A DNA stretch of 62,997 bases from Granulosicoccus sp. (GTDB lineage: Bacteria; Pseudomonadota; Gammaproteobacteria; Granulosicoccales; Granulosicoccaceae), in NCBI GenBank assembly GCA_013002205.1, contig JABDKN010000104.1, forward strand, positions 1 to 62,997, given 5' to 3'. Shown here piece after piece: positions 1-62,997 of this stretch. Position 1 is the first letter of the stretch. The number at the start of each line of letters is the position of its first letter. Under the pieces are notes generated by a model. That model ran no database searches and was not told the DNA's origin. It saw nothing but the letters and a program-made list of their open reading frames with translations. A program made the translations under genes and the position numbers.

Positions 1-699
1 GTGGCCGGTGTCGTCAAGGGCACTCTGGGTATCGGATTTCCAACCACCGCAGTCAGCCTGCTGGCGCAGGTCACCGATGCGCGGACCGCGATCTCGCTGG
101 TGGTCATCCCGGTGGTGGTCACCAATGCCTGGCAAGTCTGGCGCTGTCGTGCGGTGCGCGGGGTCTTCCGTCGGGTCTGGATCCTGCTGGTGGTGATGCT
201 GGTGTTCATCGGACTGTTTTCGCAGATGGCATCGGTGGTCCCGGTCGCCTTGCTGACCGGTATACTGGGGTTGATCGTGACTGTCTATGCGGCAACCAGC
301 CTGTACCGACCGATGTTCAGCATTCCGGATCGTTACGATCACCTGGCACAGATAGTGACCGGCGTAAGCTCCGGGGTGATGGGGGGGATTACCGGGGTCT
401 GGGCGCCGCCCATTCTTATCTACCTGAATGCGCGGAATCTGCAGCCGCTGGTATTCGTGGCCACAACCGGGCTGCTGTTGTTCATGGGCAGTACGGTGCT
501 CCTGGCAGGTTACGTCAACGCAGGTCTCATAGGCACATCCACGGCATTATTATCCTGTGCGCTCTTACTGCCCTCACTGCTTGGGTTTTCAGCAGGCGAG
601 TTGATAAGGCATCGCATGTCGGCCCGCCGGTTCGAGCGGGCACTGCTGTGGTTTTTTCTGATCATGGGATTGAATCTGGTCAGGCGGGCAGTGTTTTAG
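1..699 (+). CDS. TauE/SafE-family membrane exporter (5' end probably cut)
   Basis: The 232 residues are strongly hydrophobic, with about seven to eight membrane segments and the Gly/Pro-rich repeat halves of TauE/SafE (DUF81) transporters. Known members export sulfite or sulfoacetate, or move other anions, across the inner membrane. The reading frame is open at base 1 (GTG), and family members are usually about 250 residues, so the true start probably lies just outside the window. The gene ends 9 bases before the rluA start. Xsc, which releases sulfite, lies 28 kb away, so a sulfite role is possible but not shown by linkage. Substrate unknown. Confidence 0.8.
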   Translation: MAGVVKGTLGIGFPTTAVSLLAQVTDARTAISLVVIPVVVTNAWQVWRCRAVRGVFRRVWILLVVMLVFIGLFSQMASVVPVALLTGILGLIVTVYAATSLYRPMFSIPDRYDHLAQIVTGVSSGVMGGITGVWAPPILIYLNARNLQPLVFVATTGLLLFMGSTVLLAGYVNAGLIGTSTALLSCALLLPSLLGFSAGELIRHRMSARRFERALLWFFLIMGLNLVRRAVF

Positions 700-708
700 T
701 CATGTTTC

Positions 709-1476
709 ATGTTCATGCCTGTTGACCAGCCCATCCCCGGATTGCCGGTGGTGTATGAGGATGATTCACTGCTCGTCGTGGACAAGCCGTCCGGCATGCT
801 GTCGCAACCCGGCAGGCAGGTGTCCGATTCGGTGTTGATGCGTGTCCTGCAGGCACGACCTGGCGCGTATGGGCCGGTTCTGGTGCATCGGCTCGACATG
901 GACACCTCCGGCCTGATGCTGCTGGCCAAGAACCGTTCATCACATCGCAATCTGCAACAGCAGTTCGAACACCGCCGCATTGGTAAACGCTATGCCGCTC
1001 GCCTGGTTCGCACACCCGCTGCACTGGGGGGCAGAATTCATCTGCCGCTGCGGGTTGATCTGGACGATCGTCCTCGGCAGATAGTCTGTTGCGATCATGG
1101 CAAATGGGCGACTACGATCTGGCACCGCAGTACGCTGGCCGATCCAGCCATGGTCTGGTTCATTCCACTGACCGGGCGCACCCATCAGTTGCGCGTACAT
1201 GCAGCGCACCCGCTAGGACTTGGCATAGCAATCCAGGGAGACCGACTTTACGAATCAGTCTACGTGCCCGGTGTGAGGGGAGTGGTAGCGTCCAGGCAAC
1301 AGGCGATTGCCACCGTCGATACCACCATGCCTCCGCAAGCGGGACGACTTATGTTACATGCTCAGTACCTGGCCTTCGATCATCCGGAGTCGGGACGACG
1401 GTATCAGTTGCAGAGCAGAGTACCTTTTATCGATTTGAACCAGGAGTCTGCCGCGCAGACTCCTGAACTGGAATAA
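709..1476 (+). CDS. rluA: RluA-type pseudouridine synthase
   Basis: This enzyme isomerises specific uridines to pseudouridine in RNA; E. coli RluA acts on 23S rRNA U746 and some tRNA position 32. The 255 residues carry the family signature HRLDMDTSG with the catalytic Asp at residue 63, an N-terminal VVDKPSGMLSQPGR stretch and a later GRTHQLRVH motif. No S4 domain precedes the catalytic domain, which fits RluA rather than RluC or RluD. It is slightly longer than E. coli RluA (219) because of an insertion of about 20 residues near residue 185. The stop is 2 bases from the next start, so the two genes are probably cotranscribed. Confidence 0.9.
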   Translation: MFMPVDQPIPGLPVVYEDDSLLVVDKPSGMLSQPGRQVSDSVLMRVLQARPGAYGPVLVHRLDMDTSGLMLLAKNRSSHRNLQQQFEHRRIGKRYAARLVRTPAALGGRIHLPLRVDLDDRPRQIVCCDHGKWATTIWHRSTLADPAMVWFIPLTGRTHQLRVHAAHPLGLGIAIQGDRLYESVYVPGVRGVVASRQQAIATVDTTMPPQAGRLMLHAQYLAFDHPESGRRYQLQSRVPFIDLNQESAAQTPELE

Positions 1477-1478
1477 CC

Positions 1479-1880
1479 ATGAAAACCTATCTGATAGCCT
1501 ATCTGGCTGCTGTGCTGGCATTCCTCGTCATCGACGGACTATGGCTGGGCCTGATTGCAAGGAATCTCTACGCTGAACAGCTTGGTCCACTGTTACGTAA
1601 GAACATCCTGGTGGCCCCTGCGGCAGCCTTCTATCTGCTCTATGCAGCAGGCCTGGTATTCCTTGCAGTAAGACCACTGCAAATCGGTCTGCCATTGCAC
1701 AATGTGGCTCTCTATGGCGCCGTGGTGGGTTTCCTGGCCTATGGCACGTACGACATGACAAATTTGTCGACCGTGCGTGACTGGCCCGTGCTGATCAGTC
1801 TGGTTGACCTGGTCTGGGGTACTCTGCTGTCAGCAACCGTCGCCGTGGTGTCAGCAAGCTGTGTCCGGCAATTCGCCTGA
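1479..1880 (+). CDS. DUF2177 family membrane protein
   Basis: A 133-residue protein with four predicted membrane helices. The N-terminal helix contains FLVIDGLWLGLIARNLY, and a conserved GTYDMTNLSTVRDWP stretch lies near residues 88-102. Both are typical of DUF2177 proteins, whose function is unknown. It starts 2 bases after rluA. No signal peptide other than the first helix is seen. The gene ends about 100 bases before the convergent HDOD gene stops. Confidence 0.8.
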   Translation: MKTYLIAYLAAVLAFLVIDGLWLGLIARNLYAEQLGPLLRKNILVAPAAAFYLLYAAGLVFLAVRPLQIGLPLHNVALYGAVVGFLAYGTYDMTNLSTVRDWPVLISLVDLVWGTLLSATVAVVSASCVRQFA

Positions 1881-1981
1881 TGAGGCCTGCACCACGCGCG
1901 CCGCAGGTAGTTCTCAGACGGCTGGCATTGTCTCATCGAGGTCAAGCCGCGCCACACCTGGCCAGATGAGCGGTGTCGGCC

Positions 1982-3160
1982 TCAGGCTGCTCGTGGTGGT
2001 TTGGCAGCAGTGAGCTGTTCGATCGCATGGAAAGCGTCCATCCAGTCTTCAGCGACCGCCGGAGGTACCAGTTGTGCCAGGTATTCGTGGCAGAGAGTGC
2101 GCTGCTGGTCATCGGTGGTATCGGTAAACGTCTTCTGCAGATACCGAATGCTGTGAAGAACCACCAGCGGCGAAAGCATATCAACGTTTCGCGGTGGGGA
2201 TTCGTGCTGCAGTGCGACGGCTTCCACCACCGCGTACGGCATCAACCAGCTGTCCAGCAGGCGTGCACCAATGATCTCGATGCTCAGGCTCGGTTGTCCA
2301 TCATCGGATTCAGCCTTGCTGGTCGCGATGAGTTCACCCACATTCGCCATCATGCCGGCAATCTGGCAATGGTCTGTGGTGCTTCTGGATAATTTGGCAA
2401 GTCTGGCAAACTGATTGGCAAGGGCGCCGATGCGCATCGCCTCATCATTGAGCTGTGTCAGTCGGCGCGCACTGAGTTTGCTCCCCTTGAAACGCGCGAA
2501 CACTTTAGTGGTCAGGGTGATGTTCTTGATCAGGTGAACACCCAGCAGGGTAACCGCCTGGCCGACAGATTCCACGCGATTGCTTAAGCCGTAAAATGCA
2601 GAATTGACGATTTTCAGGACCGTGACGGTCAGACCGGTATCGCTTTCAGTGATGCTGGCTACCTTGATCAGTGAACTGTGCGCAGAGGCCAGTTCCTTCA
2701 TCATCTCATCGTAGATTGCCGGTACCGATGGCACAGCATTGACTGTGGACATGTACAGATTGAGGCGCTCTTCGTTCAGCGCGTGCTGCAGCCTCATGGA
2801 GCGCTCTATGATGTTGGCCAGTTGTTCTGCGCTGACGGGCTTTAGCAGGAAACGCTGATTGGCCCGCGAGTTGGCCAGTACGGCTTCGGCTTCGCTGTTG
2901 CTGCTGAGAGTGAACCGCAGGGGTTGCTGCGCCGAACTCCTGACCTGATCGAGCAGAGTGACACCTTCCATGTCCACCAACTGGGATTCCGTGATGATGA
3001 CATCGACATGACCGGTGGCTGATTTGTCGTCCATCTGGGACATGGCTGCAAGGCCGCTGTCTGCCTGAGCAATAGTCCAGTCGCTGCGCAGCTTGCCCAG
3101 AGCCGTTGCCAGAGTACGACGGGCATCGTCGTGGCTGTCTACAAGTAATATGGTCGTCAT
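1982..3160 (-). CDS. Receiver-HDOD signalling protein with Glu at the phosphoacceptor site
   Basis: The 392 residues combine an N-terminal response-regulator receiver (about 1-125) with an HDOD domain (about 140-340). HDOD is a catalytically inactive HD-like helical domain common in proteobacterial signalling. The receiver keeps the acidic pocket (D11, D12), the Ser after beta-4 and the Lys of LLKP. The usual phosphoacceptor Asp is replaced by Glu58, in the segment VIITESQLVDMEG. Glu often mimics phosphorylated Asp, so the domain may be locked active or insulated from kinases (inference). The HDOD part includes VLKIVNSAFYGLSNRVESV, a canonical stretch. Transcribed alone; the upstream gap of about 230 bases holds a short tandem repeat. 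Confidence 0.85.
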   Translation of the reverse strand: MTTILLVDSHDDARRTLATALGKLRSDWTIAQADSGLAAMSQMDDKSATGHVDVIITESQLVDMEGVTLLDQVRSSAQQPLRFTLSSNSEAEAVLANSRANQRFLLKPVSAEQLANIIERSMRLQHALNEERLNLYMSTVNAVPSVPAIYDEMMKELASAHSSLIKVASITESDTGLTVTVLKIVNSAFYGLSNRVESVGQAVTLLGVHLIKNITLTTKVFARFKGSKLSARRLTQLNDEAMRIGALANQFARLAKLSRSTTDHCQIAGMMANVGELIATSKAESDDGQPSLSIEIIGARLLDSWLMPYAVVEAVALQHESPPRNVDMLSPLVVLHSIRYLQKTFTDTTDDQQRTLCHEYLAQLVPPAVAEDWMDAFHAIEQLTAAKPPRAA

Positions 3161-3343
3161 GTGTCCTTTGGGCCTCCGGTTGGCTGTGACAAGGCTCCTG
3201 CCCGGTCAGAAGCGGCATGACAGATGACGTACTGGACAACTTTGTAAGCGTAATGTCACGGGCTTGTAAGTGGGAAACGTTACAAATAGCCTGCCAACGC
3301 CTGCCCCCAGCTAACGTGCAGATTCCTTTGCCAGGTGGTCAGC

Positions 3344-3382
3344 CGCATTCAGCCACCGCATTCAGCCACCGCATTCAGCCAC
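3344..3382. repeat. 13-bp tandem repeat, three copies
   Basis: The unit CGCATTCAGCCAC occurs three times head to tail with no mismatch, just 5 bases beyond the stop of the GH1 gene (which is on the minus strand). It could vary in copy number by slippage. No gene is seen between the repeat and the HDOD start. Confidence 0.9.
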
Positions 3383-3387
3383 CGGGA

Positions 3388-4746
3388 TCAACCACGTCGC
3401 TGCTGCATCAATGACTGATACCAGTGTGCACTGCGCTTGAAGGTGCGTTTCTGGGTGGTGTAATCGACATGGATCAGACCGAAACGCATGGAATAGCCTT
3501 CTGCCCATTCGAAGTTGTCCATCAGGCTCCAGGCAAAGTAACCCCGGATATCGACGCCATGGTTCATCGCAGATTGCATGGCAACCAGATGCTGTTGCAT
3601 GTAGTCGATGCGGGGTTGGTCATCTACCACGCCATCCCGGACACCGTGGTTATACGCGGCACCGTTTTCAGTGATGTAACACGGCGGCAGCGTATAACGT
3701 GTGTGTAAATTGACCAGCATGTCGTACAGCGCTTGTGGATCCACTTCCCAGCCGATATCGGTGCGAGGCTCGGCAACTACATCGACGATTCGCGTTGCCG
3801 GATACTCAGCCGTAGCGGCGTCAGCTACCCGCATCGGCGTGTAGTAGTTCAATCCCCAGAAATCCAGCGGTTGTGCAATGGTTGACAGATCTTCTCTCCA
3901 TCCCCGGGGAAGCCTGTCACCCAGTTTCTCAACCACTTCGGATGGATACTGACCGTTGAACAGGGGGTCCAGAAATAATCCGTTGTGAAAGTTCTCGTGG
4001 CGACTGGCAGCTGCATTGTCCCGTTCCGAATCGCTGGCCGCATAGATGGACTGCGTATTGAGCACGATACCCAGAGGTACCGAATCCCGTGCGGCCCGCA
4101 TCGCCTGAATGGCCAGACCGTGGGCCCGGTGCTGTCCATGCGCCACGGCCAGGGCGGTATCCAGATTTTTCTCCCCCGGGGCATGTACGCCCAGCAGATG
4201 GCTCAGAATGCTGGAACACCAGGGTTCATTGAAAGTCGTCATGGCGTCCAGCCGATCACCAAAATGATCCATCACGGTTGCCGCGTAGTGCGCAAACGCA
4301 TCCGCTGTCGATCGATTCGTCCAACCGCCCTTGTCCGCGAGACTTTGCGGCAGGTCCCAGTGATAGAGAGTAGGGAAGACCTTGATGTCCCTTTCCAGGC
4401 ACCCGTCGATCAGTCGGTCATAAAACGCCAGGCCGCGCTGGTTGATCTGTCCACTGCCATGCGGGAACACGCGAGGCCAGGCAATTGAAAAGCGGTAGGC
4501 ATCCACGCCCAGTTCTTTGATCAATTCGAGATCGGATTGCCAGCGGTGATAGTGGTCGCAGGCGACATCGCCCGTGTCTCCGTTGACGGTGCGTCCCGGG
4601 GTATGTGAAAACGTATCCCAGATGCAGGTGCCGCGTCCATCCTCGAGAACGGCTCCTTCGATCTGATAGGCGGCGGTGGCTACTCCTAAAATGAAGTCTT
4701 CTGCAAACTGGATATCATGGCTGCTTTCTTCGGAGTCGATCGGCAT
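3388..4746 (-). CDS. GH1 family beta-glucosidase
   Basis: This retaining glycosidase removes beta-linked glucose, galactose or related sugars from short oligosaccharides, probably in the cytoplasm because no signal peptide is seen. With the start at 4746 it has 452 residues, the usual GH1 length. The acid/base Glu is in TFNEPW (E174) and the nucleophile in YITENGAAY (E360). The N-terminal FILGVATAAYQIEGA and C-terminal YFAWSLMDNFEW motifs are also present. The open frame extends to 4848, but that would overlap the divergent aldolase gene, so I prefer 4746. A GH16 lipoprotein elsewhere in the window suggests linked use of beta-glucans such as laminarin. Confidence 0.93.
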   Translation of the reverse strand: MPIDSEESSHDIQFAEDFILGVATAAYQIEGAVLEDGRGTCIWDTFSHTPGRTVNGDTGDVACDHYHRWQSDLELIKELGVDAYRFSIAWPRVFPHGSGQINQRGLAFYDRLIDGCLERDIKVFPTLYHWDLPQSLADKGGWTNRSTADAFAHYAATVMDHFGDRLDAMTTFNEPWCSSILSHLLGVHAPGEKNLDTALAVAHGQHRAHGLAIQAMRAARDSVPLGIVLNTQSIYAASDSERDNAAASRHENFHNGLFLDPLFNGQYPSEVVEKLGDRLPRGWREDLSTIAQPLDFWGLNYYTPMRVADAATAEYPATRIVDVVAEPRTDIGWEVDPQALYDMLVNLHTRYTLPPCYITENGAAYNHGVRDGVVDDQPRIDYMQQHLVAMQSAMNHGVDIRGYFAWSLMDNFEWAEGYSMRFGLIHVDYTTQKRTFKRSAHWYQSLMQQRRG

Positions 4747-4859
4747 GGCGTTGCTTGTGCTGGGCAAGTGGTCGGGTAACTGATTGGATTCTGACACATT
4801 AGCCGGTTCCGGTAGTGGTAATCTGTCGGCCCCGGATTCCACCCGCAACAGGTACCATC

Positions 4860-5663
4860 ATGGCCACTCCTGTGTCAGACAATCCACGTCGCCTGAACGC
4901 CGATCATTCCCTGAAATCGCGCATGCTTGCAGGCGACATCCTTGCAGGTACTTTCGTCAAGACGCCCGCACATGAAGTGGTGGAAGTACTGGCCATGTCC
5001 GGGCTGGATTTCATTGCGCTCGACGCGGAGCATGCGCCATTCGATCGTGGTCGCCTGGACAGTTGCCTGGCTATCGCACGGGCCCTTGATTTTCCGGTCC
5101 TGGTCCGGGTGCCCAGTGGAGAGCCGGCGGAAATACTCAAGGTGCTGGACAGCGGGGCCACCGGGATAATCGTACCGCATGTGGACAAGATCCAGAAAGC
5201 ACAGGACATTGCACGCTGCGCACGTTTCGGACATGGTGGCAGAGGCTACGCGGGATCGACACGCTGGGCAGGCTTTGCCACACGGCCCATGAGCGACATA
5301 TTACAGCAGAGTCTGGACGAGACCGTTGTCATTGCCCAGGTAGAAGAGCCCGAGGGTGTCGAGCTGGCCAGTGACATTGCTGCCGTCAGTGGAATCGACG
5401 GGCTGTTCGTCGGCCCGGCCGATCTTTCGGTGTGTCTTGGCACCAATGACATCAATTCGACACCGGTAAGAGATGCCATGCGCCATGTGGGGGAGGCTGC
5501 CGCCAGTCACGGTAAGGCATTCATGACATTTGCACCCACGACAGCCAGCGCTGCGGAACTTAACCAGCTGGGAGTGACCATGTTCTTCATCGCCTCCGAG
5601 CACGCCTTCATGCTGGCAGGTGCCAGGGAGAGCGCCACGGCTCTGCATGCACTGGCTACCTGA
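4860..5663 (+). CDS. HpcH/HpaI-family aldolase
   Basis: These class II, metal-dependent aldolases cleave 2-keto-3-deoxy acids (for example 4-hydroxy-2-oxoheptanedioate or 2-keto-3-deoxy-L-rhamnonate) to pyruvate and an aldehyde. The 267 residues show the family pattern: FIALDAEHAPFD near the N-terminus, VLVRVPSGEPAEILKVLDSGA, GSTRWAGF, AQVEEPEGVE and GLFVGPADLSVCLG, the last two including metal and substrate ligands. The open frame begins at 4815, but the ATG at 4860 gives the normal N-terminus. Divergent from the GH1 gene with about 110 bases between. The true substrate cannot be read from sequence. Confidence 0.85.
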   Translation: MATPVSDNPRRLNADHSLKSRMLAGDILAGTFVKTPAHEVVEVLAMSGLDFIALDAEHAPFDRGRLDSCLAIARALDFPVLVRVPSGEPAEILKVLDSGATGIIVPHVDKIQKAQDIARCARFGHGGRGYAGSTRWAGFATRPMSDILQQSLDETVVIAQVEEPEGVELASDIAAVSGIDGLFVGPADLSVCLGTNDINSTPVRDAMRHVGEAAASHGKAFMTFAPTTASAAELNQLGVTMFFIASEHAFMLAGARESATALHALAT

Positions 5664-5696
5664 CGGCCTGAATCAGCCTCAACGGCGATCGAACCC

Positions 5697-6638
5697 ATGC
5701 CAGAATTCAGAAACGCCACGGTTGAAGTGCTGGAAACTGCGGTCGATTGGTTGCGCGGAGGGCACATCGTAGAACTGGTCACCGTGGCACGCACCTGGGG
5801 ATCGTCGCCACGGCCACTGGGCTCGATTGCAGCCGTTCGGGACGATGGCCTGTTGATCGGGTCGGTATCCGGAGGTTGCGTGGAGAAGCAACTCTCCGAG
5901 AGCTTTCGTGGTCAACACGAGTCGCGTGCACATACGCATAAAGTCGATGATGAGGAGGCAAGGCGCTTTGGTCTGGCCTGCGGTGGGGAATTGGAGCTGG
6001 TATTCGAGACACTGACTGATGCTGAACCACTGGAGAACCTGCTGGTCCGCCTTGCCCGGCGTGAACGTGTCAGGCGTGAAGTGCGCATCGGCCAGCGTCA
6101 TGCAAGGCTGCATCACGCCGATCGCACGGATCGGCTGGCGTGGGATGGACACGTGTTACACCAGGTATTCGGCCCAAGCTGGCGACTCCTGGTCGTGGGC
6201 GCCGGACAGTTATCGCGTTTTACAGCCGAGTTTGCCCTGGCCATCGACTTCGAGGTGTTGATCGTGGAGCCTCGTGAGCACTTTCGCCAGGCATGGGACA
6301 TTGCCCGGGTAACTGTCCTTGCCGATAGTCCTGACGATGCCGTACTTCACTATGCCAATGATGAACACAGCGCCGTACTGGCACTGACCCACGATCCCAA
6401 TATCGATGATCTGGCTTTACTGGAAGCCCTGCCGGGCAAAGCCTTCTATGTGGGTGCACTGGGTTCCCGTCGCAGTCACGCCAAACGCGTCAAGCGGCTG
6501 GCAGGTCTGGATGTGCCGCAGGAAGCCATTGCCCGTCTGCGGGGCCCGGTCGGCCTGCCGATCGGGAGTCGTACCTCTGCGGAAATTGCCATTTCCATCA
6601 TGGCAGAACTGATACAGGTCCGACACGCGCTCAATTGA
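5697..6638 (+). CDS. xdhC: XdhC/CoxF family molybdenum-enzyme maturation factor
   Basis: XdhC proteins bind the molybdenum cofactor, promote its sulfuration and insert it into xanthine dehydrogenase-type enzymes. The 313 residues contain the N-terminal [12 protein letters not shown] motif, with its conserved Cys, a central Rossmann segment beginning [12 protein letters not shown], and the C-terminal [14 protein letters not shown] and [16 protein letters not shown] stretches. It begins 34 bases after the aldolase gene, so it may be cotranscribed with it. No xdhA/xdhB or other molybdoenzyme is in the window, which is unusual because these genes often cluster. Confidence 0.87.
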
Positions 6639-6678
6639 GTATCGATTTCCTCCTATTCTTAACGGCATCACTTTCACC

Positions 6679-9150
6679 ATGAGCGACACTGACCCGTTGA
6701 CCAGCAAGCGCATCATCCGGCACATTGCGCAAACTGTCGAAGCAGCCGAGCATCAGGTGAGCGCTGCCATCCAACTGCTGGATGCTGGAGCCACCGTCCC
6801 GTTCATTTCCCGTTATCGCAAAGAGATGACAGGCGCCCTGACCGATACCCAGCTGCGATTGCTCGAGGAGCGGCTCTCCTACCTGCGCGAGCTGGAAGTG
6901 CGGCGTCAGTCAATTCTCAGTGCCATCGCGGAGCAAGGCAAGCTTGGCGATGAACTGAGAAGTGCCATCAGCAAAGCAGGCACCAAGGCTGAACTGGAGG
7001 ACCTGTACCTGCCATTCAAGAAAAAGCGGCGTACCCGGGGGCAGATCGCCATCGAGGCAGGACTGCTGCCGCTGGCAGATCTGCTCTGGCAGGATGCATC
7101 CCAGGACCCGGCGCAGGCGGCCCGCCATTACATTACACCGGCAGACATGCCTGGCTCCGCTGATGTTACGCGTCCTGTCGATGTGAAAGCGGCTCTCGAG
7201 GGGGCCCGTTACATACTCATGGAACGTTTTGCGATGGATGCCTCGCTGATAGCAAGGTTGCGGGATCTGCTATGGAATAAGGGTTATCTGTGTGCATCGC
7301 TGGTGTCGGGCAAGGCGCAGGAGGGTGCCAGGTATCGGGATTATTTCGACCATCAGGAACCACTGGCCAGAATTCCGGGACATCGGGCACTGGCCATGTT
7401 TCGCGCCCGCTCCGAGGGCGTACTGACGCTTGGGATTCTTCTCAAGCAGGGTGATGAGTTCTCCGATGACAGTTGCATTGATCTAGTGGGTTCGCATCTG
7501 GGTTTCCAGCACAGGCATTTGCCCGCTGACGACTGGAAACAACAGGTTGTCGCCTGGACATGGAAAGTAAAGCTGTCGCTGCATCTGGAGTCTGAGCTTC
7601 TCAGCACGTTACGCTCACGAGCGGATGCAGAGGCCATCAGCGTGTTTGCTGCGAATCTGCAGGATTTGCTGCTCGCCGCACCGGCCGGCCCCAGAGCGAC
7701 ACTGGGCCTTGACCCCGGGTACCGCTCCGGGGTCAAGGTGTGCGTCGTCGATGCGACCGGCAAAGTGGCGGATCACGCCACCATCTATCCGCACAAACCT
7801 CAACAGCAATGGCAGCAGTCACTGGACGCACTGGCCCGACTGTGTATTAGACATGCAGTGGAACTGATCGCGGTCGGAAACGGCACGGCCAGTCGTGAAA
7901 CCGAGAAGCTGGCCGATGAACTCATTGTCCGGATGAAGAAAGACGACGGGTCTGGCACACCTGCCGGACAATCCCGTCTCTTGACCCGTGTGGTCGTGTC
8001 TGAAGCCGGTGCGTCAGTGTATTCCGCTTCGCAGTTGGCCGAGGCTGAATTGCCGGAGCTGGATGTCACCATACGTGGTGCGGTGTCCATCGCCAGACGC
8101 CTGCAGGATCCACTGGCCGAGCTGGTGAAGATCGATCCCAAGGCAATCGGGGTCGGTCAATACCAGCACGATGTGTCGCAGACCGGTCTGGCCAGAAGTC
8201 TGGATGCAACCGTGGAGGATTGCGTCAATGCCGTGGGTGTCGACCTGGGTACGGCCTCTGCAGCACTGTTGTCGCGTGTAGCAGGGCTGACACCCACGCT
8301 GGCCGATAACATCGTCGCCTATCGAGATGAACAGGGCACGTTCAGGAGTCGCAAGGAACTGAAAAAAGTCCCCAGACTTGGGCCCAAGGCATTTGAACAG
8401 GCCGCCGGATTTCTGCGAATACGCGACGGTCGTGATGCGCTGGACGCCTCGGGTGTTCATCCAGAGGCATATCCTGTCGTTCAGCGTATCGTCCAGCATT
8501 GCGGCCAGTCGCTGGAGCAGCTGATCGGCAATGTATCACTGCTCCGTTCGCTGGAGGCTGAGCGCTTTACCGACGAACGGTTCGGTCTGCCGACGGTGCG
8601 GGATATTCTTCGCGAACTGGAAAAGCCCGGGCGGGATCCGAGGCCGGACTTTCGTGCTGTGCAGTTTGCCGACGGTGTCGAAAAGATCGGCGATCTGAAA
8701 CCCAACCAGGTGCTTGAAGGTAAAGTGACCAACGTCACGGTTTTTGGTGCTTTCGTGGATGTCGGTGTGCACCAGGATGGCCTGGTGCATATTTCAGCCC
8801 TGAGTGACGCCTTCGTCAAGGATCCGCGTGATGTCGTCAAGGCAGGTGACATTGTGCAGGTAAAGGTCATGTCCGTGGACCTGGAACGCCAGCGTATCGC
8901 CTTGTCCATGCGCATGAGTGATGAGGCCGATACCGCAGGCAGCCGTGCGGGACAGCGTGCACCGGGTCTTGGTGGCGAACCAGCGGCGCGTCGAGGCACA
9001 GAAAAAGACCGAAAACAGGGACCGCAACGGCGCGACCGGCACCCCAATCGAACCTCCGGGCGCGTGGCGGGGTCCGAATCGATGAATGGCGGTGTCGAGC
9101 AGCCTTCGGCGCTGGCCCTGTCCCTGAAGGCAGCACTGGATAAGCGGTAG
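6679..9150 (+). CDS. tex: Tex family RNA-binding transcription accessory protein
   Basis: Tex binds nucleic acid and affects transcription; it is a bacterial relative of Spt6. The 823 residues show the standard order: helical N-terminal region with [13 protein letters not shown] (about residue 40), YqgF/RNase H-like domain starting [14 protein letters not shown], helix-hairpin-helix segments ([20 protein letters not shown]) and an S1 domain (about residues 670-745, [19 protein letters not shown]). The last 70 residues form a basic, disordered tail rich in Arg and Gly. Slightly longer than E. coli YhgF (773). Monocistronic by spacing. Confidence 0.95.
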
Positions 9151-9274
9151 AACTTTTCTGTGATGCAATCAGGATTTCCGGTGCACCCGACTGCGCGGAT
9201 AACCTGACCTGCCTCAATCCCTGACCGACACAGCCGATCTGAGCAACAGACTCCTTAAATGATGATCAGCTCTG

Positions 9275-10225
9275 ATGACGGACTCCTATCGACTTGTGAC
9301 ACGCAGCGACTTTGATGGTCTTGTCTGCGCGGTTTTGCTCAAGCACCTGAATATGATCGATGAAATTGCCTTCGTGCACCCCAAGGACATGCAGGATGGC
9401 AAGATCGAGATTGGACCACTGGATATCACCACCAATCTTCCGTTCGTGCCCGGTGCGCATCTGGTTTTCGATCATCACGAGTCGGAACTGCAGCGCAACG
9501 ACACCAGTGTCGACAATTATGTCATCGATGCCGAGGCGCCCTCTGCTGCGCGCGTCGTCTGGAAGCACTTCGGTGGACATGACACATTCCCGGCGAAGTG
9601 GGATGAGATGATGGCTGCTGTGGACAAGGCGGATTCGGCCCAGTTCAGCAAACAGGAAGTTCTGGAGCCCGGTGGCTGGGAACTGTTGAACATGCTGATG
9701 GATTCACGCACCGGACTCGGAAGATTTCGCGAGTTTCGTATCTCCAACTATGCCCTGATGATGTCACTGATTGACCACTGTCGGGAATCGTCCATCGAGG
9801 AAATTCTTGCCTTGCCGGATGTGCAGGAACGAATCGAGCTGTATGAAGAACATCAGGAAGCCTTTATTGAACAGCTGCGCCGCTGCAGTACCGTGCATGG
9901 CAACCTGGTCGTACTGGATCTTCGAGATGAGGAGGTCATTCACCCGGGCAGCCGATTCAGCATCTACGCCTTGTTTCCCGAATGCAACATTTCCATTCAC
10001 CGCCTGTGGGGCTTTCGTCAGCAGAACACGGTCTTTGCGACCGGCAAATCCATCTTCGACCGGTCATGTAAAACGCATGTGGGTGAACTGATGCTGCGTT
10101 ACGGTGGCGGAGGTCACGCTGCCGCCGGTACCTGCCAGATCGACAACGATAAGGCGGATATCGTGATGCAGGAACTGATTTCCGAGATCAACACCAACGA
10201 GTCGCCTTTGGCCAGGGCCGGCTGA
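9275..10225 (+). CDS. DHH family phosphoesterase
   Basis: DHH/DHHA1 proteins hydrolyse phosphoanhydride or phosphodiester bonds using Mn ions, for example in exopolyphosphatases, nanoRNases and c-di-AMP phosphodiesterases. Of 316 residues, the N-terminal part has SDFDGLVCAVLL (motif I) and VFDHHESE (the DHH motif), and the C-terminal part has the DHHA1 substrate-binding motif YGGGGHAAAGTCQ. The protein is of normal length. About 124 bases separate it from tex. Which phosphoester it cleaves cannot be decided here. Confidence 0.87.
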   Translation: MTDSYRLVTRSDFDGLVCAVLLKHLNMIDEIAFVHPKDMQDGKIEIGPLDITTNLPFVPGAHLVFDHHESELQRNDTSVDNYVIDAEAPSAARVVWKHFGGHDTFPAKWDEMMAAVDKADSAQFSKQEVLEPGGWELLNMLMDSRTGLGRFREFRISNYALMMSLIDHCRESSIEEILALPDVQERIELYEEHQEAFIEQLRRCSTVHGNLVVLDLRDEEVIHPGSRFSIYALFPECNISIHRLWGFRQQNTVFATGKSIFDRSCKTHVGELMLRYGGGGHAAAGTCQIDNDKADIVMQELISEINTNESPLARAG

Positions 10226-10375
10226 GCGGATCTTTTCCGTGCACCGCGATCCCCGGGTTCCGGGATCCACAGGGCATCTTTGAGACGTTTGTTTACGCTC
10301 GGGACTGTAGTTTCGGATAGTCTGCGGTTTACTCAAAGGCCGTGACACGGTGTACTCTGAGAAAGGTCACTTTTG

Positions 10376-10666
10376 ATGAGTCCACTAGCCGTGGACAGGC
10401 ACATGACGGAATACGACGAATCAGGACAGGTGCAGACTCACTGTGTAAGCACAGTGGTGCTGCGCTGTCAGCCCGTGGAACTGTACAAGATCCTTAAATT
10501 CGAGGGGCTTGCCGGCAGCGGTGCGGAAGCCAAACAGCTCATCGACGATGGCCAGGTCCGGGTCAACGGGCAGGCAGAACACCGGCGTCGACGCAAGATA
10601 GTGGCCAGCGACAGGATTGACTATGCAGGCCACCAGTTACTGATCGTGGTCGACGATGCCGGCTGA
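10376..10666 (+). CDS. S4-domain RNA-binding protein (YbcJ-like)
   Basis: This 96-residue protein is essentially one S4 RNA-binding domain: KILKFEGLAGSGAEAKQLIDDGQVRVNGQAEHRRRRKI, here shown in part, is the alpha-L motif used by ribosomal and tRNA-interacting proteins. It resembles E. coli YbcJ. I use the ATG at 10376 because an AAGG element lies upstream; an in-frame ATG at 10403 is an alternative. Its 3' end overlaps the hybrid kinase start by 11 bases, so translation of the two is probably coupled. Confidence 0.82.
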   Translation: MSPLAVDRHMTEYDESGQVQTHCVSTVVLRCQPVELYKILKFEGLAGSGAEAKQLIDDGQVRVNGQAEHRRRRKIVASDRIDYAGHQLLIVVDDAG

Positions 10667-12557
10667 ATCCATCAGCGCCCCTGCCCAGAGCATTCCGGAA
10701 CTACAGAGCCGGCGTGAACAGGACACCCGCATAGCGATGTTCCTGCTCCTGTGCGGCAATCTACCCTGGATCATCCTCGGATCCTTTACGGCAGGCCTTG
10801 CGCTGTTCATCGTTTTACAGGATCAGATACCCCTGAGTGTTCGTCTGCCCTGGTTTACGCTGGTGGTGGTGTTGACGCTGGGCCGGATCTTTTTACTTCG
10901 ACACTGGAAACTCCATGCAACGACCGGCGACAACGTCGACCGGCGTATACTGATCGCGACATTGACCGCGTTCATCATGGCCGTCAGTTTTGGCACACTG
11001 GCTTTTCTTGCCGTGTCGGAAGACGACCCGCTGATGAGTCTCCTGGTGGTCATGGTACTGACCGGGATGGTAGCCAGCGCAACGGCATCCATTTCGCATC
11101 TTTTACCGATGTACCTGCTGTATATCTTTCCGGTCATGGTTCCGGTTGCCCTGCGCCTGGCCGGTCTCGAGCAGTCCGGTTATCACTGGCTTGCAGGACT
11201 TATCCTGATATATCTGATCGTGTGCCTGGGCACATCGCGCAGCATACGTGCATCGATAATGCATTCGATAAACGTGCGTTATGAGAACCTGAATCTGCTG
11301 GAGAACCTCCGGCAGGAAAAGCAACGGGCAGAAGTGGCGCTCAAACGTGAGGAACAGGCCAATCACGCAAAATCAAAGTTTCTTGCCGCAGCCAGTCATG
11401 ACCTGCGCCAACCTTTGCATTCACTGAGACTGTTTACGGCCACACTGGCGTTACAGATGCACGATACCGAACACAAGACACTGGTCTCCCAGATTGACAC
11501 ATCCGTCAAGTCGCTCGAAGAACTGTTCAACGCTTTGCTGGATATATCCAAACTGGATGCGGGAACGTTCACTGTGGACAAGCAACATGTCTACCTGGAT
11601 AGCCTGCTTTGGCAGATCGAGGGAGAATTCAAACCACTGGCTCACGAAAAACAACTCTATCTGCATGTGGAACTGACCGACCACGTCATCTACACCGATG
11701 CGTTACTGCTGGAGCGTCTGATAAGAAATCTGGCCAGCAATGCCATTCGTTATACAAGCAGTGGCGGCGTCAGCCTGAACACGCGTGTGGATCAGCAGCG
11801 CGTCTGGATTTCGATCGCCGACACCGGTGTTGGTATCCCCGTCTCAGAGCAGGCACGTGTGTTTGAAGAGTTCGTACAGCTGGGTAATATCGAACGTGAT
11901 CGCAACCAGGGTATCGGTCTGGGCCTGTCTATCGTCAAGCGGCTCTCGGTGTTACTGGACGTGCAGGTGGATGTCCAGTCCCAACCCGGGCAGGGAACGA
12001 CCTTCACCATCGGTGTGCCTCTGGGCGATGCCATGCAATGCCGGTATTCGCCGAATCTGACCGCAGGCATGGAAGATCAGCTGGATTCTCTCTTCGTCCT
12101 GGTCATCGATGACGAAGAGGAAGTGTGTCTGGCGGTGGAGGGGCTGCTGGAGACCTGGGGGTGTATCGTCATGACCGCCACTTCCGGAGATGCCGCCGTG
12201 CAACAGCTTGACGAGATTGGCGAGTTGCCGGACGTACTGCTCAGCGACTACCGTTTACGTGACGGGGAAACCGGTGGTGAGGTCATTCAGCGCATTCGTA
12301 CGACGGTGGATCGTGACATACCCGCAATCATACTGACCGGGGATATCGCACCGGACAGACTCAAGGAGATTCAGGCACTGGGCTTTCCCATGCTGCACAA
12401 ACCTTGCGAGCCGGAGGTACTGCGTCAGTTGTTGTCAAGTGCAACCAGGTCCGGTGCAGATACGCACGGGCAGTCCGTCGACGATGCGGATATAGCCGAC
12501 CGCATGAGCACCGATACTGCGTTGCTGAGTGAAGTGCGAACCGGTAACAGTCGTTAG
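10656..12557 (+). CDS. Hybrid histidine kinase with C-terminal receiver
   Basis: A 633-residue inner-membrane sensor kinase. Residues about 25-200 form roughly six membrane helices with no large periplasmic loop, so it may sense a membrane or intracellular cue. A short coiled-coil leads to the dimerisation domain with phospho-His248 in AASHDLRQPLHSL. The ATPase domain has N, G1 (ADTGVGIP) and G2 (GIGLGLSI) boxes. The receiver (about 475-595) has a normal phospho-Asp531 in LLSDYRLRDG and Lys in HKPCEP. The FLAAASHDLRQPLH type often works with LuxR-like regulators, none of which is adjacent. Its stop codon abuts the stop of the convergent S9 peptidase. Confidence 0.92.
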   Translation: MPAESISAPAQSIPELQSRREQDTRIAMFLLLCGNLPWIILGSFTAGLALFIVLQDQIPLSVRLPWFTLVVVLTLGRIFLLRHWKLHATTGDNVDRRILIATLTAFIMAVSFGTLAFLAVSEDDPLMSLLVVMVLTGMVASATASISHLLPMYLLYIFPVMVPVALRLAGLEQSGYHWLAGLILIYLIVCLGTSRSIRASIMHSINVRYENLNLLENLRQEKQRAEVALKREEQANHAKSKFLAAASHDLRQPLHSLRLFTATLALQMHDTEHKTLVSQIDTSVKSLEELFNALLDISKLDAGTFTVDKQHVYLDSLLWQIEGEFKPLAHEKQLYLHVELTDHVIYTDALLLERLIRNLASNAIRYTSSGGVSLNTRVDQQRVWISIADTGVGIPVSEQARVFEEFVQLGNIERDRNQGIGLGLSIVKRLSVLLDVQVDVQSQPGQGTTFTIGVPLGDAMQCRYSPNLTAGMEDQLDSLFVLVIDDEEEVCLAVEGLLETWGCIVMTATSGDAAVQQLDEIGELPDVLLSDYRLRDGETGGEVIQRIRTTVDRDIPAIILTGDIAPDRLKEIQALGFPMLHKPCEPEVLRQLLSSATRSGADTHGQSVDDADIADRMSTDTALLSEVRTGNSR

Positions 12558-14495
12558 CTATAAATTCCGGGTATCCAGTGGAATAGTTTCGCCCGATGGT
12601 TCGAAATCGAATATACGCGCATAGAAACTCAACTCTGCACGGATGGCGGTCATGATCGTCGAGGCCTGCCGAAACCCGTGTTGTTCTCCGGCGAATTCCA
12701 GGTAGGCCACCGGTACTCCGCGCCGGTCAAGTGCATCGACGATCATGCGGGACTGGTTCGGCGGCACGATGGTATCGTCTGCACCCTGCAGTACGATCAT
12801 CGGTGCAGAAAAACCTGCCAGATGATTGATGGGTGAACGCGCAGCATAGACCTGCGCATCCTCTGGCCAGGCACCGATCAGGCTGTCGAGATAGCGGGAC
12901 TCGAACTTGTGTGTATCCCTGGCCAGAGCTTCCAGATCCGCAACGCCATACAGGCTGGCTCCGGCTGTAAAGGTGTCATGAAAGGCCAGTGCCGAGAGGA
13001 CAGTGTATCCGCCGGCACTGCCTCCGCGGATGATCAGGCGTGCCGGATCGACATCACCGCGAGCGACCAGGAATTGGGCGACGGCGACGCAGTCCTGCAC
13101 ATCGACAACTCCCCACTGAGCATCCAGCTTCTTGCGGTAGCGTCGACCGTAGCCACTGCTGCCGCGATAATTGACATCCACAACAGCAAATCCTCGGCTT
13201 GTCCAGAAGCGCTGTGCCAGTGACAACTGTGACCGAGCAGCCGAGGTCGGACCACCGTGCGCCAGTACTATCAGGGGAGGCTTTTCGCCCTCGGGTGCGT
13301 GGTAGTCCGGATTTGCCGGTGCGTAGTAGAGTGCATGCGCCTCGTCCTCCCCGGCACTACCGGTCGGAAACGTAATGACCTCCGGTGCTGCAAGATAGCC
13401 AGTGGACAGTGGCAGTGTGCGTGCCTGCCTGACGGTGCGGCCATTGAAATGCACCGAGGTTTCCGCAGACCAGGAAGCACTCGCAAAGGCAAGCCTGTCA
13501 CCCGAACACCGTACAGAATGAAATGCAGTCTGCTGTGGATACCCGGCCAGATGATCGATGCCGTTCTCGAACCACGCTGCGATCACATTGCCCTGGCTGT
13601 CGAAGGCGTAGCGTGACAGGCCGAGTACCCACGGCGGATAACCGATTTCCCCCGCGTGCTGCCAGACAGGTTCATCGCAACCGCAGGCATACAATTGCCA
13701 CAGGTCCTGCCGGTCAGAGAGGTAGTGCAGCACCCCGTCAGGTGACCACCCGGGCTGGACGACCGATTCGTCCCGGCCACCGGCCATGTTTCGTACATCG
13801 TCCACCCGAATCGACTCGGCGCTGGACTGCAGCCCGGCGTGCATCAGTGTGGTGTCATCCCAGGGCATGTTCGGATGTTCCCACTGAATCCAGGCAAGGC
13901 TCGATCCGTCGGGAGAGAGACAGGGTGATGAATAGAAATCGCTTCCGCTGATGAGATCGACACAGCGTTGCGAGCCGTCGGTGGCGATGGCGACCAGCAG
14001 GTTCTGGACGGACTCACCTGCCCAATCGCTCGCCGAATCGCTTGCGGACTCGTTGCCAGTCTCCGTATGGCGTTCTGCCACCGCTATCAGCCAGTGACCG
14101 TCCACGGTTGGTCGCATGTCGGCATAGCGCCAGGCACGCGCAGTCGGTGGGTCGGCAGTGAGCAGCACTGGTGTCTGGCCCGGTGACAGAACACGCAGCC
14201 GCTGATCACTGTAATCGACATACCATAGCGTACCGTGTTGTGCCCACCAGGCACCGCCTCCGTACTCATGTACCGTGGTCCTGACGTTGGCCTCTGGCGG
14301 TGTCACTTCCTGCACACGACCATCCTGCCAGCGCATGATGGCAACCCGACCGCCTTCGGCGGGCCTGGATTCTGCCCACCAGACACTCTCTCCATCGGGC
14401 ACCACTTCACTGATGCCGGCCGCCCCGGCGACCAGCATCTCGGCGCTCACCGGAGAAGGCCAGGTGCCATAGGGGGCTTGTTTACACTGAGTCAT
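12558..14495 (-). CDS. S9 family prolyl oligopeptidase-like peptidase
   Basis: A 645-residue serine peptidase with an N-terminal beta-propeller of TolB/WD-like repeats (about 30-380) and a C-terminal alpha/beta hydrolase domain. The catalytic Ser493 lies in GGSAGGY, the Asp in GADDTIVP (573 or 574) and His606 in GEQHGF. The HGGP oxyanion segment occurs in LIVLAHGGPTSAA. No signal peptide is seen, so it probably cleaves small peptides in the cytoplasm. It is divergent from the serine hydrolase-AnmK-Opp cluster, with about 140 bases between starts. A role in degrading imported peptides is therefore plausible but not shown. Confidence 0.9.
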   Translation of the reverse strand: MTQCKQAPYGTWPSPVSAEMLVAGAAGISEVVPDGESVWWAESRPAEGGRVAIMRWQDGRVQEVTPPEANVRTTVHEYGGGAWWAQHGTLWYVDYSDQRLRVLSPGQTPVLLTADPPTARAWRYADMRPTVDGHWLIAVAERHTETGNESASDSASDWAGESVQNLLVAIATDGSQRCVDLISGSDFYSSPCLSPDGSSLAWIQWEHPNMPWDDTTLMHAGLQSSAESIRVDDVRNMAGGRDESVVQPGWSPDGVLHYLSDRQDLWQLYACGCDEPVWQHAGEIGYPPWVLGLSRYAFDSQGNVIAAWFENGIDHLAGYPQQTAFHSVRCSGDRLAFASASWSAETSVHFNGRTVRQARTLPLSTGYLAAPEVITFPTGSAGEDEAHALYYAPANPDYHAPEGEKPPLIVLAHGGPTSAARSQLSLAQRFWTSRGFAVVDVNYRGSSGYGRRYRKKLDAQWGVVDVQDCVAVAQFLVARGDVDPARLIIRGGSAGGYTVLSALAFHDTFTAGASLYGVADLEALARDTHKFESRYLDSLIGAWPEDAQVYAARSPINHLAGFSAPMIVLQGADDTIVPPNQSRMIVDALDRRGVPVAYLEFAGEQHGFRQASTIMTAIRAELSFYARIFDFEPSGETIPLDTRNL

Positions 14496-14636
14496 CTCGT
14501 GAGATTTCCTGTGGTCTCTTTGCTGCCAGTATGGGAGGGCGATAGTCTACTATTCAGGTGGCACTCGGTACTTGCACGCGGCTGTGATACTGTGCGGCTA
14601 TTCTGCACCACTACAGCTTACACAAGCCGACTTCCG

Positions 14637-15656
14637 ATGAGCGTGATCGATGCTGCTGTCCAACGCGCCAGTGCGGTGGTGGATGACTATGTGCATTCAG
14701 GGCGAATACCCGGCGCAGTGCTGGGCATGGTCGACTCTGCAGGTAACAGGAGACTATTCGCTGCCGGTCTGGCCCAGTCATCCCCGCAGCAGCGACGCAT
14801 GGGCGAGGAGACCTGGTTCGATCTGGCCTCGCTGACCAAGGTCATCTTTACTGCACCTCGTATCCTGACATTGCTGGATGCCCAGGGTATCGGCCTGGAC
14901 GAGCCGTTGACACGCCTGCTCCCGGACTTGCGGCAATACGATAGGCATGCATGGGAGCGATCGGTCACTTTTGCCCAATGCCTGTCGCACCAGACGCCAT
15001 TTCCAGCCGTGGAACCGATATACACCTATGGGCAGGATGCAGAGCTTCTGCGTGCCTTTGTCCTGCAGCGACAGTGGAAGCGAAACACGGGAGCGCCGGT
15101 CTACTCAGATATCAATTACATTCTGCTTGGACTGGCTCTGGAGCGATTTCACGGCACACGGATCTGGTCGATGCCGACCGATGAAGGGTTTGCCTTTCAG
15201 GCCCCTGCGGAGCAATGCGCCGCTACCGAGTTCTGCACCTGGCGCAAGCGGCTGCTGTGCGGAGAGGTGCACGATGACAACTGCTGTGCATTGCAGGGTG
15301 CCGGACACGCAGGTCTGTTCGGTAATGCCACTGCCGTTCTGGATCATGCCTGCGAGCTACTGCAGGGAACCGGCCTGTCGGCGCACTGCATCGAGAACAT
15401 GCGAACACCGGTCAGTGCGACGCGAACGATGGGCTGGGAATGTGTCCACGACGGCTGGTCGGGTGGGGATGGCTGTACGGATCAGTGCATCGGCCACACA
15501 GGGTTTACCGGAACGGGACTTTGGGTTGACTTTGGGCACGAACATGCGTGGACCCTGCTGACCAATCGGATTCATCCGAGCCGACACACGGACAGTGGTA
15601 TCGGCAGACTGCGAGTGGAGGTTGCCAACGCCATCCATCGGCCGGTGGCCAGTTGA
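14637..15656 (+). CDS. Beta-lactamase-fold serine hydrolase, likely muropeptide-acting
   Basis: A 339-residue penicillin-binding-protein-like hydrolase. It has the nucleophile motif SLTK (S65, K68), a second motif YSD (156-158, in place of Y-x-N) and HTG (287-289, in place of KTG). No signal peptide is visible with the start at 14637. The open frame runs upstream to 14235 but overlaps the divergent peptidase. It ends 1 base before anmK, so the two are coupled. B. subtilis AmiE, a family relative, is a muramyl-L-alanine amidase in the MurNAc recycling operon; a similar cytoplasmic role is inferred here from context. Confidence 0.83.
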   Translation: MSVIDAAVQRASAVVDDYVHSGRIPGAVLGMVDSAGNRRLFAAGLAQSSPQQRRMGEETWFDLASLTKVIFTAPRILTLLDAQGIGLDEPLTRLLPDLRQYDRHAWERSVTFAQCLSHQTPFPAVEPIYTYGQDAELLRAFVLQRQWKRNTGAPVYSDINYILLGLALERFHGTRIWSMPTDEGFAFQAPAEQCAATEFCTWRKRLLCGEVHDDNCCALQGAGHAGLFGNATAVLDHACELLQGTGLSAHCIENMRTPVSATRTMGWECVHDGWSGGDGCTDQCIGHTGFTGTGLWVDFGHEHAWTLLTNRIHPSRHTDSGIGRLRVEVANAIHRPVAS

Positions 15657-15657
15657 C

Positions 15658-16797
15658 ATGTTCCGGTCCGTGAGCAGAAGGCCGGTGTGGGCTGTCGGCC
15701 TGATGACCGGAACGGTTCTGGATGGCAATATCGATGTGGCCCTGCTGCGTACCGACGGGCAGCGTATCGACGAATTCGGCGCCTACGCGCTGATGGCCTA
15801 CGATGATCTGACCCGGCAATTACTGGCAGATTCGCTGCAACAGGCCCAGGACTGGCAGTTCGGCCGGGAGGATCCGCCGGTGTTTGCCGAAACAGAACGT
15901 CGTCTGACGCTGGCGCAGGCCGGGGCAGTTCAGCAGCTTGTCCGGCAAGCCGGCCTGTGCATGGAGGATATCGGCGTAGTCGGCTTTCACGGGCAAACGG
16001 TTCTGCACCGTGCACCTGGTCCGGATCACCCGGGCAAGAGCCGTCAACTAGGCGATGGCGCGCTGATGGCGAGTACACTCGGCTGCACGGTCGTCCATGA
16101 CTTCAGGTCTGCGGACATCGCAGCGGGAGGGCAGGGTGCACCCCTGTCAGCGGTCTACCACCAGGCCCTGCTTGCGCGCATCAACGCCGGTTCGGATACG
16201 GCAGTCCTGAATCTGGGAGGGGTTGCCAACCTGACCTGGGCGGGCCCCGACGGCCACCTCATCGCGTTCGACACCGGCCCGGCCAATGCACCGTTGAATG
16301 ATTTCATTGCCAGTCATGCACTGGGCGACATGGATCGCGATGGCGCACTGGCTGCTCGTGGCCGGGTGGATGAGACGCGTCTGGATACGCTGCTGCAACA
16401 TCCCTTCCTGGCGCAGCCGTACCCCAGGTCGCTGGATCGATTCGATTTCACCGCCTCCATGGCAAATGGAATGAGTGTCTGTGACGGGGCCGCACTGTTG
16501 ACTGCCTTTATCGCGGCAGCGGTAGGCAGGGCACTCGATCTGCTGCCGGAGCGCCCGCAACGATTGATCGTCTGCGGTGGCGGCCGGCATAATCCAACGC
16601 TGATGCAGGAGCTTCGCAATCGCGCCGTCGATGCCTGCCAGCCTGCGGAAATCTGTGGATGGCGAGGAGACGCGATAGAGGCCGAATGTTTCGCCTACCT
16701 GGCTGTGCGTTCGCTGGCGGGCTTGCCCCTGAGTTTTCCATCCACTACCGGTGTGCCGCGACCGATGAGCGGTGGCGTCGTCAATTTCGCATCGTGA
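15658..16797 (+). CDS. anmK: Anhydro-N-acetylmuramic acid kinase
   Basis: AnmK opens the 1,6-anhydro ring of anhydro-MurNAc and phosphorylates it to MurNAc-6-phosphate during peptidoglycan recycling. The 379 residues have the ATP-binding LMTGTVLDGNIDVALL (the family MSGTSLDG motif in the variant form common in alphaproteobacteria), VGFHGQTVLHRAP, LGGVANLTW, FDTGPANAPLND and a C-terminal IVCGGGRHNPTLM. The start at 15658 lies just after the preceding stop; the frame extends to 15595 but would overlap. No murQ is present in the window. Confidence 0.93.
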   Translation: MFRSVSRRPVWAVGLMTGTVLDGNIDVALLRTDGQRIDEFGAYALMAYDDLTRQLLADSLQQAQDWQFGREDPPVFAETERRLTLAQAGAVQQLVRQAGLCMEDIGVVGFHGQTVLHRAPGPDHPGKSRQLGDGALMASTLGCTVVHDFRSADIAAGGQGAPLSAVYHQALLARINAGSDTAVLNLGGVANLTWAGPDGHLIAFDTGPANAPLNDFIASHALGDMDRDGALAARGRVDETRLDTLLQHPFLAQPYPRSLDRFDFTASMANGMSVCDGAALLTAFIAAAVGRALDLLPERPQRLIVCGGGRHNPTLMQELRNRAVDACQPAEICGWRGDAIEAECFAYLAVRSLAGLPLSFPSTTGVPRPMSGGVVNFAS

Positions 16798-16889
16798 CAT
16801 CGTAGATCACCTGATCGGTTCATGGTCGAGCTTGCGCAGACCCGGTCAGCGCAGATAAAGTGACTGACTGGTCAATCCCGGGGAATATC

Positions 16890-18485
16890 ATGATGACTGC
16901 AGGACGCCTGCAACAGGCTTTGAGCGCTGCTTTGCTGGCAGCGGCGATTGGCACACCATTTATGAGCGCCCAGGCCGCCACGATCAATATCCACAATGGC
17001 GCTGATCCCACCTCGCTGGACCCGCACAAGCTCTCCGGTGACTGGGAGAACCGCATAGCAGGGGATATATTTGAAGGGCTGGTAACCGAAGACCCGGCGG
17101 CCCAACCTATTGCCGCCCAGGCATCGGCATGGACGGTCTCGGATGACGGGCTGGTGTACACGTTCACATTGCGCGAAGGGATACAGTGGAGCGATGGCGA
17201 ACCGGTCACCGCCAGCGATTTCGTGTTTGCCTTGCAGCGCCTGATGAATCCACAGACCGCCGCAATCTATGCCTATCTGCAATACCCGATCAAGAATGCT
17301 CAGGCCATCAATACCGGTGAGTTAAGCGATCTCAACGAACTGGGCGTCAAGGCACTGGATGACAGGACACTGGAAATCACGCTGGAGCGCCCCACTCCCT
17401 ATTTCATCGGGGCTCTGACACATTACACAGCCTATCCACTTCCACAGCACGTAATGGCTGCCGTCGGCGAAGACTGGGTCAAGATTGACAACATCGTCAC
17501 CAACGGCCCCTACAAACCGGTGGACTGGGTGCCAGGCTCGCATGTGACCACGGTCAGGCATGACGGGTATTATGATGCGGCGAATGTCCAAATCGACGGG
17601 GCGACGTTCTATGTACTGGAAGATGAATCCGCCGCACTCAAGCGCTATCGTGCGGGGGAGTTCGATGTTCTGACCGAGTTCCCGACAGATCAGTATGAAT
17701 GGATGCTGGAAAACCTGCCAGGCCAGGTTCAGGTCGCACCATTTGCAGGCCTGTATTATTACGTGATCAACCACAATAAACCGCCATTCGACAAAGTCGA
17801 TGTGCGTAAGGCCCTGTCGATGGCGATCAATCGGGAAGTCATCGGACCGCAGATTCTGGGTACCGGAGAACTGCCCGCCTATTCATGGGTGCCGCCGGGA
17901 ATGGCCAACTACGATCAGCCGTACATGGTTGACTGGAAGGATATGCCCTACACGGAAAAGCTTGCCGAAGCCAGCAGACTTCTCGATGGTGCGGGCTTCA
18001 ACAGCAGCAATCCGCTCAAGCTGCAGTTGCGCTACAACACCAACGAGAATCACAAGCGTATAGCCGTTGCGATCGCCGCCATGTGGAAACCCCTGGGTGT
18101 GGATGTCGAGTTGTATAACACCGAAACCAAGGTGCACTACGACGAGCTGCAACGTGGTGTGCTGGATGTAGCCAGAGCCGGTTGGCTGGCGGACTACAAT
18201 GATGCGGACAACTTCCTGAATCTGCTGAAGTCCACAGTGGAGCACAACTACGGTCGTTACAACAGTCCGGAATTTGACTCCTTGCTGGACCAGGCGAACG
18301 CATCGACGAACGTACAACAGCGTGCCCAACTGCTGCATGCAGCGGAAAAAAAAGCGATGGGCGATGCGGCCGCCATACCCATCTATTATTACCTGGCGCG
18401 CAACGTGGTATCACCCAGGGTCAAAGGCTTTGTCAACAACGCGTTTGATATTCACCGGACGCGCTGGTTGCAACTGGTGGACTAG
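16890..18485 (+). CDS. Oligopeptide ABC transporter, periplasmic binding protein
   Basis: An SBP_bac_5 (OppA/MppA-like) protein of 531 residues with a signal peptide; cleavage is likely after the Ala-rich MSAQA (about residue 29-30). Mature sequence begins with INIHNGADPTSLDPHKL, a hallmark of the family, and contains ISDGLVYTF-like and IQWSDGEPVTASDFVFALQRL segments. A GGGGA element sits 5 bases before the ATG at 16890; a GTG at 16860 is less likely. It lies 92 bases after anmK and heads a transporter operon. MppA of E. coli binds murein tripeptide, so a murein peptide is a reasonable ligand (inference). Confidence 0.92.
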   Translation: MMTAGRLQQALSAALLAAAIGTPFMSAQAATINIHNGADPTSLDPHKLSGDWENRIAGDIFEGLVTEDPAAQPIAAQASAWTVSDDGLVYTFTLREGIQWSDGEPVTASDFVFALQRLMNPQTAAIYAYLQYPIKNAQAINTGELSDLNELGVKALDDRTLEITLERPTPYFIGALTHYTAYPLPQHVMAAVGEDWVKIDNIVTNGPYKPVDWVPGSHVTTVRHDGYYDAANVQIDGATFYVLEDESAALKRYRAGEFDVLTEFPTDQYEWMLENLPGQVQVAPFAGLYYYVINHNKPPFDKVDVRKALSMAINREVIGPQILGTGELPAYSWVPPGMANYDQPYMVDWKDMPYTEKLAEASRLLDGAGFNSSNPLKLQLRYNTNENHKRIAVAIAAMWKPLGVDVELYNTETKVHYDELQRGVLDVARAGWLADYNDADNFLNLLKSTVEHNYGRYNSPEFDSLLDQANASTNVQQRAQLLHAAEKKAMGDAAAIPIYYYLARNVVSPRVKGFVNNAFDIHRTRWLQLVD

Positions 18486-18541
18486 TACGGCCATTCGGCC
18501 TCCAGCGGCTACGCGTCCAATCGCCAGGCACGGTACATCTC

Positions 18542-19465
18542 ATGCTGACATACGCATTGCGTCGCCTGCTGACCACGATACCGGTCCTGTGGGTTGCGAT
18601 CACGGCTTGTTTTTTCATACTCAGGCTGGCCCCGGGTGGACCGTTCGATGGTGAACGCCCCTTGCCTGATGCCATCAGGCAGAATCTGGCGGCGCACTAT
18701 AACCTTGACAGGTCACTGGTCGAGCAATACCTCATCTACCTCGGTAAACTGCTCAAGGGAGATCTGGGCCCTTCGTTCATTAATCAGGATTTCACGGTCG
18801 TCGAACAATTGATGATCGGTCTGCCCTACACGCTGACTGTGGGTGGCACCGCGTTTCTGCTGTCCATCGTCGCAGGTATCAGTGCGGGAATCCTGGGATA
18901 CATGTACCGCAACAGCTTCCCCGACTATCTGCTGGGCATCGTGGTGTTGACCGGCCTGGTGTTGCCAAACTTTCTGCTCGCGCCGATATTCCAGTTGATC
19001 TTTGGCCTGAAGCTGGAATGGTTGCCGGTGGGAGGTTGGGGTGGCGGTGCGGCCGTGAACATCGTCCTGCCTGTCGTCGTGCTGGCACTTCCACACGTTG
19101 CACGAATCTCCAGACTGACGCGGGCATCGATGATCGAAGTGATGCACAGCCACTATATACGCACGGCCCGTTCCCGCGGCTTGAGCAAGGCAAGTATCAT
19201 CTGGCGTCATGCCCTGAAACCCACACTGACACCCGTGGTCTCGTACCTGGGGCCCGCAGCAGGCTTCCTGTTGACCGGTTCGCTAGTGGTGGAAACGATT
19301 TTCGGTCTCCCCGGTATCGGGCGCTATTTCATCAACGCGGCACTGAATCGTGATTACGGAATGGTATTGGGGACGGTTATTTTCTATATGATCCTGATCG
19401 TGGTGCTCAATCTGGTCGTGGATGTCCTGTATGCCTGGCTGGACCCGAGAGTGCGATCCACTTGA
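18542..19465 (+). CDS. Oligopeptide ABC transporter permease (OppB-like)
   Basis: A 307-residue BPD_transp_1 inner-membrane permease with six helices. It starts MLTYALRRLLTTIPVLW, typical of OppB, and carries the N-terminal periplasmic loop with FNDERPLP-like sequence before about residue 45 and the cytoplasmic EAA-type loop ARSRGLSKASIIWRHAL (about 205-225). It overlaps oppC by four bases (TTGA), so translation is coupled. Confidence 0.93.
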   Translation: MLTYALRRLLTTIPVLWVAITACFFILRLAPGGPFDGERPLPDAIRQNLAAHYNLDRSLVEQYLIYLGKLLKGDLGPSFINQDFTVVEQLMIGLPYTLTVGGTAFLLSIVAGISAGILGYMYRNSFPDYLLGIVVLTGLVLPNFLLAPIFQLIFGLKLEWLPVGGWGGGAAVNIVLPVVVLALPHVARISRLTRASMIEVMHSHYIRTARSRGLSKASIIWRHALKPTLTPVVSYLGPAAGFLLTGSLVVETIFGLPGIGRYFINAALNRDYGMVLGTVIFYMILIVVLNLVVDVLYAWLDPRVRST

Positions 19466-20379
19466 TCTTCCGATCGTCCAGACTTGCCGCCGTTGAAGCA
19501 TCCCTGGCCGGGGGGTCACCGCCCTTACCTGGCCGCAGCCAGTTGCAGGATGCACTGGCTCGCCTGGTACGCAACAAGGGCGCCATGGTTTCCCTGGCGA
19601 TGCTGTGCCTGCTGATCGTGCTGGCGATCGCAGGTCCCTGGTTCATCCCCCACAACTACGAGGATCCGGACTGGTCAGCCTTTCGCTCACCGCCATCACT
19701 GGCTGACGGACACTGGTTCGGGACGGACCAGAACGGTCGTGATCTGCTGGCGCGAACGTTGTTCGGTACCCGGGTATCGCTACTGGTGGCCTTGATCGCA
19801 ACACTCGTTTCAGTGGTCATCGGCGTCACTTACGGGGCATTCGCAGGGTATGTCGGTGGCCGTGCTGATCAGGCCATGATGCGCTTTGTCGATGTCATGT
19901 ACGCCCTGCCGTCCATTCTGTTCGTGATCCTGCTGATGGTTATTTTCGGGCGCAACGTGTTCCTGCTCTTTGCGGCAATCGGTGCGCTGGAGTGGCTCAC
20001 CATGGCGCGTATCGTGCGCGGCCAGACGCTGTCAATCAAGCAGCGCGAGTTCATCGAGGCTGCCCGTGCCGCGGGTCTCGGAACCGGGGCGATCGTGTTC
20101 AGGCATATCGTGCCAAACCTGCTGGGACCGGTGGTCATCTACGCCACGCTGACCATTCCTGAAGTCGTCGTGGTGGAGAGCTTCCTGTCCTATCTGGGCT
20201 TCGGCATCCAGGAGCCGTTGACTTCACTCGGAACGCTGATTGCAGAAGGCACGAATGTGCTGGAAGTGTTGCCCTGGCTGCTGTGGTTTCCAGCGGCTTT
20301 TCTGATTCTGCTGCTCCTGAGCCTGCTGTTCATTGGCGATGGACTTCGAGATGCCTTTGACCCGCGAGAGCGCGGATGA
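19462..20379 (+). CDS. Oligopeptide ABC transporter permease (OppC-like)
   Basis: A 305-residue inner-membrane permease that pairs with the OppB-like subunit. It begins at a TTG that overlaps the preceding stop. Signature regions are DWSAFRSPPSLADGHWFGTDQNGRDLLAR (quoted in part: HWFGTDQNGRDLLAR) and the EAA loop EAARAAGLGTGAIVFRHIVP. The end overlaps the ATPase gene start by four bases (ATGA). Confidence 0.93.
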   Translation: MIFRSSRLAAVEASLAGGSPPLPGRSQLQDALARLVRNKGAMVSLAMLCLLIVLAIAGPWFIPHNYEDPDWSAFRSPPSLADGHWFGTDQNGRDLLARTLFGTRVSLLVALIATLVSVVIGVTYGAFAGYVGGRADQAMMRFVDVMYALPSILFVILLMVIFGRNVFLLFAAIGALEWLTMARIVRGQTLSIKQREFIEAARAAGLGTGAIVFRHIVPNLLGPVVIYATLTIPEVVVVESFLSYLGFGIQEPLTSLGTLIAEGTNVLEVLPWLLWFPAAFLILLLLSLLFIGDGLRDAFDPRERG

Positions 20380-22199
20380 GCGACGTGAAGCGGCCTGTTC
20401 TGGATGTCAGGAATCTGCATGTCCGGTTCAGGACCTCCGACGGGATCGTGGAAGCGGTTCGTGGTATCAATGCGTCGGTTGGCGCCGGCGAATGTCTCGG
20501 CGTGGTCGGCGAATCCGGTTCCGGCAAGAGCCAGTCCTTCCTGGCGATTCTGGGCCTGCTGGCCGGCAATGCCGAGGTCAGCGGACGAGTCGATTTCACC
20601 GGGACCAGTCTGCTTGACCTGTCAGAAACCGCGCTCAATCGCTTGCGCGGTAGCCGGCTGGCCATGATATTCCAGGACCCGCTGACAGGGCTGACACCGC
20701 ATGTGAGCATTGGCCGTCAGATGCGTGAAATAGTGCAGACCCATTTGCATCATAGTGTGCGTGATGCCGACCGGCTCTGTCTGGATTGGCTGGACAAGGT
20801 ACGAATACCTGAAGCCGCTCATCGCCTGACCCAATATCCACACGAACTCTCCGGTGGCATGCGCCAACGCGTCATGATAGCCATGGCGATGCTGTGTGAA
20901 CCGGTTTTACTGATTGCCGATGAGCCTACTACCGCCCTCGATGTCACCATTCAGGCGGATATACTCGATCTGATGGATGACTTGCGTCGGGAACACGGAA
21001 CGGCCCTGGTACTCATCACTCACGATATGGGAGTCGTGGCTCGCATGTGTGATCGTGTCCACGTCATGCGCGACGGGGAATATGTGGAGGAGGGTAGCTG
21101 TGAAGACGTTTTCTACCGGGCAAAGCATGACTACACAAAGATGCTGCTGGAGGCGGTGCCGCGAATCATCCTGACAGGCCATCCAGCCGGGGATGTGAGT
21201 ACTGGGCAGCCCATGCCGGTAAAGACTGTATTGCAAGTCCGGAACTTGTGTGTCAGTTACCCGATGCAGCGTATCTGGTTTAACAGACGGCGTGAACTGC
21301 GCGCCGTGGAGGACATCGGTTTCGACCTGCATGCTGGTGAGACCCTGGGTGTCGTCGGTGAATCCGGGTGTGGGAAATCCACACTGGCACGCGCCATCCT
21401 GCAACTGATCGAACCAAGCTCCGGAAGTGTCAAGCTGCTCGGTCACGAGTTGACCACCCTGGACAAACAGGGACTGAAAAATTTCCGACAACAGGCACAG
21501 ATCGTCTTTCAGGACCCCCTGGCCAGTCTCGATCCGTCAATGACCATCGGTGACAGTATCCAGGAACCCCTGAGAGTATTCGAGCCCGGACTGCACAGGT
21601 CGGTGCGCACTCGACGGCTGGCGGAGATGATGGAGCGGGTCGGCCTGTCATGGTCTCTGGTCAATCGTTATCCTCATGAGCTGTCAGGAGGCCAGAACCA
21701 GCGTGTCGGAATCGCCAGAGCGATGATCTCGATGCCACGGCTGCTGATCTGTGATGAGGCCGTGTCCGCACTGGACGTCTCCATCCAGGCACAGATCATG
21801 GATTTGCTGAGGGATCTGCAACGTGAATTCGGATTGTCACTGATCTTCATCTCGCATGATCTGTCCGTGATCTGGAAGTTGTCAGATCGAATCCTGGTGA
21901 TGTACCTCGGATCGGTGGTCGAGCTGGCCTCGCGCGATGCGTTGTTCAACCGGCCACAGCACCCCTATACGCAGCAGCTGGTGTCCGCAGTTCCGGTGCC
22001 CGATCCGCAGGTGGAGCGCAAACGCCATCGCATCAAACTGCAGGGTGAACTGTCGTCGCCGATGGATGCTGGCGCCAGGCTGCGTTTTCTGCCGTCCAGG
22101 CGGACACAGCTCGCAACAGACTATGTGCCACAGCTCAACGAACGCTTCCCCGGGCATTTCGTCGCCGAACATGATCCACTGGAGCAATTGCTCGTCTGA
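20376..22199 (+). CDS. Fused OppD-OppF ABC ATPase (YejF-like)
   Basis: A 607-residue protein with two complete ABC ATPase modules in one chain. The first has Walker A GESGSGKS from residue 45, signature LSGGMRQR and Walker [13 protein letters not shown]. The second has Walker [10 protein letters not shown] from residue 328, signature LSGGQNQR and Walker [13 protein letters not shown]. Both end in the oligopeptide-type C-terminal extension. Separate OppD and OppF are usual; fused forms occur in YejF and related systems. It completes the BPD transporter coded just upstream. Confidence 0.94.
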
Positions 22200-22356
22200 T
22201 TGCCACACAGACATGTGCCAACCGCGGGTCCGTTGCCGATCGGTCCGGCAATGGATCCGCCTTGATGTCTGCTTCGCAATCGACCCGCCATTGACCTTCG
22301 GGTGGCAGATAACCAGAATCCACGCTCGACAGTTTTTGCACGTATCACTCCTGATC

Positions 22357-23913
22357 ATGATGATTTCCAAGCGAACCGGTCTGACCGGTTCAATCCTGGC
22401 CAGCGTTCTGCTGGTATCCGCTTGCAGCGATTCGTCGTCGCCACCCTCTACAGCAGACTCCGAGACACTGGAAACGGGCATTGGCCTCGAGGACTCACCA
22501 CCGCCAGAGGCAGATTTTCCAGCGACCGACCCCTCAGGGACTGACCAAACAAATTCATTGCCTGCGAATTCACCCGGGACCGATTCGACAGCGAATCCGG
22601 CAGGTGAGGGCACGGGCACCGATACGCTCACCAGCCAGCAGTCCGGTGACTCGCCCGCATCCGGCACCGATGAGCTTACCGAGCTGGCAACTCCCTCGGC
22701 TGCTGGCAACGATCTTTCAGGTGGAGATGACGATAGCCCGACTGTCACGGAATCCGTCTCGTTGTCAGGCCCGTTCACCAAGGATCCGTCACGTCCTGCC
22801 GGTCCACCGTCGTCGCCTGGCGGGCTGACGCTGCTTCTATCGGCCGAAAACTGGCTGGAATTCACCTGGACACCGTCCACTGACGATCAATCGGTGGTGG
22901 CCTACGAGATTTATCGCGATGGCACCCGCATCGCAACCGTGCGCGGTGATACAGGCTATGAGCATGATCTTCGCAGCTGGCTGAGCACCTCCTTCATCGA
23001 CTGCAACTTCACGCGCTATACCGACTGCGACGGGCGGCAGCCGGTACCCGGAGCCAGCTATAGCTACACGGTGGTGGCTGTGGACAATCAGGGGATGCGC
23101 TCCGCACCGTCAGCGCCTGCGCTGTTCACCCTGCAACAGGGGGGCTCCTCGCCGCCGGACCTGAGTGGATATGCCCAGGTGTTCTCTGAGGAGTTCAAAG
23201 GCACTGCACTGGATCGTACTCGCTGGAAGACGGCGCTTCCCTGGGGACCGGATACTACTGTCAACGGAGAGATGCAGTATTTCGTCAACGTCTTTGGTGC
23301 CAATCCTCCTGCACATGACCCATTCGTGTTTACTGGCGAAACGTTGCAGATCACGGGAACCAGAACGCCGCCGGAGCTCTTGTCAGCAGCCAACGGTAAT
23401 CCCTATCTCTCGGGCGTGATCACCACCTCTGACTACTTCGAAATGACCTACGGTTATGTGGAGATGAGTGCAAAAGTGGCGGGAGGCCAGGGCTTGCTAT
23501 CCACCTTCTACCTGTTCAATCAGGATTACTTCAAGAACAAACCTGAAATAGACATCGTTGAGTACATCGGGTCCAGACCTGACAAGGCTTACCAGACCTA
23601 TCATTATTACGATAGCAATCGTGCGCGTTCACACAGTGGTGAAAAACATTCTTCGCCCACGATGGAGACCCTCGCCCATGAAAACCTCAGTGGCGGTTTT
23701 CACACGTACAGTGTTCTGTGGGAGCCGGGACTGGTCGTGTGGTATATCGACGGGCAGGAAGTGCGGCGCATCAGCGGTCCGCGGGTGTCCGATGAGCCAA
23801 TGAACATCATTGCCCATCTGGTGATGGGTAGCGACTGGATTGGCAGTCCATCTGAGGGTGCCCTGCCGGCCACCTTTGAGATCGACTACATTCGCGCCTG
23901 GCAACGACAATAG
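22357..23913 (+). CDS. GH16 beta-glucanase-like lipoprotein with FN3 domain
   Basis: An exported 518-residue lipoprotein: lipobox LLVSAC with Cys23 followed by Ser, which favours the outer membrane. Next comes a Ser/Thr/Pro/Asp-rich linker (about 24-145), a fibronectin type III domain (about 150-250, with FTWTPSTDDQSVVAYEIYRDG) and a GH16 catalytic domain (about 260-518). The catalytic motif EIDIVEYIG puts the nucleophile at E397, the assisting Asp at D399 and the acid/base at E402. GH16 enzymes cut beta-1,3/1,4-glucans, laminarin, agar or carrageenan; laminarinase is likely but unproven. About 157 bases follow the oppDF stop. Confidence 0.9.
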   Translation: MMISKRTGLTGSILASVLLVSACSDSSSPPSTADSETLETGIGLEDSPPPEADFPATDPSGTDQTNSLPANSPGTDSTANPAGEGTGTDTLTSQQSGDSPASGTDELTELATPSAAGNDLSGGDDDSPTVTESVSLSGPFTKDPSRPAGPPSSPGGLTLLLSAENWLEFTWTPSTDDQSVVAYEIYRDGTRIATVRGDTGYEHDLRSWLSTSFIDCNFTRYTDCDGRQPVPGASYSYTVVAVDNQGMRSAPSAPALFTLQQGGSSPPDLSGYAQVFSEEFKGTALDRTRWKTALPWGPDTTVNGEMQYFVNVFGANPPAHDPFVFTGETLQITGTRTPPELLSAANGNPYLSGVITTSDYFEMTYGYVEMSAKVAGGQGLLSTFYLFNQDYFKNKPEIDIVEYIGSRPDKAYQTYHYYDSNRARSHSGEKHSSPTMETLAHENLSGGFHTYSVLWEPGLVVWYIDGQEVRRISGPRVSDEPMNIIAHLVMGSDWIGSPSEGALPATFEIDYIRAWQRQ

Positions 23914-23918
23914 GGGTA

Positions 23919-25334
23919 TTACCGGGAGTCACCGGAAGGGTTCAGGGCTGCGAGTTGGCGGTGCGTGTACCAGTGGGCCACCACGGCCGCCATGACGACC
24001 ACAGTCACGATCGTGTAGAAGATCGATATCATTGGAAATCCCAGGCTGACGATCAGCCAGTAGTTGACGCTGACCGGAATGACTAACTGGCGGACAATTC
24101 CCATCAGCATGGGAAACATGGGCTGTTTGATTGCCTGCAGGGCGGCCGTACTGAGAAAGAGAATCACATACGCATAAAACGCCACGGCATCGATTCGCAG
24201 ATAGGCCGATCCGGTAGCCTGGATGGCCGCATCCTGCGTAAAGAAACTCATCATTGCGGGGGAGAGGTAGACCATCACCGGTATGCCCACCGCCGCCATC
24301 GCCAGTCCGACTTTCAGCCCGGTCCGATAGGTTTCCTGAACTCGCAGGTACTGTCCGACTCCCAGATTCTGGCCGACAATGGCCATGACCGCCAGGTTGA
24401 GCCCCAATGCCGGCAGCAGCAACACCTGTTCGAGCCGGAGTCCGACCGAGTAGCCGGCGACATGATCACTGCCGAATCGACCGACCAGGGCGACGGTGAT
24501 GAAGCCGCCGAGTATGATGGTCACTGTGTTGAAACTGGCAGGCAGTATCTGGCGCAACAGAGCGAGCCATTTGACGATATCAAAGCGTGGCTTGAGCGAA
24601 CGTCCGAGTACCCGAGACAAAATCCAGAACAGGTAGATCGCGGATCCTGCCTTTATCAGCACCGTGGTGATGGCCAGCCCACGTATACCGAGTCCCAGAC
24701 CAAAGGTAAGTAGCGGATTCAGACCCAGATTCACAAAAAATCCGATGGCCAGGGCGTTTCTGTTCGACCGGGTATCCCCGAATGCCATCAGCGCACCTGC
24801 CGCCGCGAAGCTCAAAAAGAACCAGATGGATCCCCAAAGGGTAACCATCACGTACTGCATGGCCAGTGGCTCTATGTGAGCTTCTGCACCGACCAGGCGC
24901 ACCAGTGGTTGCGCAGCGAACAGACCCAGGCCCATCACCAGAACGGCGAAAACAATTCCCAGACCGAATACCTGGTCGGCCCAGTCGGCCGCTGCCAAAT
25001 GATCGCCACTGCCTGCCAGGGGTGCGATCACCGCCGAGGCGCCAGCCTGGATACCAATACCGACGGCAAGCAGGAGAAAGAAAACGCTTCCAGCGATCGA
25101 GACGCCTGCCAGCGCATCGGCCGAGAGCCTGCCGGCGAACCAGAAGTCCGTCAGGTTGTAGAGCGTATTGAACAACATACCCATCGATGCCGGAATGGAC
25201 AAACGGATCAGATGGCCCAGTATCGAGCCTTCGGTCAGTTGCGGTGTTGACGTGTACGCAATGATGGCTGGCTGGTTTCGAGGGAGAGAGTGACAGGTTG
25301 ACCAGGGTAAACCGTCAGCCTGTCCGGCCGGCAA
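23919..25334 (-). CDS. MATE family efflux transporter
   Basis: A 471-residue inner-membrane exporter of drugs, toxins or metabolites, driven by Na+ or H+. Twelve helices in two similar halves are visible; TEGSILGHLIRLSIPASMGML opens the first, and a GLGIRGLAITTVL stretch lies between. The start is uncertain: the only upstream candidate is a TTG at 25334, which overlaps the 3' end of the orphan kinase-like gene by 20 bases; RBS-like AAGGTG lies upstream. The gene is convergent with GH16, with 5 bases between stops. Confidence 0.88.
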   Translation of the reverse strand: MPAGQADGLPWSTCHSLPRNQPAIIAYTSTPQLTEGSILGHLIRLSIPASMGMLFNTLYNLTDFWFAGRLSADALAGVSIAGSVFFLLLAVGIGIQAGASAVIAPLAGSGDHLAAADWADQVFGLGIVFAVLVMGLGLFAAQPLVRLVGAEAHIEPLAMQYVMVTLWGSIWFFLSFAAAGALMAFGDTRSNRNALAIGFFVNLGLNPLLTFGLGLGIRGLAITTVLIKAGSAIYLFWILSRVLGRSLKPRFDIVKWLALLRQILPASFNTVTIILGGFITVALVGRFGSDHVAGYSVGLRLEQVLLLPALGLNLAVMAIVGQNLGVGQYLRVQETYRTGLKVGLAMAAVGIPVMVYLSPAMMSFFTQDAAIQATGSAYLRIDAVAFYAYVILFLSTAALQAIKQPMFPMLMGIVRQLVIPVSVNYWLIVSLGFPMISIFYTIVTVVVMAAVVAHWYTHRQLAALNPSGDSR

Positions 25335-25956
25335 ATTCGTTGAGCACCTTGACCGCTGTTTCCAGGGATTGGCGAATCGAGCGGATGTCTTCCAGAGCCA
25401 CAGGTTCGCCGTGGTCCAGATCTTCCAGAACGAGTTCGGAGGTCAGCAGGGCGCCCTGAAGTGGCGTGCGGATTTCATGCTGCAGGGTTTTCCTGCCGGC
25501 GGACGGCCCGTCGCCGGACTTTGCCGCCTGTTGCCCGCTACCAGACAGTTGACTGGCGATTCTGTCGATCAGTGCATCCGTCTGCGACATCATGCAACTC
25601 ACCATGGACAGTCGTTCATGATCAGTCAGTTCAGGTTCGACCGTCCCCGTGCCATGGTCACCCGGCAGCATGAGTTCGATCATCGAAAGCTGGCAACTGC
25701 GCAGTTCGCAAAACAGTCCGGATGTCCCCACACCATCTGCATCAGCGAGCCCGGCAATTTCCACGGACAGCCGGTCCAGACTATCTGCCAGGCCGGATGT
25801 CACTTCGTCTTCATCGTGCGTTGAGAACCTCGTGAATATATTAACGATACGCTGTCGTGAATGCTCGGAAAATGCCTGATCCACCGCCGGCGACCGGCGA
25901 CGAGTCCAGTACCTTTCCACTTGCATCTCGCTGATCGGTTTATTGGCTGCAGTCAT
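25315..25956 (-). CDS. Orphan histidine-kinase dimerisation-domain protein lacking an ATPase
   Basis: This 213-residue soluble protein ends in a HisKA-like two-helix segment with the H-box LQHEIRTPLQGALLTSELV (phospho-His candidate H160), but stops 53 residues later with no N, G1 or G2 box. The first 150 residues are helical and unassigned. It could be a phosphotransfer protein such as Spo0B or ChpT, which use a similar four-helix bundle, or a dominant partner for another kinase. Its ATG overlaps the stop of the small membrane gene upstream (ATGA), so it belongs to the Yqj-like cluster. The frame extends to 26127, but 25956 is supported by the overlap. Confidence 0.7.
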   Translation of the reverse strand: MTAANKPISEMQVERYWTRRRSPAVDQAFSEHSRQRIVNIFTRFSTHDEDEVTSGLADSLDRLSVEIAGLADADGVGTSGLFCELRSCQLSMIELMLPGDHGTGTVEPELTDHERLSMVSCMMSQTDALIDRIASQLSGSGQQAAKSGDGPSAGRKTLQHEIRTPLQGALLTSELVLEDLDHGEPVALEDIRSIRQSLETAVKVLNEFAGRTG

Positions 25957-26228
25957 CGCAGATATTCCCTGGCCAGCGGTACGGCTTTGCGCGCGATCTG
26001 GGCGGCCGACAGCAGCATGCTCGACGCTTCGATCACCTGCGGGGTCGAGCGTTGGACCAGCGTCAGTATCACACCAGCGGCGAATGGCCAGAGCAAGGCC
26101 ACAGGCCGTGAAAAATACCGCCGACATTCCACGTTGCAGATGTCTCTATCGTGATCCAGCCGGTCACGCGCCTGACAGTAATTCAGCCATGCTTGCTGTA
26201 CTTCCCGTTTCTGTTGGTTCAGTAACAT
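25953..26228 (-). CDS. Small YqjK-like membrane-associated protein
   Basis: 91 residues: a charged helical N-terminus (QQKREVQQAWLNYCQARDRL) followed by one hydrophobic segment (PVALLWPFAAGVILTLV) and a short tail. The family is not firmly recognised. Size, charge and position after a DUF883 and a DUF1469 gene match E. coli YqjK in the yqjDEK cluster. It is the last membrane member before the orphan HisKA gene, which it overlaps by 4 bases. Confidence 0.6.
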   Translation of the reverse strand: MLLNQQKREVQQAWLNYCQARDRLDHDRDICNVECRRYFSRPVALLWPFAAGVILTLVQRSTPQVIEASSMLLSAAQIARKAVPLAREYLR

Positions 26229-26327
26229 GGTTCAACCCTGCTCGCCAGTCCGCCTTGTCCCTGCACACTGAAACGTATTGGCAGGGAAAGGCGTATAGGT
26301 TTTTGTTCCGGACCGCTTACCCCGGCA

Positions 26328-26603
26328 CTATCGTTTGCGCAGGATGAGTGTGGTCAGCACGCCTGCGGCGAATGCAATACCAGCCGCCTGCAGTGGTTTT
26401 TCATTGACATAGCGGCTGACTGTCCCGGACAGCGCAGTCACGGAATCGTTGATCTCCGTTTCCAGCTGGTGGACCTTGTCAACCGTTTTGTTGGCAGCAC
26501 CACGTGCACTTTCCAGTGTCTCATGGGCTTTTTCTTCCGCGGTATCGATGGCGTCGTTGGCTACTTTCTTCATTTGTTCGGGCTTGGTTACTGTGGTTGG
26601 CAT
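26328..26603 (-). CDS. DUF883 family protein (YqjD/ElaB-like)
   Basis: A 91-residue protein of the DUF883 type: a long amphipathic, charged helix (EEKAHETLESARGAANKTVD) and a C-terminal membrane anchor (PLQAAGIAFAAGVLTTLIL) ending in RKR. E. coli YqjD, ElaB and YgaM anchor ribosomes to the inner membrane in stationary phase, and are RpoS-controlled. It sits 22 bases after the DUF1469 gene in the same direction. Confidence 0.83.
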   Translation of the reverse strand: MPTTVTKPEQMKKVANDAIDTAEEKAHETLESARGAANKTVDKVHQLETEINDSVTALSGTVSRYVNEKPLQAAGIAFAAGVLTTLILRKR

Positions 26604-26625
26604 GATAGTCGTTACTCTGTTGTGG

Positions 26626-27042
26626 TTAGGATTGATGGGTACTTGAGCGGCTCAGTGCTTGCCGTGTTCTCGGGAAAGACAGGTTTTTGGACAGGCTGGA
26701 TAGCGTGAATACCAGCAGGCTACAAATGATCAGCTGTAACAACAGGAGCGTCGACAGTGAGGCCAGTGCGCTCATTCCCAGTGCCACCAGTGCGGCAAAC
26801 GCAGTTGCCAGCATGAGTCCCCAGGTGACGAGTATCATGACCGCCAGCAACACGATGAAAGCGACAAAAAGTACCGCGCTACTCATGGCCAGGCGTGCTT
26901 CTACCGCTGCCAGCCTTGCCGTAGCCGTGGTGGCATCCACCGTGGCGCTGGCTCTGGCCAGCAGGGCTCTCACCACCTCATCGGTGCCTATCTCCCCGCG
27001 GAATCCGTCGGTGTCTTGAGTCTCTGTTGCCTCTTCGATCAT
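26626..27042 (-). CDS. Phage-holin-superfamily membrane protein (DUF1469, YqjE-like)
   Basis: With the ATG at 27042 (GGAAG upstream) the protein has 138 residues. It has a helical N-terminal region (VVRALLARASATVDATTATA) and two adjacent membrane hairpin helices (about 50-110), as in YqjE. The frame extends upstream to 27159 but adds a Cys/Thr-rich stretch without family character. First gene of the small membrane cluster; upstream it is divergent from the methyltransferase-like gene. Confidence 0.72.
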   Translation of the reverse strand: MIEEATETQDTDGFRGEIGTDEVVRALLARASATVDATTATARLAAVEARLAMSSAVLFVAFIVLLAVMILVTWGLMLATAFAALVALGMSALASLSTLLLLQLIICSLLVFTLSSLSKNLSFPRTRQALSRSSTHQS

Positions 27043-27193
27043 TGCGCTTCCGACTGTGCACGCCGTGTCCGACGCTGCCTGAAGAATCGATGATGTCTCA
27101 TATGCCTCCCCGGCGAAGGTCGTTGTAAGGCTTACATCATATAGAATCGGACAGGACATCGTGTCTGACCAATATCAATGCGGGAACATTCAA

Positions 27194-28093
27194 ATGAACA
27201 GAATCACACTGCTTGATGGCGGTATGGGACAGGAACTGATACGTCGTTCCGGGCAAGAACCGACACCTCTGTGGTCTGCCTCGATCATGCTCGAGCAACC
27301 TCAACTGGTGGAGTCGCTGCATGTGGATTTCATCGAGGCGGGCGCGGATGTCATTACCATCAATGCCTATTCCAGCACACCGGAGAGGCTGCAACGACAT
27401 GCAAGCGCGCACCTGTTCGAGACACTGCAGATAGCGGCGTGCGAAACCGCACTTCGCGCACGGGAGGCATGCGCTGCCACTGGCGTGAGGGTGGCCGGGT
27501 GCCTGCCTCCGCTGGTTGCCAGCTACCGGCCGGATCTGGCGCCGGAGGAGAGCACCTCCCTGCAAAGCTATCGTGCCCTGAGTAACCTGCAGGCCCGCTA
27601 TGTTGATCTTTTCCTGTGCGAGACGATGGGCTCGATTTCAGAGGCTCTACTGGCTGTTACGGCTGCCATCGAGACCGGCAAACCGGTCTGGCTGGCCATC
27701 ACCCTGGACGACAGGCATCCGGAATGTCTGCGAAGTGGCGAACCGCTGAGCAGGGCAATGGCGGCTTTTCGCAAGCTGCCACTGGAGGCGGTTCTGCTCA
27801 ATTGTTCGCGTCCGGAAACCATCAGCCAATCCTGGTCGATGTTTGCCGAGGCGACAGGGCGTCCAGCAGGCGCCTATGCCAACGGCTTCACGAGCATCGA
27901 TTCATTGCAGCCGGGCGGCACGGTCAGCTCCCTGGAGGCTCGTAACGACCTGGGGCCAACCGCTTATGCCGATTTCGTCATGGACTGGGTGGAGCAGGGT
28001 GCCACTATCGTCGGCGGTTGTTGCGAAGTGAGTCCTGCACATATCGCATGCATCCGCGATCGGCTGGCTGGTCGCGCCACGGCGCCACACTAG
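27194..28093 (+). CDS. Homocysteine S-methyltransferase family protein
   Basis: A 299-residue Zn-dependent methyltransferase of the Pfam S-methyl_trans family. It has the N-terminal LLDGGMGQELIRR, the Zn ligand Cys in VLLNCSRPE and the paired Cys in IVGGCCEVSP near the C-terminus. Known members move a methyl group from S-methylmethionine, betaine or similar donors to homocysteine. DMSP or its relatives are possible donors in a marine cell, but no sequence feature proves this. The frame opens at a GTG (27161); I chose the ATG at 27194 for its GGGAA element and family fit. Confidence 0.85.
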   Translation: MNRITLLDGGMGQELIRRSGQEPTPLWSASIMLEQPQLVESLHVDFIEAGADVITINAYSSTPERLQRHASAHLFETLQIAACETALRAREACAATGVRVAGCLPPLVASYRPDLAPEESTSLQSYRALSNLQARYVDLFLCETMGSISEALLAVTAAIETGKPVWLAITLDDRHPECLRSGEPLSRAMAAFRKLPLEAVLLNCSRPETISQSWSMFAEATGRPAGAYANGFTSIDSLQPGGTVSSLEARNDLGPTAYADFVMDWVEQGATIVGGCCEVSPAHIACIRDRLAGRATAPH

Positions 28094-28176
28094 GTGCCGG
28101 GTTGCGGAACCAGCCGGCCGATCGGATTGGCAGGGCCGCTTTCCGGACACGTCCCGAGATCCATGGCTGGTTCAGC

Positions 28177-29958
28177 TCAGACGATCTGTTGCGGACGCAT
28201 GTCTCCCCTGTTGATGCCCGCTACCTCGTTAGGTGCTGACATGGCATCGCGTCGAAAGGGCTCGCCGAGTTCCTGATTCAACACAACCTCGATAAAGGTG
28301 GTCACGCCGTCGTTCATCTGTTCCCTGACAGCAGTGGTGAGTGCCGTGGTCAACTCATCTGTGGTAAATACCTTGACTCCCTTCAGGCCACAGGCATCCG
28401 CAATCTTCGCGTATTCCACACCCAGGTTGAGCTCGGTACCGACAAAGTTGTCGTCATACCACAAGGTGGTATTACGCTTTTCAGCACCCCACTGATAGTT
28501 GCGGAAGATCACCATCGTAATCGGCGGCCAGTCATTGCGGCCACAGGCTGTCATCTCATTCATGGAAATGCCAAAGGCACCATCGCCGGCAAATCCCACG
28601 ACCGGCACATCGGGACAGCCTATCTTGGCACCCAGAATAGCGGGCAATCCATAACCGCAGGGGCCGAAAAGCCCGGGAGCAAGATATTTCCTGCCTTTTT
28701 CGAATGTCGGATACGCATTGCCGATGGCGCAGTTGTTGCCGATATCACTGGAGATGATGACTTCATCGGGCAGTGAATCGCGTATGGCCAACCAGGCATT
28801 ACGCGGGGACATGCGATCAGGCTCGCGCTTGCGTGCACGTTCGTTCCAGGTAATGCCCGGATCCGTATCTTCCTCATGTTCCATGGACACCAGTTCCTGC
28901 GCCCAGCGATCCTTCGTCAACTTGATCAGCGCTTTGCGTTCCTCCCGACCTGCATCGCCGGCAGTGCTCGACAGCCTGGCCAGCAGTTGCTCGGCGACTG
29001 CCCTGGCGTCACCCTGGATGGCCACCTCGACTCGCTTGGTCAGTCCGATACGGTCGGCGTTGATATCTACCTGGATCAACCTGGCCTGGTCCGGCCAGTA
29101 ATTCATGCCATACCCCGGCAGTGTGGAAAATGGATTCAGGCGGGTGCCCAGTGCGAGCACCACATCTGCCTTGGCAATGATCTCCATCGCAGCTTTGGAT
29201 CCGTTGTAACCCAATGGACCCATGGCCAGTTCATGGGATCCGGGGAATGCATCATTGTGCTGATAGTTGCAACACACCGGTGCATCCAGCTTTTCAGCCA
29301 GTAGCCGTGACGTATCGATAGCTCCGCCAATGACGACTCCGGCACCATTCAGAATGACCGGGAATTCCGCCTGGGACAGCAGTGCAGCTGCCTTGTCGAT
29401 GGCCGCCGCTCCCCCTCGCGGTCGCTCCAGCCGGACCAGCTGCGGTAATTCGATGTCGATGACCCGAGTCCAGTAGTCACGGGGCACATTGATCTGGGCA
29501 GGACCACACAGCCGCCACGCCTGCTCGATGACCCGATTGAGCACTTCGGCTATGCGGGTCGGATCCCGGACCTCCTCCTGGTAGGCAACCATGTCCTGAA
29601 ACAGGGCCATCTGCTTGATTTCCTGAAAGCCACCCTGGCCGATGCTCTTGTTGGCCGCCTGGGGAGTCACCAGCAGCATCGGCGTGTGATTCCAGTAGGC
29701 AGTCTTGATCGGTGTCACAAAATTGGTAATACCCGGACCGTTCTGCGCAATGGCCATGGACATCTTGCCAGTGGCACGCGTGTAGCCGTCAGCACTCATG
29801 CCGGCATTGCATTCATGCGCACAATCCCAGAAGGTGATGCCAGCCGCGGGGAACAGATCTGAAATGGGCATCATGGCGGAGCCGATAATGCCGAACGCGT
29901 TGTCGATGCCATGCATCTGCAGGACCTTGATGAAGGCCTCTTCGGTAGTCATTTTCAC
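28177..29958 (-). CDS. xsc: Sulfoacetaldehyde acetyltransferase
   Basis: Xsc is a thiamine diphosphate enzyme that converts sulfoacetaldehyde and phosphate to acetyl phosphate and sulfite, the common last step for taurine, isethionate and related C2 sulfonates. The 593 residues begin with MKMTTEEAF, the known Xsc N-terminus, from a GTG at 29958 with GAGGAG upstream. The ThDP-activating Glu is E49 (CAHECNAGMSADGYTR) and the Mg/ThDP motif GDGAFGISMNEM is present near the C-terminus. The longer frame to 30210 is not used. No taurine dehydrogenase or pta gene is adjacent, unusual for xsc. Divergent from rhaM. Confidence 0.93.
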   Translation of the reverse strand: MKMTTEEAFIKVLQMHGIDNAFGIIGSAMMPISDLFPAAGITFWDCAHECNAGMSADGYTRATGKMSMAIAQNGPGITNFVTPIKTAYWNHTPMLLVTPQAANKSIGQGGFQEIKQMALFQDMVAYQEEVRDPTRIAEVLNRVIEQAWRLCGPAQINVPRDYWTRVIDIELPQLVRLERPRGGAAAIDKAAALLSQAEFPVILNGAGVVIGGAIDTSRLLAEKLDAPVCCNYQHNDAFPGSHELAMGPLGYNGSKAAMEIIAKADVVLALGTRLNPFSTLPGYGMNYWPDQARLIQVDINADRIGLTKRVEVAIQGDARAVAEQLLARLSSTAGDAGREERKALIKLTKDRWAQELVSMEHEEDTDPGITWNERARKREPDRMSPRNAWLAIRDSLPDEVIISSDIGNNCAIGNAYPTFEKGRKYLAPGLFGPCGYGLPAILGAKIGCPDVPVVGFAGDGAFGISMNEMTACGRNDWPPITMVIFRNYQWGAEKRNTTLWYDDNFVGTELNLGVEYAKIADACGLKGVKVFTTDELTTALTTAVREQMNDGVTTFIEVVLNQELGEPFRRDAMSAPNEVAGINRGDMRPQQIV

Positions 29959-30194
29959 GGTGTGGTTCTCCTCGGGATGGTAGGAACAGCAACAATCGAG
30001 CGCAGAGCGTACTCTAACCCACAGCAGGGAGGGATGATTGCGCCACATGGCGGTAGGCGACTTGGTCCACGGATGAGCGTGGCAACAGCCCCGGAAGCAC
30101 GCGATCGGGAGGTCAATGTATCGACAGCACCACCGCTTGCAAGGTACATTGGATGTGTATAAACCTGATCGAGGATAATTTCCGGGAGAGCCAC

Positions 30195-30509
30195 GTGGAG
30201 CAAATTGCATTCAGGATGCAACTCAACCCTGGCCAGCTTGCCGAATACAGGAAACGTCATGATGAAATCTGGCCAGAGCTGATCGCCCTGCTGAAAGAGT
30301 CAGGTATTTCGGACTACTCCATATTCTTTCATGAGGAATCCGGCGGATTGTTTGCCGTGCTGAAAAGAAGTGCGGCCCATTCGATGGACACCCTGGCACA
30401 GCAGGCGATCATGCAACGCTGGTGGAACCACATGGCGGATATCATGGTGACCGGTGCAAATGATGAACCGGTGGTAGAGCCGATGGAACGCGTATTTCAT
30501 CTGGCATGA
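30195..30509 (+). CDS. rhaM: L-rhamnose mutarotase
   Basis: RhaM (RhaU in rhizobia) interconverts the alpha and beta anomers of L-rhamnose so the isomerase gets its preferred form. From a GTG at 30195, with GGGAGAG six bases upstream, it has 104 residues, the same as E. coli RhaM. The catalytic His22 is present (YRKRHDEIWPEL), as are the paired Trp in RWWNHMADIM. It is the first of the rhamnose genes but on the opposite strand to rhaK, with which it converges. In R. leguminosarum the mutarotase is inside the transporter operon. Confidence 0.92.
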   Translation: MEQIAFRMQLNPGQLAEYRKRHDEIWPELIALLKESGISDYSIFFHEESGGLFAVLKRSAAHSMDTLAQQAIMQRWWNHMADIMVTGANDEPVVEPMERVFHLA

Positions 30510-30588
30510 GGTAGTCGGCAAACCGGCACTGGATGGAATTCGGGCTGATGCCGGAAAATTGCCCGTTGGGTAGTGTTGCGTGGATGAT

Positions 30589-31995
30589 CTACCGGGTGGC
30601 GTACACGGCCGCCTGCCAGCGCTGCGCGTAGTCACGCAACCATCGCTGCTCTACATCGTCTATGACCACATCATGCCCAGCCGGCATGTGATCAGGCCGT
30701 GCGATGAGCATCGCAGCACCCACGCTGGTCCCGGTCATGCTCGTACTGACCAGTACGGGTCTTCCGCAAACGGCTCGCAGCATGCGTGTGAACACCGCAT
30801 CGTGCGCAAGGGGGCCTTCAACATGAATGGGGCCCTGCGCTCCAATCAGTGACAGGCATTCAGCGCTCATCAGTGCAAGGTACAGTGAGATGCAGCAGTA
30901 ACGCTGTGCGGGATCTGTTGTCCTGGCTGACTTGAGCCAGGTAAATTCCGCGTCCGGGTACGGGCCTGTCTTCTGTACCGCTGTGGGCATGATCATCGCC
31001 GTGTCGTCGATTTCCGTTCGCAACAACGCACCATAGGCGGCTGCCTGCGTACCGGGGTTCGATTCGAAGCGATGCACTTCCTGATCGATGATCAATTGTC
31101 GTTCCCGACCTCCCATGAATCGGGAGGAGGCCACCGGGTCCCCGTAGGCATTGACGTTGTACAGACAATCGCGTTTCTCACTCAACGCCACGTTTTCACC
31201 GCCGATGTTCATGCAGATGATCCAGGTTCCAGTAGAGACCACACTGAAGCACGTCTGGCCCGACAGTAGATGTGGAACCAGCGATGCGTTGGAATCGTGA
31301 ATACCGGTGTGAACTGCAGTCCCGGGTTCCAGTCCAGTGCGCCTGCAGAACTCAGCCGTGAGAGTTCCCAGGGCCTGGCCCGAGGGTACATTGGGAGGCA
31401 TCAGGCTGGTCCAGTGCATGCGCTCTATCAGTGTGGAGAATCGCCTCTGGTGCGGGGCGTACAGATCCGTATGCGCCCCCAGTGAGGAGACGTCGTTGCA
31501 GCGTATGCCGGACAGGCGATGAATCCAGTATTGAGGCCACGTCAGGATACAGTCCGTACGGGCAAATGCCGCCGGCTGCGTCGATGCCTGCCAGAACAAC
31601 TGGGCTCCGATGTTCAGACCGTTGGGCAGCCGTGGTGATCCGGTTTCGGAGTAGGGAGGCCGAATGGCCTCGTATTCGTCAGCGAGCGCGTCTGGTCCGT
31701 CGAACTCATAGTCGAGAACAGGCAAGGCCAGTTGGCCACCGCTGTCGATCAGAGCTGCCGTGGCCCCGTGCGTGGTCACGGTAACGGCGTTGATGTCCTC
31801 GAGTCTCGCCAGTTCCCGGAGGGAGTTGATGACGAATTCCTCGATGATCCGATCATCCAGGTGGGGATAGAGTCCATCCTCGCTGGTGGCCGCCGGTGTA
31901 GTGATCACCTCCAGTTCGGTGGCCGCCCGCGTATCCACCAGTGCCACCTTGGAATTGGTCTTGCCAAGGTCGATGACGGCAACATGCCCGTTCAT
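30589..31995 (-). CDS. rhaK: FGGY sugar kinase, rhamnulokinase of the RhaK type
   Basis: It phosphorylates L-rhamnulose using ATP. From the ATG at 31995 the protein has 468 residues with the FGGY first motif VAVIDLGKTNSKVALVDT and a second conserved region around LVPHLLSGQTCFSVVSTGTW. R. leguminosarum RhaK shows the same context; in that organism the kinase is also needed for the function of the ABC transporter. The start is 4 bases after the rhaQ stop, so expression is linked to the transporter. The frame extends to 32070 but overlaps rhaQ. Confidence 0.88.
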   Translation of the reverse strand: MNGHVAVIDLGKTNSKVALVDTRAATELEVITTPAATSEDGLYPHLDDRIIEEFVINSLRELARLEDINAVTVTTHGATAALIDSGGQLALPVLDYEFDGPDALADEYEAIRPPYSETGSPRLPNGLNIGAQLFWQASTQPAAFARTDCILTWPQYWIHRLSGIRCNDVSSLGAHTDLYAPHQRRFSTLIERMHWTSLMPPNVPSGQALGTLTAEFCRRTGLEPGTAVHTGIHDSNASLVPHLLSGQTCFSVVSTGTWIICMNIGGENVALSEKRDCLYNVNAYGDPVASSRFMGGRERQLIIDQEVHRFESNPGTQAAAYGALLRTEIDDTAMIMPTAVQKTGPYPDAEFTWLKSARTTDPAQRYCCISLYLALMSAECLSLIGAQGPIHVEGPLAHDAVFTRMLRAVCGRPVLVSTSMTGTSVGAAMLIARPDHMPAGHDVVIDDVEQRWLRDYAQRWQAAVYATR

Positions 31996-31999
31996 CAGC

Positions 32000-33073
32000 C
32001 TAGCCTGGAACCACGGCCTTGCGCCTGTTGCCCAGCCGCCTGAACACGATGGGCAGGGCAATGACACCAATCAACAGCAACCCGACGAAGATCGACATGA
32101 CGATCCCGGGTACGTTCAGGAGCCCGAGGCCGAACGTCACCATGCCCATGACCAGTGCGGCTATCAGCACGCCGGCAATGGTGCCTGAGCCGCCCAGGAT
32201 GTTGACCCCGCCAAGAACCACCATCGTGACGATTTCCAGTTCCCATCCCACGGCAATGGAGGGGCGTGTGGATCCGAGTCGCGATGTCAGGCAGATGGCG
32301 GCAATCGCCGACAGGAGACCGGTCAGGACGAACAGTATGAACTTGACACGTGGAACACGTATGCCGGAGAACAGGGCGGCGGTCGGATTGTTCCCGATAG
32401 CAAACACGGCGCGTCCGAAGCTGGTGCGATGCAGAAGGATATAAAAGAACAGGGCAATGATCATGAACAGCACCAGTTCGACGGTAATCACCCACCATAC
32501 GTAACCCTGTCCGAACCAGGCAAATGAGGCCGGGTATCCCGCGTAAGCCTTATCCCCCAGGATGATATAGGCAATACCGCGGAACAATGACAGGGTACCG
32601 ATCGTGACCACGATGGAGGGCAGGCCGAGCAGTGCAACCAGCACACCGTTGAACGCGCCGCACAACATTCCGATCACCAGAGCGACGGCTATCAGGACAG
32701 GTGTGTCGGCACCCAGTTGCACCGCAAAGCCCATAGAGGTGGATACCAGGGCGATGATGGACGCTACGGACAGATCGATTTCACCGGAAATGATGACCAG
32801 TGCCATGGCGAACGCAATCATGGCTTTTTCGGTAAAGTTGAAGGTGGCATCAGAGAGGTTCCAGGGATCCAGAAAGTAGGGTGACGCCTGCGCATTGAGT
32901 AAGAAGATCATCAGGCCGACCAGCAGAAGCAGTGCTTCCCAACTACCGACGATCCGCTTGAAGCGACTGCGCATGCGATCAGGGATTACGCGAACACTCC
33001 CCGGCGCCGCGCCCTGCGCCGCGTGTCCCATCCGCTGCCCGTCGTCCAAACCGTCTGTGGATGGATTGGTCAC
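32000..33073 (-). CDS. rhaQ: Rhamnose ABC transporter permease RhaQ
   Basis: A 357-residue BPD_transp_2 inner-membrane permease of the ribose/xylose type, about nine or ten helices, with a charged hydrophilic N-terminal extension of about 45 residues. The GTG start overlaps the rhaP stop (GTGA). Conserved features include EIDLSVASIIALVS (cf. IDLSVG) and GGVNILGGSGTIAGVLIAA. The two permeases probably make a heterodimer. Confidence 0.88.
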   Translation of the reverse strand: MTNPSTDGLDDGQRMGHAAQGAAPGSVRVIPDRMRSRFKRIVGSWEALLLLVGLMIFLLNAQASPYFLDPWNLSDATFNFTEKAMIAFAMALVIISGEIDLSVASIIALVSTSMGFAVQLGADTPVLIAVALVIGMLCGAFNGVLVALLGLPSIVVTIGTLSLFRGIAYIILGDKAYAGYPASFAWFGQGYVWWVITVELVLFMIIALFFYILLHRTSFGRAVFAIGNNPTAALFSGIRVPRVKFILFVLTGLLSAIAAICLTSRLGSTRPSIAVGWELEIVTMVVLGGVNILGGSGTIAGVLIAALVMGMVTFGLGLLNVPGIVMSIFVGLLLIGVIALPIVFRRLGNRRKAVVPG

Positions 33074-34047
33074 AATTTCTCTGCCTGTTTGAGAATGATT
33101 CGTCCGGGCCGCCTTTCAGTCCGGGCATTGAGTGTTACCGCGATGATGATGGCACTGCCGGATATGGCCTGTTGCCAGAACGGGGAAATGTCCACGACCG
33201 GCAGCGCATTCTTGATGACGCCAAGGAACAGCGCACCCAGGACAGCTCCGGTCACGGTACCCATGCCACCGGCGATGCTGATGCCACCGATGACACAGGC
33301 GGCTACGACATCCAGTTCAAAACCACCGGCAACGTCCACATAGGCTACCGCGTAGCGGGATACCCACAGATAACCGGCCAGCCCTGCCAGAGCGCCTGCC
33401 AGGACGAACGCCTTGAAACGCGTTCGACCGACATCTATTCCGGTGTAAACGGCAGCATTCGGGTTGCCGCCAACCGCATAAAACGCGCGACCGGTTGCGG
33501 TGAGATTGATGATGAGCGCAACGATACCGATGACTGCAATGGCGCACCAGGAGAGCAGGGAAAGTCCGAGGAAAAAAGAACGCGGCAGGCTCTTGAAGGT
33601 GTCGCTCATCTCATGCGCATTCACCCACTGTCCATCCGATATCAGGAAAATGATGCCGCGGAAGATGGTCAGGGTGCCCAGGGTGACGACGATAGGCGGG
33701 ATGTCGAGTTTCCATACCAGCAGGCCATTGATGCTGCCGAGCGCAGCACCTGCCAGTATGGCCATGAGAATCAGCAACGGAATCGGTATCCCGGGTGCAC
33801 TGGCGTTCACCATGGCTGAAGCCATGCCCACCAGGGCCAGGTTGGAGGCCATGGACAGATCGATACAGCGGGTCAGGATGACCATCATCTGGCCCAGCGC
33901 AAGAATCAGCAATATTGACGTATCGTTGAATACGCCCAGCAGGGAAGCGGGTGATGCGAAGGCGGGAAAGCGCAGATAGACCACGAAGACGATAGCAGCC
34001 AGTGCATACCCGAGCAAGGCATCGCGCGACAGCGCAAGTGATTTCAT
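33070..34047 (-). CDS. rhaP: Rhamnose ABC transporter permease RhaP
   Basis: A 325-residue permease, the partner of RhaQ. The family pattern is seen in RCIDLSMASNLALVGMASAM and GGISIAGGMGTVTGAVLGAL. ATGA overlap with rhaT upstream and GTGA overlap with rhaQ downstream show tight translational coupling. Confidence 0.88.
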   Translation of the reverse strand: MKSLALSRDALLGYALAAIVFVVYLRFPAFASPASLLGVFNDTSILLILALGQMMVILTRCIDLSMASNLALVGMASAMVNASAPGIPIPLLILMAILAGAALGSINGLLVWKLDIPPIVVTLGTLTIFRGIIFLISDGQWVNAHEMSDTFKSLPRSFFLGLSLLSWCAIAVIGIVALIINLTATGRAFYAVGGNPNAAVYTGIDVGRTRFKAFVLAGALAGLAGYLWVSRYAVAYVDVAGGFELDVVAACVIGGISIAGGMGTVTGAVLGALFLGVIKNALPVVDISPFWQQAISGSAIIIAVTLNARTERRPGRIILKQAEKL

Positions 34048-35600
34048 GCCGCTTCCCCGATACCTGCTGCGGCGCGCACCAGATGCTCGGGTGAGGCCTG
34101 CTCGCGGGTGAATTCCGCCACCCGGCGGCCCTCGCGCATGACGATGATGCGATCACTCATGCCCAGAATTTCGGGGATCTCTGATGACACCATGATCACC
34201 GCCAGACCCTGTGCAGTGAGCTCACGCATGAACGCATGCACTGCGGCTTTGGAACCGATGTCGATGCCTTTGGTTGGTTCATCGAGAATGATGACCAGTG
34301 GTCTGGTCGCCAGCCATTTGGCGATGACCACTTTCTGCTGATTTCCACCGGAGAGTTCACCGACATGCTGATCAAGTGATGCAGCCCTGAGTTCCAGGCG
34401 CTGCGTGTATTCGCGAGCCAGTGCGAATTCTTCCGCTACTTGCACAAAGCCTCTGCTCGATGTTTTACGCAGCGATGGCAAGGCCACATTGTCGACGATA
34501 CCCAGTGCGGTGATTGCGCCTTGCCTGCCTCGATCCTCCGGTACATAGACCAGACCGCGCGCGATGGCATCGGCAGGACTTGAAGGGGTCAGTGTGACAC
34601 CGTCGATTTCCAGTACGCCGGTGCTTGGCCTGGTAATGCCGAACAGGGATTGCATGCATTCACTGCGGCCTGCACCCACCAGTCCATAGAATCCAAGTAT
34701 CTCCCCACGACGCAACTCGAAACTGATGTCATCGAATTCGGTCGGGTGGGAATACCCCTTGACGCGCATGATCACTTCACCCGGCGAACTGGTTTGCGGT
34801 GGGAACACACTCTCCACTGAGCGTCCCACCATCATCGCCACCAGCGCGTCCGGATCGGTTTCACTGATCAGGCCACTGCCGGCCATTTCCCCGTCACGGA
34901 ACACGGTATAGCGATCGGCGATACGAAAAATCTCGTCGAATTTGTGGCTGATGAAGAGTATGGCTTTACCATCGTCACGCAGCCGTTCTACCAGCAGGTA
35001 CAGCTCTTCAATTTCCTTGTGCGACAGGGCGGCCGTGGGCTCATCCATGACGACCACGCGCGCATCGATGGACAAGGCTCGCGCAATGGCGACCAGGTGC
35101 TTGTTGGCGATACCCAGGTCACGCAGTTTCACCCTTGCGTCGAATGAGGCTCCCATACGCTGTAACAGTTCATCAGAGAGTCTATACAACTGCTCCCAGT
35201 CCACCAGGCCGAGGCGCCCGCGCGGTGCATGCCCGATATAAATGTTCTCGGCAACGGACAATTCGTCGAAAAGTACGGTCTCCTGGTGAATGGCCGTGAT
35301 ACCGGCGTCCGCGGCATCGTGGGGGGTGGCCAGCGTCCGTGCCTGCTCATCCAGAACCAGCGTGCCTGCATCAGGTTGATGGATACCGGTCAGTATCTTG
35401 ACCACGGTGGATTTGCCGGCACCGTTTTCTCCGACCAGCGCAGTGACCTGGCCTGCATACAACTCCAGAGAGACATCGGACAATGCCTTGACACCAGGGA
35501 ATATCTTGGTGACACCACTCATCCGCAGCACTGGCTGATCATTCTGCAGTGCAGGCGGCCGGGCCTGTGTCAGTCCGTGTGCTGATCGAGGTGGGTTCAA
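34044..35600 (-). CDS. rhaT: Rhamnose ABC transporter ATPase RhaT
   Basis: A 518-residue sugar-type double ATPase of the RbsA class. The first module has Walker A GENGAGKST and VVMDEPTAALS; the second has the usual degenerate P-loop GLVGAGRSE, with LSGGNQQK and VIILDEPTKGID. The order RhaS-T-P-Q is that of the R. leguminosarum transporter. It starts about 103 bases after the rhaS stop, across a strong stem-loop. Confidence 0.9.
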   Translation of the reverse strand: MNPPRSAHGLTQARPPALQNDQPVLRMSGVTKIFPGVKALSDVSLELYAGQVTALVGENGAGKSTVVKILTGIHQPDAGTLVLDEQARTLATPHDAADAGITAIHQETVLFDELSVAENIYIGHAPRGRLGLVDWEQLYRLSDELLQRMGASFDARVKLRDLGIANKHLVAIARALSIDARVVVMDEPTAALSHKEIEELYLLVERLRDDGKAILFISHKFDEIFRIADRYTVFRDGEMAGSGLISETDPDALVAMMVGRSVESVFPPQTSSPGEVIMRVKGYSHPTEFDDISFELRRGEILGFYGLVGAGRSECMQSLFGITRPSTGVLEIDGVTLTPSSPADAIARGLVYVPEDRGRQGAITALGIVDNVALPSLRKTSSRGFVQVAEEFALAREYTQRLELRAASLDQHVGELSGGNQQKVVIAKWLATRPLVIILDEPTKGIDIGSKAAVHAFMRELTAQGLAVIMVSSEIPEILGMSDRIIVMREGRRVAEFTREQASPEHLVRAAAGIGEAA

Positions 35601-35627
35601 GAGATGATTCTCGGCGGTACAGGATTT

Positions 35628-35693
35628 GTCATGACATCACCAGATCCTTTCAGGTGGCTGGCCTGCCGGTAAAAGGATCTGGTGTTTCATGAC
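35628..35693 (-). other. Long stem-loop between rhaS and rhaT
   Basis: A perfect 13-bp stem (35638-35650 with 35672-35684, CACCAGATCCTTT with its complement) is extended after a small internal bulge by a further 7 bp (35628-35634 with 35687-35693). The loop is 21 bases. No T-run follows on the minus strand, so it is not a standard terminator. A 3'-end stabiliser or partial transcription barrier that raises binding-protein level over ATPase level is likely, as in other binding-protein operons (inference). Confidence 0.82.
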
Positions 35694-35703
35694 TTGCCAG
35701 GAA

Positions 35704-36705
35704 CTAGAAGATATCCTTGAAGTCGTTGATGTTGGATGCGTCATAGACGAACGGATCCGCCATCGCACCTTCGCGATTTTCGTCCAGTGTGACGCTCCCA
35801 AGACGTCCCATGCCGATTGCGCCGCCGGGCTCAGCGCTCGCTTCACCCTTGGCCAGGTTGTAGGCAATCATGGTGGCGGCATAACCCAGGTCGATGGGAT
35901 TCCATATGGCGAATGACCTGGATGCACCGGAGTCCACGTGCGCGGCCATCTCCGAAGGCAAGCCAAGCCCTGTGACGTTTATCTCTCCGGCCTTGCCTGC
36001 ATCGGAAACAGCCTGGGCTGCTGCCACTATTCCCACCGAGGTGGGTGCAATGATGGCTTTCAGGTCCGGGTGTGATGACATGAGGCCTTGTGCTTCCCGA
36101 TAGCTCTTGTCGGACAGGTCATCACCATAGACGGTCGCAACGACTTCGATGCCGGGGTAGTTACCGACAACCTTGTTCATCTCCTCGATCCAGATATTCT
36201 GGTTGGTTGCCGTTGCCGAGGCGGACAGCACAGCTACCTTGCCACCATCGGGCAGGTTGTCCGCCGCCATTTTTATGATCATATTGCCGATCAGCGGATT
36301 GGAGGACGGATTCAGGTGCATCTGACGCCCCTCGGGAGCAACACCCGAATCCCAGGAAATCACGGTGATGCCGCGATCCATGGCTTTCTTCAATGCTGGC
36401 ACCAGCGCATCCTGGTCATTGGCTGACACGGCAATCGCATCCACTTTCTGTGCGATCAGGGAATTGATGACCTCTATCTGGCCCTCTGCGGTCGTGTCCG
36501 TGGGTCCAGTGTAGATTATCTCGACACCGCCGAGCTCAGCGGCGGCCTCCTCGGCACCTTTTGCGGCAGCCTCGAAAAATCCGATGCCCAGCGCCTTGAC
36601 GACCAGCGCAATCCGCATGTCCTGCGCATGCGCTGGTGATAATACAAGGCCGGTAGCGATGGTCGTGCCCAGTAAAAATCTGGTGAAGTGCTTTATCATA
36701 GTCAT
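35704..36705 (-). CDS. rhaS: Rhamnose-binding periplasmic protein RhaS
   Basis: A 333-residue Peripla_BP_4 sugar-binding protein. A signal peptide ends at PAHA (about residue 27) and the mature chain starts with QDMRIALVVKALGIGFF. Sugar-binding-type elements include AISANDQDALVPALKKAMD-like and TVISWDSGV sequences. AAGGGA lies 5 bases before the ATG at 36705. It is separated from rhaR by 103 bases, enough for its own promoter. Confidence 0.9.
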   Translation of the reverse strand: MTMIKHFTRFLLGTTIATGLVLSPAHAQDMRIALVVKALGIGFFEAAAKGAEEAAAELGGVEIIYTGPTDTTAEGQIEVINSLIAQKVDAIAVSANDQDALVPALKKAMDRGITVISWDSGVAPEGRQMHLNPSSNPLIGNMIIKMAADNLPDGGKVAVLSASATATNQNIWIEEMNKVVGNYPGIEVVATVYGDDLSDKSYREAQGLMSSHPDLKAIIAPTSVGIVAAAQAVSDAGKAGEINVTGLGLPSEMAAHVDSGASRSFAIWNPIDLGYAATMIAYNLAKGEASAEPGGAIGMGRLGSVTLDENREGAMADPFVYDASNINDFKDIF

Positions 36706-36808
36706 TCAATCCCTTTTCAAGTGGTTATCAGATACTGCTTCTTTGTTGACATACCCGCCCGCCGGGCAGGTGGGCATGTCGCCAATGGCAATCATGATGC
36801 ACAGGTGT

Positions 36809-37639
36809 TCATCCGGTTGCCGAAGGTAGGGTTGCCTCATCGACACAGAGAGTCTGTGATGAGGACTTCAGGGTAGCCACCACCACTCTGATGTCATGTC
36901 GTTCCAGCATGTTCACCGATGCATCGTCGATTCGTTCATCGGTGACAAGTACATCGATCCTGTCCAGCGAGCAGATAAGCAGCGATGATCTACGCTTGAA
37001 TTTGGAGGAATCTGCCAGTACGACGAGTTCGTCGGCCTGCTTCATCAATTTCTGTTCGCTCTGTATGACCAGCGGATCCGATTCCATCAATCCGAGACGC
37101 CCCACGCTGTGAGCGCCCATGAACATGCGTCTTGCACAGAAGTTTCCGGTTACATCGTTCTCGAATGGGCAGAGAATGATGTTCTGTTCCCTGTACAGCG
37201 TGCCACCCGGGAGCGTCAGCTGATTCTTGGAGTGTTTCAGCAGGTGTTCGGCTATCGGGAACGAGTTGGTGAAGATCTGCAGACGCCGGGTTGTGAGCAG
37301 GTGAACCATCTGGTAGGTGGTGGTGCCACCATTGATGATCACATCATCGCCGTCGCTGCACAGTGCCACGGCTTCGCGGGCGATGGCCCGTTTCTCCACT
37401 ACGTGCAGGCCCTGGTTGACGCTGAAGGGTCGCCCGGCCAGCGGGGCGCTGGCCGGTGGATGCAGGGCTTCGGCACCCCCGCGAACCCGTCTGAGCGCCT
37501 TGGCCATGTGCAGGGAGGCGATGTCCCGTCGAATGGTCGCCTCTGAGGAATCGGTCAGTTCCACCAGTTCGGCGACGGTTGCGACAGGTTTTTCCTGAAT
37601 GGCAGAAAGAATGATCTTGCGTCGTTCGCGTTCGTGCAT
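36809..37639 (-). CDS. rhaR: DeoR-family regulator RhaR
   Basis: A 276-residue repressor of sugar metabolism. The N-terminal winged helix (about 5-60) contains the DeoR signature: VAELVELTDSSEATIRRDIASL. The C-terminal DeoRC sensor domain includes VIINGGTTTYQM and LPGGTLY, which bind phosphorylated sugars. RhaR is the DeoR-type negative regulator of the R. leguminosarum rhamnose genes. It is divergent from rhaD, so it probably controls the shared intergenic region. GGAG precedes the ATG. Confidence 0.88.
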   Translation of the reverse strand: MHERERRKIILSAIQEKPVATVAELVELTDSSEATIRRDIASLHMAKALRRVRGGAEALHPPASAPLAGRPFSVNQGLHVVEKRAIAREAVALCSDGDDVIINGGTTTYQMVHLLTTRRLQIFTNSFPIAEHLLKHSKNQLTLPGGTLYREQNIILCPFENDVTGNFCARRMFMGAHSVGRLGLMESDPLVIQSEQKLMKQADELVVLADSSKFKRRSSLLICSLDRIDVLVTDERIDDASVNMLERHDIRVVVATLKSSSQTLCVDEATLPSATG

Positions 37640-37660
37640 GCTGATCTCCGTTCACAACAG

Positions 37661-37688
37661 ATAATACGCAGCGTCGCAGAAGAGTCAA
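37661..37688 (-). promoter_or_regulatory. Sigma70-type promoter of rhaR
   Basis: On the minus strand TTGACT (37683-37688) and TATTAT (37661-37666) are separated by 16 bases and lie about 22 bases before the rhaR start codon. The -35 element overlaps the GTCAATC half-site cluster, so autoregulation is likely. Confidence 0.65.
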
Positions 37689-37757
37689 TCATTTTCAATC
37701 AAATACCGTCAAATTAATTCTATTACGATCAAAAATGATTGACAACGATCGTCAATC
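37684..37757. promoter_or_regulatory. GTCAATC operator cluster between rhaR and rhaD
   Basis: Five copies or near copies of a GTCAATC half-site occur in 74 bases: 37684 and 37694 (one helical turn apart), 37708 (GTCAAAT), 37737 (reverse, GATTGAC) and 37751. The first and fourth sit in a perfect 12-bp inverted repeat, GTCAATCATTTT at 37684-37695 and its complement at 37732-37743, centred at about 37714. A TTGACA at 37739 with a weak TAATTC could be the rhaD promoter. Binding by RhaR is an inference from position. Confidence 0.65.
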
Positions 37758-37798
37758 GCGTAATTCTTGCACATCGTTTCTACGGTGGAAGGGCAGTG

Positions 37799-39901
37799 AT
37801 GAGCACTCGGCACACGACCGCATTATTGCAGAGTCAGTGGGACACTGAGCATGCGGCAGCGCTGGACGAGCCGGGTCGGCTGCTGTACCGCTCCAATCTA
37901 CTGGGTGCCGACAAGCGCATTACCAATTATGGCGGTGGCAACACATCCGCCAAGGTCATGATGCCGGATCCGTTGACAGGCAAGGAGGTCCAGGTGCTAT
38001 GGGTCAAAGGCTCAGGTGGGGATGTTGCAACGATGAAGCGGGACGGTTTTGCTACCTTGTACCAGGATAAGCTGGAATCGCTGAAGTCTCTGTATCGCGG
38101 TGAAGAGTTCGAAGATGAGATGGTGGCCTATCTGCCACACTGTACCTTCAATCTGAACCCTCGTGCATCGTCCATCGACACACCTCTGCATGCCTATGTG
38201 CCGTATCGGCATGTCGATCACATGCATCCGGATGCAATCATCGCCATTGCCGCGGCGGCTGACAGTCGGGCACTGACGCAGGAGATATTCGGCGATGACA
38301 TCGGCTGGTTACCGTGGAAACGTCCGGGCTACGAACTGGGTGTGTGGCTGGCCGGTTTCTGTGTCGAAAACCCCGATGCACGCGGTGTCATCCTCGGTGG
38401 TCACGGACTGTTTACGTGGGCGGAGTCCGCCGAAGCGTGTTACCTGACCACCCTGGAAATAATCAACAAGGCTATCGCGTGGCTGGATGAACGGTCGCAG
38501 TCCGAGAGCGAGTTTGGCGGACCCGCCTGCCAGTCGCTGGGCACTGAAGAACGCGCGGAAATCGCTGCACGACTGATGCCCGAAATCCGGGGTCTGATCA
38601 GCAGGGATGAATACAAAGTCGGGCATTTCGACGACAGTGACGAAGTATTGCAGTTTGTTTGCAGTAAGGATCTACAGGCACTGGCGGCACTTGGTACCAG
38701 TTGTCCGGATCATTTCCTGCGTACCAAGATCCGCCCACTGATCGTACCGTTCAGTCCTGACGTCAATGATGTGGGTGGCATGCTTGCATCATTGCCAGGG
38801 GCAGTCAGTAGCTATCGTGACGACTACGTGGCCTATTACGAGCGCTGCAAGCACACCGACAGCCCGGCGATGCGTGATCCGAATGCAGTGGTCTACCTGG
38901 TGCCTGGCGTGGGTATGATCACGTTTGCCAGGGACAAGGCCACGGCCCGGATCTCGGCGGAATTCTATATCAATGCCATCAATGTCATGCGTGGAGCCTC
39001 ATCCGTGTCGACCTACTGCGGCCTTCCTGAGCAGGAAGCGTTCGACATCGAGTACTGGTTACTCGAGGAAGCCAAGCTGCAACGCATGCCCAGGCCCAGG
39101 AGTCTGGCCGGGCGTATTGCGCTGGTAACGGGTGGGGCAGGTGGAATCGGCTCGGCAACGGCTCAGCGCCTGTTGAGTGAGGGTGCCTGTGTCGTACTGG
39201 CCGATATCGACGAAGAATTGCTCGACTCCACTTACCGGCGATTGTGTGATCAACATGGTCCGGATGTCATACGAAAGGTTTTGATGGATGTCACCGATGA
39301 AGCCCTGGTGCAATCCTCCTACAAGGAGGTGGCCAGAGAATTCGGCGGACTGGACATTCTCGTCTCCAATGCAGGAATTGCCTCATCAGCCCCCATCGAG
39401 GACACCAGTCTGGAATTGTGGAACCGCAACATGGACATCCTGTCCACCGGCTACTTCCTGGTGGCCCGACAGGCGTTCAGGCTCTTCGATCGCCAGGCAC
39501 TTGGCGGAGCCGTCGTGTTCATTGCTTCCAAGAACGCTCTGGCAGCCTCACCCGGCGCTGCGGCCTACTGCACGGCCAAGGCCGCCGAGGTACACCTGGC
39601 CAGGTGCCTGGCTCTGGAGGGTGCCGAGAGAGGTATACGCGTCAATGTGGTCAATCCCGACGCAGTACTACAGGGCTCCAAGATCTGGTCTGGTGATTGG
39701 CTGCAGCAGCGTGCGGATGCGTATGGCAAGGATTCCGCAGCATTGCAGGAGCATTACCGAAAACGCTCGCTGCTGAAGCGGGTCGTCCTGCCTGAGGATA
39801 TCGCTGAAGCAACCTGTTTTCTGGTCAGCGATACCTCGGCGAAATCGACCGGAAACATCATCAACGTGGACGCTGGTAATGTCCAGTCCTTCACCCGCTG
39901 A
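37799..39901 (+). CDS. rhaD: Bifunctional rhamnulose-1-phosphate aldolase / short-chain dehydrogenase
   Basis: The 700-residue fusion joins a class II aldolase (about 30-400) to an SDR (about 435-700). The aldolase splits L-rhamnulose 1-phosphate to dihydroxyacetone phosphate and L-lactaldehyde; its Zn ligands are in VDHMHPDAI and GGHGLF. The dehydrogenase oxidises or reduces the lactaldehyde: NAD motif VTGGAGGIGSA near 445, catalytic Y590 and K594 (YCTAK). The same fusion occurs in rhizobial RhaD. ATG at 37799 follows GGAAGGG. Divergent from rhaR and followed by rhaI. Confidence 0.93.
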   Translation: MSTRHTTALLQSQWDTEHAAALDEPGRLLYRSNLLGADKRITNYGGGNTSAKVMMPDPLTGKEVQVLWVKGSGGDVATMKRDGFATLYQDKLESLKSLYRGEEFEDEMVAYLPHCTFNLNPRASSIDTPLHAYVPYRHVDHMHPDAIIAIAAAADSRALTQEIFGDDIGWLPWKRPGYELGVWLAGFCVENPDARGVILGGHGLFTWAESAEACYLTTLEIINKAIAWLDERSQSESEFGGPACQSLGTEERAEIAARLMPEIRGLISRDEYKVGHFDDSDEVLQFVCSKDLQALAALGTSCPDHFLRTKIRPLIVPFSPDVNDVGGMLASLPGAVSSYRDDYVAYYERCKHTDSPAMRDPNAVVYLVPGVGMITFARDKATARISAEFYINAINVMRGASSVSTYCGLPEQEAFDIEYWLLEEAKLQRMPRPRSLAGRIALVTGGAGGIGSATAQRLLSEGACVVLADIDEELLDSTYRRLCDQHGPDVIRKVLMDVTDEALVQSSYKEVAREFGGLDILVSNAGIASSAPIEDTSLELWNRNMDILSTGYFLVARQAFRLFDRQALGGAVVFIASKNALAASPGAAAYCTAKAAEVHLARCLALEGAERGIRVNVVNPDAVLQGSKIWSGDWLQQRADAYGKDSAALQEHYRKRSLLKRVVLPEDIAEATCFLVSDTSAKSTGNIINVDAGNVQSFTR

Positions 39902-39914
39902 GAGTCAGGCAGCC

Positions 39915-41204
39915 ATGTCCGAAACGATAGATGAAGCGTTGATAGCCAGCAGCAACCAGGCAGCTGATCCTGTGCTGCGTGCCGACTATGATGCACTGGG
40001 TGAAAAGCTGTTGCGCAACGGGCAGGATATAGACTTGCTGACAAGACGTGCGCAGGCGTTCGGCGTCGCCATACCTTCCTGGGGCGTCGGCACTGGTGGA
40101 ACCCGCTTCGCCAGGTTTCCAGGAGTTGGAGAGCCGCGGAATGTTTTCGACAAGCTGGATGACTGCGCGATCATTCAGCAGCTATCACGTGCTACTCCCA
40201 GTGTCTCGCTGCACATTCCCTGGGACCATGAAGATCCTCAGGCGCTGCGTGAAAGGGCAGCGGCGCTGGGCCTGTCCTTTGATGCCATGAACAGCAATAC
40301 CTTTCAGGATCAGGCTGACCAGGAGCGCTCCTACAAGTTCGGATCGCTGTCGCATACCGACGCCGCGACGCGCGAACAGGCAGTGGAACATAATATTCGC
40401 TGTATCGAGATCGGCAAGGCGATTGGCTCCTCGGGGTTGACCGTCTGGGTAGGCGATGGATCGAATTTTCCGGGGCAGTCGCATATGAGCGCGCAGTTCG
40501 ATCGATACCTGGATGCCATGAAGCAGATATACGCGGCATTGCCCGAGAACTGGCAGCTGTTCACCGAGCACAAGATGTACGAGCCCGCGTTTTACTCGAC
40601 CGTCGTACAGGACTGGGGGACCAACTACCTGATTGCGCAGGAACTAGGGCCACAGGCCTCCTGCCTGGTGGATCTGGGGCATCATGCCCCAAACGTGAAT
40701 ATCGAGATGATCGTTGCGAGACTTGCGCGCTTCGGCAAGTTGGGAGGGTTTCATTTCAACGACTCCAAGTACGGCGATGATGATCTGGATGCCGGTGCAA
40801 TAGATCCGTTTCGCCTGTTCCTGGTGTTCAACGAGCTGGTCGATCTGGAACTGCGTCAGACAGAGAAGTTCAAACCGGCTTACATGCTGGATCAGTCACA
40901 CAATGTCACGGATCCCATAGAGAGCCTCATGACCAGCGCCATGGAGGTTCAGCGCGCGTATATACAGGCGCACCTGGTCGATCGCCCTGCGCTGGCTGCA
41001 TGCCAGGAAGACAATGATGCGCTGATGGCGAATCAGGTATTGAAGCGTGCTTACAGAACGGATGTCGAGCCCATTCTGCAACAGGCCCGTGTGAATGCAG
41101 GAGGAGCCATGGATCCGGTTCAGGTGTTCCGCGATTCGCGGTATCGACAACGTGTAGGCCAGCTGCGTCCGATGGTGTCGGGTGCCGGTGGAGGTATCGT
41201 CTAG
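39915..41204 (+). CDS. rhaI: L-rhamnose isomerase (rhizobial RhaI type)
   Basis: It converts L-rhamnose to L-rhamnulose, a metal-dependent TIM-barrel reaction. The 429 residues show metal-binding motifs: TEHKMYEPAF, VDLGHHAPNVNIE and HFNDSKYGDDDLD. This form is distinct from the E. coli RhaA and groups with P. stutzeri and rhizobial isomerases. It follows rhaD by 13 bases, so they are cotranscribed. The open frame from 39879 overlaps rhaD and is not favoured. Confidence 0.92.
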   Translation: MSETIDEALIASSNQAADPVLRADYDALGEKLLRNGQDIDLLTRRAQAFGVAIPSWGVGTGGTRFARFPGVGEPRNVFDKLDDCAIIQQLSRATPSVSLHIPWDHEDPQALRERAAALGLSFDAMNSNTFQDQADQERSYKFGSLSHTDAATREQAVEHNIRCIEIGKAIGSSGLTVWVGDGSNFPGQSHMSAQFDRYLDAMKQIYAALPENWQLFTEHKMYEPAFYSTVVQDWGTNYLIAQELGPQASCLVDLGHHAPNVNIEMIVARLARFGKLGGFHFNDSKYGDDDLDAGAIDPFRLFLVFNELVDLELRQTEKFKPAYMLDQSHNVTDPIESLMTSAMEVQRAYIQAHLVDRPALAACQEDNDALMANQVLKRAYRTDVEPILQQARVNAGGAMDPVQVFRDSRYRQRVGQLRPMVSGAGGGIV

Positions 41205-41376
41205 CCAGGGTTCTTCGTGAATTCACCCGGTTTCCCCGCATACCTTTGACTGCAGAGAATGTCGCCGGTTCGTAAAAACGGCTGGCATTGCGCTCCCCGG
41301 CGAAATACACTGAGAACAAACCTGCGATAAACGATTCTGCTATGAAAGTGGCGTTGAATACAGGGTCTTCAGTGTC

Positions 41377-42111
41377 ATGAGTCCTTCAAGCCAGTGCGCC
41401 AATGGTATGAAGGCAAAGGTCATCCAGAACCACTTGAGGTCGCTTGCCGATCCGGAGGTTGCGGAGAAATCCCAGCGTTTCTTCAAAACCGGCAAGGGGG
41501 ACTATGGAGAAGGTGACAGATTCCTGGGAATTCGCGTGCCGATTCTCCGAGCGCAGGTAACGCAATATGGCGAACTATCGCTCATCGAAATTGGCAGGTT
41601 ACTGAAGTCCAACTTCCACGAGGAGCGGCATTTCGCTCTGATGCTGCTGGTACGGCAATTCAGCAAACGTGATGCCGTACAGCGAAAGGCTATCTACGAA
41701 TTCTATCTGGACAATACCCGGTATATCAACAACTGGGATCTGGTGGATTGTTCAGCGCCCGGGATTGTCGGTGTGTACCTGGAAGGCAACAGCCGTCGTC
41801 TTCTCTATGCACTTGCAGAATCCACCAGCTTGTGGGAGCGGCGAATTGCGATAATCTCGACCTTGCATTTCATCAAAAAAGACGATTTTGCTGACACCCT
41901 CAAGATTTCAGCCTTGTTGCTGAATGATGGAGAGGATCTTATTCATAAAGCTGTGGGCTGGATGCTTCGTGAAGTCGGCAATCGTGACTTCAGCGTGGAG
42001 GAGAAGTTCCTGAAGAAAAATTATCGGGATATGCCGAGAACCATGCTGCGATATGCCATTGAAAAGTTTCCTGGCGAGATGCGTAAATCATACCTCGATG
42101 GCAGTGCTTAA
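41377..42111 (+). CDS. DNA alkylation repair enzyme (AlkD-like)
   Basis: AlkD glycosylases remove N3- and N7-alkylpurines using an all-helical HEAT-repeat scaffold. The 244 residues include the active-site segment NNWDLVDCSAPGIVG (W120 and D124), matching the Trp and catalytic Asp of AlkD. The FFKTGKGDYGEGDRFLGIRVP N-terminal motif (quoted in part: FKTGKGDYGEGD) is also typical. ATG at 41407 is an alternative start. Base composition is visibly lower in GC than its neighbours, suggesting transfer. A 14-bp palindrome covers its stop. Confidence 0.88.
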   Translation: MSPSSQCANGMKAKVIQNHLRSLADPEVAEKSQRFFKTGKGDYGEGDRFLGIRVPILRAQVTQYGELSLIEIGRLLKSNFHEERHFALMLLVRQFSKRDAVQRKAIYEFYLDNTRYINNWDLVDCSAPGIVGVYLEGNSRRLLYALAESTSLWERRIAIISTLHFIKKDDFADTLKISALLLNDGEDLIHKAVGWMLREVGNRDFSVEEKFLKKNYRDMPRTMLRYAIEKFPGEMRKSYLDGSA

Positions 42112-42121
42112 CCCGGGTTAA
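42108..42121. other. Perfect 14-bp palindrome at alkD stop
   Basis: TTAACCCGGGTTAA spans the alkD stop codon. No T-run follows, so it is not a classic terminator; it may be a protein-binding site or an incidental palindrome. Confidence 0.45.
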
Positions 42122-42143
42122 CCATCACCTCACTTAACCTCAA

Positions 42144-42813
42144 TGAGTGAACAGGTCAGACAAGCTGAGATGCTGGCAGTTTGCATAGCCAAGGCATTGG
42201 GCGAGCAGCATCTGGGCACCCACAACAGGTTTCGCAGCAGCTGGGCACCGTGCTGCAAGTCATGCATGACATTCCCGTATCCGGATACGGTCGACTTGAA
42301 AATTCGACAGACAAATTGACAGGCAGCGCCCAAAGTGCCGAAGTCGGCTTGCAGATGCGATATGAGGCACCATGGCCCTTTACGTTCGAATCGCTGGACG
42401 ACCACCCGACAGTACGAGCCCTGCCGTCACTGAAGCCAAAGATACATCGCATGGAGTCGGATTTATTGAGCTTCGAGCAGGGAAGCAAGCCTGCCATTAA
42501 CCATAGCGATCTTCACGAAGGACAATTGCTTGTATCCGCTGACAGTCTGACCGCCTTACTGGACTTCAACGACGCATTTGTGGGTCGTCGGGAATGGGAT
42601 CTGGGTTCCTATCTGTATTTTCACGGCAGCAAGTGTCTCGGCGATCTCCTGGATGGCTACTGCCGTAGTACTGATGATCGATCCTCTCTGACTGACCAGG
42701 CGGCTCTGGCGTCGGTACTCATTGCCCTGCATCATGGAAATCGAGGCGCTATATTGGGGCGACCGCATCGCATCGAGGCGTCGGTGAAGTATCTTAGTTG
42801 CATGTTTCTCTAG
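42144..42813 (+). pseudogene. Remnant aminoglycoside-phosphotransferase-family protein
   Basis: The frame 42181-42813 encodes the C-lobe of an APH/choline-kinase fold: INHSDLHEGQLLVSA (the Brenner-type HxDLHxxN region with Gln in place of Asn), LLDFNDAFVGRREWDLG (metal-binding Asp) and a VMHDIPVSGYGRL segment. The N-lobe with the ATP-binding loop is missing. A short ORF in another frame from 42144 runs into the same region, which suggests a frameshift plus deletion. The tail overlaps the convergent MmgE/PrpD gene by 20 bases. Probably non-functional; a truncated but expressed protein cannot be ruled out. Confidence 0.6.
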
Positions 42814-44230
42814 CCTTGGCAATGGCGTCCAGCAGACTCGACAGGTCCTGCCCTCCCTGCATAACGATCGTTGACCACAATGACTGACTCGTGGTCTCAC
42901 CCAGCAGGATGGCTGATTTCCTGAGCACTTTCACCTGGCGCGTTGCGATGTCCAGGGGTGCCGCAATATCATGCGTGGCGGACAATTCACGACCATCGTT
43001 CATCATGACAGTCACCCGGGCTGCTGTGTCGCTCAATTTGGCGTCGGCGGCGACGTGAGTTCTCTCCTTGACCAACTGCAGTTCAGGATCATGGCAATTG
43101 GCATCCGTGTAGGTCGTCAGTGCTGCGGTATCCAGCTCCGAGAACACGATGGCGCTGACGAAACGGTAGCTGAACTTGGCTTCCAGGCCCGTCCTCGGCG
43201 CCAACTGATTACATACTTGCATCCAGCGTGGATTGGTCAATATCCGTATGGCCCGGATGTCATCGCTGAGAATCGCATGTTCGTCCCTGAGCTCGATCAG
43301 CGCTTCGATGCAGGCATGCAGACCATGACAACATGCGTGAAACTTGTGTTTCACCTCGACGGAGACAAAGTCTTTTCCCAATTTGGCCATGGGATTACCC
43401 TGCGAAAGCGAGCCTGGGTCCGTCTTCGCGTCCGTGGCCATCGTCACCTGTCCATGATGACTTGTTGCGAAGCCCTGGGGACACTCCAAAGCGTCAGGCC
43501 TGGACACGAAACCCATAGCGGCCAGCAACGTTGCCTCTATTCCATTGGCCGCAGCCATCCCGGCGTTGAAGGGCTTTCCCATGGTACCGAACTGGCTGGT
43601 CAATCCTGATGCACGGGTAGTGGCCAGTCCCAGAGCGTGCTGCGTCTGTTCGGCATCAAGTTGCAGCAGTCGGGCCGTCGCAGCTACAGCTCCAAACGTA
43701 CCTGCAGTTGCGCTCTGGTGGAAGCCTGCTTCGTAATGCGATCGTCCGAGCCAGTGACCTGTGTAACACGCCACCTCTGTCCCGATGATGGATGCCTCGA
43801 GCAGGCCGCGCATGGACACGTTGCCAGCCTGGCCAGCAGCCATCGCTGCGGACAATATGACCACGCTGGTATGTCCGACATGCAGGAAGTGCGTATCGTC
43901 ATAGTCCAGCGCATGCGATGTCGTACCGTTGGCCAGAGCGGCTGCACGCATCGGCAGCCGTCGCGTTTCCCCTATGACGAGTGACTGTTCGTGACCGCCT
44001 TCCGTCAACAGCATTTGACGCACGATTCGACTGACAGGCTCATCCGTGCCTGCCAGTGACACCGTACACCAGTCCAGCACTGACAATTGCATCACAGTGA
44101 TCAGTTCACTGACGAGTTTGTCGGGCAAATCACTGAATCGTGTGTTGACGACGAAATCGGCGATTTTGCCGGACAGGGTGTCTCCAGGAACTGGTGTATC
44201 AGCGATCATGCGGCTCCGGTTTTGGTTCAC
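42794..44230 (-). CDS. MmgE/PrpD family protein, partner of DddP
   Basis: A 478-residue protein of the MmgE/PrpD family, which includes 2-methylcitrate dehydratase and cis-aconitate decarboxylase. Family features include SHALDYDDTHFLHVGHTS (conserved Asp/His active region), LGLATTRASGLTSQFGTMGKPF (part) and VEVKHKFHACCHGLHACIEAL. The GTG start overlaps the dddP stop (GTGA); an ATG at 44209 is possible. Cotranscription with dddP suggests it acts on acrylate-derived or related hydroxy acids (inference). The reaction cannot be told from sequence. Confidence 0.85.
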   Translation of the reverse strand: MNQNRSRMIADTPVPGDTLSGKIADFVVNTRFSDLPDKLVSELITVMQLSVLDWCTVSLAGTDEPVSRIVRQMLLTEGGHEQSLVIGETRRLPMRAAALANGTTSHALDYDDTHFLHVGHTSVVILSAAMAAGQAGNVSMRGLLEASIIGTEVACYTGHWLGRSHYEAGFHQSATAGTFGAVAATARLLQLDAEQTQHALGLATTRASGLTSQFGTMGKPFNAGMAAANGIEATLLAAMGFVSRPDALECPQGFATSHHGQVTMATDAKTDPGSLSQGNPMAKLGKDFVSVEVKHKFHACCHGLHACIEALIELRDEHAILSDDIRAIRILTNPRWMQVCNQLAPRTGLEAKFSYRFVSAIVFSELDTAALTTYTDANCHDPELQLVKERTHVAADAKLSDTAARVTVMMNDGRELSATHDIAAPLDIATRQVKVLRKSAILLGETTSQSLWSTIVMQGGQDLSSLLDAIAKARETCN

Positions 44231-45594
44231 TCCAGGAAACGCCGTTCATAGGGATAGAGGCTCAGCCGTTCGTAACCGTGGTCGGTGATGACCACCTGGT
44301 CCTCAAGCTTTATTCCACAACGGCCGCCCACTTCACCCACGTAGACTTCCACGCAAAGACATTGTCCCGGTTCGAGCACTCCGTCATAGCCGCTCTCTGC
44401 ATAGTCCTCCGGATAGCGTATGGATGGATACTCATCACAGAGTCCAACGCCGTGAAAAACGACACCGTAGCGCTGGTGCCGATAGGCTTTGTCCAGGCGG
44501 TGTGATTTTTCAGTCAGTTCCCTGAATCCAGCACCGGGTTTCAGCAGCGACAGGTTATGCTGAATGTGTTCGTATGCATGGGCATACAGGGTTTTCTCAT
44601 ACGCATCGGGCGCACCGTCGCCGACTTTCCAGGTGCGGGAAAGATCTGCACAGTAACCGTAGGTGCCGATCATGTCGGTGTCAAACGCCAGTATGTCGCC
44701 CTCAAGCAGGGTACGCGGTCCCGCTTCCTGGAACCATGGATTTGTCCTCTGACCGGAGTTCAGAATGCGCGTCTCTATCCATTCGCCACCGCGGATGTAA
44801 TTGCCCCGTTGCAACTCGGCCCACAGCTCGACTTCACTTCGTCCCGGTTGCAGCAGGTCATGCATTTCGCCCATGGCGGCTTCGCAACTGGAAATGGCGC
44901 AGCGCATGGCGAGCAGTTCATTATCGTTCTTTATCTTCCGCGCATGCTCGGTCACTTCCTGCCCATTGTGAACGACGATACCCAGCGCCTGCAGCGCCGC
45001 TATGCCCACAAATTCCATACGATCGACTGCGAGCCGCCTGTTGATTCCCGCATGCGCCTGCATCAGGTCGCTCACGGTCCCGGCAAATCGGGCGGCATGT
45101 TCAGCGCATCGATCACCGGATTCGAAATAGAAGAAAGATGCTCCATGGCGCACTTCACGTACCAATGGCAGGTGCGCACTCAAGTGTTCACAGGCATGAA
45201 AATCCCACAGGACCATGTACCCGCTGGCTGACACGAAACATGCCCGGCATGGATTGTGAGTGGACCACAATTGCATATTGGTACTATCGGTTGCGTAGCG
45301 GATGTTGAGCGGGTCAAACATCAGCAGACCGGCCAGGTCTCGCGCGACAAGCTCCCCAACCAGCCGTGACAGCCGATATTCGCGCAGGCTCTGCAGGTCT
45401 GGCGGTGTCAGTCCCAGAGCCTCCCATTCCCTGAAGGCAAGATCAGTCGGTCCGATCTCGATGCGATCGGACAGGTTGGGTGTGCCATCCGGCAGGCACT
45501 CACCAACGGTCACAGGTCGTCGCGCCGGATCGATCCTGCGATGACTGTTTGTCAGGTAACGACTGTCTTCAACCGGCTGGAAAGTCCTCATCAC
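44227..45594 (-). CDS. dddP: DMSP lyase DddP (M24 peptidase fold)
   Basis: DddP cleaves dimethylsulfoniopropionate to dimethyl sulfide and acrylate. It belongs to the M24 metallopeptidase family but has no peptidase activity. The 455 residues closely resemble Roseobacter DddP, with the signatures DPLNIRYATDSTNMQLW and GYMVLWDF. Metal ligands D305, D307, D317, H381, E416 and E431 and catalytic Y376 and D387 are all present. Each is exactly 10 residues later than the published residues of Ruegeria DddP as I recall them. Other M24 enzymes would not keep Y376 and D387. No DmdA or acrylate-CoA genes are in the window. Confidence 0.85.
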   Translation of the reverse strand: MMRTFQPVEDSRYLTNSHRRIDPARRPVTVGECLPDGTPNLSDRIEIGPTDLAFREWEALGLTPPDLQSLREYRLSRLVGELVARDLAGLLMFDPLNIRYATDSTNMQLWSTHNPCRACFVSASGYMVLWDFHACEHLSAHLPLVREVRHGASFFYFESGDRCAEHAARFAGTVSDLMQAHAGINRRLAVDRMEFVGIAALQALGIVVHNGQEVTEHARKIKNDNELLAMRCAISSCEAAMGEMHDLLQPGRSEVELWAELQRGNYIRGGEWIETRILNSGQRTNPWFQEAGPRTLLEGDILAFDTDMIGTYGYCADLSRTWKVGDGAPDAYEKTLYAHAYEHIQHNLSLLKPGAGFRELTEKSHRLDKAYRHQRYGVVFHGVGLCDEYPSIRYPEDYAESGYDGVLEPGQCLCVEVYVGEVGGRCGIKLEDQVVITDHGYERLSLYPYERRFLE

Positions 45595-46162
45595 CTGGCG
45601 TCGCCCACGGGTGGCAATTCTGTGGAAGAGACAATAGCCCGAGGCTCAGCAGAACTTCAAGAATTAATTCCAGATCGTCCAGAGACTGAACCAGTAGCTG
45701 ATATTTGCGGGAGTGTGGCAATACCGTGCGGTGTCTGCCGGGATGATAGCTGCCTTGCTATCCGGACCACGAGATTTCAAGGACAGGATGATCCATCCCT
45801 GGCTGTCAGGCCTGCGATGCCTCGGCCAGCCTGATTGCCGGCGTATCGAGATTGAATTCGCAGTAGTAGTGTGAACGGCGTCGATATATCACTGTTCAGG
45901 TGTTACGTTTGGTAACAATCGGGTCTGAAAGTGAGACTTCCAGTGTCAAAACTCTCCGCTCAAAAAATAAGTCTTTGTTTTCATGAAGGTTAATTCCTGG
46001 CAGTTATTTAACCGGAATTATTTACAATTCTGCGTCACACGAGTTGGGAAAACTGTTCACCGTTGTGGTGATGACCTGACATCTGCTTTGTCGTGACACC
46101 GTCGTGACAATCGATGAGGCATTCGTCATCAGCGCTCTGAACTGGATATGGAGACTATTGAT
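45595..46162. other. Divergent region between dddP and acs
   Basis: About 550 bases without a convincing gene. The part from 45920 to 46090 is AT-rich. Two symmetrical elements lie in it: TGTTAC-N5-GTAACA at 45901-45917 and a 7-bp inverted repeat TAATTCC/GGAATTA at 45991-45997 and 46014-46020. Neither has a clear adjacent -10/-35 pair. The region must hold the promoters for dddP and for acs. Confidence 0.6.
45901..45917. promoter_or_regulatory. Palindromic candidate operator upstream of acs and dddP
   Basis: Perfect 6-bp arms TGTTAC and GTAACA separated by 5 bases. The shape fits a dimeric regulator site, but no binding protein can be assigned. It lies about 260 bases from the acs start and about 310 from dddP. 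Confidence 0.4.
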
Positions 46163-48103
46163 ATGAGTAGTGAGCTACATGCAGTTCCCGCTGATTTTGC
46201 CGCAAATGCATTGATCGACGAGGCACGTTACCGGGATATGTACGAGCAGTCCGTGAAAGATCCGGATGCATTCTGGGGTGAGCACGGCAAACGAGTGGAC
46301 TGGATGACCCCTTACACCAAGGTCAAGAACAGCACCTATGACTATCCCCATGTGTCCATCAAATGGTACGAGGATGGCGAGCTGAATGTCAGTGCCAACT
46401 GCATCGATCGTCATCTCGAGACTCGTGGAGACCAGGTTGCCATCATCTGGGAAGGCGATGATCCGTCTGTCGACAAGAAAATCACTTACAGGCAATTGCA
46501 TGAGCACGTCTGTCGACTCGCGAATGTGTACAAGTCCATGGGCATCGAGAAGGGTGATCGGGTAATACTGTACATGCCGATGATCCCGGAAGCCGCCTAT
46601 GCGATGCTCGCGTGCGCTCGTATCGGCGCGGTCCACTCCATCGTCTTCGGCGGATTCAGCGCCGATGCCCTGGCAGATCGTATAACCGGCTCAGCAGCCA
46701 AATTGCTGGTCACCGCCGACCAGGGCTTACGCGGTGGGCGAGGTGTTCCGCTCAAGGCCAATGCGGACAAGGCGCTGGCAAAAGTGGAACATGAAGTGAA
46801 AATGGTCGTGGTCCAGCATACCGGCGGCGATATCAGTATGCGTGAGGGACTTGACGTGTGGTATCACGAGCAGACCGAAGCTGTCTCCGCAGATTGCGAT
46901 CCGGTGGCGATGAACGCGGAAGATCCACTGTTCATCCTTTACACGTCCGGTTCAACGGGTATGCCCAAGGGCGTTGTTCATACAACGGGAGGCTACCTTG
47001 TCTACGCATCCATGACTCATGAATATGTGTTCGACTATCACGATGGGGACATCTACTGGTGCACTGCCGATGTCGGGTGGGTGACCGGGCACAGCTATAT
47101 TGTCTACGGTCCTCTGGCAAATGGTGCAACGACACTGATGTTCGAGGGTGTGCCCACTTACCCGAGCCCGGCCAGGTTCTGGGAAGTGTGCGAAAAGCAC
47201 AAGGTAAATATTTTTTATACCGCTCCGACTGCGATCCGTGCATTGATGGGTGCTGGAGAACAACATGTGAAGGGCAGCGATCTTTCATCCCTGCGTGTGC
47301 TGGGATCAGTTGGAGAACCGATCAATCCAGAAGCCTGGAAATGGTACGACGAGGTGGTTGGAGCGGGCCGCTGTCCCATCGTCGATACGTGGTGGCAGAC
47401 AGAGACTGGCGGTATCCTGATCACACCCTTACCCGGTGCCACGGCCACCAAGCCGGGCTCCGCCACCAAGCCTTTCTTCGGTGTGCAGCCAGTGATTCTG
47501 GATGCGGAAGGCAATGAACAAACCAGTGTGGAGGCCGAAGGTGTCCTGTGTATCCAGGACAGCTGGCCCGGTCAGATGAGAACCGTGTACGGGGATCATG
47601 AACGCTTCGTCTCGACATACTTCGAAACCTTCAAGGGGTACTACTTCACCGGCGATGGGTGTCGTCGCGACGCGGATGGTTATTACTGGATAACGGGGCG
47701 GGTTGATGATGTCATCAACGTATCAGGTCACCGCATGGGCACCGCCGAAGTCGAGTCCGCACTGGTGGCTCACGAAAAAGTTGCGGAAGCTGCGGTGGTG
47801 GGTTTTCCGCATGACGTCAAAGGGCAGGGCATCTATGCCTACGTGACACTCATGGAAGGTGAAGAGCCGTCGGAGGAGCTGCGCAAGGAACTGGTGCAAT
47901 GGGTCAGAAAAGAGATAGGTCCGATAGCGTCCCCGGACAAGATCCAGTGGGCACCGTCCCTGCCCAAAACTCGCTCAGGCAAGATCATGCGTCGGATACT
48001 GCGAAAAATTGCAGAAAATGATTACGGCTCTCTCGGTGACACATCCACGCTGGCCGATCCCGGAGTGGTAGACAAGTTGATAGAAAATCGTGCCAAAGCC
48101 TGA
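46163..48103 (+). CDS. acs: Acetyl-CoA synthetase
   Basis: Acs activates acetate to acetyl-CoA through acetyl-AMP. The 646 residues show the adenylate-forming motif [19 protein letters not shown], the WWQTETGG motif and the C-terminal SGKIMRRIL with K607, the residue acetylated in many bacteria to switch the enzyme off. GGAG nine bases before supports the ATG at 46163; 46148 lacks an RBS. Next come the DUF4212 and symporter genes, forming an acetate uptake and activation unit. Confidence 0.95.
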
Positions 48104-48242
48104 TTTGGCACCCACACCGTAGTCAAGCACTTCCGGCGTGCTGCCGCAATCCATCAGCGATCGGTTGATGGATTTCGGTTCTGACCGGAGAACCAGGACC
48201 CTACTTCCTTCCACCTGCAGTTGCTTAAGGAGATTCTCTGAC

Positions 48243-48503
48243 GTGTCTGAACATTCTTCCAATAACGAGTACTGGGCAGCCAATATTCGATTGGTGACCA
48301 TCTGCCTGATCATCTGGGCGCTGGTCTCTTTCGGATTTGGCATCATCCTTCGACCTCTACTGTCGGGTATCTCCGTCGGTGGGACTGATCTGGGCTTCTG
48401 GTTTGCACAACAGGGCTCCATCATCGTATTTCTGTTACTGATTTTTTTCTATGCGTGGCGCATGAATGCGCTGGATCGCAAGTTTGGCGTAGAAGAGGAA
48501 TAG
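48243..48503 (+). CDS. DUF4212 small subunit of a sodium/solute symporter
   Basis: An 86-residue protein with two membrane helices (about 12-40 and 50-72), from a GTG at 48243 with GGAG about 10 bases before. DUF4212 proteins are almost always encoded just before large sodium/solute symporters of the acetate-permease type. It ends 10 bases before the symporter ATG. Confidence 0.88.
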   Translation: MSEHSSNNEYWAANIRLVTICLIIWALVSFGFGIILRPLLSGISVGGTDLGFWFAQQGSIIVFLLLIFFYAWRMNALDRKFGVEEE

Positions 48504-48513
48504 GAGCTCAGAC

Positions 48514-50286
48514 ATGGAACAGTACACTCTGAATCTGTTGGTCGTTGGCGCAACTTTCCTGCTCTACATCGGTATTGCAATCTGGGCTCGTGCAGGATCA
48601 ACCTCCGAATTCTATGCCGCTGGTCGTGGCGTCAATCCAGTGGTCAACGGTATGGCCACGGCTGCTGACTGGATGTCGGCTGCATCATTTATCTCCATGG
48701 CGGGTTTGATCGCCTTTACCGGTTACGACAACTCATCGTTCCTGATGGGCTGGACCGGTGGCTATGTGCTGCTGGCCTTGTTGCTGGCGCCCTATCTGCG
48801 AAAATTCGGCAAGTTCACCGTGCCTGAATTCATCGGGGATCGGTTCTACAGTAAAACCGCCCGCATGGTGGCCGTTGCCTGTCTGATCATTGCATCGATC
48901 ACCTACGTAATTGGTCAGATGACCGGTGTCGGGGTTGCATTCTCACGGTTTCTGGAAGTTGAAAATGACACTGGCCTGTTCATCGGTGCCGCGATAGTAT
49001 TCTTCTATGCGGTTCTGGGTGGTATGAAAGGGGTCACCTACACCCAGGTTGCGCAGTATTGCGTTCTGATCCTGGCCTACACCGTACCGGCAATCTTCAT
49101 CTCACTCCAGCTGACAGGTGTTGCCCTGCCGCCGCTTGGTCTGTTCGCAGATCATGCAGCGTCCGGTATGCCGCTGCTGACGAAACTGGATCAGGTGGTC
49201 ACTGACCTGGGTTTCAACGCCTATACCGAACACCATACGAACACGCTCAACATGGTGCTGTTTACATTGTCACTGATGATCGGCACAGCCGGTTTGCCGC
49301 ACGTCATCATTCGATTTTTCACGGTGCCCAAAGTGTCCGATGCACGCTGGTCGGCCGGCTGGGCTCTGGTGTTCATCGCCCTGCTGTATCTGACTGCACC
49401 GGCAGTCGGCGCCATGGCGCGACTGAACCTCATGGATACTATTTATCCGGGCGGTGCACAGGCCGAACCCCTGAACTACGAGGAGCGTCCGGACTGGATG
49501 AAGAACTGGGAGATCACCGGATTGCTGAAGTTCGAGGACAAGAACGGCGATGGGCGAATCCAGTTTTATAACGACAAGTCCGAGAGCTTTGCTGCAACTG
49601 CCGAGGCCGCCGGCTGGAAGGGTTCAGAATTGACGGTAAACCAGGATATCCTGGTGCTGGCTAATCCTGAAATTGCAGCGCTGCCCTCCTGGGTCATTGC
49701 CCTGGTCGCAGCCGGTGGACTGGCCGCCGCCTTGTCCACAGCGGCTGGCCTGCTCTTGGCCATTTCCTCCGCAGTGAGTCATGACGTGGTGAAAGGTACG
49801 CTTGCGCCGCAGATATCGGAGAAGGGTGAGCTGCTGACGGCGCGTATTTCCATGGCGGTTGCTATTGGCGTGGCCACCTGGCTGGGGCTCAATCCACCGG
49901 GATTTGCGGCACAGACGGTGGCTCTTGCATTCGGACTGGCTGCAGCCACGATCTTCCCGGCGCTGATGATGGGTATCTTCTCTACCCGCGTCAATGACAA
50001 GGGAGCCGTAGCCGGCATGCTGACCGGCCTGGTCTTCACCATTGTCTATATATTCGTGTACAAAGGCTGGTTCTTCGTGCCCGGTACCAACCAGCTTCCG
50101 GACACACCGGACAACTGGATATTCGGCATCTCACCATTGTCCATCGGTGCTGTTGGCGCCATGATCAACTTCGCGGTGGCAAACATGGTGTCGCGGGCCA
50201 CCGATGAGCCTCCACAAGAGATTCGGGAATTGGTTGAAAGCATTCGCATACCTCGCGGATCGAAGGCGGCAACCGCCGACCATTGA
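48514..50286 (+). CDS. Na+/solute symporter, ActP/VC_2705-like
   Basis: A 590-residue SSS-family transporter with about 13 membrane helices. The Na+-site helices contain ATAADWMSAASFISMAGLI and AALSTAAGLLLAISSAVSHD. Family members import acetate or other short acids with Na+. A periplasmic or cytoplasmic loop between helices carries DKNGDGRIQF (from D342), an EF-hand-like Ca-binding loop also found in other members of this subfamily. The GGAGCTCAGACATG context gives a clear RBS. Followed by a strong terminator. Confidence 0.92.
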   Translation: MEQYTLNLLVVGATFLLYIGIAIWARAGSTSEFYAAGRGVNPVVNGMATAADWMSAASFISMAGLIAFTGYDNSSFLMGWTGGYVLLALLLAPYLRKFGKFTVPEFIGDRFYSKTARMVAVACLIIASITYVIGQMTGVGVAFSRFLEVENDTGLFIGAAIVFFYAVLGGMKGVTYTQVAQYCVLILAYTVPAIFISLQLTGVALPPLGLFADHAASGMPLLTKLDQVVTDLGFNAYTEHHTNTLNMVLFTLSLMIGTAGLPHVIIRFFTVPKVSDARWSAGWALVFIALLYLTAPAVGAMARLNLMDTIYPGGAQAEPLNYEERPDWMKNWEITGLLKFEDKNGDGRIQFYNDKSESFAATAEAAGWKGSELTVNQDILVLANPEIAALPSWVIALVAAGGLAAALSTAAGLLLAISSAVSHDVVKGTLAPQISEKGELLTARISMAVAIGVATWLGLNPPGFAAQTVALAFGLAAATIFPALMMGIFSTRVNDKGAVAGMLTGLVFTIVYIFVYKGWFFVPGTNQLPDTPDNWIFGISPLSIGAVGAMINFAVANMVSRATDEPPQEIRELVESIRIPRGSKAATADH

Positions 50287-50311
50287 TTCAGGGTCAGCGA
50301 AGATGAACTGG

Positions 50312-50338
50312 AAGGCCCGCCCACCGGCGGGCCTTTTT
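50312..50338 (+). terminator. Rho-independent terminator after the acs-symporter operon
   Basis: A perfect 10-bp stem AAGGCCCGCC/GGCGGGCCTT (50312-50321 with 50326-50335), loop CACC, followed by a T-run to 50338. It ends the acs-DUF4212-symporter transcript. Confidence 0.92.
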
Positions 50339-50727
50339 CGTTTCCCGCACGTGATGAACTTACGGGTTTCTGCAGCTTGCCACCCGTTTGCGCAGCAGCC
50401 TGTCAATCAGCAGGCTTTTCACAATCATAGAACTCGGGTCCTGATGGTTTTGAGCGGACACGGTCATTTTCTGCCCGCTCCGCCGGTACCATGATGTTCA
50501 AGGACCTGCCTGCCGGTTATACCGATAGGCTCGTCGGAAACCGCTGTGTCGTGCACTTGTTCCAGTGTCGCTTCATCCAACGGCGCGCCAGTCCTGGACA
50601 GGTGCAATCTGGCTGTTTTTCCAGCGCTACCACGGTGAGTGTGATGCTGGCGATCATCAGCTCATGACGTGTCAACAGCTCGTTGCGATTGGTGACAGAA
50701 AGTTTCGCAATCTCAGGGACAGTGCCG
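50339..50727. other. Region between the symporter terminator and the CBS gene
   Basis: About 390 bases with only short open frames that have no recognisable features or RBS. Likely leader or promoter sequence of the CBS-nucleotidyltransferase gene. Confidence 0.5.
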
Positions 50728-50779
50728 GTAAAGTCACGTCGAACACCTCAATGCTTTGAATAGTGTCCCGTGACTTTAC
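50728..50779. promoter_or_regulatory. 11-bp inverted repeat upstream of the CBS-nucleotidyltransferase gene
   Basis: GTAAAGTCACG (50728-50738) and its exact complement (50769-50779) are separated by 30 bases and end 31 bases before the ATG at 50811. It may be an operator or a leader hairpin that could block the 50763 start of the longer frame. Confidence 0.55.
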
Positions 50780-50810
50780 TAGTTGCCTCTGTCAGTGGAA
50801 ACTGCAGCCC

Positions 50811-52352
50811 ATGATCCAGCAACCTTCAATTCAACCACCCCGGTCAGCCCAGGCCGCGGTCAAGGGGTACTCGGATGCTGGCAAGTCCATCGGGGCTCCA
50901 ACATCGGTCTCCCGGGTCAACGCGGGTTCTGAGCGTCTTACCAGCGTATCGGTGGGTGAATTGATGACCACCGAACCCTATACGATCGAGCCGACGGCAT
51001 CGGTTCAGCTGGCAGCGAGCTACATGTACGAACACCACATATCCTGCCTGCCCGTGGTCGACGGGCAGCAACTGCTGGGGCTGGTCACCGAGGCCGATTT
51101 CGTCGGCCGGATCGTGGCTCTGGGTCGCAGGGCAGATGAGCCAGTGAGTGAGGCAATGACGGAGAATCCGATATTCGTCAGTCCCGAGCACTCGGTACTG
51201 GATGTCCTGACCCTGATGACTGAACACCGGATCGCCCATATGCCGGTATGCGTGGAGGGGCAACTGGTGGGTATCGTTACACAGACGGATATCATACGTC
51301 ACCAGATTGCCAGTTCGGTGTTCATCGTGGGCGACATTGCGCGCATGAAATCGAGCAAAAAAATTGCTGAAGTCGTCCGCCAGTTGCCGCGACTTCTGTG
51401 TTCGCTGGTGGATTCAGGAAGCAGCGTCTACGAGACGGGCAGGGTAGTGAGTTCAATCACCGACGCTGTCACCCGTCGGCTGCTGGAACTGGCCGAAGCC
51501 GAACTCGGCGCTGCACCGGTCCCGTATCTCTGGCTGGCCTGTGGGTCACAGGGCCGGCAGGAACAGACAGGTGCAACGGATCAGGACAATTGCCTGATAC
51601 TGGATGACAGATTCAACGCCGATGCACATGGTGATTATTTCGCACAGTTGGCCAACTTCGTCTGTGACGGTCTCCATGAGTCGGGTTATGTGTACTGCCC
51701 AGGTGACATGATGGCCAGTAATCCGCACTGGCGACAGCCCGCAGCTGTCTGGCATGAGTACTTTGAAGACTGGATCAGGAAACCGGGACCTACTGCCCAG
51801 ATGCTTGCCAGCGTCATGTTCGATCTCAGACCGATCCAGGGAGAGATGTCCCTGTACGAACCCATCCGCGACGCCGTGCTGACGAGCGCCCGTTCCAACA
51901 GTATTTTCGTTGCCCACATGACGACCAACTGCCTGGCACACCGACCACCTCTGGGCTGGTTCGGTCGTCTGAAGACTGAGGCAGAGGGGATGCACAGGGG
52001 CATGATCGATATGAAGAAAGGAGGCGTCGTACCGATCATCGACCTGGCACGACTCTATGCATTATCAGCCGGGATCCCGCTCGTCAATACCATCGAAAGA
52101 CTGGCATCGGGTGCGCAATCGCCCGTGTTGAGCCAGTTGGGTGCAGAGAACCTGCTCGATGCCTACGAGATCATGTCGATGATAAGACTCAGGCATCAGG
52201 TCAGGCAGATAAAACGGTCGGAGATTCCGGACAATTTCGTTGATCCCGCCCAGCTCATCTCGTCAGAACGTGAGCGGCTGAAGCGAGCCATGAAGACAGT
52301 GAAAGACATCCAGTCCGTGCTGGGCAACAGAGTCGCTGTAGTCGGGCGTTGA
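50811..52352 (+). CDS. CBS-domain protein with DUF294 nucleotidyltransferase (GlnD-like) domain
   Basis: The 513 residues contain a CBS pair (about 45-165, with VGELMTTEPYTIEPTASV, then a second copy), followed by the DUF294 nucleotidyltransferase-like domain with GSQGRQEQTGATDQDNCLIL from G245, and a helical C-terminal DUF294_C region. CBS pairs bind adenosine nucleotides. Genes like this often lie beside actP/acs units and are thought to regulate acetate use. The frame opens at a GTG at 50763; ATG at 50811 fits the family better. Confidence 0.87.
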   Translation: MIQQPSIQPPRSAQAAVKGYSDAGKSIGAPTSVSRVNAGSERLTSVSVGELMTTEPYTIEPTASVQLAASYMYEHHISCLPVVDGQQLLGLVTEADFVGRIVALGRRADEPVSEAMTENPIFVSPEHSVLDVLTLMTEHRIAHMPVCVEGQLVGIVTQTDIIRHQIASSVFIVGDIARMKSSKKIAEVVRQLPRLLCSLVDSGSSVYETGRVVSSITDAVTRRLLELAEAELGAAPVPYLWLACGSQGRQEQTGATDQDNCLILDDRFNADAHGDYFAQLANFVCDGLHESGYVYCPGDMMASNPHWRQPAAVWHEYFEDWIRKPGPTAQMLASVMFDLRPIQGEMSLYEPIRDAVLTSARSNSIFVAHMTTNCLAHRPPLGWFGRLKTEAEGMHRGMIDMKKGGVVPIIDLARLYALSAGIPLVNTIERLASGAQSPVLSQLGAENLLDAYEIMSMIRLRHQVRQIKRSEIPDNFVDPAQLISSERERLKRAMKTVKDIQSVLGNRVAVVGR

Positions 52353-52373
52353 ATTGGAGAATTACCACCACTT

Positions 52374-52895
52374 ATGATTGTTCATATGATTACCGCCTTC
52401 GCGGTGTCTGCCGTGATCATGCTGATGACCTGGGCTGTTTTTCGGACCATCAAGCGACCCATGCCCCGCTATCTACTGCCCATGATAGTGGGCGGTACTG
52501 TCATAGCCTACGGCATCTACAGCGAATACAGCTGGGAGTCCAGAACACTGTCGCAGATGCCCGAGTCGGTCGAGCTTGTCCACCGCCTGTCCGGAAAATC
52601 CATGTTCTCCCCATGGTCCTACCTGGTTCCGCGAACTGACCGATTGTCCGTCGTCGATACCCGGGAGATTCGCAGGCATCCGGATCATGCCGAATTCGTC
52701 ATTCTGGACCTGTTACTGATGCAGCGCTTCAGCCCGGTTATCCGGGTGCGCCAGATAGTCGATTGCGCAGGGAGGCGCAGAGCTGACCTGACGAGCGATC
52801 CGGATTTCGATGACCAGGGAATTCCCGTCGGACTTCAATGGGAGTCGTTGAGTGAAGATCATCCGCTACTACCCGCTGCCTGCGGGTCCGGGTAA
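52374..52895 (+). CDS. Membrane protein of unknown function
   Basis: A 173-residue protein that I do not recognise. Two membrane helices form the first 50 residues; the rest is a soluble domain with no familiar motif (LDLLLMQRFSPVIRVRQIVDCAGRRRADLTSDP, in part). In related genomes this position is sometimes taken by an exonuclease gene after the CBS gene, but no such motif is present here. It begins 22 bases after the CBS gene and ends near the convergent acidic protein gene. Confidence 0.6.
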   Translation: MIVHMITAFAVSAVIMLMTWAVFRTIKRPMPRYLLPMIVGGTVIAYGIYSEYSWESRTLSQMPESVELVHRLSGKSMFSPWSYLVPRTDRLSVVDTREIRRHPDHAEFVILDLLLMQRFSPVIRVRQIVDCAGRRRADLTSDPDFDDQGIPVGLQWESLSEDHPLLPAACGSG

Positions 52896-52915
52896 CAGCG
52901 ACAGCCGAGCCGGGC

Positions 52916-53290
52916 CTATTTCACCAATGCCTTGCACCTGTCGAGATCCAGAGCTACCGGGCTCTTCTCAGAATCCCCGTCCTCGCCATCGCCATCGTCA
53001 TCAGCATCGTCATCAGCATCAGCATCGTCAAGCTCGCCGCTGCCCGACTCCGCGTTGGCAATCAGTGCCTGGCAATCTTCAATATTGTACGAGGCCTCTC
53101 CGAGTGCGTCGGTCTCTTCTGTTTCCGGCATGTCTTTTACCTCTTCGACCACCTCTTCAACCTGCTCTTCAGGAACAGATTCGGTGTCATCCGACTGTTG
53201 TGCATATGTAGCACCACTCATGATGCAGAGTGTCATCACCGGCGCGATGAGTTGTGATGACAGTGCGCTGAACCTTGTCTTGAAAAACAT
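52916..53290 (-). CDS. Small acidic secreted protein
   Basis: A 124-residue protein with a signal peptide (cleaved after about ATYA, residue 30). The mature chain is very acidic, with EEQVEEVVEEVKDMPETEE and a Asp-rich tract DDADADDDADDDGDGEDGD, and two Cys (in EDCQALIANAES and LDRCKALVK). The DNA encoding the Asp tract is a simple repeat of CATCGTCATCAG-like units. The opposite-strand Ser-rich frame is an artefact. Function unknown; Ca or other cation binding is possible. Confidence 0.68.
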   Translation of the reverse strand: MFFKTRFSALSSQLIAPVMTLCIMSGATYAQQSDDTESVPEEQVEEVVEEVKDMPETEETDALGEASYNIEDCQALIANAESGSGELDDADADDDADDDGDGEDGDSEKSPVALDLDRCKALVK

Positions 53291-53633
53291 CGATATTCTC
53301 CGGTTTTGTGGCTGTTGATTCTCCGTCCCTGGAACTCACTTATCCCGCTGGGAAGTATCCACTGTTGCCAGCAGAGACGGTATATTTTGTAGTACTTACC
53401 GGTAGCAAACTGGATGCGCCAATATGAGTCGAGTACACAGCTGAGTGCGCCGCTGCTACACGAAGCGCAAGCGATTTCAGGCTGGCCGTTATAGCTTCAA
53501 TGAGAATTCCCAGAGGCAGTTGATAGCTTTCCGTTCGTTAACAGTGCAAAAACTTCACTGATGCTCACAAGAATAAATGGTGCTCAATAATCAGGGCGTG
53601 TTCAATACGAATACGACTAACTGGAGAGACATC
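53291..53633. other. Intergenic region before csbD
   Basis: About 340 bases with no gene that I can support. It must contain promoters for the acidic protein (minus) and CsbD (plus), but no clear -10/-35 pairs were found. Confidence 0.5.
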
Positions 53634-53843
53634 ATGAATTGGGATCAAGTAGAAGGTAACTGGAAGCAGTTCAAGGGAAAGGTGCAGTCTCAGTGGGGTA
53701 AGCTGACAAACGATGACCTGGATCAAATCGATGGTCACCGAGAAGAGCTTGAAGGAAAGATACAGGAGCGCTACGGGAAAACCAAGGATGAAGCCCGACA
53801 GGAAGTAGACGAGATGTTGCGCGACGACACTGAGCGGGTCTGA
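53634..53843 (+). CDS. CsbD family stress protein
   Basis: A 69-residue hydrophilic helical protein starting MNWDQVEGNWKQFKGKVQ, the standard CsbD form, with the second repeat element ELEGKIQERYGKTKDEA. CsbD proteins are general stress proteins of unknown mechanism (sigma-B controlled in Bacillus). TGGAGAG upstream of the ATG at 53634 is a good RBS. Confidence 0.93.
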   Translation: MNWDQVEGNWKQFKGKVQSQWGKLTNDDLDQIDGHREELEGKIQERYGKTKDEARQEVDEMLRDDTERV

Positions 53844-53847
53844 CAAC

Positions 53848-53883
53848 CCTGGCACGGCGGACATATGATTCCGCCGTGCCAGG
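53848..53883. terminator. Stem-loop after csbD
   Basis: A perfect 13-bp stem (53848-53860 with 53871-53883) with a 10-base loop starts 5 bases after the csbD stop. No T-run follows, so it could be a terminator or an RNA-stabilising hairpin. Confidence 0.7.
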
Positions 53884-53922
53884 ATAGTTCAGGTCGATTG
53901 TACCGATCCTGTTACATAGCAG

Positions 53923-53953
53923 CGGGGATACAGTGCATCGCATTGTATCCCCG
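53923..53953. terminator. Second stem-loop downstream of csbD
   Basis: CGGGGATACA (53923-53932) pairs perfectly with 53944-53953, and the stem continues by one G-U pair and three further pairs around a 3-base loop. Only a short T-rich tail follows. Confidence 0.65.
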
Positions 53954-53975
53954 TTCCTTGTAGCGGGTTCACCTT

Positions 53976-54007
53976 TAATCGACGAGGCAACTAATCAACG
54001 AGGCAAC
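53976..54007. repeat. 16-bp tandem duplication
   Basis: TAATCGACGAGGCAAC is followed directly by a copy with one change (TAATCAACGAGGCAAC). No gene overlaps it. Confidence 0.85.
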
Positions 54008-54201
54008 TGGCCATCGAGCATGCCTGCAGTAATGGTGTAAGAGCGTGCCTGCAATAACAGGGTTCATCTTTCGTGAATAAACAACTGCACGGTGACAAAC
54101 GTATGATTACGGGTGTTTGAACCCCGGATTTTCGTAAGCATCAAGTAAGTAGTAGAACGGCTTGATACCATGAACCCCGAGTCGGCATGCACGAACTGAC
54201 A

Positions 54202-54232
54202 GGCTCGTCGACCAACAGGTGGTCGACGAGCC
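54202..54232. terminator. Strong stem-loop downstream of the DUF1328 gene
   Basis: A perfect 13-bp stem (54202-54214 with 54220-54232) with a 5-base loop. It lies 65 bases beyond the DUF1328 stop (minus strand), and no T-run follows. The remaining bases between 53884 and 54296 hold no gene I can support. Confidence 0.7.
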
Positions 54233-54296
54233 CGGTTGCTCCAATGAATACGCAGCTACCTGCAGACCTGGTGAAACCATGTTCTATACCCAGCTT

Positions 54297-54461
54297 CTAG
54301 ACCTTGGGTGCCCGCCCTCGGAAGAAGGAGACTACCGCCAGAATCAGAAAGATGACAAACAGGATCTGAGCAATACTCGATGCGCCACCGGCAATACCAC
54401 CGAATCCGAGAACTGCCGCAATGATCGCAATGACAAAAAAAGCAATGGCCCAACTAAGCAT
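54297..54461 (-). CDS. DUF1328 small membrane protein (YtjA-like)
   Basis: A 54-residue protein starting [22 protein letters not shown] with two membrane helices, the family signature [18 protein letters not shown] and a short basic tail. ATG at 54461 is preceded by GGGGAGA. Function unknown; E. coli YtjA is the relative. The frame extends to 54554 but lacks family character. Confidence 0.9.
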
Positions 54462-54625
54462 GATTTTTCTCCCCGTTGTTTGCAGCGTTTGCAGAGATCC
54501 CCGCTTGCTGCCGAGTTGATAATTTACTGCCGACACGGGTGAATCTAAGACCATTGTAAAAGATGCCTGACACCATTTTTGCCAGTGTCGGTATCGACTG
54601 CACGTTTGATTCTATGTGAACGCCA

Positions 54626-55579
54626 CTACCAGATTTCCCTCGGGATGATCGCTCCCTTGTGCGCGATGACACGAACGGAACACTGGTGACCGGCAAGTAC
54701 CGATTCCATCTCGCTAGCACCGGAGAGTAACGCATGCAGATAGCCTGCATTGAAGCTGTCACCAGCGGCCGTCGTGTCGACAACCTCCACGGCGGGTAAG
54801 GTCGATATGTCCAGCGCGGCAGGTGAATCGATTCCCTGTCCGGAGAGTAACAAGGGACCCTTGGAGCCTCGTTTCAATGCACCTCGCGTGATGCCGTAGC
54901 TGTACAGGCGTGAAACTACAGACGCCTCGTCAGGGTCTCCATACAGATGCTGTTCATCGTCCACCGAAGGCAGGGCGATATCACAGGCCTGCCAGGCGCG
55001 GGCAACCGTCTGCCGGGCCTCTTCGACAGACTCCCATAATACTGGCCGGTAATTTGAATCGAACACCACAGAAGTAAGTTGTTCCCGCCGAAGCCGGTTC
55101 AGTTCATCTATCAGCTGTTGACGTACTTCGTGCGGCAGAATGGCCAGGGTGATCGCTGAAAGACACAGTACGTCATAGCCCGCCAAGCAACTGAAATCGG
55201 TCTCGTTCTCCTTCTGGAACAGGGTGCGTGCGGCCGACTGATTGCGCCAGTAACTGAATGTCCGTTCGCCGCTGTCATCGGTTTCTATCGCATACAGGCC
55301 GATGAGTCGATCATCGGACTGGCTAAGGTCACGGGTTGAGATGCGTTCGGATTCGATGAACTTGTGCATACGCCGGGACAGTGGATCTCTGCCCAGTACA
55401 CTGACGAATGCAACCTCTGCAGAAGTACCGAACAGTCGTTTCAGGTAAATGGCTGTATTCAGCGTGTCACCTGCAAACCCAAGTTCTACCGGATCCTCCG
55501 TCCGTTGGCCTATTCGTAATTCGGCCATGGCTTCACCGATACAGGCTATGCGTCTCGTCGTGCCGGTCGGACTGTTCAT
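54626..55579 (-). CDS. kdgK: PfkB-family sugar kinase, KDG kinase-like
   Basis: A ribokinase-fold kinase of 317 residues. It has IACIGEAMAELRIG at the N-terminus and the catalytic motif DTTAAGDSFNAGYL with base Asp274. The N-terminal pattern resembles 2-keto-3-deoxygluconate kinases, which phosphorylate KDG from alginate, pectin or ulvan breakdown; other sugars are possible. ATG at 55579 is used; the frame continues to 55606. Divergent from putA. Confidence 0.78.
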   Translation of the reverse strand: MNSPTGTTRRIACIGEAMAELRIGQRTEDPVELGFAGDTLNTAIYLKRLFGTSAEVAFVSVLGRDPLSRRMHKFIESERISTRDLSQSDDRLIGLYAIETDDSGERTFSYWRNQSAARTLFQKENETDFSCLAGYDVLCLSAITLAILPHEVRQQLIDELNRLRREQLTSVVFDSNYRPVLWESVEEARQTVARAWQACDIALPSVDDEQHLYGDPDEASVVSRLYSYGITRGALKRGSKGPLLLSGQGIDSPAALDISTLPAVEVVDTTAAGDSFNAGYLHALLSGASEMESVLAGHQCSVRVIAHKGAIIPREIW

Positions 55580-55823
55580 GATTCTGTTCCCGATGTACCA
55601 TCCCACACGGGAGTCTACATCAGACGAGTATGATCAATCTGGTACCGTTGCGGCCGTTTCGTGGCTCCTTTATCGCAGGGTCGGATCATGGCGTATAGTG
55701 TCCATTGGCAGGATGCACTGATCCCTGATCGCGAACTGCGGGTGAACCACCCAAGGGTGTGAGCAGGGGAGTCGTACGGCTCTTGTAAGGCACCGGCATA
55801 CGAACAGTAAATTGAGGTCATCC

Positions 55824-58800
55824 ATGACAGAACTGCAGGGGAAAAGGGCGCAGGTCCGCAAGGACTACCTGGCCGAGGAAGCAGTTGTGCTTGAACGCCT
55901 GATCGGTATGATCAAGCTCACACCGGCGGATCGGGCCGACGTAGTGACGGTCGGCGCGCGGATCGTGGAGCGTGTTCGCGCGGAGACCTCCCCGACCATG
56001 ATGGAGGCATTCCTCGCCGAATATGGTCTTTCGACCGCTGAAGGTGTCGGGCTGATGTGTCTTGCCGAGGCATTGCTCAGGGTTCCGGATGCCGAGAGCA
56101 TCGACGACCTCATCCAGGACAAGATCGAACCGTCGAACTGGGGATCTCATCTGGGGCATTCCTCGTCACCGTTGGTCAACGCCTCGACCTGGGCACTGAT
56201 GCTCACCGGCAAGGTACTGGACGATGACCCGGGTCGCCCGGCCGCCGCATTGAGGGGTCTGGTGCGCCGCATGGGCGAGCCACTGGTGCGCACGGCAGTA
56301 GGGCAGTCCATGAAAATTCTGGCCAGGCAATTCGTGCTGGGCGAGACGATTGATAAGGCAATAGGCAACGCAGTAGAGCTGGAAAAGCAAGGCTATACCT
56401 ATTCGTATGACATGCTGGGAGAGGCGGCCCGCACCGAGGCGGACGCGTTGCGCTATACCGAGGCGTATGCCACAGCCATCGACGCCATTGCCAGGAAGGC
56501 CAAGGGGGATGTTCGGTCCAGTGCCGGTATTTCCGTCAAGTTGTCCGCACTGCATCCGCGCTATGAATACAGCCATCGGCAGACGGTCATGGAGGAACTG
56601 GTGCCCAGGGCACGGGCACTGGTTCGCCAGGCAGCCAAGGCTCGAATCGGATTCAATATCGATGCGGAGGAGCAGGACAGACTGGAGGTGTCACTCGATG
56701 TGATCGAAACACTGCTCGCTGACGAAGAACTGGCGGGTTGGGATGGTTTCGGTGTCGTCGTACAGGCATATGGGCGACGCGCTGCGCCCGTGATCGAGAC
56801 ACTCTACGAACTAGCCCGGCGTCATGACCGAAAGATCATGATTCGTCTGGTGAAGGGAGCCTACTGGGACACGGAGATAAAGGTTGCGCAGGAGTTCGGC
56901 GTCGAGCGCTTTCCGGTATTCACTCGCAAAGTCAATACTGACGTCAGTTACATGGCCTGTGCACAGATGCTGATGGATCGCCGGGACCGCATCTACCCGC
57001 AATTCGCCACCCATAACGCTCATACATGTGCCATGGTGTTGGCTATTGCCGGTGCAGACAAGCAAAGTTTCGAGTTCCAGCGCCTGCATGGTATGGGCGA
57101 ATCCCTGCACTCGATGGTGCGCAAGACCGGCGATACGCGATGCCGCATCTATGCCCCGGTTGGGGCTCATCGTGATCTGCTGGCGTATCTGGTCCGTCGC
57201 CTGCTGGAAAACGGAGCCAACAGCTCCTTTGTCAATCAGGTAGTCGATGATTCGATTCCCGCCGCTGAGGTGTGCCGAGATCCAGTCGAGGAGTTCGAAG
57301 CCCTGGGAGATGCCATATCGAGTCCGTCCATAAGGGCACCCGGGGAATTGTTCGCACCGGAGCGACAAAATTCGCGCGGTTTCAAGGTTAATGAACCCGC
57401 TTCGATAGAACCCCTCCTGCACGCACGTGAAAAGTTTGTCGACACGACCTGGTCGGCTGGTCCGATGCTCGCGGGCGCACCTGCCCCGCAGGGCAGGACA
57501 CGTGATGTGATGTCACCCGCCGATTCATCCCGGCTTGTCGGACGGGTAAGTGAGACAACCTCCGCTGAGGTCGATGCGGCGCTTGACAGTGCGCAAGCAG
57601 GGTTTACCCAATGGTCAGCGAAGTCTGCTGCTGATCGGGCAGCAGTGTTACGCAGGACGGCTGACCTGTATGAGGACAACGTGGCGGAGTTCTGTGCGCT
57701 GGCGACTCGCGAGGCTGGCAAGATGCTTACCGATGGCATATCAGAAGTACGCGAAGCGGTGGATTTTCTGCGTTACTATGCCAACGAGGCCATCAGGCTG
57801 GACGAGGAACAGCCTGGGGAAGCCTGTGGTATTTTCGTGTGCATCAGCCCGTGGAATTTTCCGCTCGCCATTTTTACCGGACAGGTTGCGGCGGCATTGG
57901 CCGCAGGTAATGCGGTATTGGCAAAGCCGGCTGAACAGACGCCGATGATTGCTGCGCGTGCAGTCCAGCTGATGCGCCAGGCAGGCCTGCCGGAAGCAGC
58001 ATTACAGCTTCTGCCCGGGGACGGACCTACGGTTGGAGGACCACTGACCAGTGATCCCCGTATAGCGGGTGTGTGTTTTACCGGATCAACCGAAGTGGCC
58101 CAGATCATTCATCGAACACTGGCCGCCAACGCGGGACCCGACGCCATTCTGATTGCCGAGACAGGTGGATTGAATGCCATGGTGGTGGACAGTACTGCAC
58201 TGACCGAACAGGCTGTTCGCGACATCCTCACCTCATCATTCCAGTCAGCAGGTCAACGTTGTTCCGCGCTGCGCCTGCTCTACGTGCAGGAAGAAGCTCG
58301 GGATCGGCTTCTGGAAATGTTGTTCGGTGCGATGGAGTCCCTGTCCATTGGCGACCCCTGGCGGACCGATGTGGATGTATCGCCGGTGATCGACCAGGAT
58401 GCAAGAAGCGAGATCAGCGGCTATCTTGCGGCTCTTGAGAAATCCGGGCGCGTACTGAAGTCATTGCCGATTCCGGATACCGGATACTACGTATCACCGA
58501 CAGTCGTCAGCGTGAAGGGTATTGAAGATCTCGAGCGCGAGATTTTCGGCCCCGTTCTGCATGTCGCTACCTTCAAGGCACGCGAGATTGACAAGCTGGT
58601 CGATGCAATCAATGCCAAAGAGTACGGGTTGACATTTGGTCTGCACACTCGAATAGATGACAGGGTGCAACAGATCATCGAACGGATTCAAGTTGGCAAT
58701 GCCTATGTCAATCGAAACCAGATCGGTGCTATCGTCGGTTCGCAACCCTTTGGTGGTGAAGGATTATCGGGGACCGGACCTAAAGCCGGCGGGCCTCTGT

Positions 58801-59465
58801 ACCTGACTCGATTCAGACGCACGGCGAAGGTGGATACCAAAGAGGAACCCGACACGTCCCTGGTTGCCCTGACGTCTATCGAGGCCTCTGCCTCCTCTAT
58901 CGATGCACGCAACTGGGCGGCCCGACCGGACCGCATTGCAGTACTGCGTAAAGCGTTGTCGGGCTCGAAAGGCCTGGTGCGCAAGGCATTGTCGGCAGTT
59001 GCCGCATTTGACATGACGCCCCAGACATTGCCCGGACCTACCGGTGAAAGCAATCGACTCAGCGTGCATCCCAAGGGACTGGTGTTGTGTCTCGGGCCTT
59101 CTGCCGACATTGCCCTGGCCCAGGCAGTTCAGGCACTGGGTGCAGGTAATCCGACAGTGATCGTCGCACCCGATGCCCCGTCGCGGGCACAGCCTCTCAT
59201 AGATGCGGGTGCGCCCGTAGTGGCATTGTCCGGAACCGTGAAACCGGAGTATCTGGCGAGTATGCAGCGTATCGTGGCCGTCGCTGCGGCCGGCAATGCA
59301 GATTGGGCGAGGGCACTGCGAGTTGTATTGTCCATGCGTTCAGGTCCAATCGTACCTCTGGAGACGCAGATCATTGCGCCTGAACGCTATGTCGTGGAGC
59401 GACACCTGTGCATTGACACGACGGCCGCTGGCGGAAATGCCAGTCTGCTGGCCACATCTGAGTAG
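55824..59465 (+). CDS. putA: Bifunctional proline dehydrogenase / P5C dehydrogenase
   Basis: PutA oxidises proline to glutamate in two steps, using FAD then NAD. The 1213 residues have a PRODH barrel (about 80-470, with VRLVKGAYWDTEIKVAQE in part), a P5C dehydrogenase domain (about 540-1010; catalytic E779 in IAETGGLNA and C813 in GQRCSAL) and a C-terminal ALDH-like domain (about 1080-1213), typical of long PutA. No N-terminal ribbon-helix-helix is present, so it is not an autorepressor. ATG at 55824 is preceded by a TTG alternative at 55812. Confidence 0.95.
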   Translation: MTELQGKRAQVRKDYLAEEAVVLERLIGMIKLTPADRADVVTVGARIVERVRAETSPTMMEAFLAEYGLSTAEGVGLMCLAEALLRVPDAESIDDLIQDKIEPSNWGSHLGHSSSPLVNASTWALMLTGKVLDDDPGRPAAALRGLVRRMGEPLVRTAVGQSMKILARQFVLGETIDKAIGNAVELEKQGYTYSYDMLGEAARTEADALRYTEAYATAIDAIARKAKGDVRSSAGISVKLSALHPRYEYSHRQTVMEELVPRARALVRQAAKARIGFNIDAEEQDRLEVSLDVIETLLADEELAGWDGFGVVVQAYGRRAAPVIETLYELARRHDRKIMIRLVKGAYWDTEIKVAQEFGVERFPVFTRKVNTDVSYMACAQMLMDRRDRIYPQFATHNAHTCAMVLAIAGADKQSFEFQRLHGMGESLHSMVRKTGDTRCRIYAPVGAHRDLLAYLVRRLLENGANSSFVNQVVDDSIPAAEVCRDPVEEFEALGDAISSPSIRAPGELFAPERQNSRGFKVNEPASIEPLLHAREKFVDTTWSAGPMLAGAPAPQGRTRDVMSPADSSRLVGRVSETTSAEVDAALDSAQAGFTQWSAKSAADRAAVLRRTADLYEDNVAEFCALATREAGKMLTDGISEVREAVDFLRYYANEAIRLDEEQPGEACGIFVCISPWNFPLAIFTGQVAAALAAGNAVLAKPAEQTPMIAARAVQLMRQAGLPEAALQLLPGDGPTVGGPLTSDPRIAGVCFTGSTEVAQIIHRTLAANAGPDAILIAETGGLNAMVVDSTALTEQAVRDILTSSFQSAGQRCSALRLLYVQEEARDRLLEMLFGAMESLSIGDPWRTDVDVSPVIDQDARSEISGYLAALEKSGRVLKSLPIPDTGYYVSPTVVSVKGIEDLEREIFGPVLHVATFKAREIDKLVDAINAKEYGLTFGLHTRIDDRVQQIIERIQVGNAYVNRNQIGAIVGSQPFGGEGLSGTGPKAGGPLYLTRFRRTAKVDTKEEPDTSLVALTSIEASASSIDARNWAARPDRIAVLRKALSGSKGLVRKALSAVAAFDMTPQTLPGPTGESNRLSVHPKGLVLCLGPSADIALAQAVQALGAGNPTVIVAPDAPSRAQPLIDAGAPVVALSGTVKPEYLASMQRIVAVAAAGNADWARALRVVLSMRSGPIVPLETQIIAPERYVVERHLCIDTTAAGGNASLLATSE

Positions 59466-59496
59466 CCGATTCAAGGTACCCGACAGAAGCAGATAG

Positions 59497-60918
59497 GTGA
59501 CGTCGTATCCGGAAAGTCACCGTACACTATGGGATCGGGTTACCGGAGTGTTGCTGGTCGCTATCACCGGGCTGGTGATTCTGCACGAATGGCGGCCAGA
59601 CTGGCCAATTGCCCACTTCATTTCCGTGCTGGTCATACTGGTCACTGGTTTGTTCGCCGTTCGGGTACGCGGTTCACGACTGGTGTTCATCATTCTGGCC
59701 TGCGTGTTGACGATTATCACGGTACGCGTCTCGCCGGATTTCGTGGCTCGCCTCGAACCGGGACTTGGAACGGCAGGGTTCATTGGCGCCTTTTTCTGTG
59801 CGTTGAATTGCTTGCGCAACGCCGCCGGCACCTCGAAGGCGATTGAAAATTGCGGTCTGTTTCTGGCTCAGCAGCCACCCGGAAGACGCTATGCCGCACT
59901 GACGATCGGTACGCAGGCCTTTACGCTGCTGCTCAATTACGGTGCTATCGCTTTACTTGGCACTCTGGCCATTGCCAGTGCCCGCAAGGAGTCCAATGAA
60001 GAGATCCGTGGTCATCGGGTTCGACGCATGCTGCTGGCCATCCAGCGTGGATTCATTGCCACCTTGCCCTGGTCGCCTATGTCATTTGCCGTGGTCATCA
60101 CCACGACGGTGATTCCCGGCACTTCATGGATAGCAGGATTCTGGCCCTGTCTGGTTACCGGCATCATCGTTTCGGGAATCGGCTGGATCATGGATTCGAT
60201 TTTCAAGCCAAGACTGTCAGCGTCAGCACCAGTGATCCACCGTGGCAAAGTCGACGGGTCCTGGTCCAGTGTGATCCCGCTGCTGATGCTGCTCACGATA
60301 CTGGGTGTCGTGGCAGGCCTGCTGCACTGGCTGAGTGGTGTTCGAGTCGGGGGCATCATCATCACCGTGGTGCCGGTCATCGCGCTTGGCTGGATTGCCT
60401 GGCAGTTCAGGCATGAAGATACAGTGAACGTCGTGGCGTCCCGCGCCCGGGGCTACGTGTACAAAGATATTCCGAGCTTCTCCAATGAGCTTACGCTTCT
60501 GATGATGGCCGGTTTCATTGGTACCACAGGCGGTCATCTCCTGTTGCCTCTGCTGGTCTCAGCCGGTATCGAGTTGTCCAGTATTCCGTCCTGGGCAGTA
60601 CTCATCGCAGTAGTCTGGCTGATACCCATCTCCGGGCAGTTCGGTATGAATCCGATCATGGCGGTATCATTGTTTGCGCCACTGCTGCCCTCTGCTGCAT
60701 CGATGGGTGTGGACCCGGTAGCCATCATGGTGGCCATAACAGCCGGCTGGTCTCTCAGCGGAGCCTGCTCACCCTTTACCGCCACCACTCTACTGATCGG
60801 CTCTTTTGCCAATATCAGCGCATCAAGGGTAAGCTGGATCTGGAACGGTGCTTACACGCTGGTGTGTGCCGTCGTTTTGCCATTGTGGGTTGTACTGTAT
60901 GCCCTGGTCCTCAGCTAG
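59497..60918 (+). CDS. Integral membrane permease of unknown substrate
   Basis: A 473-residue protein with about twelve helices, of the ion-transporter-type superfamily (anion permease or antiporter), but no firm family. It has a symmetrical structure with two GxFG or NP-type breaks (QFGMNPIMAVSLFAPLLP; GGHLLLPLLVSAG) as in related carboxylate carriers. The GTG start at 59497 lies 31 bases after putA, so it may be cotranscribed; proline or glutamate transport is then possible but not shown. Confidence 0.72.
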   Translation: MTSYPESHRTLWDRVTGVLLVAITGLVILHEWRPDWPIAHFISVLVILVTGLFAVRVRGSRLVFIILACVLTIITVRVSPDFVARLEPGLGTAGFIGAFFCALNCLRNAAGTSKAIENCGLFLAQQPPGRRYAALTIGTQAFTLLLNYGAIALLGTLAIASARKESNEEIRGHRVRRMLLAIQRGFIATLPWSPMSFAVVITTTVIPGTSWIAGFWPCLVTGIIVSGIGWIMDSIFKPRLSASAPVIHRGKVDGSWSSVIPLLMLLTILGVVAGLLHWLSGVRVGGIIITVVPVIALGWIAWQFRHEDTVNVVASRARGYVYKDIPSFSNELTLLMMAGFIGTTGGHLLLPLLVSAGIELSSIPSWAVLIAVVWLIPISGQFGMNPIMAVSLFAPLLPSAASMGVDPVAIMVAITAGWSLSGACSPFTATTLLIGSFANISASRVSWIWNGAYTLVCAVVLPLWVVLYALVLS

Positions 60919-61096
60919 TGGCAAGTCGTCCTGGCTGGCGGCGGTAAAGAGAGTGGCGCCCTGAATCAATCATGCGCGTAATCGTTACTGGCATCAGGTA
61001 GTGAAGCGACGATTCATGCACCAGCAGCAATTGGGTAGTCCATCCCGGGTGGTCATGACCAGGCCGACAGAAATGCCACGCCGGTATCCATCAACC

Positions 61097-62632
61097 TCAG
61101 CGCGGAATGATGAAGTCGAACACCTGACCACCTGCAACCAGCAGGGTGTTCAGCTGTACCGAGACCCCGGCTTCGTCCAGATCGATTCGGTATAACTGCT
61201 GTCGTCCGGCAATGGCTTCATCGGCGACATACATGATGTGGGCACTGTCGGCGCTGTATGCGATCGGAATGAGATCATTACCCACGCGTGCTGGATTGAG
61301 TTTTTCCGCCATCTCGCCAGGGGGCACCAGACTCAGTTGATACAGTTCGAAGACGTCATTGGTGTCCTGGTCCGCCACGTAGGCTATCGCCAGACCATCG
61401 GGGCGTATTTCGAACAGATCCACATCGCCACCGTCGATCAACGCAGCATTGACTTTTTCGCTGACACCCGGCGAGTCGAAATTCACACGGTACAACTCGT
61501 CCACCCCAGCTGTTTCCTGATCGGCAACGTAGACGATATAGTCCGATCCGGGAGCGTGCTGAAAATCGCTACGCACTTCACCGCCGGTTACGATCGGGGG
61601 GTTCAGTTTAGTGGAGATCCCCGGTGTATCGAGTGATACGGCATACAGTTCCAGCTTGTCTTCAGTATCCTGGTCAGCACAGTATGCGACTGCCTGAGAA
61701 TCAGGCCGAAATTCGAACGTGCAGAGGTCTTCTTCACCCGTGTACGGTGGGTTGAGTTTGACACTGTTTCCAAGGCTTGATACATCAACGGCGTACAACT
61801 CCCTGATCGTGTCGATGTCCTGATCCGCCATGTACCCGATCCAGTTTCCGTCGGGACTGAAACCAAACCCGGTAGCAAGGGTGACAAATTCGGCGAAGCT
61901 GCCATTCACCACCGCAGAAACACCCGGGACAGACTTTTCGACCAGAAAAATTTCGAATAGACCCACCGTTCGCTGATCAGCCGCGTACAACAACTGGCTG
62001 CCATCCGGACTGAACGCGATATCCCTGCTCGATACATCCCCTTCTGCTATCAACTCCGGATTGACCTGGACGGTTACTCCCGGTTGCGCCAGTTCAACCA
62101 GGAACAGTTCGGTTTGATTTGAAACGTCCTGATCCGCCGTATAGAGCACTTCCCTGGAATCCGGGCTGATGACAAAGCTCAGAACGTCCTGGTTCGCGGA
62201 CAGTGCGGGATTGAGGCGTGCGGACACACCCGGTGTGGCCAGATCCACCGAGTACAGTGAAAAACGACCCGTATTATCTTCATCGGAAATATAGACGACA
62301 CAACGATTGTCTGGACTGAGGGCAAACGACTCGATGGACTGTTGCGCCGTCAACGGCCCATTCACGACAACACTGCCCGCTTCGGGCTGATCCCGATCTG
62401 CCAGGTAGAGATTGACAGGACGGACACCGTCGATATCCGACAGATACAGGACAGGATTTGATGGAGGCGTGCTGTCACCGGTGCACACGGCATCTACCTC
62501 ATCGGGCGTGTCCGGGGTCGAGTCGCCGGAACTTCCGCCTCCACAGGCCGCCAGCAACAGGGTTGCCAACAACGGGATGGATTGCACTGAATTGCGCTCG
62601 AAGTTGTGCAGGCAATGGAAAATCATAGTCAT
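61097..62632 (-). CDS. Beta-propeller lipoprotein with nine TolB/WD40-like repeats
   Basis: A 511-residue exported lipoprotein (lipobox LLLAAC, Cys30, then Gly). After a short Asp/Thr/Pro-rich linker come nine repeats of about 50 residues. Each has a hydrophobic strand followed by YxADQD, a gap and ELYxV or similar, and a PGVSxxLNP strand (for example VLYTADQDVSNQTELFLVEL). The repeats form a TolB-like propeller, and the ADQD acidic motif is almost invariant. The role is unknown; a surface-binding scaffold is possible. Convergent with the permease gene. Confidence 0.78.
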   Translation of the reverse strand: MTMIFHCLHNFERNSVQSIPLLATLLLAACGGGSSGDSTPDTPDEVDAVCTGDSTPPSNPVLYLSDIDGVRPVNLYLADRDQPEAGSVVVNGPLTAQQSIESFALSPDNRCVVYISDEDNTGRFSLYSVDLATPGVSARLNPALSANQDVLSFVISPDSREVLYTADQDVSNQTELFLVELAQPGVTVQVNPELIAEGDVSSRDIAFSPDGSQLLYAADQRTVGLFEIFLVEKSVPGVSAVVNGSFAEFVTLATGFGFSPDGNWIGYMADQDIDTIRELYAVDVSSLGNSVKLNPPYTGEEDLCTFEFRPDSQAVAYCADQDTEDKLELYAVSLDTPGISTKLNPPIVTGGEVRSDFQHAPGSDYIVYVADQETAGVDELYRVNFDSPGVSEKVNAALIDGGDVDLFEIRPDGLAIAYVADQDTNDVFELYQLSLVPPGEMAEKLNPARVGNDLIPIAYSADSAHIMYVADEAIAGRQQLYRIDLDEAGVSVQLNTLLVAGGQVFDFIIPR

Positions 62633-62870
62633 TCTCCCGGGAGAGGCCGAATCGAACCCAGATGAAAATAATCGATACTCCCGTGCCTTCCCGGAGTCAA
62701 CGATTAATGCCGATTTTTGAACGGAACTAGTCTAAAGAACTGTCCCATCGGTTTGCCATGTGCAGACATTCGATTGCATGTTAGGGTATCTCGAAACCTT
62801 AAACCTGGGCTGAGTGTGCACCAGCAGGTGAATATTGCACTTACCCGGAACCGACTGCTAGGCGGGTAAA

Positions 62871-62997
62871 ATGAAGATAACTTCAAAAGAATACCAGCAT
62901 GTTATTGAGCATGTTAAGAAATTACCTATTACGACACGGTTTAACGCTGCGGACAGGATGGCCTTGCAGAAACTGACCTCGACTGGTTATGACTTAG
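62871..62997 (+). CDS. Partial ORF at the window end, not identified
   Basis: An ATG at 62871 opens a frame that continues to the end of the window (42 residues, MKITSKEYQHVIEHVKKLPI...). It is AT-rich compared with its neighbours. A GGCGGG element is seen about 6 bases upstream. Too short to name. Confidence 0.4.
   Translation, partial: MKITSKEYQHVIEHVKKLPITTRFNAADRMALQKLTSTGYDL

Follow-up and report, generated by a model that had tools for sequence, protein, structure and literature searches.

A DddP-type DMSP lyase gene packed against an MmgE/PrpD-family gene in Granulosicoccus: a probable lineage-specific juxtaposition

When two catabolic genes of different families are packed so closely that their reading frames may touch, do their products share a substrate? 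The question is raised by a locus of Granulosicoccus sp. in which the gene of a predicted DMSP lyase, DddP, is followed directly by a gene of the MmgE/PrpD family. The locus lies in contig JABDKN010000104.1, of which positions 1 to 62,997 were analysed and are called here the window. A sequence-only reading of this DNA had proposed the pair as a new pathway unit, in which the MmgE/PrpD protein (hereafter MmgE) would process the acrylate released by DddP or a product formed from it. The features discussed are the following.

44227..45594, minus strand: dddP, predicted DMSP lyase with M24-metallopeptidase fold, 455 aa (open reading frame, HMM, residues, tree)
42794..44230, minus strand: MmgE/PrpD-family gene, probable substituted-succinate isomerase/epimerase, 478 aa (open reading frame, domains, residues, tree)
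44227..44230, minus strand: GTGA overlap of the stop codon of dddP with the most upstream start codon in the MmgE frame (sequence)
45595..46147, no strand: region between the divergent dddP and acs genes (ORF map, promoter scan, GC)

The junction and its surroundings

Both reading frames are open at these coordinates and the MmgE/PrpD protein is intact. The GTGA overlap reported earlier is real: the dddP stop codon (TGA, 44229-44227) overlaps a GTG at 44230. By eye, no good Shine-Dalgarno sequence was seen upstream of this GTG, and seven codons inside the frame lies an in-frame ATG (44209) with a GGAG four bases 5' of it, so that a 17-nt gap between dddP and MmgE is at least as plausible as the overlap. 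The dddP gene also offers two starts, GTG at 45594 and, immediately after it, ATG at 45591, the latter judged by eye to be equally likely. Because the genes are tightly packed on the same strand whichever MmgE start is used, they are likely read as one two-gene transcript, a view drawn from the junction, and strict translational coupling from dddP to MmgE is possible. The earlier statement that MmgE is made together with DddP is thus retained as likely co-transcription, and as a possibility only where coupling of translation is concerned.

The pair is separated by 553 bp from the divergent acetate-CoA ligase gene (acs). This gap has a GC content of 49.4% vs 57% for the window, and a simple scan of 45595..46147 returned no sigma-70-like promoter match. 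The genes dddP and MmgE themselves have the GC content of the window (0.57) and are not foreign by this measure, and no long boundary repeats were seen around the segment. An acs match was present in 22 of 26 same-genus genomes, and the nine genomes whose copies are most similar (79-89%) were compared: none of these nine stretches holds MmgE, DddP or rhamnose genes (one of them, L290, reaches only 1.4 kb upstream), which indicates that the DNA upstream of acs varies between lineages.

The DddP protein and its clade

The gene identities assigned by the sequence-only reading were confirmed by model searches. Window DddP matches PF00557 and NF043017, the NCBIfam equivalog model for DddP, the latter with 603.3 bits, which clears the cut-off of 600 by a narrow 3 bits; MmgE carries both domains of its family, PF03972 and PF19305. 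Window DddP is homologous over its whole length to two solved chains, RlDddP (4rzy, E = 4e-150), presumably from Ruegeria lacuscaerulea, and RdDddP of Roseobacter denitrificans (4b28). The residues involved in metal binding and catalysis had been placed at a constant offset, correctly so: in the numbering of the RlDddP chain, which was checked, equivalents of D295, D297, D307, Y366, H371, D377, E406 and E421 are all present (8/8) at a constant offset of +10, a set of eight that window DddP shares with RlDddP. D295, D297, D307, H371, E406 and E421 are named as the six metal ligands of RdDddP, and Y366 and D377 are proposed to be catalytic, in PMC4108388. In the column of D377 (Asp387 in the window protein), Asp occupies 143 of the 143 close rows that reach it (at least 49% identity, window DddP and RlDddP among them; 2 of the 145 close rows are gapped there), and Gly or Val occupies 10 of the 20 remote rows.

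The alignment and tree consist of 165 rows, 163 of them relatives and the other two RlDddP and window DddP; they were drawn from 190 proteins, 164 of them different, plus RlDddP, with exclusion of identical rows and of pieces shorter than 300 aa (including G023). In this quick maximum-likelihood tree, computed with SH-aLRT support and without bootstrap, window DddP falls inside a 73-row clade that contains RlDddP (SH-aLRT 100), the RdDddP chain 4b28 being outside the tree. Within the clade it belongs to a separate 16-row subclade (99), together with sequences from Paracoccus, Marivibrio, Neomegalonema, Rhodobacteraceae and Gammaproteobacteria. The model scores also set it apart from the group around RlDddP: window DddP and five relatives from its subclade and neighbours reach 590-632 bits with NF043017, near the cut-off, vs 870 (Loktanella) and 790 (a gammaproteobacterial genome) for two members of that group. 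A rhizobial relative scores 507 bits and a remote relative 296 bits.

To judge by its sequence, the gene at 44227-45594 looks like a genuine dddP. DMSP cleavage is the likely activity of its product given the DddP active site, the position in the clade and the fact that lyase activity has been reported far outside the Roseobacter type, in fungal proteins with 50% and 32% identity to RdDddP (PMC4108388) as well as in a protein of a scallop symbiont that is most closely related, at 55%, to Oceanimonas DddP2 (PMC10989825). DddP enzymes also cleave DMSOP, with DMSP mostly preferred, according to PMC10686828.

The MmgE/PrpD protein and its relatives

The search for PF03972 genes in the genome, which is 98.7% complete, found none besides window MmgE. 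Its best matches among solved structures, IDS epimerase (2hp0, E 2e-36) and B. subtilis IRG1 (bsIRG1; 7bra, 3e-36), are only remotely related to it in sequence and branch separately in the tree. The eight active-site positions that were mapped (H106, D109, H120, Y166, H171, K219, K296 and C301) are all present in window MmgE and identical in both structures; active-site residues of the IDS epimerase and IRG1 proteins are discussed in PMC7347537. The His and Tyr bases and the dicarboxylate-binding residues are therefore kept, and they are common to nearly all family rows, hence non-specific. The same paper assigns the Tyr the role of second base in IDS epimerase and notes that mammalian cis-aconitate decarboxylase does not conserve it; in our alignment, Tyr166 is present in 54 of 57 rows, remote rows and bsIRG1 included, and does not discriminate within the family. 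As for bsIRG1, it is called a cis-aconitate decarboxylase in PMC7347537 and has no shown activity according to PMC12290011. The latter paper states that the substrates of all characterised MmgE/PrpD enzymes are built on a four-carbon 1,4-dicarboxylate backbone; it counts 2-methylcitrate among the known substrates and describes an (S)-(R)-methylsuccinate isomerase, with which window MmgE shares the family active-site residues.

In the MmgE tree (57 rows), window MmgE belongs to a 30-row clade (100/99; one of the 30 rows duplicates the window protein) that includes proteins from five plasmids with itaconate/methylsuccinate-type clusters. The five neighbourhoods, opened out of 21 plasmid records, contain varying sets of CoA-transferase, acyl-CoA dehydrogenase, MaoC and citrate-lyase-type (CitE-like) genes. 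A Cupriavidus oxalaticus plasmid, for example, encodes a clade member (46% identity) together with a citrate-lyase-family gene, MaoC, acyl-CoA dehydrogenase and CoA-transferase. Among the non-plasmid loci of the clade, 3 of 18 fetched show at least one such partner type (L269, L271 and L280). The two same-genus relatives of MmgE (57% and 54%) have as neighbours thiamine-synthesis genes in one case and an RraA-like gene with a reductase gene in the other; no CoA-pathway genes that would fix a substrate were found beside them, the thiamine-linked one lying at a contig end and being visible from one side. As a side observation, the MmgE gene adjoins, or stands one ORF away from, an ammonium transporter in 6 of the 18 fetched loci of the clade (Pfam was run on one of the six).

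The sequence relationships suggest that window MmgE likely isomerises or epimerises a substituted succinate. Its surroundings differ from those of the methylsuccinate-type clusters: domain search and locus comparison found neither an acyl-CoA dehydrogenase nor a CoA transferase gene adjoining it, and no methylsuccinyl-CoA dehydrogenase gene was found beside it, its neighbours in the window being dddP and an ORF with an APH domain. These data bear on the proposal that dddP and MmgE form a co-regulated scavenging unit, in which DddP would take algal DMSP and MmgE another marine methylsuccinate-like acid, with no shared intermediate. Such a unit would agree with the likely single transcript and with the clade members found on five plasmids in CoA-transferase/acyl-CoA dehydrogenase/CitE-like clusters, but the lack of both enzyme genes beside window MmgE argues against it, all the more as methylsuccinate isomerase genes always adjoined the dehydrogenase gene according to PMC12290011. 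We consider it unlikely.

Occurrence of the pair and routes for acrylate

A survey of DddP neighbourhoods for MmgE/PrpD genes had been put forward as a check of the proposed unit. A first survey took the best 80 of 127 DddP-like loci found in named genomes by exact peptide patterns of window DddP: MmgE was detected in none of the 80, either by tblastn or with an HMM built from the 57 rows, the flanks covering at least 3 kb downstream in 75 and at least 3 kb on both sides in 69. Only 20 of these 80 loci belong to the RlDddP clade, the other 60 being rhizobial-type relatives outside it, mostly Mesorhizobium-type. A second survey compared 108 DddP-type places in 78 genomes, from overlapping sets of 57, 369 and 398 genomes, with the PF03972 places of the same genomes (E 1e-5 or better). 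From the first of these sets, DddP-type places were used at E 9.1e-79 or better, leaving out the second piece of G023 and two pieces of G019; one G012 piece and weaker M24 matches were also left out of the co-occurrence count. The genomes of this survey supply 48 rows of the 73-row clade. Among the 67 places at 49% identity or more, only the window's has a PF03972 match on its contig at a distance of up to 60 kb (0/66 for the others). Seen from the other side, 0 of 30 loci around MmgE relatives contain DddP, some of these loci being short or one-sided. Many contigs are short fragments and the genomes were sampled, so that some linkage could have been missed.

Within the sample examined, a conserved DddP-MmgE pathway unit is not supported, the close pairing being confined to this genome, an outcome that the sequence-only reading had itself named as refuting the proposal. 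No printed description of the pair was found in the literature searched, which left most subscription journals out of reach; the sequence-only reading was thus in agreement with that literature in regarding the pair as undescribed. Since the neighbourhood is unconserved, an undescribed pair does not make a pathway: the DddP-MmgE arrangement is real, yet an ordinary one of enzymes of two known kinds, and a caution against inferring a pathway from one tight junction.

Among the 41 more remote DddP-like places, PF03972 lies no more than 3 kb away in two, at 11-13 kb in another two and at 28 kb in a fifth. None was accepted as the same unit, the DddP-like protein being remote (37-45%) in each. The two genes are 0.6 kb apart and divergent in L213, 2.7 kb apart in L214 (where MmgE scores 154 bits with the HMM), 11.5 kb in L217, 12.5 kb in G418 (stretches L215 and L216) and 28 kb in G472; the MmgE proteins of L213, L217 and L215 fall outside the 30-row clade.

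The closest same-genus relative of window DddP (78-80%) lacks an internal part holding three metal ligands and looks decayed; no PF03972 gene was found in its genome. A sequence error is possible in this case, and acs also shows an internal stop there.

DddP chemistry is a beta-elimination, and IDS epimerase, one of the best structural matches of MmgE, pairs with a C-N lyase. By formal analogy, the DddP-like protein could be no DMSP lyase in this genome and, together with the epimerase, act as a beta-eliminating lyase on one and the same substituted succinate. The scores of the subclade and its neighbours, close to the DddP cut-off, leave some room for this idea, which is hard to reconcile with the retention of all eight DddP residues, Asp387 included, with the nesting of the subclade in the clade of RlDddP and with the lack of MmgE in the stretches examined for other subclade members. 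We find it very improbable. Still slighter is the chance of its most specific form, a young bicistron whose substrate would be a sulfonium or similar onium acid of the substituted-succinate type, inverted at its alpha carbon by MmgE and then beta-eliminated by the DddP-type lyase; if the two proteins truly shared a substrate, DddP chemistry would be opened beyond DMSP and DMSOP.

What, then, may become of the acrylate? AcuI/YhdH is encoded in the genome of the window (449.4 bits vs a cut-off of 297.25), as is a BCCT transporter (493 bits). Since 2 of 14 control genomes also exceed the cut-off of the AcuI/YhdH model, having the gene does not single out DMSP users. A PrpE-AcuI route, of which AcuI is part, is named in PMC5651017. 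In PMC3338564 (published 2012) a single bacterium is reported to have acuI near dddP, in line with a usual separation of dddP from the genes for acrylate. For the methylcitrate cycle, PrpB had no match above its cut-off in this genome (best 57.6 bits, cut-off 354.4, passed in 4 of 14 control genomes), PrpC and AcnD being outside the search, and the only PrpD equivalog matched by window MmgE, NF042438, gave 20.5 bits against a cut-off of 950. A role as methylcitrate-cycle PrpD is unlikely, as no PrpB stands above the cut-off, and acrylate itself is not supported as a substrate of MmgE because it lacks the 1,4-dicarboxylate backbone bound by the family. The idea that MmgE acts on acrylate or on an acid derived from acrylate, such as 2-methylcitrate in the role of its dehydratase once acrylate has become propionyl-CoA, could appeal to the tight two-gene packing, to the fact that no other PF03972 gene was found in a nearly complete genome and to 2-methylcitrate being a known family substrate (PMC12290011). 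Against it stand the PrpB and PrpD scores, the backbone, the presence of AcuI/YhdH and the absence of the pairing from the other sampled genomes, and we hold it to be improbable.

We favour, as the probable explanation, a lineage-specific juxtaposition of two catabolic genes, one for an ordinary DddP and the other for what is probably a succinate-type isomerase. In this lineage the two genes would have ended up head to tail and would probably be read from one transcript, as the junction suggests. DddP would cleave DMSP, and less well DMSOP, into acrylate and DMS or DMSO, presumably by the beta-elimination over a two-metal centre expected of its family, and the acrylate would most likely be handled with the separately encoded AcuI/YhdH. 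MmgE, for its part, would epimerise or isomerise a substituted succinate-type acid, such as methylsuccinate, via an enolate, and its link to DMSP breakdown would be accidental or at most co-regulatory. The very tight junction counts against this explanation, such junctions often marking functional partners, as do the lack of CoA-pathway genes beside the same-genus MmgE relatives, the non-discriminating Tyr166 and the 3-bit margin of DddP. Tyr166 and the 60 of 80 loci outside the RlDddP clade slightly lower the confidence in this explanation and slightly raise that in co-regulation.

The locus also extends what is seen in the genus. Of the 12 other Granulosicoccus genomes with a DddP in the tree, 11 have theirs in the group next to RlDddP, and the window adds to this genus a DddP that belongs to a distinct subclade and whose active site is complete.

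Genes beside the MmgE gene

Two plus-strand features lie on this side of the dddP-MmgE pair:

41377-42111, plus strand: DNA-alkylation-repair (AlkD-type) gene, in the lineage-variable stretch upstream of acs
42181-42813, plus strand: APH-domain (phosphotransferase) ORF, from a Pfam match

The APH-domain ORF overlaps the final 20 bases of the MmgE gene, and its Pfam match leaves out the first part of the profile (positions 93-231 of 239 are matched); the ORF is possibly a truncated gene. The GC content of the AlkD-type gene is 49.9%, below that of the surrounding genes (54-57%).

Neighbours and apparent decay of DddP genes elsewhere

In 8 Neomegalonema-type loci around DddP-like genes of other genomes (L004, L006-L009 and L011-L013), members of one protein cluster are encoded downstream of dddP on the same strand, either immediately or within about 0.7 kb, the L004 member being a hydrolase-OsmC fusion. 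This cluster is a recurrent DddP neighbour that may be of interest.

A same-genus genome carries a copy of the window's DddP subtype (L121:6961-8185), the pieces of which are 80% identical. This copy looks decayed and lacks an internal segment carrying three metal ligands. Genes encoding a GntR protein and a Rieske oxygenase adjoin it.

MmgE relatives and an ammonium transporter

An ammonium transporter gene adjoins the MmgE relatives of L267, L270, L273 and L276-L278, or lies one ORF away, with ispDF close by and often pgpA and cinA; all these relatives come from genomes of a single family.
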